Shown piece by piece: positions 1 through 20,875 of a stretch of DNA of 20,875 nt. The stretch is from a virus: the IMG/VR virus record IMGVR_UViG_3300032084_000521, positions 1-20,875 of that record. One strand, written 5' to 3'. The notes beneath the pieces are model-generated. The model did no database searches. It was given only the letters and a program-made list of their open reading frames with translations, and was not told where the DNA came from. A program made the position numbers and the translations under genes. Every line of letters starts with the position of its first letter. Within the stretch, counting starts at the first letter, position 1.

Positions 1-3000
1 TAAATTAGTAGTGACTTTAACACCTACAATCGGAGAAGGATAAGTGTTCCAAAGATTACCTTTGAAGTCTATATCGTTGCCACCTGTCTTTTGACCACAA
101 ACTTCTCCGCTACCTACCATGTGGCGACCAATTGTAAATCCACCTTGTCCTACATCTCTGTCATCGAAATGGATGATGATTTCCTCATCAAGTGTAGAAG
201 GCAGGAAAGTGTTGTCATTAGCGAACTTTTGTCCGAATTGCCTGTAGAGTAACCTGATAGTGTGGTTATCTCCTCTGTGGTCAGTAAATCTCAAACCATA
301 CATGGGAGACTTGCCTATGTTTTCAGCCTTCATATCATCTGAAGGGATATAACCGTCACTGCTAGCCTGTACCGTAGTAGCAGTCATAGCGGTAGCAGCA
401 TTACTAGCATTACCATATCTCGATACGTTAGTAGTGCCATCGTTATCGAATCCCCACTTACTAAGGTCAGGTGCCCAACCGGGTATACCTGCTTGCGTTA
501 TACCACCAAAATTGATTCTAGCCTTGGCCTTTGTACCTACTCTCAGTCCGTCTACTAATACCGAAGCAGGGCTTTTTGTTTCAAAAGATTCATTCAACAA
601 AGTGTTAGCGTTTCTTCCGCTAACTAACTCTGTGTTAACAGTAGACATTACTGACTGGCTATCTACTCTATCTGCTCCTAAGTTCAAGTTGTTTAGTAAA
701 GCATCATCAGGATTTTCAGGTGGCAAATACTCCTTCAACGTGGTAATAGGTGCAAATGGTCTACCGAATCTGTTGATAGGCATAGGTGCAGGGTGCATAT
801 TCTCTCCAGTTATTTCGTCAGGTTGACACCAGTAATTCCTGAATCTACCACCGTGTCCTATTAGATACTGAGGCTTGTAAGCCGTCTGCGCTTTACTACT
901 GTCTAACCAAGTACAGAAATTACGACCAGCCGCACCGGGTATAGTAGAGTGGATGATAATTGAAAAGCCTTGATTACCGTCTGAATCTAATACGACTCTG
1001 CCTAAGTGAGCCCTCACATAACCCATGTGTGTTCCTCTATCATGGCTCGCAAATGCCGTGTCTACGTTCCAAAACGGAGAAGGGTCGTGAGTAGAGGCAG
1101 TCGTAGCAAAGTCAGCGTTCTGATGCACATTGGCAGGGTCGAATTCTTTTCTGCTACCTAGATACTGGTCAGCAGGTTTTCTAGCGTGAGTCTTACCGTT
1201 TTTAGCACCGGCTTGATTAATCAACCTAACAACTTCTCTTGCAGCCGATTCAATGTTAGTAACTCCGTCTTTGAGTGAAACCTCTCCCATATCGACAGTT
1301 AATCTTCTTACGAAATCCATCTTGGTCCAATGGTCTAGGTTATTCATTCTAGTGTCACTAAGAGACAATGTTGAATTTCTTATACCTTTCATGGCTAAGA
1401 ATGCAGGTACTACTCTTGTACCGTCAGGCGTATCGAAAAAGGTAGACTGCTCTCTGCTGGTATCGTCTATTTCCTGATGCTTCTCTAATGCGTCGGCTGG
1501 TAGCGTTACTGCGTTGTTGTTACGGTCAGTGTAACCGTTGGTAGCAGTATCATCCACTCCTCCTATGTGATGTTCCATGTGAACATTGAGTGCGTTAGAA
1601 TTCCAAGTAGACTTGTGAGCGTAACTCGCCTCTATGAAATCAGAGGCTTCGCTAGTGTTTAGCCTCTTATTTTGAGTTGGGAAACCTGCTGCTACGTCTA
1701 ACAATGAGCCTGAGCCGCTTACCGAGTTATCTATGTAACCTGTTTTGTTGTTATCCACTGTGCCTATACTAGCAGTAGCAGCACTAGACTGTACTTGCAT
1801 GTGCAAATCTTGGAATGCGATGAACTCACGGTCATGCTCTACATCATAAAGTAAAACTCTAGCATAGTCTTGAGTACACTGGTAAGGGTCTAAGTAGGCT
1901 ACTACAGGTGCAGTTTCGCTTAATCCCATGACATCGTAGTTCAACTCTATCGTTTTGTTGATGTGCTGCACTAAGTTCTGAGCAGTTTCTATACAACTAT
2001 CTCCAATCAGAAAATTTTCTATCGGAGTGCTGTCTCTAGGATTAGAGTCAAGTGAACCTTCTCCTCCATTAAACCCAGTCCAAACCTCCGCTTCGTTAAG
2101 CGTACCTCTGCTTTTACAGAATAATCCTTCAATAGCATGCGGATTAGTGTAATGCATGTTCATCCAAACAGTGTCACCTTGTCTTAATCCGCCGACGCAA
2201 TAAGGATGGGCCCATGCTCTGCTCAAGAAAGTCTCTTTCACTTTTGGATAAGTACCTGATGCAGTAGCGTACAAGTCTTCTACGTATATTTCATCACCAA
2301 CTGAAGGTGTAAAACCACTGTCAGGGCTAGTGATTGTAAGCACGTTATCTGACCTATTATTGTAGAATCCTCTAGTCACTGTACCACTGGCATTCTTCCA
2401 AGCCACTCTGAAATTGTAATCTGAATCAGGAGACTTTATCGGGAATAAACTAGCATCGTCTAGTGTTATAGAAGTGGCAGGGCTACCTGTGACCGATGTA
2501 ATCTTACCCCTAGGTCGCTTTGATTTAATCTTGGGCAAGTGAGGGTTAGAAGTAGGACCGGACCTTAGTTCAACTGCACTTACATACTGTTTCAATCCGT
2601 AATCTACGTTGCCACCTTGGGTCATTACATTTGAACGGTCGAAGTAGAAAGAACGGCGGTTTTCATAACCAGCACTAATCAAACTTGGATTGTCAGCCAT
2701 TCCGCTGTAATTCATATCTTGGTAGCCCGGTGCTGGTGATATATGAACGCCGACTCTTATGTCTCTCAAAAAGTGCTCACTGAAGGCATGGTCACCTCCT
2801 GAGTTAATTACAGTCAAGTAATGGTCAGTGGTATCTCTAGCACTGTAGGTTACCCATTCTCCGTTAGATAGGAAAGCCCTACGGTAACGTGCACTCCCGC
2901 CTAATCCAGCAACGTCTACAGGAGGAGCAGAGGGTATAGGGAATACGTTAGCATCTTCTACATAGATACGATAATTAGCAGAGTCGTAAGGTCTAGTTAC

Positions 3001-6000
3001 CTTTGTACCGCTACGATGAGTGTCGTTCTGTATAGCGTAAGAAAACGGTCCAAACAGTTCAGGGTCTTGAGGAGATATTGAATTAGGCCTGCGACCAACC
3101 GGACTTGGATTCCAAGAATGAGCAGTGTGGGTAGCATCTATGTGCAATTTCATACTGTTATTAGGTCCGGGGAATATACCTTCTTCCGGCCTATCGAAGA
3201 AGAATTGCTCAAACAAAGGTATCTCGACAAGCGCTCTCGTACTAGCGTACTGCGTACCCAACTGGTAGTCATGCTGAACAGTGTCAAGAGTTTGGAACAA
3301 CCTGTCATTGATAGTGGTCCCGTCATTACACATTGATTCTTCACTAAACTTGTCATCGACATGTAACAAACTACCTGTAGTTATACCAGTAGATGTAATC
3401 CAATCGCTCAATGAGGCCGCTTCCGAGCCATCGGCTAATACAAATTTACCTGAGCCTAAATGAGTAGACCCTGAATCAAATGTAAAGGTAGTACCTGTTT
3501 TACTAGTATACTCAGCACTAGCAAACCTCGTCTGCTCACCTTGATTACCTGCTATCGCTAAGTATATTCTACCTTTCTTAGGGAAACAGTAAGTGCCCCA
3601 AGACTGCAAATCGTCCGCTTTGTTGTTAAGCGGAGTAACTACCACTGTCGTACTAGTTGTAGAACTCACGGCAGTTTGACAATCTCTGCGAGTGTTCCAA
3701 GCCAGTCTGCTCAAAGGACTAGGGTCCCAACTCTCTTTGGTGTTTATAGCACCCTGACCCGGACCGCCCAGTGTCATTGTGACTACAGGAGCGCCCGGCA
3801 TTATTTCCTTAACAATGTGAGAATCAGGGGCCGCTGAACCTTTGACGTATACACTTGAAGAAGACAAGTCACTTACTAAACCGTGCGCTGTCATGATGGT
3901 GTTGCCACTAGCATCATCTGCAAAAGAAAGTACTCTACCACGAGAAACTAGGTTCTCTACACTTATGTGATTAGCCAAGTTACTACTAGAATTCAACTTA
4001 GACAGTAAGTTAAATCTCGCTTTGTCACTGGGCTGTATAATTAACTTGGTAACCCTACCACTACTTTTGTGCTCTATGATATCAAAGTACTCGTGTATAC
4101 AAGAACTCTGATTAGCGGTACCCTTGCCTATAATCTGAGGCTCTGTGAATAACTCATCTGAATCTACTAACGCTTCTCCTGTACCCCCGCCTATTGTGAT
4201 TGAGGCACTAGTCACTGCTGTGACAGTCCCTATATTCTTACCGTTTGCTTTGTATATTGAATTACCAACAAACACTACTGTCGTAGCATCAACGCCTGTT
4301 ACTGACATTGAACCGCTATGACCTGAGGCGTAGCCTGAGGAATTCTGTATTGACAATCCTATCCTTAACCGCTCTCCGTTAGTAGCGTTCTGATTTCTAA
4401 GCGAATCTGTTACAGAAAAGTCACCCAGCCTAGCCTTGTTACTTCTCACTATGACTCTGTGGAATACAGACTGTCTATCGTTAAGTTCGGTAGTGGCTAA
4501 CGAAATTGCTTGCGGAGTAGTTTGAGGCGAATCAGTTGAAGTCAAAGGTAGATAATTTTCAGGACACAAGTCTCTATTCAGTACGCTCTCAGCCACTTGC
4601 CCTTCGGAGTTTTCACCTTCTAAATCACCGTCTAAATAACCAAACATTTCAGGAGTGTCAAATCCAATTACTCCTCCAGCAGACAGTAGGCTCAGAGGTC
4701 CTTTTTCTAAAGAGGACCTAATTACGTCTAATATGGAAGTGGAACCTGTAACTATAGTACTGACTTTAGGTAGCGTCTTGCTCAATAAAATTTTAGGAGA
4801 GCGACTTGTCAGTTTTACGATTGCACCAGTTGTAGCAAGTGTGTAGAATGCAGAATCAACTGCGCTTGTAAAAGTCAAAGTCTTGGCAGAATAATTTATC
4901 GTCGCTACTATACTAGAACCAGCAGATGCTTTTGTTCCATTTATGTTTATGAGATTGGCTTGTATAATCTCTCCGTCATATCCAAAAGACTTGACGCTCT
5001 CTAATGTAAGAACAGTGTTACCACCGCTTATATTTGCAGTTAATCTTGAAGAAGAACCTGTGCCGAATTGACTACCGTTCAAATCCACTGCATTGTAGTG
5101 TAACTGTACAAAAGGAGCGTAATTATGCTCTGCTAAGTCAGGAACAGACAATATAGCAATTCGACTTTCTTTAGAAGGTACAACGTGCTTTATTGCTCCG
5201 CTTTCGTTATCAGAAGAAACAGACTTCAGCATAAACGGCTCTATGTCGAACGACACGCCTCCTACTGCTAATATGTCTCTTTGAGTATCATCTATGTCAG
5301 CCATTCCGTTTTCTATAACTTCTGTCACATATCCTCTGTTTGATATGGATGTCAGTTTAATGTCACCGTGGGTACTGTAACTTGATACCACGCTCTTTAC
5401 CGGTACAGTTGACCTTATATCAGAAAATTGAGAAGGGAAAGCGGCAGATATTACGTCACTACCTATGTCCAGTTTCTTTTCAACTTCGTGACTTTCTGTA
5501 GGCGGAAGCGTACCCATGAACGGATGGCTGGTCACATGGTTCAGTATATGCCTACCCGAATGACCTGCTAAAAACTGACTACCTACATTACTAGTACTAG
5601 CAGAAAATTTGTTGTATTCATGAGAATCAATCGCCATGCTTTGAGAGAACATTATACCGTTATTGCTGAAATCACTCTCGTCTATTATGACTTGACCTTG
5701 CCTTTGAGAAAACTGCGTACCTGTACCGTATGGCTGGAAATCATTACCGTTACCTGTATCTACTATGCAGTCGCCAGTTATTATGACAAATCTACCTGCA
5801 TCATGGTTCGCTAACGCTCCTCTTCTACCTGTGCTAGCGTTAGATGCGAAATCCAAGTGAATAGATTCTACCGTAACGGTACCGGCACTTGCATCTATTG
5901 ACATCAGCCTCAATCTTTCAGGAGACTTGTTAGTGGGCTTACCAGTGTTGAGATTGTAACCAAGAGGGTTAACAAGTATGTTGTAAGGTACTTTCGGTAT

Positions 6001-6927
6001 AGAAACAGTAGCAGATGAAGAAGAAGAGTAAACTGTGACGCTGTAATCACCACTACTGTAAGGACTGGTGGTAAAGTCTATCGATGTCAATCCACTTTGA
6101 CCACTTAGTTCGTCGACTAAAGTTTGAGCAGCACTCGTACCTATTGTGATTGTAGAACTAGCAGAAGTAGAGGCGGTTATTGCTGGAGTAGTGGTTATGG
6201 TTTTGACAGGAGATACAGGCTCTTCAAATCGCCAAAGCCCAATTGTGTTATCGCTTTTGACAGGAGCGTATTGCTGATAACCTGAAGGTAGTGCTCCAGT
6301 TGACCAATGAACGGCCTCTAACGTCCCTCTGAAATCACCACCCCTTCCTCCAAGATACATATGGTTCTGTTGAGTAACTAATTCATGCACCTCCTCTAAT
6401 TCCTGAGATACGGCTAAATCACCATTGACAAACATACTGATGGTCTTTCTATCAAATATGACTGTGACATTAAGTAACTCTCTGTGACCTTCGTTTAGAG
6501 CGCTTACATCATCCTTCTCTGCATCAGTGGCTAAATACGAATTGTGTAAAGCACTGTTACTAGGAAACTGTATACCTTCCCAATATGCTATTCTACCGTT
6601 AACTTTAGTCACTGGCCTAGCAGTGGACAACGTATAGATAGCGTCTCTACCACTGGCTTGATTTCTTAATCTGATTTCAAAAGTGGCTGGCGCAGGGCTA
6701 CTAGGGCTACCAACTGTAAGTCGCATTACGTTTTCTTGTTCAAATATGACTCCGCCGCAATCAGGTATGAACCAAGTTTCTAGCGTAAAAGAATTGATAG
6801 CAGTAGGTAATGCCGTTCTTTCTTCATTGTACACTCCGTGTATGTTTTTAGAATTGACTGGCACCAAAATGCTGTCGCTTATTCCATTGAACTTTATTCC
6901 ATATCCGGGGTCTATTGTCAATGTCAT
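1..6927 (-). CDS. Giant tail-tip/adhesion protein, N-terminal LamG-like domain, 3' end beyond window
   Basis: Reading the minus strand from ATG at 6927-6925, I followed one uninterrupted frame of 2309 codons to position 1, still open at the edge. The start lies one base after the TGA of the upstream gene, with an AGGTG element just before it. Residues about 10-215 look like a LamG/concanavalin-A-type lectin domain: FTLETWF near residue 47, then a beta-strand series with VTVIFDRKTISMFVNG and HMYLGGRGGDFRGTLEAVHW. The rest is Ser/Thr/Asn-rich and beta-rich, with no obvious coiled coil or membrane segment. A short beta module (GNSIYKANGKNIGTV, residues about 886-929) resembles ones in two other proteins of this operon. 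Position after the tail-tip paralogs suggests a central tail fibre, Tal-like protein or receptor-binding protein acting outside the cell. Family membership beyond LamG is not recognised. Ile is mostly ATA (15 of the first 22 Ile codons). Confidence 0.85.
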   Translation of the reverse strand, partial: MTLTIDPGYGIKFNGISDSILVPVNSKNIHGVYNEERTALPTAINSFTLETWFIPDCGGVIFEQENVMRLTVGSPSSPAPATFEIRLRNQASGRDAIYTLSTARPVTKVNGRIAYWEGIQFPSNSALHNSYLATDAEKDDVSALNEGHRELLNVTVIFDRKTISMFVNGDLAVSQELEEVHELVTQQNHMYLGGRGGDFRGTLEAVHWSTGALPSGYQQYAPVKSDNTIGLWRFEEPVSPVKTITTTPAITASTSASSTITIGTSAAQTLVDELSGQSGLTSIDFTTSPYSSGDYSVTVYSSSSSATVSIPKVPYNILVNPLGYNLNTGKPTNKSPERLRLMSIDASAGTVTVESIHLDFASNASTGRRGALANHDAGRFVIITGDCIVDTGNGNDFQPYGTGTQFSQRQGQVIIDESDFSNNGIMFSQSMAIDSHEYNKFSASTSNVGSQFLAGHSGRHILNHVTSHPFMGTLPPTESHEVEKKLDIGSDVISAAFPSQFSDIRSTVPVKSVVSSYSTHGDIKLTSISNRGYVTEVIENGMADIDDTQRDILAVGGVSFDIEPFMLKSVSSDNESGAIKHVVPSKESRIAILSVPDLAEHNYAPFVQLHYNAVDLNGSQFGTGSSSRLTANISGGNTVLTLESVKSFGYDGEIIQANLININGTKASAGSSIVATINYSAKTLTFTSAVDSAFYTLATTGAIVKLTSRSPKILLSKTLPKVSTIVTGSTSILDVIRSSLEKGPLSLLSAGGVIGFDTPEMFGYLDGDLEGENSEGQVAESVLNRDLCPENYLPLTSTDSPQTTPQAISLATTELNDRQSVFHRVIVRSNKARLGDFSVTDSLRNQNATNGERLRIGLSIQNSSGYASGHSGSMSVTGVDATTVVFVGNSIYKANGKNIGTVTAVTSASITIGGGTGEALVDSDELFTEPQIIGKGTANQSSCIHEYFDIIEHKSSGRVTKLIIQPSDKARFNLLSKLNSSSNLANHISVENLVSRGRVLSFADDASGNTIMTAHGLVSDLSSSSVYVKGSAAPDSHIVKEIMPGAPVVTMTLGGPGQGAINTKESWDPSPLSRLAWNTRRDCQTAVSSTTSTTVVVTPLNNKADDLQSWGTYCFPKKGRIYLAIAGNQGEQTRFASAEYTSKTGTTFTFDSGSTHLGSGKFVLADGSEAASLSDWITSTGITTGSLLHVDDKFSEESMCNDGTTINDRLFQTLDTVQHDYQLGTQYASTRALVEIPLFEQFFFDRPEEGIFPGPNNSMKLHIDATHTAHSWNPSPVGRRPNSISPQDPELFGPFSYAIQNDTHRSGTKVTRPYDSANYRIYVEDANVFPIPSAPPVDVAGLGGSARYRRAFLSNGEWVTYSARDTTDHYLTVINSGGDHAFSEHFLRDIRVGVHISPAPGYQDMNYSGMADNPSLISAGYENRRSFYFDRSNVMTQGGNVDYGLKQYVSAVELRSGPTSNPHLPKIKSKRPRGKITSVTGSPATSITLDDASLFPIKSPDSDYNFRVAWKNASGTVTRGFYNNRSDNVLTITSPDSGFTPSVGDEIYVEDLYATASGTYPKVKETFLSRAWAHPYCVGGLRQGDTVWMNMHYTNPHAIEGLFCKSRGTLNEAEVWTGFNGGEGSLDSNPRDSTPIENFLIGDSCIETAQNLVQHINKTIELNYDVMGLSETAPVVAYLDPYQCTQDYARVLLYDVEHDREFIAFQDLHMQVQSSAATASIGTVDNNKTGYIDNSVSGSGSLLDVAAGFPTQNKRLNTSEASDFIEASYAHKSTWNSNALNVHMEHHIGGVDDTATNGYTDRNNNAVTLPADALEKHQEIDDTSREQSTFFDTPDGTRVVPAFLAMKGIRNSTLSLSDTRMNNLDHWTKMDFVRRLTVDMGEVSLKDGVTNIESAAREVVRLINQAGAKNGKTHARKPADQYLGSRKEFDPANVHQNADFATTASTHDPSPFWNVDTAFASHDRGTHMGYVRAHLGRVVLDSDGNQGFSIIIHSTIPGAAGRNFCTWLDSSKAQTAYKPQYLIGHGGRFRNYWCQPDEITGENMHPAPMPINRFGRPFAPITTLKEYLPPENPDDALLNNLNLGADRVDSQSVMSTVNTELVSGRNANTLLNESFETKSPASVLVDGLRVGTKAKARINFGGITQAGIPGWAPDLSKWGFDNDGTTNVSRYGNASNAATAMTATTVQASSDGYIPSDDMKAENIGKSPMYGLRFTDHRGDNHTIRLLYRQFGQKFANDNTFLPSTLDEEIIIHFDDRDVGQGGFTIGRHMVGSGEVCGQKTGGNDIDFKGNLWNTYPSPIVGVKVTTNL

Positions 6928-6928
6928 A

Positions 6929-8923
6929 TCATACACCTATTACGAAGTCTGTGGCTACTAGAAGTAAACTGTATGCGTAGTAGTTGTTGCCAGCATCATA
7001 TCGCACATGAAGTTTCTCCGGCATTATCCTAATACCGCCGTCATTACCATGAGGATTGGTTTTCAAAGTTACAAAAATATCAGTAACCGAAGAGGTAACA
7101 AACCCTATCAAACTAGTTACATCATCTACTATACTACCGAACCACTCTCTGAGTATACTATCTTTATCTACACTGAAATCAGGCTTATTACCTCCGGCAT
7201 CTCCAGTCAGTAACAAACCGTGCATAGGCTCTGACGCAGCCCTATTATTGGCTATCGAGCCTTTTTCAGAGGCTGGTATTTCACCGAAAGTTAAGAAGAA
7301 GTTCCTAGCAATGCTAGTCACTCCTGAACTTGTAATAAGACTGTCATAGGGTATCTGTATACCAGTAAACAAGTCTCCTGAAGTCTTACTTGAATTTGAA
7401 ATCAAACCTATCAAATCCTGCGCTTTATCTCCCGCTGATTTATTAGCGAAGGAACTGAACGAGTTAGTTGAATTGTAAGACTCTATGAATTCAGATATAC
7501 CTTGACTGAATAACCTAGGGTGTTCTATTGACTTATCAGGTTTATAGATTTGCTCTATCATAAGCACTGCATTACTACGAGTTACTCTGAATGTAGTAGG
7601 TTGGCCGCTATTGAACAACTTACTGTCACCTTCAGGGTTGAGCCTAGTTGTTGTAAATGCAAGTAAATTATCACCTAGTTGAAACGCTGACTCTACTATT
7701 TCGGCTAAGTTAGCAGCAGGGCTACCACTTGCTGTCGCCAAGCCCTTGATGGGTATAGAAATCTCTATGTCATTATAGGCGGCATCACCTACACAAACGC
7801 CACTGCCTAAAGGTGCTGATGTAAATCTCCTAGAACTTTCATATTGAGGAGTAGCGCTACCTCCGGCTACTACGGGAGTTTTGGTAGCGTCGAAGATAAA
7901 CTTGATTCCGTAGTTATTGTCAGTACCTGCGGTGTACTCATCTGCATCAGGTAAAGAGCCAGTAGGTCCTCTACTAGGGTCTTCTAACCAGTAAGACGGT
8001 ACGAGTTTGATATACTCGTTATTCAGCAAATCTTCAATACCATCGTTACTTTTGTTGAGGGTTATTTCAGTACCTTCTAGCACGTCAGCCTCTATTTTTC
8101 TATCAAGCGTCAAAGTAATGTCAAAATTATCATTGGGTATGTCCACATAGCGAGCGTCTGTTACAAATCCCAAAAATTCGTTTTTGTAATTGAAACACTT
8201 AGGACTTGCATAAAGTCTGTCGTTAACGGATATAGCCACTGATAAAGCAGCAGTAAACGTAACACTGACACCAGTAACGCTTTGTACTATACCTAGTAAA
8301 TCACCGTTATCGTTCTCTATCCTATCACCTATGTTAATCAAGAGCGAAGGTATTACAGACACTCCGCCTACGGCTGCTGATATGTCTAGTGCACCTGTCG
8401 CTCCTATTGAATAACTATCTGTAAATTTTATACCAGTAATAATCCTAGTAGTCGGGTCTTCCGTAGGTTGACAGCCGGGATGACTGTAATCGTAAGTTCC
8501 GTCAACTACGTTAGATATTGTATCAGTAGAGTTTTTTCTCAAACTATTGGTCACGGTGTAAGTGTTTGTATAAAACACACGAGGTCCGTTAGAAGTAGCG
8601 TACTTTACCGGTTTGAAAGTAGAAGATGACTGAGTGGGCAATATGCTACCGAAGTTGATTATGGTTCTCATAGGAGTTACTGATAACAAATCCTCTGCGC
8701 CTGTAACTCCTGATATGTCAGCACCTTCATCATTTGACAATATACCATTTATTTCCATAGTAACTCTAGGTATGTTAGTATCGACAGATATTCTTTTGAG
8801 TACGTTGCCCGGTGTAGGGAAAGCACTTACGTTTCGGTCAACTGCTATGTCTATACTTTGTGCATCTAAATCTACAGATATCTCTCCGTCGTTGCCAGCA
8901 AGAAGTTTAATTGGTATAGTCAT
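6929..8923 (-). CDS. Tail-tip/baseplate protein B, paralog of the preceding gene
   Basis: A 664-residue protein starting at ATG 8923 behind GAGGTGAT, nine bases after the stop of its upstream neighbour. Residues 1-95 (PIKLLAGNDG, QSIDIAVDR, PRVTMEINGI) match the first ~90 residues of the neighbour in order and spacing. The C-terminal third again matches through SAGDKAQDLIGLI, GIQIPYDSL (about residue 520) and ARNFFLT. The centre differs: it lacks the LamG insertion and carries a short beta module, GDRIENDNGDLLGIVQSV, at residues about 197-241. The final residues (YYAYSLLLVATDF) parallel the neighbour's last strand. Position right after the tape measure suggests a distal-tail (Dit-like) or hub role, probably as a ring in the virion. 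I do not recognise an exact family, so this rests on synteny and paralogy. Confidence 0.8.
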   Translation of the reverse strand: MTIPIKLLAGNDGEISVDLDAQSIDIAVDRNVSAFPTPGNVLKRISVDTNIPRVTMEINGILSNDEGADISGVTGAEDLLSVTPMRTIINFGSILPTQSSSTFKPVKYATSNGPRVFYTNTYTVTNSLRKNSTDTISNVVDGTYDYSHPGCQPTEDPTTRIITGIKFTDSYSIGATGALDISAAVGGVSVIPSLLINIGDRIENDNGDLLGIVQSVTGVSVTFTAALSVAISVNDRLYASPKCFNYKNEFLGFVTDARYVDIPNDNFDITLTLDRKIEADVLEGTEITLNKSNDGIEDLLNNEYIKLVPSYWLEDPSRGPTGSLPDADEYTAGTDNNYGIKFIFDATKTPVVAGGSATPQYESSRRFTSAPLGSGVCVGDAAYNDIEISIPIKGLATASGSPAANLAEIVESAFQLGDNLLAFTTTRLNPEGDSKLFNSGQPTTFRVTRSNAVLMIEQIYKPDKSIEHPRLFSQGISEFIESYNSTNSFSSFANKSAGDKAQDLIGLISNSSKTSGDLFTGIQIPYDSLITSSGVTSIARNFFLTFGEIPASEKGSIANNRAASEPMHGLLLTGDAGGNKPDFSVDKDSILREWFGSIVDDVTSLIGFVTSSVTDIFVTLKTNPHGNDGGIRIMPEKLHVRYDAGNNYYAYSLLLVATDFVIGV

Positions 8924-8932
8924 TCTATCACC

Positions 8933-11476
8933 TCACAAGATTATATCGGCTGCTATGAATTTCAAACTGAACTCATAGGCTTTCATCGCTGCATCTCTCT
9001 TTATGGTAAAGTCGGTGACAATACCACTTATGCCATTTTTCAAATATCCTTCAGACGAATGAGAGAACGACCTAGAAGCATGTACGTCGTTAGCACTCGA
9101 TAGTTTGTCAGAAGTGCTACCTTCTGTAGTCAAGAAAAAGTTTCTTTGGGCAACTTCGGCATCAAGTGAATTTTTACCCTTAGTTGTCAAAGAATCGTAA
9201 GGTATCTGTATACCTCTGATGTAATCGCCACCTGAATCGTAACCAATCACGTTGTTAACGAAATCAGCACCTAGTTGTAATATATCAGTCGCTGCGTTTA
9301 TTTGAGGGTTAGATGTGAAGTTGTTACTGTTAGCAAGTATACCGAGTAAGTCCTGTACTTTGTCACCAGCACTCTTTACTTTCTTTCCGCTTCTGCCACC
9401 TGAGAACCCTTGTATAACCGGTATCTGTCCTACTCCTAAATTGGTGTTAATAGTATCAGATAGACTACCCAAAGAAGAAGCGTGTTTTTGAGTCAAGGTC
9501 AAGCGAGAAGCATGATTACTGGCCGAAGTAGAAATGGTAGCCGTAAACGCATTAGCCATTGTTTGGTTATTGTTAGCGTCAACTGGTCTACCCATGTCTA
9601 TGTAATCAGCAGTCAGCGCTTTTGATAGCAGGTAAATCAGGTACTCGTCTGTCCTAGTTATACCGCCACCAGTATCTCTAGGCGCTGTGTTTTCATGGTC
9701 AGGGAATTCAGGACCTACTGCCTTTTCAGGAGCGGCCTGCTCATCGAATGTATCGGCGTTCTTTATTGGTATGATTAAAACAGGAGTCAATTCCGTAGAA
9801 AACAAATTGGCTACGCCGTAATCAACTGCATCGATATATATCTCATCACCAATGGCATGAGGCTCAGCCGAACCATATTTGTTAGCATAGTCTATGGTAA
9901 AACTGTAAGTACCGTCTCCATTGTCAGTTATTGTCTTGACGATACCTGCATATATTTCTCCATTGACCTTTCGCCAAGGACCGTCCGGGCTACGGAAAAG
10001 TACACGATATTCACGTTCACTTTCGGTGATTTCAAAATAGTCTTGAGGATTGACTCCATCTACTATTATCTCTTGCTTGTCCGTGCCGCTTGAACCAAAG
10101 TCTATTATTCCCATACCCGGAATTATTCTTCTTTTATTGATGAAGCCGTATGGCTCTGAATAACTTGCTACCATGTTTTTATCAAATGCTACACGGATGT
10201 GTTTTGTGTCATAATTATAAGAATCACTTTCGTAGTAATCATGCTCTGATTCTCGTATTTTTATTCCGTGCTTACGGGCTAGATAGCCTTCTACTTTTTC
10301 TAACTCTAAAGCGTCAAGTCTCCTATTGTAAAAAGCGATTTCATAAATATCTCCTTTGAAGAAATCACTAGCATCTTTGCCTATGTTAAAAGCCGAAGTA
10401 TCTTCGGGCGTAAAGTCAGTAGAAGTGTCTTGAGTAGATAACCCATCTATGAAAAACGTAGCAGTATCTGACTGAGCATTAGCGTTAGTATCGTGCATTG
10501 TTACGGACAAAATGTGTTTATCACCAATCATGGTTACTGCACTATTACTGTTTAAGGTGTTAGAAGAAGTGCCCTCCCACTTGAACGTACACCTAGTGTT
10601 GCTTCTGTCCATGACTAATGAATAGCCGCTATCTGTCTCATCACTGGAACTGATAACTGGTTGGTTACCTGAGCCAGCGTTATTTTTACAAGCCACAATA
10701 AGAGTAAATTCTTCTGAGTTCAGAAAAGGACTGTTAGCAATCGACATGAAGTCGTTAAATCCATCAAACCTAACGGCTGTATCAAACTCAGAAAGTCGCA
10801 CGTACTTTGGCTTTACAGTTGCACTTGATTGTGTTGCATTCCTACCGTTACCGCTACTGTCTGCCCAAGTAGATACTTCGTCATTATGATTGAGTGTACT
10901 TGCTAAAGAGTCAGATTTCAAATGCAATTGTAAGCCATTAGTGACAGGTATTCCTAATTCACCTGAAGCCTCCACCCAATATGCTAGTGGAAAATCGATG
11001 TATCTCTTGTTCCAATAACGGAGTATTCTGTTGCCGAAGTCTGTAAAATCACTAGGTATAGTACCACTCGACCCTCCAAATCCACCGCTAAAGCCACCTG
11101 TGAAACCAGTAGCCGTCAAACCACTTGACGCAGAGCCGCTATTGAAAGATGAAGTTATACCAAAAGTAGGTGTGCCGCCTCCACTATTGAGCGGTTGACC
11201 CCAGTTAACAACTTGCTGCGGCTGAAATAAATCGATAGTAGCGGTGGCTTTTGATGTCGCCTCTTGTCCTAAATCGTCTGTAAACACTCCGTTTATTTCT
11301 ACGGCCACTTGAGATTGATTGAGGTCTATACCCATACGCTTTGCGTCAAAGAAAGGAATACCAAAGTTAGACTGTACTCTTTCGACTACGATGTCTATAC
11401 TAGTAGCATCAAGAGAGATAGTGTCACCATTCTCTTGTACCAGTTTGACTGGCATCCTTTCTCCTTCGTCTGCCAT
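8933..11476 (-). CDS. Tail-tip/baseplate protein A with LamG-like lectin insertion
   Basis: The frame can be read from a GTG at 11500. I prefer ATG 11476 (847 aa): it follows the tape-measure stop by one base (TGA-G-ATG) and has AGGAG eight bases upstream. ATG 11455, with its own GGAG, is a second possibility. Numbered from 11476, residues about 8-90 form the domain shared with the next gene (MPVKLVQENGD, SIDIVVERV, QVAVEINGVF). A Gly/Ser-rich linker follows. Residues about 180-405 look like a LamG/lectin fold (GLQLHLKSDSL, AVRFDGFNDFMSI, GDIYEIAFYNRRLDALE). The C-terminal region holds SAGDKVQDLLGIL, RGIQIPYDSL (about residue 754) and QRNFFLT, all conserved in the paralog. The shared ends are probably structural at the tail tip. 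The lectin-like insert would bind host surface glycans; that is inference. Confidence 0.8.
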   Translation of the reverse strand: MADEGERMPVKLVQENGDTISLDATSIDIVVERVQSNFGIPFFDAKRMGIDLNQSQVAVEINGVFTDDLGQEATSKATATIDLFQPQQVVNWGQPLNSGGGTPTFGITSSFNSGSASSGLTATGFTGGFSGGFGGSSGTIPSDFTDFGNRILRYWNKRYIDFPLAYWVEASGELGIPVTNGLQLHLKSDSLASTLNHNDEVSTWADSSGNGRNATQSSATVKPKYVRLSEFDTAVRFDGFNDFMSIANSPFLNSEEFTLIVACKNNAGSGNQPVISSSDETDSGYSLVMDRSNTRCTFKWEGTSSNTLNSNSAVTMIGDKHILSVTMHDTNANAQSDTATFFIDGLSTQDTSTDFTPEDTSAFNIGKDASDFFKGDIYEIAFYNRRLDALELEKVEGYLARKHGIKIRESEHDYYESDSYNYDTKHIRVAFDKNMVASYSEPYGFINKRRIIPGMGIIDFGSSGTDKQEIIVDGVNPQDYFEITESEREYRVLFRSPDGPWRKVNGEIYAGIVKTITDNGDGTYSFTIDYANKYGSAEPHAIGDEIYIDAVDYGVANLFSTELTPVLIIPIKNADTFDEQAAPEKAVGPEFPDHENTAPRDTGGGITRTDEYLIYLLSKALTADYIDMGRPVDANNNQTMANAFTATISTSASNHASRLTLTQKHASSLGSLSDTINTNLGVGQIPVIQGFSGGRSGKKVKSAGDKVQDLLGILANSNNFTSNPQINAATDILQLGADFVNNVIGYDSGGDYIRGIQIPYDSLTTKGKNSLDAEVAQRNFFLTTEGSTSDKLSSANDVHASRSFSHSSEGYLKNGISGIVTDFTIKRDAAMKAYEFSLKFIAADIIL

Positions 11477-11477
11477 C

Positions 11478-11957
11478 TCAGCCGCTCCTGTTGAATCCAC
11501 TTTGAGTCAATGAGCCGCCCATCTTACTTCTCAATTCTTTAGTTACCATATTGCTGATTTCTTTAGCCAGTGCCTTTTTGTCACTCTTGTCAGTTACACC
11601 GCTTACGTCTATTCTTAGGTTAACTGTGATGTCAGGAGCGCTAGTCGCTTGTGTTGCTGTAGCAATAGGCTCACGGTTTGCACCAGTGGCTGGTGCTTGA
11701 GTACGATTCATAGTTTGCTCTAGCCCGGTCTGTACTTCTTTGATTGAGTCCTCTATTTGGTGAAAAGGCTCTAAGTTGCTCAAGTTTCGCAAAGACTCCG
11801 TCAAATCTTTGGTATTGCTCTTAGTCATTGACATAGAGTTAGTGAACTTGTCCATCTGCTGTTGCAGGGCCTGCATGCTGTCTTTAGCAGACTTACTATA
11901 CTCTTTGAATTTCTCCATCGCTTCTACAGAGCGGGGGTCTATGTTACCGTCCATCAT
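11478..11957 (-). CDS. Candidate tape-measure protein, unusually short
   Basis: A 159-residue protein starting at ATG-ATG (11957 or 11954; GGAGG spacing favours the second). The first ATG overlaps the TGA of the chaperone extension. Residues about 10-90 are heptad-like and helix-rich (EAMEKFKEYSKSAKDSMQAL and following), then an Ala/Thr/Pro linker. Residues about 108-159 read like a classical tape-measure C-terminus: DITVNLRIDVSGVTDKSDKK, then ALAKEISNMVTKELRSKMGG. Tape measures lie directly after the frameshifted chaperone pair and set tail length at roughly 1.5 angstrom per residue. On that rule this one would specify a tube of about 24 nm or less. Known tape measures are usually several hundred residues or more and often have hydrophobic segments; I see none here. 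It could instead be a small coiled-coil tail protein with the true tape measure elsewhere. Confidence 0.7.
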   Translation of the reverse strand: MMDGNIDPRSVEAMEKFKEYSKSAKDSMQALQQQMDKFTNSMSMTKSNTKDLTESLRNLSNLEPFHQIEDSIKEVQTGLEQTMNRTQAPATGANREPIATATQATSAPDITVNLRIDVSGVTDKSDKKALAKEISNMVTKELRSKMGGSLTQSGFNRSG

Positions 11958-12246
11958 ATCTCCTCCACTGGGGGCACTACGTCATAGCCCAAGTAAACTG
12001 CGTTGTCAGGCAACTTTTCTTCACCGTGCATAGCCTGTGCCCAGTACATGAGTTGCTTTGCATCATCCATACTCAATTGCCTAACCTCCTGTAAATTCAT
12101 GTTATAATGTGTCATCAAAAGGTACTCCAGCCCTTCTCGTTGGTAGCGAAGTCTGTCAACGACGGACTTACCGTGGATAAATTGTTTGATGTTACCGACT
12201 TCGCTTCCCGAAAAACTAACCATTCCATGACCTGAGAAGGGTCAGG
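11954..12246 (-). CDS. Tail assembly chaperone frameshift extension (gpT-like frame)
   Basis: This frame is offset by -1 from the chaperone N-terminal gene and overlaps its 3' end by more than 100 bases. It opens after a TGA near 12247 and runs to TGA 11956-11954, which overlaps the ATG of the tape-measure candidate. An internal ATG at 12223 would give 89 aa but lacks a convincing binding site. The helical composition (VDRLRYQREGLEYLLMTHYN, then NLQEVRQLSMDDAKQLMYWA) fits the second half of tailed-phage chaperones. The start coordinate is the earliest possible entry point, not an initiation codon. I expect it to be made as a fusion of about 175 aa, as in lambda gpG/gpGT, present at low ratio during tail assembly and absent from the virion. 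Confidence 0.7.
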
Positions 12247-12480
12247 TAGCAGTTCTGCAAGCGCTCTACCTTCCTCAGGTGTCAGGTTTTCCATGTCGAA
12301 ATAGTCATCGTAAAGCAACCAGTTGTTGAAAGCGTAACGCCAGTAGTCAGAGAAATCTAAATTACCATTCATGAACAGTGGTGCTACCTTTTGAATATCA
12401 AAAAATGTCAAGCGTTTTGCTGATATTTGGTAGGGTAGGCCGTTTATTTCTATTTCATTCTTCTTCGGTTCCTCCGACAT
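12115..12480 (-). CDS. Tail assembly chaperone, N-terminal product (gpG-like)
   Basis: A 121-residue acidic helical protein starting at ATG 12480, inside the last 26 bases of the preceding small gene, suggesting translational coupling. A compact N-terminal strand region (EIEINGLPYQISAKRLTFFD) is followed by helices with WRYAFNNWLLYDDYF and LTPEEGRALAELLPDPSQ. Such a 100-150 aa acidic protein between tail tube and tape measure is typical of tailed-phage tail assembly chaperones, which bind the unfolded tape measure and recruit tube subunits. The zero-frame tail after residue 90 (Ser/Thr/Asn-rich) looks less structured than the -1 frame over the same bases, which supports frameshifting. No sequence family was confirmed. 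Confidence 0.75.
   Translation of the reverse strand: MSEEPKKNEIEINGLPYQISAKRLTFFDIQKVAPLFMNGNLDFSDYWRYAFNNWLLYDDYFDMENLTPEEGRALAELLPDPSQVMEWLVFREAKSVTSNNLSTVSPSLTDFATNEKGWSTF
12208..12216 (-). promoter_or_regulatory. Putative -1 ribosomal frameshift site
   Basis: On the coding strand the zero-frame codons are TTA-GTT-TTT-CGG, with five T in a row at 12215-12211. A Phe tRNA on TTT can slip back one base and pair perfectly with TTT again. The incoming zero-frame codon would be CGG, which looks uncommon in this AGA/AGG-biased gene set. Slippage joins residue 90 (Phe) to Ser-Gly-Ser-Glu of the extension frame. This is not a textbook X-XXY-YYZ heptamer, so the exact site is uncertain. The shift must lie between the TGA opening the -1 frame (near 12247) and the zero-frame stop at 12115. 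Confidence 0.5.
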
Positions 12481-12676
12481 ACTTACTCACTTCCTTGTCA
12501 GAAGCCGCCTCATTAGAGGGGGCCTCCTCTGATTTCAGGTGAGCGAACGGGTTATCGCTGGCTCTCCCTGCTTCAGGGTCGAAGAGGTATTCTCCACCTT
12601 CTTCTTCTTCTTCTTCCTCAACGGGAATTGCAAAATAGGAATTTGGGCTAAGGGACATCCAAGTTCTCATCGGCAT
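12455..12676 (-). CDS. Small acidic tail-region protein with poly-Glu run, unknown function
   Basis: A 73-residue protein with a strong binding site (AGGAGG seven bases before ATG 12676) directly after the TAG of the tail tube gene. It has a short hydrophobic-aromatic N-terminus (MPMRTWMSLSPNSYFAIPV), then seven consecutive Glu, then a polar, probably disordered acidic tail. Its last 26 bases overlap the start of the chaperone gene in another frame. The location between tube and chaperone suggests a tail-assembly accessory, or simply a coupling leader for the chaperone. I recognise no family. The good binding site and gene packing argue that it is real. Confidence 0.65.
   Translation of the reverse strand: MPMRTWMSLSPNSYFAIPVEEEEEEEGGEYLFDPEAGRASDNPFAHLKSEEAPSNEAASDKEVSKYVGGTEEE
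12598..12615 (-). repeat. Six-copy GAA/CTT trinucleotide repeat
   Basis: Six perfect CTT units on the plus strand encode most of the seven-Glu run of the 73 aa protein. Such a tract can change copy number by replication slippage without breaking the frame, so Glu-run length may vary among related viruses. Confidence 0.85.
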
Positions 12677-12687
12677 GGTCAGTCCTC

Positions 12688-14775
12688 CTAACAGTGGTAC
12701 TCCGTATCTTCGCTTATGACTTTAATGTTTTGAGGCTTTATCTTCATAGTAGTGAAGAGCAAACCTTTGTCATCAGGCATAGGTATCGGTAACTCGGTTA
12801 TGAAATAGTCATCTATGATTATTCTCAGACTAGGTGTAGTGCCGGAATCACCTGTTGTTACAGGTTTGGTAAAGTGCAACATTATGACACCGCCCTGTGC
12901 GTTAACAGTACCACTTCTCTGTATGTGAGTTCTTAGTTCGTGATATATCGTTTGGCTTTCTAATGCAACTGTGATTTCCATTTCAAAGTCTTCACGCCCT
13001 TCTCTTACTATGCTAGCGTTACGAGTACCACCATAAGGTATCTGCTTTAGACTTAGGTTAGTGGAAGAGTCAACGGACTCTGCTACAGGGTTACTCTGTA
13101 TAGTGTGGAATAACTCGACACCTGTTTTACCTCTAAGTTCAAACGCTGTGATTAGATTGATATCTTGATTGAATGCACTAATTGTACCGTTGTAAAACAT
13201 AAACGGCTTTTCAGAGCCGCTTGCTATACCGCTAGACTTTCTACCTTTCAAAGTATCAGCCGTGTTTTGGAACATACGATGAGCAGTGTATCTGTCACCC
13301 TTGTTAGAGGATTCTAGTCTACCAGTGTCAGTATAACAAGCAAGCGCATCGAATACGCACCTGTACTTTAGTTCAGCATCTGTGGTAGAAGATATTTCCC
13401 ATTCGACTATCTTACATCCTTTGAATATACGAGTTAATTGCTTGCTGTCACCTTCACTGTCAGGTGCCACTGTAGATTCGCCTGTCGCATTGAAAGAGCC
13501 TAAATCTCTAGTCCTAATACTATGTTCTATCGAGAAACTAGGTATAGTCTCAGCAGAGAAAAGTAATCTGCGTACTGGATTAGTGATTGTGCGAGTAGTA
13601 TTGACGTTAGGACTACCATTAGTGTTAGAGTCATGATATTGCCTAAGTTCAAGAGTGTCACTGGTAGTATGTTGGAACTGCCAAGCGTCGTCTACATACA
13701 GTCTGAATCTACTACTGCCTAAGTCTTCTATAGCGCTTATTCGCCTGCACTCACTACTTTCAGCCCACTCAAAGTGATAACTGTCACCCGATAAGTTAGA
13801 GCCTGAAGACTCAGAAGGCCAGTATTTGTCATTGTCTTTTTGAGGAGTTTTGTAAGTAGTGGTGGGCACTAAGGTAGTATCTTTGATGAGTAAGTAATCA
13901 CCTACAGCCGCATCAGTACCGGAGCCAAACCTAACACTTCCGCTCTCGCTGCTTGTGACATCTATGTAACCTTGACCGGGCGCTACATTTGCGTATATTG
14001 TAGGTACTGGGCTAGAAGAGTGCGCTAGTAATCCACAAGTATCTTTGCTCACTACTTCTCTACCAAGACTATAGTACAACCACTTGGCACTGTGCATAGG
14101 TAATTCTAGCGAGCCGCCCATGTGATGAACCTTACCTGTTTGCTGAACAGCCACTTGTCTACCTAATCCTACTACGTGGTAACTATGCAAATCGACAGTG
14201 GTATCAGGTAAGGTCATGAAACTAGCCAATCCAACAAACTGGTCAATCATACTGACTTCTTTTGATGAGGCAGCCGCAGTGTTCATTGCGAAGTTAGCAT
14301 CACCTTGTATGGTCGGTAGACCTGTGGAGTGTAATAGGATGGCATCACCTGTCCCGCTGTTTATCGAAGTTACACCTGAAGGAAATCTTAGAGCAGGTAC
14401 TATTTTCAATACTGTAGCAGATGTAGCGGGCGAATCTGTGTTGTTTTCCAAAGTGTGGTCTACTATTGTATAGACTCTACTTTGAAATGAATTGTTGTAA
14501 TAACTAGCAAACGCATTAGTGCCCGTAGCAACAGAATGGAAAGTCATCTTTTGTCCTATCAACATACCAAGTGGTACTTTCAGTATAGGCTTAGCACCTT
14601 CAAATATACTGGTGTTACCTACACTAGTCGTACCTCTGAACTCCAATTTAGTGTAATCTGTAGCAGATACAGCGGTAAATGTTCTAGGCTGGCCGTGTTC
14701 TATCAGCACGCTAGTCTCATGACCCATTGTGACTTCAGAGACATCGCCTTTGTAATGTGCACCAAAACCACTCAT
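12688..14775 (-). CDS. Major tail tube protein, enlarged by beta-rich insertions
   Basis: A 695-residue protein whose ATG overlaps the stop of the upstream gene (ATGA). Near residues 411-470, IPSFSIEHSIRTRD followed by FKGCKIVEWEISSTTDAELK resembles the core strands of siphovirus tail tube proteins, where a charged strand is followed by a conserved G-C/T-K-V segment and alternating hydrophobics. Residues about 590-690 give a second beta region ending in LRIIIDDYFITELPIP and the motif MKIKPQNIKVI. Typical tube proteins are about 150-250 aa, so this one either carries large surface domains or fuses two tube-like halves. Position just before the chaperone/tape-measure block supports the tube role. 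An alternative is a tube-like baseplate protein with the true tube elsewhere. Confidence 0.65.
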   Translation of the reverse strand: MSGFGAHYKGDVSEVTMGHETSVLIEHGQPRTFTAVSATDYTKLEFRGTTSVGNTSIFEGAKPILKVPLGMLIGQKMTFHSVATGTNAFASYYNNSFQSRVYTIVDHTLENNTDSPATSATVLKIVPALRFPSGVTSINSGTGDAILLHSTGLPTIQGDANFAMNTAAASSKEVSMIDQFVGLASFMTLPDTTVDLHSYHVVGLGRQVAVQQTGKVHHMGGSLELPMHSAKWLYYSLGREVVSKDTCGLLAHSSSPVPTIYANVAPGQGYIDVTSSESGSVRFGSGTDAAVGDYLLIKDTTLVPTTTYKTPQKDNDKYWPSESSGSNLSGDSYHFEWAESSECRRISAIEDLGSSRFRLYVDDAWQFQHTTSDTLELRQYHDSNTNGSPNVNTTRTITNPVRRLLFSAETIPSFSIEHSIRTRDLGSFNATGESTVAPDSEGDSKQLTRIFKGCKIVEWEISSTTDAELKYRCVFDALACYTDTGRLESSNKGDRYTAHRMFQNTADTLKGRKSSGIASGSEKPFMFYNGTISAFNQDINLITAFELRGKTGVELFHTIQSNPVAESVDSSTNLSLKQIPYGGTRNASIVREGREDFEMEITVALESQTIYHELRTHIQRSGTVNAQGGVIMLHFTKPVTTGDSGTTPSLRIIIDDYFITELPIPMPDDKGLLFTTMKIKPQNIKVISEDTEYHC

Positions 14776-15245
14776 GGTATCAACTCCGCTAGTATGACTA
14801 CTTCTACTTGGAACGTGTGACGGAATAACTTCTTGGTTCTGTCGCTCAAGTCAGTCCTAGTTTTCAGAATCATACGGTCAAAGTTAGCACCGTCGCCTTT
14901 TCTTGATACGTGTATTATACGTCGCATCTCATCTTCCATCTTACGTAATCTACTGCGCCCTCTCGTAGTCCTCATGTCTACAGTGATGTTTACTCTAGTT
15001 GTGACGAAGTTGTAGAGTAAATCGGGCACTTCTTCATTTAGAGCCGTCTCGTAGCACAGTATGTAATCGTGGCGTTGTAAATCTAAACGCTTACCTCTTT
15101 CAGGTCCATCACTTGCGATATCGAGAATAATTGGTTTGATATTGTCAGTGTTAGACCTGTTCCAACCTGTCTTAGCAGAACTGTCATAATCTGCTTTGAG
15201 TAAATCAATAACTGTGTTGAGTGGCTCTTTCCAATCTGCCGTCAT
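14772..15245 (-). CDS. Tail terminator / tail completion candidate
   Basis: A 157-residue alpha/beta protein with ATGA overlaps at both ends, so it is translationally coupled to the adaptor candidate upstream and the tube gene downstream. The N-terminal helix (EPLNTVIDLLKADYDSSAKT) and the central strand-helix unit (VNITVDMRTTRGRSRLRKME, then DEMRRIIHVSRKG) fit the fold of small neck or terminator proteins that cap the tube and bind the head connector. The size matches the lambda gpU/SPP1 gp17 class. The assignment comes from size, fold pattern and gene order, not from a recognised signature; a head-closure protein is the main alternative. Confidence 0.55.
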   Translation of the reverse strand: MTADWKEPLNTVIDLLKADYDSSAKTGWNRSNTDNIKPIILDIASDGPERGKRLDLQRHDYILCYETALNEEVPDLLYNFVTTRVNITVDMRTTRGRSRLRKMEDEMRRIIHVSRKGDGANFDRMILKTRTDLSDRTKKLFRHTFQVEVVILAELIP

Positions 15246-17116
15246 GCAAACACCACCACTTCCTTGTAACGAGATAAGATTTCCATAGCCTCTCTGCGGA
15301 ACAGTTGAGCCTTAGAACCTAAATCGATGTTCTGAGTCCCTTCAGGTATCAACACGCTACGGTCATCACTCATCAAGAGTTCACTTGCTACAAGTTTCGT
15401 GGCCGCTTCTTCAATCGCTTTCTCAAGATAGCGCTCTCCGTAAATGTAAGACGCTTTGACCGCATTCCACTCAAAATAAGGATAAGAGTTGTTGAAGTAA
15501 ACTATTCCCATTTCATGGTCTAACCACCAGTCTTTGAGTCTTGCTTGGTCACCACCAGCATCGGAGAAAGCACCTATGTCAGATTGTAAAGCATACTGTG
15601 TAACGGTAGTACCTTTTACTCCGCTTCCTGAACTTCCTCCTATGTTTGGAATGAAACTGTTACCCCCTGACATATTACTAACTCCGGTAAAAGTAGTGCT
15701 TGTTTTTCCAGTGTACTGTGCTACACGAGTGGTGTCCCCGTTAACAATCATAATCAGACCTTGTGGTAAAAACCCATCAGTACTCGCTACCGATAAAACC
15801 GTTTGTGTTGTACTATCTGCTAATCTAGCAGTATGCAAAGCGCCTCCAACAACCGCATCATAGAAATTGACAGTGCTCGTCAAAACTATTGATGTGGCAC
15901 CAAGACTACTAACGACTCCTAGTAAATCACCATTAGATTGGTAAACCGAATCTCCAGCAGCGAATATACCACTTGGGTCTTGAACTGTATCTATGGTCGT
16001 ACCAATGTGACTCACCACCGTAAGAGAAGTGGGGTGTACACCTGTTGTAGTAGACTTGCTACTAATTTGTTTTATTGTTAGATTAGTCAAATCACTTGCC
16101 GCAATCGATACATTCTCTCCGCCATTAGTTTGACGAAGACTAGTGACTTTTAATTTACCATTGCCGTAGTCTGAATTAGCACTAGCCAATAGTTCGTTAT
16201 GAGCGGCTACGTTACTCGTGGAACCTTCTACTGTAAACGTAGGAGCGAACTCTACAGCCGCCTTGCTTACTCTGTCTTCTTTATTGATAAGGTCAGCAAG
16301 GTTTTGAGCAGCGCTTACTTTATCGAAGTCAGCCCTCCATTTTGTAGAAGCATCGCTACCTTCTTCTAACCTCACTACGCTTCCATTTGTGAGTCCAAAG
16401 TATATACTAGCAGCGGAAAGTGCAGACTCATCTACGATTTCTAATCTAGCCTCCGCACTAGCAAGTTCACGGTAACTGTCACCTTGCCACACTTCAAGTC
16501 TGAGTATCTGCTGCACGTTTCTAAACAAAAGAGGTACTGTACCTACGTAATCGGTGTAGTAACGTCGCCTGTATGGTTTGTAAGTATCGAAGTTAAGATA
16601 CTCTGCACTAACAAGATAAGGTCGCCAAGCATTGTGAGTATAGTTGTCAATCCTATCCTGTATCCTACGGATGTGCTTGTTAACAATGTCTTTGGTGACT
16701 CCTCTTTTCTTGCCATTAGTAAAGATGGTTTTGTTCTGAATCTCAGTGTTTGCGACTGTAGTATAACTTGCAAACGCATCGTTAGTACCTGCTGCACCCG
16801 AATCTAACGTGACTGGTAACTTGACATATTTAGTACCGCTAACGTCTTCGACGACAGGTGTACCAATAGTAAAAGTCTCACCAAGGGGATACAAGTCACT
16901 GAATACAAATATAGAGTCGCCACTTTCAAATCCGTGCTCTCTCAAATCTGTACCTGATATGTAGAAACCTGACGCTGAAGAATCGGCAGCAGCAAGCACA
17001 GGCTCGCCCGGAGCGATTCCCAGCAGTTCTCCCACCTTATCGCCTGTCGTGTAAACGATAGCGTCAGGGTCTACAGGTCGAGTCTCTGCTTCTCCGGGTG
17101 AAAATACTGCTGGCAT
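15242..17116 (-). CDS. Head-tail adaptor candidate with large beta-rich insertion
   Basis: A 624-residue protein starting at ATG 17116 behind GGAGGATGAGTT. The helical pieces at the two ends resemble a gp6/gp15-type connector: a helix near residues 138-160 (VTKDIVNKHIRRIQDRIDNY, followed by THNAWRP) and a C-terminal bundle from residue 563 (EKAIEEAATKLVASELL, then GSKAQLFRREAMEILSRYKE). Ordinary adaptors are about 100-200 aa. Between these helices are several hundred residues of Ser/Thr/Gly-rich beta sequence, including AAQNLADLINKEDRVSKAAV, a segment type seen in phage surface domains, and the module GDSVYQSNGDLLGVVSSLG at residues about 385-428. The role inferred is the ring between portal and tail; the insertion may project outward as a collar. 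Confidence in the gene is high, in the function moderate. Confidence 0.6.
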   Translation of the reverse strand: MPAVFSPGEAETRPVDPDAIVYTTGDKVGELLGIAPGEPVLAAADSSASGFYISGTDLREHGFESGDSIFVFSDLYPLGETFTIGTPVVEDVSGTKYVKLPVTLDSGAAGTNDAFASYTTVANTEIQNKTIFTNGKKRGVTKDIVNKHIRRIQDRIDNYTHNAWRPYLVSAEYLNFDTYKPYRRRYYTDYVGTVPLLFRNVQQILRLEVWQGDSYRELASAEARLEIVDESALSAASIYFGLTNGSVVRLEEGSDASTKWRADFDKVSAAQNLADLINKEDRVSKAAVEFAPTFTVEGSTSNVAAHNELLASANSDYGNGKLKVTSLRQTNGGENVSIAASDLTNLTIKQISSKSTTTGVHPTSLTVVSHIGTTIDTVQDPSGIFAAGDSVYQSNGDLLGVVSSLGATSIVLTSTVNFYDAVVGGALHTARLADSTTQTVLSVASTDGFLPQGLIMIVNGDTTRVAQYTGKTSTTFTGVSNMSGGNSFIPNIGGSSGSGVKGTTVTQYALQSDIGAFSDAGGDQARLKDWWLDHEMGIVYFNNSYPYFEWNAVKASYIYGERYLEKAIEEAATKLVASELLMSDDRSVLIPEGTQNIDLGSKAQLFRREAMEILSRYKEVVVFA

Positions 17117-17128
17117 AACTCATCCTCC

Positions 17129-17416
17129 TCATTCCTTTTGTCCGAGGTTAAATTCCATTTTCGTGTTACAAGTTCTACACTTGTCAACCCAGCAGAAGTA
17201 AAGCATTCCGCAATGCTTGCACCTCGTACCTGAGCCTATGTTGAGAACATCACCCGCATTCTTATTACGATTACGCTGCTTTAGCGTAACGCCCTTTAGA
17301 GGGTTTTCTTCGTCTTCAGCAACAGGTGCGTTGTAAGATTCATGGAGGCGTATGCCTCTCTTTTGCAATCTTTCTATGTCGTCCAATCCGAGGCTGCCAA
17401 AGGTATCCATGCTCAT
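17129..17416 (-). CDS. Small zinc-ribbon protein, head module
   Basis: A 95-residue basic protein beginning MSMDTF (ATG 17416; the second ATG at 17410 is also possible, since GGGATGAG overlaps the first). The C-terminal third has two CxxC knuckles, Cys66/Cys69 and Cys80/Cys83, plus a lone Cys75. This is a compact zinc-ribbon arrangement with a ten-residue loop. The middle is basic (KQRNRNKNAG), suggesting nucleic-acid contact. It lies six bases after the preceding stop and 12 bases before the adaptor candidate. It may be a minor head component, a packaging helper or a late regulator. No specific family is recognised. Confidence 0.65.
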   Translation of the reverse strand: MSMDTFGSLGLDDIERLQKRGIRLHESYNAPVAEDEENPLKGVTLKQRNRNKNAGDVLNIGSGTRCKHCGMLYFCWVDKCRTCNTKMEFNLGQKE

Positions 17417-17421
17417 CCCGT

Positions 17422-17622
17422 CTACGCTTTGTATATGATTACCAAATAAGCGTTTCCTAAGACATTTATCATTTCAAGCCCAGCAATCGTATCGGCTGTA
17501 TTAGCATCAGTTACTGCATCAAATCCTGCATCTAATGCAGTTTGTATTGCAGTAGCACCTGAAAAGTCAGCAGGTGATAGTGGACCTACCACCTTAGACT
17601 TCAAACCACCTAAACTTGCCAT
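17422..17622 (-). CDS. Small head-module protein, unknown function (66 aa)
   Basis: ATG 17622 is preceded by GAGGTGA with six-base spacing, overlapping the stop of the upstream gene by its TGA-GGTGA arrangement. The 66 residues are Ala/Gly-rich (SPADFSGATAIQTALDAGFD) and end in a hydrophobic strand, NAYLVIIYKA. No motif identifies it. Its neighbours between capsid and adaptor suggest a small virion or assembly protein. Confidence 0.6.
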   Translation of the reverse strand: MASLGGLKSKVVGPLSPADFSGATAIQTALDAGFDAVTDANTADTIAGLEMINVLGNAYLVIIYKA

Positions 17623-17633
17623 GACTGGTCACC

Positions 17634-17948
17634 TCAAGAACGGCGACCAATTGCTAAGAATGTACCAGCGACCACGTTTGCTTGGTCAGTTGCTTGGGTA
17701 ACAGTGATAGTGGTTCCACTTAAAGTGGCTACATCTAATAGTTCTATAGCGACTTCAGTATCTCCTGCGCCGTCAGCAGGGTCTACTGCCTGTGGCGTTG
17801 TTTGTGATGGGTTGACTATGAATGCGTCAACACTTGCAAGTAAACTACCTAGTGCAATTGCCTCTGTTGCTGCTCCGCCTGTGTAACTACCTGTTACTAT
17901 CATTCTATCACCGAAATATGTCGGTCTTGGGTCAATTGTTACTGCCAT
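17634..17948 (-). CDS. Small beta-rich head protein, possible decoration or capsid-associated protein
   Basis: A 104-residue protein whose ATG shares one base with the TAA of the preceding gene (TAATG), with GGAGATGA upstream inside that gene. Composition is Ala/Thr/Val-rich with alternating strands (DRMIVTGSYTGGAATEAIAL; SGTTITVTQATDQANVVAG). There are no helices beyond a short one, no Cys and no signal peptide. The style and position resemble small phage head decoration or capsid-stabilising proteins, but there is no recognised signature. Confidence 0.6.
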   Translation of the reverse strand: MAVTIDPRPTYFGDRMIVTGSYTGGAATEAIALGSLLASVDAFIVNPSQTTPQAVDPADGAGDTEVAIELLDVATLSGTTITVTQATDQANVVAGTFLAIGRRS

Positions 17949-18349
17949 TATTCTTCATCTCCTATAATTGATTCTTCAACTGCCTCTTCTGCCACTGGCT
18001 CTTCGACTGCTACTGGCTCAGGCTCAGGTGCCGGAGGATTTAGTGTTTCCTCCACAAGTCCGAGTAGTTTCGCCTTTGTAGCGTAACCACCGAAATCTAC
18101 ACCCTGTGCCTTGAGCCATGCGCTAATGTCTTTCTTTGTCCAGCCTGCGTCAGGCACTCCATCGTCTCCTCGGTCTACTGTTACCCCTGCATCGCCTTCT
18201 ACTTTGAAAGCGGTAGGGTTGGTACAGATTGCCACCCTGTGAGTGTCTAGCCATTCCTGACTAACCTCTACAGGTTGTCTCCTTTCCCAATAGCCCTCGT
18301 CAGGTCGTCTGCGATAGACAACCTTACCGATGTATGTTACCGTAGGCAA
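17948..18349 (-). CDS. Head-module protein with HeH/LEM-like domain, TTG start
   Basis: A 133-residue protein initiated at TTG 18349; GAGGTGATT sits just upstream and overlaps the TGA of the previous gene, and no better start follows nearby. Residues 67-102 match the HeH/LEM/SAP-like helix-extended-helix pattern (WTKKDISAWLKAQGVDFGG, then YATKAKLLGLVEE). This domain is frequent in small phage head-region proteins and is usually credited with DNA or protein binding. The N-terminal part contains a strand and a basic stretch (VVYRRRPDEGYWERRQPVEV). Residues 105-133 are a Pro/Glu/Val-rich, probably disordered tail. It may be a head-completion or capsid-associated protein; the exact role is unknown. 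Confidence 0.7.
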   Translation of the reverse strand: MPTVTYIGKVVYRRRPDEGYWERRQPVEVSQEWLDTHRVAICTNPTAFKVEGDAGVTVDRGDDGVPDAGWTKKDISAWLKAQGVDFGGYATKAKLLGLVEETLNPPAPEPEPVAVEEPVAEEAVEESIIGDEE

Positions 18350-18360
18350 GTTAAATCACC
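18350..18360 (-). promoter_or_regulatory. Ribosome binding site deciding a TTG start
   Basis: The coding strand reads TGAGGTGATTTAAC-TTG, where TGA is also the stop of the upstream gene. GAGGTGAT complements the usual 16S anti-Shine-Dalgarno sequence and is placed correctly for the TTG, supporting that unusual start and reinitiation coupling. Confidence 0.65.
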
Positions 18361-18777
18361 TCAGGCTAGTACTAACCACATTGTTACTCCAGCAGTAGGA
18401 GTACCTGTTACAGTGAAAGTAAGTGTGTCACCGCTAAAGGTTACCTTTGTACCTGCTGCTGCTACTTCTGTGTTTCCTAGAATAACCGCTTGAACTGTTG
18501 TTGCATCTCCGCTAACTGTCAATGTGTCGCCAGTTCCCGGTGCAGTTGTTAGTCTTCCACAAACTAGTTTCAGACCGGCTACTGCGTTACCATCAGCGTT
18601 GTTAGCGACGAATCCAGTTAGTGAGCCCGGATAAGAGCCACCACTGTTACCGTCTAACCAAGCAGTGCTGTCATTAGGTGTACCTGCGTACATATCTAGG
18701 GTCAAGTCTGCGGTAAATTCTACTGCGTCTCCTCCACCCGGAGTGTACGTAATTCCATCATGTGTTGTTGCTGCCAT
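18361..18777 (-). CDS. Small Gly/Thr-rich head protein directly after the capsid gene
   Basis: A 138-residue protein with AGGAGAG seven bases before ATG 18777, 33 bases after the capsid gene. It is almost all predicted beta, rich in Gly, Thr, Ala and Val, with strands such as VQAVILGNTEVAAAG, KVTFSGDTLTFTVTG and the terminal TAGVTMWLVLA. A single Cys near residue 73. Position immediately after the capsid gene and this composition are common for decoration/cement proteins. Like the capsid gene it has no ATA Ile codons (0 of 2), compatible with high expression. No family signature is recognised. Confidence 0.6.
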   Translation of the reverse strand: MAATTHDGITYTPGGGDAVEFTADLTLDMYAGTPNDSTAWLDGNSGGSYPGSLTGFVANNADGNAVAGLKLVCGRLTTAPGTGDTLTVSGDATTVQAVILGNTEVAAAGTKVTFSGDTLTFTVTGTPTAGVTMWLVLA

Positions 18778-18810
18778 AATAATTCTCTCCTATATTTCTC
18801 CATTAAATCC

Positions 18811-19944
18811 TCACTGTAGGTCACGGATAGAACCTTGACCTCCGAAGAATGTTGTCCAAATTTCTCCCATTGTACGGTACAGACCTTCCTGTCCTAGTCT
18901 GTTGATTGCGAATGGGTCGCCTGTTTCGATTCCCGACTCAAAGTATTGAGTTGGTTTTGCTGTACTGAAGTACATGTAATCAGTATCTAGCATGTAAATT
19001 CTGCTGATACCGTCAGAAGCCATATCCTTTGTTGGGATGATTGGTACACCGTTGTAGGTTGCGACAATGAATCCTGCCTCAACACCCGGTACACCCTTCA
19101 CACCGTTGTAAGAAGGTACTACTCTCTTTTCTTCCATGAATCTCTGCTGAGCCTGCAATAGTTGCTGGATTCTCATTAGAGTGTCATATCCTGTTAGCAT
19201 AACCTTAGGGTTACCTCCACGCTCCCAAATGAGTCTGAACAACTCATCTAGGTGGTCGAGTGATAGAGTTCTGTTAGTAGAACCGCTGTCAGCAGAGTCC
19301 TCAGCGTATGACCAAGAGTTGCCTGTAGCGTTGCGGTCAATACTGTAGATGTCTTCGTCACCAGCATTATAGTGAGTACCGGATGTCATGCTGTTGTTAC
19401 CAGTAGTTACACGGTCAAGTGACTCGAAGTCGTTACCTGCAACTGTGGTTACGTCTCTAGTTAGCATTTGGTTGATGTGCTCAGCGTGGTGCTTACCCAT
19501 CTCTTCCTTTAGGACAGAGCGAATGTCGCCTAGTCCGTCATCCTTGTCATTCAAAAAGATTGCAACCTCAGACATATCGAATGAGTGTGCGATTGTCTTT
19601 GGCTTTGCTGCAACATTTTGGAATGTAGGCTTGGTGGTTTCAGGTAGTGTACCGTTCTCTGCAATTCCGCCACCCTTTGATGTAGAAGGTTTTGCGGTTA
19701 CAACTCTCCAACCACTGCGGTCCCAAGGCTTCTTTGGTAGAATGGAGAATGCGTTGAATTCTTGGTTCAACTGACTCCAAACTTTGCGTCCGTAGATTGC
19801 TTGGTAAGTACCAGCGGTTGTGCTCAATAGTGGAGCGTCTGCCTTCAATAGTTCGCTACCAGTGTAAGAGTAACCCATTGAGTTACCTGCACCATAGTAG
19901 TAGCGCTCCATGTCGTTAACTGTTCTCATGTAATTTCTTGCCAT
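18811..19944 (-). CDS. Major capsid protein, HK97 fold
   Basis: A 377-residue protein starting at ATG 19944 with GGAGG eight bases upstream. Its order of elements matches HK97-type capsid proteins: an N-terminal arm (ERYYYGAGNSMGYSYTGSEL), VWSQLNQEFNAFSILPKKPW around residue 55-70 leading to an E-loop-like strand pair, a long P-domain spine helix (SVLKEEMGKHHAEHINQML), PKVMLTGYDTLMRIQQLLQA near residue 244, and A-domain strands with NGVPIIPTKDM near residue 300. The length is normal. There is no N-terminal delta domain, so scaffolding must come from a separate protein, presumably the gene just upstream. Codon use is specialised: of 20 Ile codons I count 12 ATC, 8 ATT and no ATA, as expected for the most abundant virion protein. 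Confidence 0.9.
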   Translation of the reverse strand: MARNYMRTVNDMERYYYGAGNSMGYSYTGSELLKADAPLLSTTAGTYQAIYGRKVWSQLNQEFNAFSILPKKPWDRSGWRVVTAKPSTSKGGGIAENGTLPETTKPTFQNVAAKPKTIAHSFDMSEVAIFLNDKDDGLGDIRSVLKEEMGKHHAEHINQMLTRDVTTVAGNDFESLDRVTTGNNSMTSGTHYNAGDEDIYSIDRNATGNSWSYAEDSADSGSTNRTLSLDHLDELFRLIWERGGNPKVMLTGYDTLMRIQQLLQAQQRFMEEKRVVPSYNGVKGVPGVEAGFIVATYNGVPIIPTKDMASDGISRIYMLDTDYMYFSTAKPTQYFESGIETGDPFAINRLGQEGLYRTMGEIWTTFFGGQGSIRDLQ

Positions 19945-19959
19945 ACTTCATTCCTCCAT

Positions 19960-20808
19960 TCAGTTGTTCCAAACACTCCCTGCTAGGCTGTGAACATCGT
20001 CCCAAGACATGTTACCTAGTTGTTCAGTAGATGGAATCTCCACTGAGGAAACAGATTTGCGTAGTTCAGTACCTGCTGCTGGTGCAGAGGCGCTGATGTT
20101 GTCAATGCGGCTGCTTAGGTCACTAAGAGCCTTTTCGATGTTAGCAAGTGGAGTTCGTGCGTCGAATGAAGCAGCCTCTCGTGCGTTTGCTTCTGCGCTC
20201 AATTCCTTTGATAGTCTGTCTGCGAAGACGTTACCAAGGTTACCCTTGAACTGCTCTTCTAGTGCAGCAGCCTTGTAAACTTCGTAAGCAGCCTCTAAGT
20301 CAGAAGCGCTAACTGCATCAGGATGTAGGTATCCCTTTGCAACTTCGCCACTGCCGCCGCTGTTAAGTTGTCCGATAGCATTAGTAGATGGTGAGCCACC
20401 TTCTTGTGCACGGCCCTTTACTTGACCTGCGAAGTAGTCTGCTCCATCGCCAATTTGCTCAGGGGTACTACCGAGGTTAGCCTTGCTGATGTTGTCAAAG
20501 TGGTTACGTGCACCTACAATGTCTACTCCCTGAGATTTCAGAGTGTTCTCCATCCAGTCCAAGTACTCACTTGTGATTACATCAGAGTATTCGCCCTTAG
20601 CCATATCATGTCCGTAAGCCGCTTCTTTGTCATCACCGTCGTTAGCCATCTTTTCACCTTTGTCTTCTTCTTTGTCTTTGTCTTTCTTCTTGCCCTCGAT
20701 GTGGTCTTTTAGGCCTTCAGAGATTTCTCCCTTTTCCATAGCATCTAGTCTGCCATTTAGCCTGTCCAACACCGTAGACAATTCGCCCAACACGTTATCT
20801 TCGTTCAT
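19960..20808 (-). CDS. Capsid scaffold-like protein
   Basis: I start this 282-residue protein at ATG 20808, which has GGAGG eight bases upstream; the in-frame TTG at 20826 would place that binding site inside the gene. An N-terminal coiled coil (LSTVLDRLNGRLDAMEKGEI) is followed by a very charged Lys/Asp/Glu region (residues about 43-60), a central helical part, and a C-terminal coiled coil (LANIEKALSDLSSRIDNISA). The protein ends in a short aromatic tail (WDDVHSLAGSVWNN), plausible as the capsid-binding tip. A highly charged helical protein just before the capsid gene is the normal place for a scaffold. None of its 11 Ile codons is ATA. Whether it is also the tail of a larger upstream frame is discussed in the findings. 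Confidence 0.65.
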   Translation of the reverse strand: MNEDNVLGELSTVLDRLNGRLDAMEKGEISEGLKDHIEGKKKDKDKEEDKGEKMANDGDDKEAAYGHDMAKGEYSDVITSEYLDWMENTLKSQGVDIVGARNHFDNISKANLGSTPEQIGDGADYFAGQVKGRAQEGGSPSTNAIGQLNSGGSGEVAKGYLHPDAVSASDLEAAYEVYKAAALEEQFKGNLGNVFADRLSKELSAEANAREAASFDARTPLANIEKALSDLSSRIDNISASAPAAGTELRKSVSSVEIPSTEQLGNMSWDDVHSLAGSVWNN

Positions 20809-20875
20809 TGTTGTATCCTCCTTCAATATACGGAATGTCGCCTCCGGGTTAATACCTTTTTCACAGATGGTAACT
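20809..20875 (-). other. Window-edge coding remnant upstream of scaffold gene
   Basis: Two frames are open here. One is in frame with the scaffold gene and reads through from the window edge (residues TICEKGINPEATFRIL before the scaffold start), as expected if the scaffold is nested at the 3' end of a protease-scaffold gene. The other ends in TGA at about 20825-20823, just before the scaffold binding site, with a basic C-terminus (KKVLTRRRHSVY). The edge leaves too little sequence to choose. Confidence 0.4.
20815..20822 (-). promoter_or_regulatory. Strong ribosome binding site of scaffold gene
   Basis: The coding strand reads AAGGAGGATACAACA-ATG, a full GGAGG core eight bases before ATG 20808. 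It decides this start over the TTG that overlaps it. Confidence 0.8.

Follow-up and report, generated by a model that had tools for sequence, protein, structure and literature searches.

A probable miniature tape measure protein in a magrovirus-type archaeal tailed virus

Introduction

Can a siphovirus-type tail be organised around a tape measure protein of only 159 residues? Tape measure proteins set the length of the tail, at about 1.5 Å per residue. Their usual length is hundreds to thousands of residues, and they have a further role in membrane crossing; hydrophobic or membrane-inserting segments are common, not universal, among them. The question is posed by a linear virus fragment of 20,875 bases (the window, i.e. 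the whole stretch of DNA analysed here), whose main genes are all encoded by the minus strand. Here, the first-pass annotation had pointed to a 159-aa protein as a candidate miniature tape measure in an otherwise complete long-tail gene set and had derived from it a tail of roughly 24 nm or less.

Results

The window is a 20.9-kb piece of a magrovirus-type genome. We take the magroviruses to be the viruses of Philosof 2017, belonging to the order Magrovirales (e.g. Apasviridae). They are viruses of marine group II archaea with genomes of 90-110 kb, are related to the Druskaviridae, have been reported among the most abundant marine viruses and are so far known from metagenomes only (PMC12999244, PMC10160649). 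Among annotated viruses, the capsid protein of the window is closest to those of Haloarcula vallismortis tailed virus 1 (HVTV-1) and other Druskaviridae (33% identity) and of a Methanofastidiosa virus. In the window itself all genes are virion genes; the magrovirus gene set was found in its relatives, whose contigs extend to 91-109 kb. Besides the HVTV-1-related capsid protein, the near-full-length relatives encode a family-B DNA polymerase, a TCP-1/cpn60 chaperonin, an RFC-like ATPase, an ERCC4 nuclease and a PD-(D/E)XK nuclease. With its capsid protein and the gene set of its relatives, the window virus fits the magroviruses.

The virion genes of the window are collected in Table 1. Their order parallels that of HVTV-1, i.e. 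capsid protein, adaptor (gp125), terminator (gp127), tube (gp128), frameshifted chaperones (gp129/130) and tape measure (gp131). In every relative, the gene of the 159-aa protein occupies the same slot, directly after the chaperone-type pair and before the tip genes, so that the location given in the first-pass annotation is borne out, with the chaperones as candidates by position. The ORFs in the chaperone position gave no profile match; their candidate identity is drawn from position and from a -1 overlap with a conserved slip-like site. At this overlap, upstream of the tape gene, 12 genomes all have the codons GTT TTT CGG, whereas synonymous changes occur in the leucine codon just before them.

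Table 1. Features of the window and the evidence for their assignment.
Feature	Position	Strand	Evidence or remark
Giant tip/fibre protein, first 2312 aa	1..6936	-	~5200-5700 aa in relatives
Tail-tip protein 2, 664 aa, paralogue of tip protein 1	6929..8923	-	hhalign E 1.4e-37
Tail-tip protein 1, ~847 aa from likely ATG, LamG-type lectin insert	8933..11476 (ORF to 11500)	-	Laminin_G_3 E 1.2e-10; family A7
Probable miniature tail tape measure protein, 159 aa	11478..11957	-	Slot; C-terminal domain homology with long tapes; purifying selection
Tape-measure C-terminal domain, residues 109-150 (TVNLRIDVSGVTDKSDKKALAKEISNMVTKELRSKMGG)	11508..11633	-	Profile comparisons
Conserved coiled coil, residues 14-45	11823..11918	-	Heptad register common to 16/16 sequences; helices in model
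Second chaperone frame (candidate), 89 aa, -1 relative to first	11954..12223	-	ORF overlap
Tail assembly chaperone candidate, first frame, 121 aa	12115..12480	-	Position and frame overlap as HVTV-1 gp129/130
GTTTTTCGG, candidate -1 slip site at frame overlap	12208..12216	-	Invariant in 12 genomes
Small ORF, 73 aa, role unassigned, between tube and chaperones	12455..12676	-	Relatives up to 138-145 aa
Tail tube protein, 695 aa, enlarged relative of HVTV-1 gp128 (337 aa)	12688..14775	-	hhalign E 2.3e-5, probability 76
Tail terminator/completion candidate, HVTV-1 gp127 homologue	14772..15245	-	E 6e-6 for G010 copy
Head-tail adaptor candidate, HVTV-1 gp125 homologue with large insert	15242..17116	-	E 7e-11 and 2e-6
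HK97-type major capsid protein, HVTV-1-related	18811..19944	-	Sequence matches

The tube protein is linked to gp128 of HVTV-1 also through the copy in the relative G010 (BLAST E 5.6e-4). Owing to inserts, the tube and adaptor proteins are about two to three times as large as those of HVTV-1, which would point to a neck and tube with heavy decoration. The first-pass annotation had set an expanded tube against the short tape. The enlargement compared to HVTV-1 stands; tube size as a partner of tape shrinkage was rejected, as the tube protein measures ~630-850 aa in long-tape relatives as well.

The ORF of the 159-aa protein starts with ATG, is preceded by a good ribosome-binding site (GGAGGAGAT), has an intact stop and overlaps the upstream ORF by 4 bases. 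Comparison with a 98%-identical relative gave 32.5 synonymous and 4.5 non-synonymous changes (dN/dS 0.03); in comparisons with six more distant relatives the synonymous sites are saturated and pN amounts to 0.11-0.25. Relatives of the protein are carried by 36 further contigs, always in the same slot, and full copies measure 136-160 aa, with one copy cut by the contig end. Judged by these comparisons, it is a real coding gene under strong purifying selection.

Residues 14-45 are hydrophobic at 8 of 10 a/d positions in one register (shuffle p = 0.0015), and this register is identical in all 16 aligned sequences (individual p 0-0.0225), which bears out the coiled coil named in the first-pass annotation. 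The structure prediction proposed there yielded an AlphaFold model of modest confidence (pLDDT 58) with helices at residues 8-44, 51-60, 63-85 and 124-146, i.e. a mainly helical coiled-coil rod as in tape measures. The most conserved part of the protein is the C-terminus VNLRIDVSGVTDKSDKKALA. Among the short tapes two length classes occur, 136-141 and 153-160 aa, which alternate in several branches of the capsid tree (L016, L045 and L048 compared to the window); in the alignment, the two classes differ by a helix segment of 14 residues (two heptads) and by part of the linker. The GEAGPE motif is absent from the short form. A hydrophobic segment, too, is absent from every short tape of 136-160 aa including the 159-aa protein (maximal 19-residue Kyte-Doolittle value ≤0.45); every tape of at least 177 aa has a hydrophobic stretch (maximal value 1.25-1.95). 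We read the missing segment as the loss of an accessory, not a defining, function.

On its own, the 159-aa protein gave no significant match in PHROGs, Pfam, NCBIfam and PDB sequences, be it to a tape measure or to a family of another kind; in particular, it showed no direct profile match to phrog_15478 (the Druskaviridae-type tape measure) and none at E 0.01 to the RcGTA-type tape model NF058675. A direct hhalign comparison of the protein with its close relatives only against haloarchaeal tape measures was likewise not significant, and the link therefore runs through longer magrovirus members. These came from a search with the capsid protein, which added 80 loci and in which the profile of the 159-aa family then found longer same-slot proteins. 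The short and the long same-slot profiles match over the C-terminal 49 columns with E 9.5e-15 and probability 98. This is the only significant profile match of the 159-aa family; it upholds the tape-measure-like C-terminus of the first-pass annotation and supports the tape measure identity, by a match confined to tape-measure C-termini.

The long magrovirus tapes in turn match haloarchaeal virus tape measures in profile-profile comparison (E 2.8e-9, probability 96, 83 columns). The longest same-slot proteins match many tape-measure families (phrog_1535 with E 9.8e-17 and 1.1e-12; phrog_15478, the family of HVTV-1, with E 6.4e-8), the matches of long relatives to phrog_15478 ranging from E 4.4e-9 to 1.5e-6. 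Their matches to NF058675 (E 3.9e-5 to 3.6e-4) lie far below the cut-off of that model. Four long tapes (contigs G019, G020 and G023, locus L141) contain the signature GGIVN.PTLA.IGEAGPEAV.PL or GGVVTGPTLAMIGEAGPEAVIPL, and the GEAGPEAV signature immediately precedes the domain with which the 159-aa protein ends. The N-terminal coiled coil has no detectable homology to long tapes, the C-terminal domain alone being common to both. The C-terminus of the 159-aa protein is thus a tape-measure C-terminal domain, and via the longer magrovirus relatives an unbroken chain leads from this protein to tape measures annotated in imaged viruses. Homology to HVTV-1 gp132 was rejected on comparison, and where the long-tape profile hit viral spike proteins in PDB, we take this as a likeness between coiled coils.

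The survey of tape length in related genomes suggested by the first-pass annotation returned same-slot proteins of 136-160, 177, 189, 208, 211, 223, 234, 269, 289, ~397, 428, 432 and 450 aa, the weakest member of the series being the 208-aa protein of G026 (E 7e-4). Tapes of 177-450 aa were found in viruses sharing 77-85% capsid protein identity with the window. In the capsid tree, all short forms fall on one side of a weakly supported branch (58/90), and the short forms minus two deep members make up one well-supported group (97/93). A single origin of the short form is compatible with the capsid-protein tree. Rooted on HVTV-1 (480 aa), the tree suggests that this form is the derived one, but the HVTV-1 branch is very long.

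Repeats of 29-33 residues occur within several of the longest tapes, and rulers may therefore grow and shrink by units, a possible step of tail-length change. Tandem repeats of 32-33 residues were seen in the long tapes L149 (1977-3263), L141 (8672-9898) and L148, with identity of at most 33% at lag 32 compared to at most 13% in shuffles.

Since the window is a fragment, the claim that the genome holds no longer candidate was tested in relatives. The long-tape profile hit exactly one place, the slot, in all ten relatives searched (near-full-length G001, G002, G009, G010, G011, G020, G021, G025 and G031 and the fragment G019). Among these, the short-tape near-full-length relatives G001 (91 kb), G002 (80 kb), G009 (109 kb), G010 (97 kb) and G011 (97 kb) gave one match each; phrog_1535 was absent from these five genomes and present in the long-tape G019 and G020. 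The claim thus held as far as the data allow: the evidence against a second tape measure in the short-tape viruses is strong, though short of absolute, the records being linear and of unstated completeness.

Two other large proteins were considered as tape measures. A ~1820-aa protein upstream of the protease, the one further long candidate with helices in the virion module and present in all relatives whose contigs include DNA upstream of the capsid gene, was rejected as a hidden tape measure, being equally long in long-tape viruses (1736-1962 aa). It lies between portal and protease (L058 8204-13657, corresponding to G010 25204-30657) and shows a weak match to an ATP-dependent DNA ligase domain (E 1.5e-4). 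The giant tip/fibre protein was rejected for its helix-poor composition and lack of a tape-measure match. Its gene comprises ~5200-5700 codons (15-17 kb, about one sixth of the genome) and follows the tip genes in short- and long-tape viruses, e.g. G002 44865-60575, G010 45352-62535, L154 and L150; in G001 (39493-56909) it is split into three ORFs, either by an assembly error or by a real break.

Two paralogous tip proteins (560-1246 and 431-795 aa) occur in all short-tape viruses examined, while the long-tape viruses examined have one, of 372-517 aa; tail-tip protein 2 was found, among those examined, only in short-tape viruses. By its position, tail-tip protein 1 would be Dit-like. A fold search with the tail-tip protein returned meaningless matches, the model being too poor (pLDDT 41.5).

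Discussion

We consider it highly probable that the 159-aa protein is the tape measure of a magrovirus-type archaeal tailed virus, built of an N-terminal coiled coil, a short linker and a conserved tape-measure C-terminal domain. Slot, chaperone arrangement and C-terminal homology argue for this identity, and within it the protein is extreme in size and in the loss of the hydrophobic segment. The literature searched, which does not include Philosof 2017, the founding paper, names no magrovirus tape measure, so that priority is not certain.

The protein can be set beside several described systems. HVTV-1 gp131 (Druskaviridae, phrog_15478) likewise lies between a frameshifted chaperone and the tip genes, and HVTV-1 and the window share relatives of the capsid, adaptor, terminator and tube proteins, with the C-terminal tape region linked via the long magrovirus tapes. 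However, gp131 has 480 aa, hydrophobic segments and a GG motif, whereas the window protein is a third as long and has no hydrophobic segments. The first-pass annotation knew of no well-described tail this short that keeps chaperones and a tape measure, a statement that needs qualifying by RcGTA, whose tape (Rcc01694/g11) has ~216 residues and whose 49-nm tail contains five tube discs of 38 Å (PMC7296036). RcGTA is hence the nearest well-described precedent for a very short tape inside a siphovirus-type tail that is itself short. Both proteins are very short and consist of an N-terminal helix and a C-terminal domain. The RcGTA helix comprises 113 residues compared to ~78 in the window protein; moreover, RcGTA is an alphaproteobacterial gene transfer agent, whereas the family described here is viral, about a third shorter again and part of a natural length series. 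PMC7296036 draws a link from the RcGTA tape to the gp26 tail needle of P22 (Podoviridae), which is also a short rod-like coiled coil plugging a short tail. This likeness is one of working at most: gp26 is a needle at the tip, the window protein would be a ruler inside the tube, and no sequence match to gp26 was found in PDB sequences.

In lambda, TP901-1 and SPP1, tape and chaperones dock on the tip, tube rings polymerise around the tape and the terminator caps the tube (PMC8718954). In the window virus, the chaperones would bind a short rod that, like the one in RcGTA, is probably trimeric, the tape C-terminal domain would sit on the tail-tip ring, the tube protein would polymerise around the rod until it is covered, and the terminator would cap the finished short tube. 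The short form has lost the hydrophobic stretches of the long tapes, which possibly serve membrane insertion, and so probably acts as ruler and plug only. It would probably no longer form the membrane channel attributed to tape measures; as a guess, the duplicated tip or the giant protein may take over this channel.

At 1.5 Å per residue, we infer a tail tube of about 20-24 nm (136 aa giving 20 nm and 159 aa giving 24 nm), and the tube may be shorter still because only ~78 residues are helical before the linker. We would thus expect ~4-6 discs, at most ~24 nm, plus an enlarged tip. Over the whole range of tapes, tails in this virus group should differ about threefold, down to nearly stub length in the window virus. 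HVTV-1, the nearest imaged relative, with its 480-aa tape and a tail of 73 ± 5 nm (PMC4284463), fits this ratio, which speaks against the reading that the protein is a tape measure in a tail exceeding 24 nm, whether because copies stack end to end or because the tube is limited otherwise. In RcGTA, baseplate and neck do add length beyond the five discs, and the tip of the window virus is enlarged and duplicated, so that total tail length will exceed tube length. For end-to-end stacking of tapes, on the other hand, no precedent is known to us, and we regard a tube longer than the ratio predicts as unlikely.

The protein could also be a small tip plug or adaptor with a tape C-terminal anchor, the real ruler lying elsewhere or being lost, which would in effect make the virus a podovirus. 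The missing hydrophobic segment, the lack of a direct tape-measure profile match and the second tip protein in the same clade all agree with such a role. Yet the near-full-length relatives encode no other tape measure, the ~1820-aa helical protein is no replacement, the genes for tube, terminator and chaperone-type proteins are retained, and the tape lengths grade from 160 via 177 to 189 aa; this makes a mere plug quite improbable. From its size one might suspect that the gene is a remnant, truncated or broken, or else an artefact of assembly, the haloarchaeal virus tape measures compared having 419-620 aa. This idea is refuted by purifying selection and by conservation of the gene over its full length in dozens of independent contigs, its start, ribosome-binding site and stop being intact, and we give it practically no credence.

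Taking the 159-aa protein as a tape measure, we tentatively propose, as a scenario with somewhat less than an even chance of being right, that one magrovirus lineage has turned a siphovirus module into a near-podoviral one. Here, the tape would have been reduced to a soluble coiled-coil plug of 136-160 residues, its membrane-active part dropped and a second tip protein taking over, and together with the sister tapes of 177-450 aa it would form a length series spanning the gap between long- and short-tailed viruses.

In conclusion, rulers of 136-450 aa in one slot of viruses with closely similar capsids make it testable how short a ruler can be, whether ruler and membrane functions separate, and how long-tailed viruses become short-tailed. 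The finding also predicts the virion shape for a group that is thought to infect abundant marine archaea and that has so far been known from metagenomes only.
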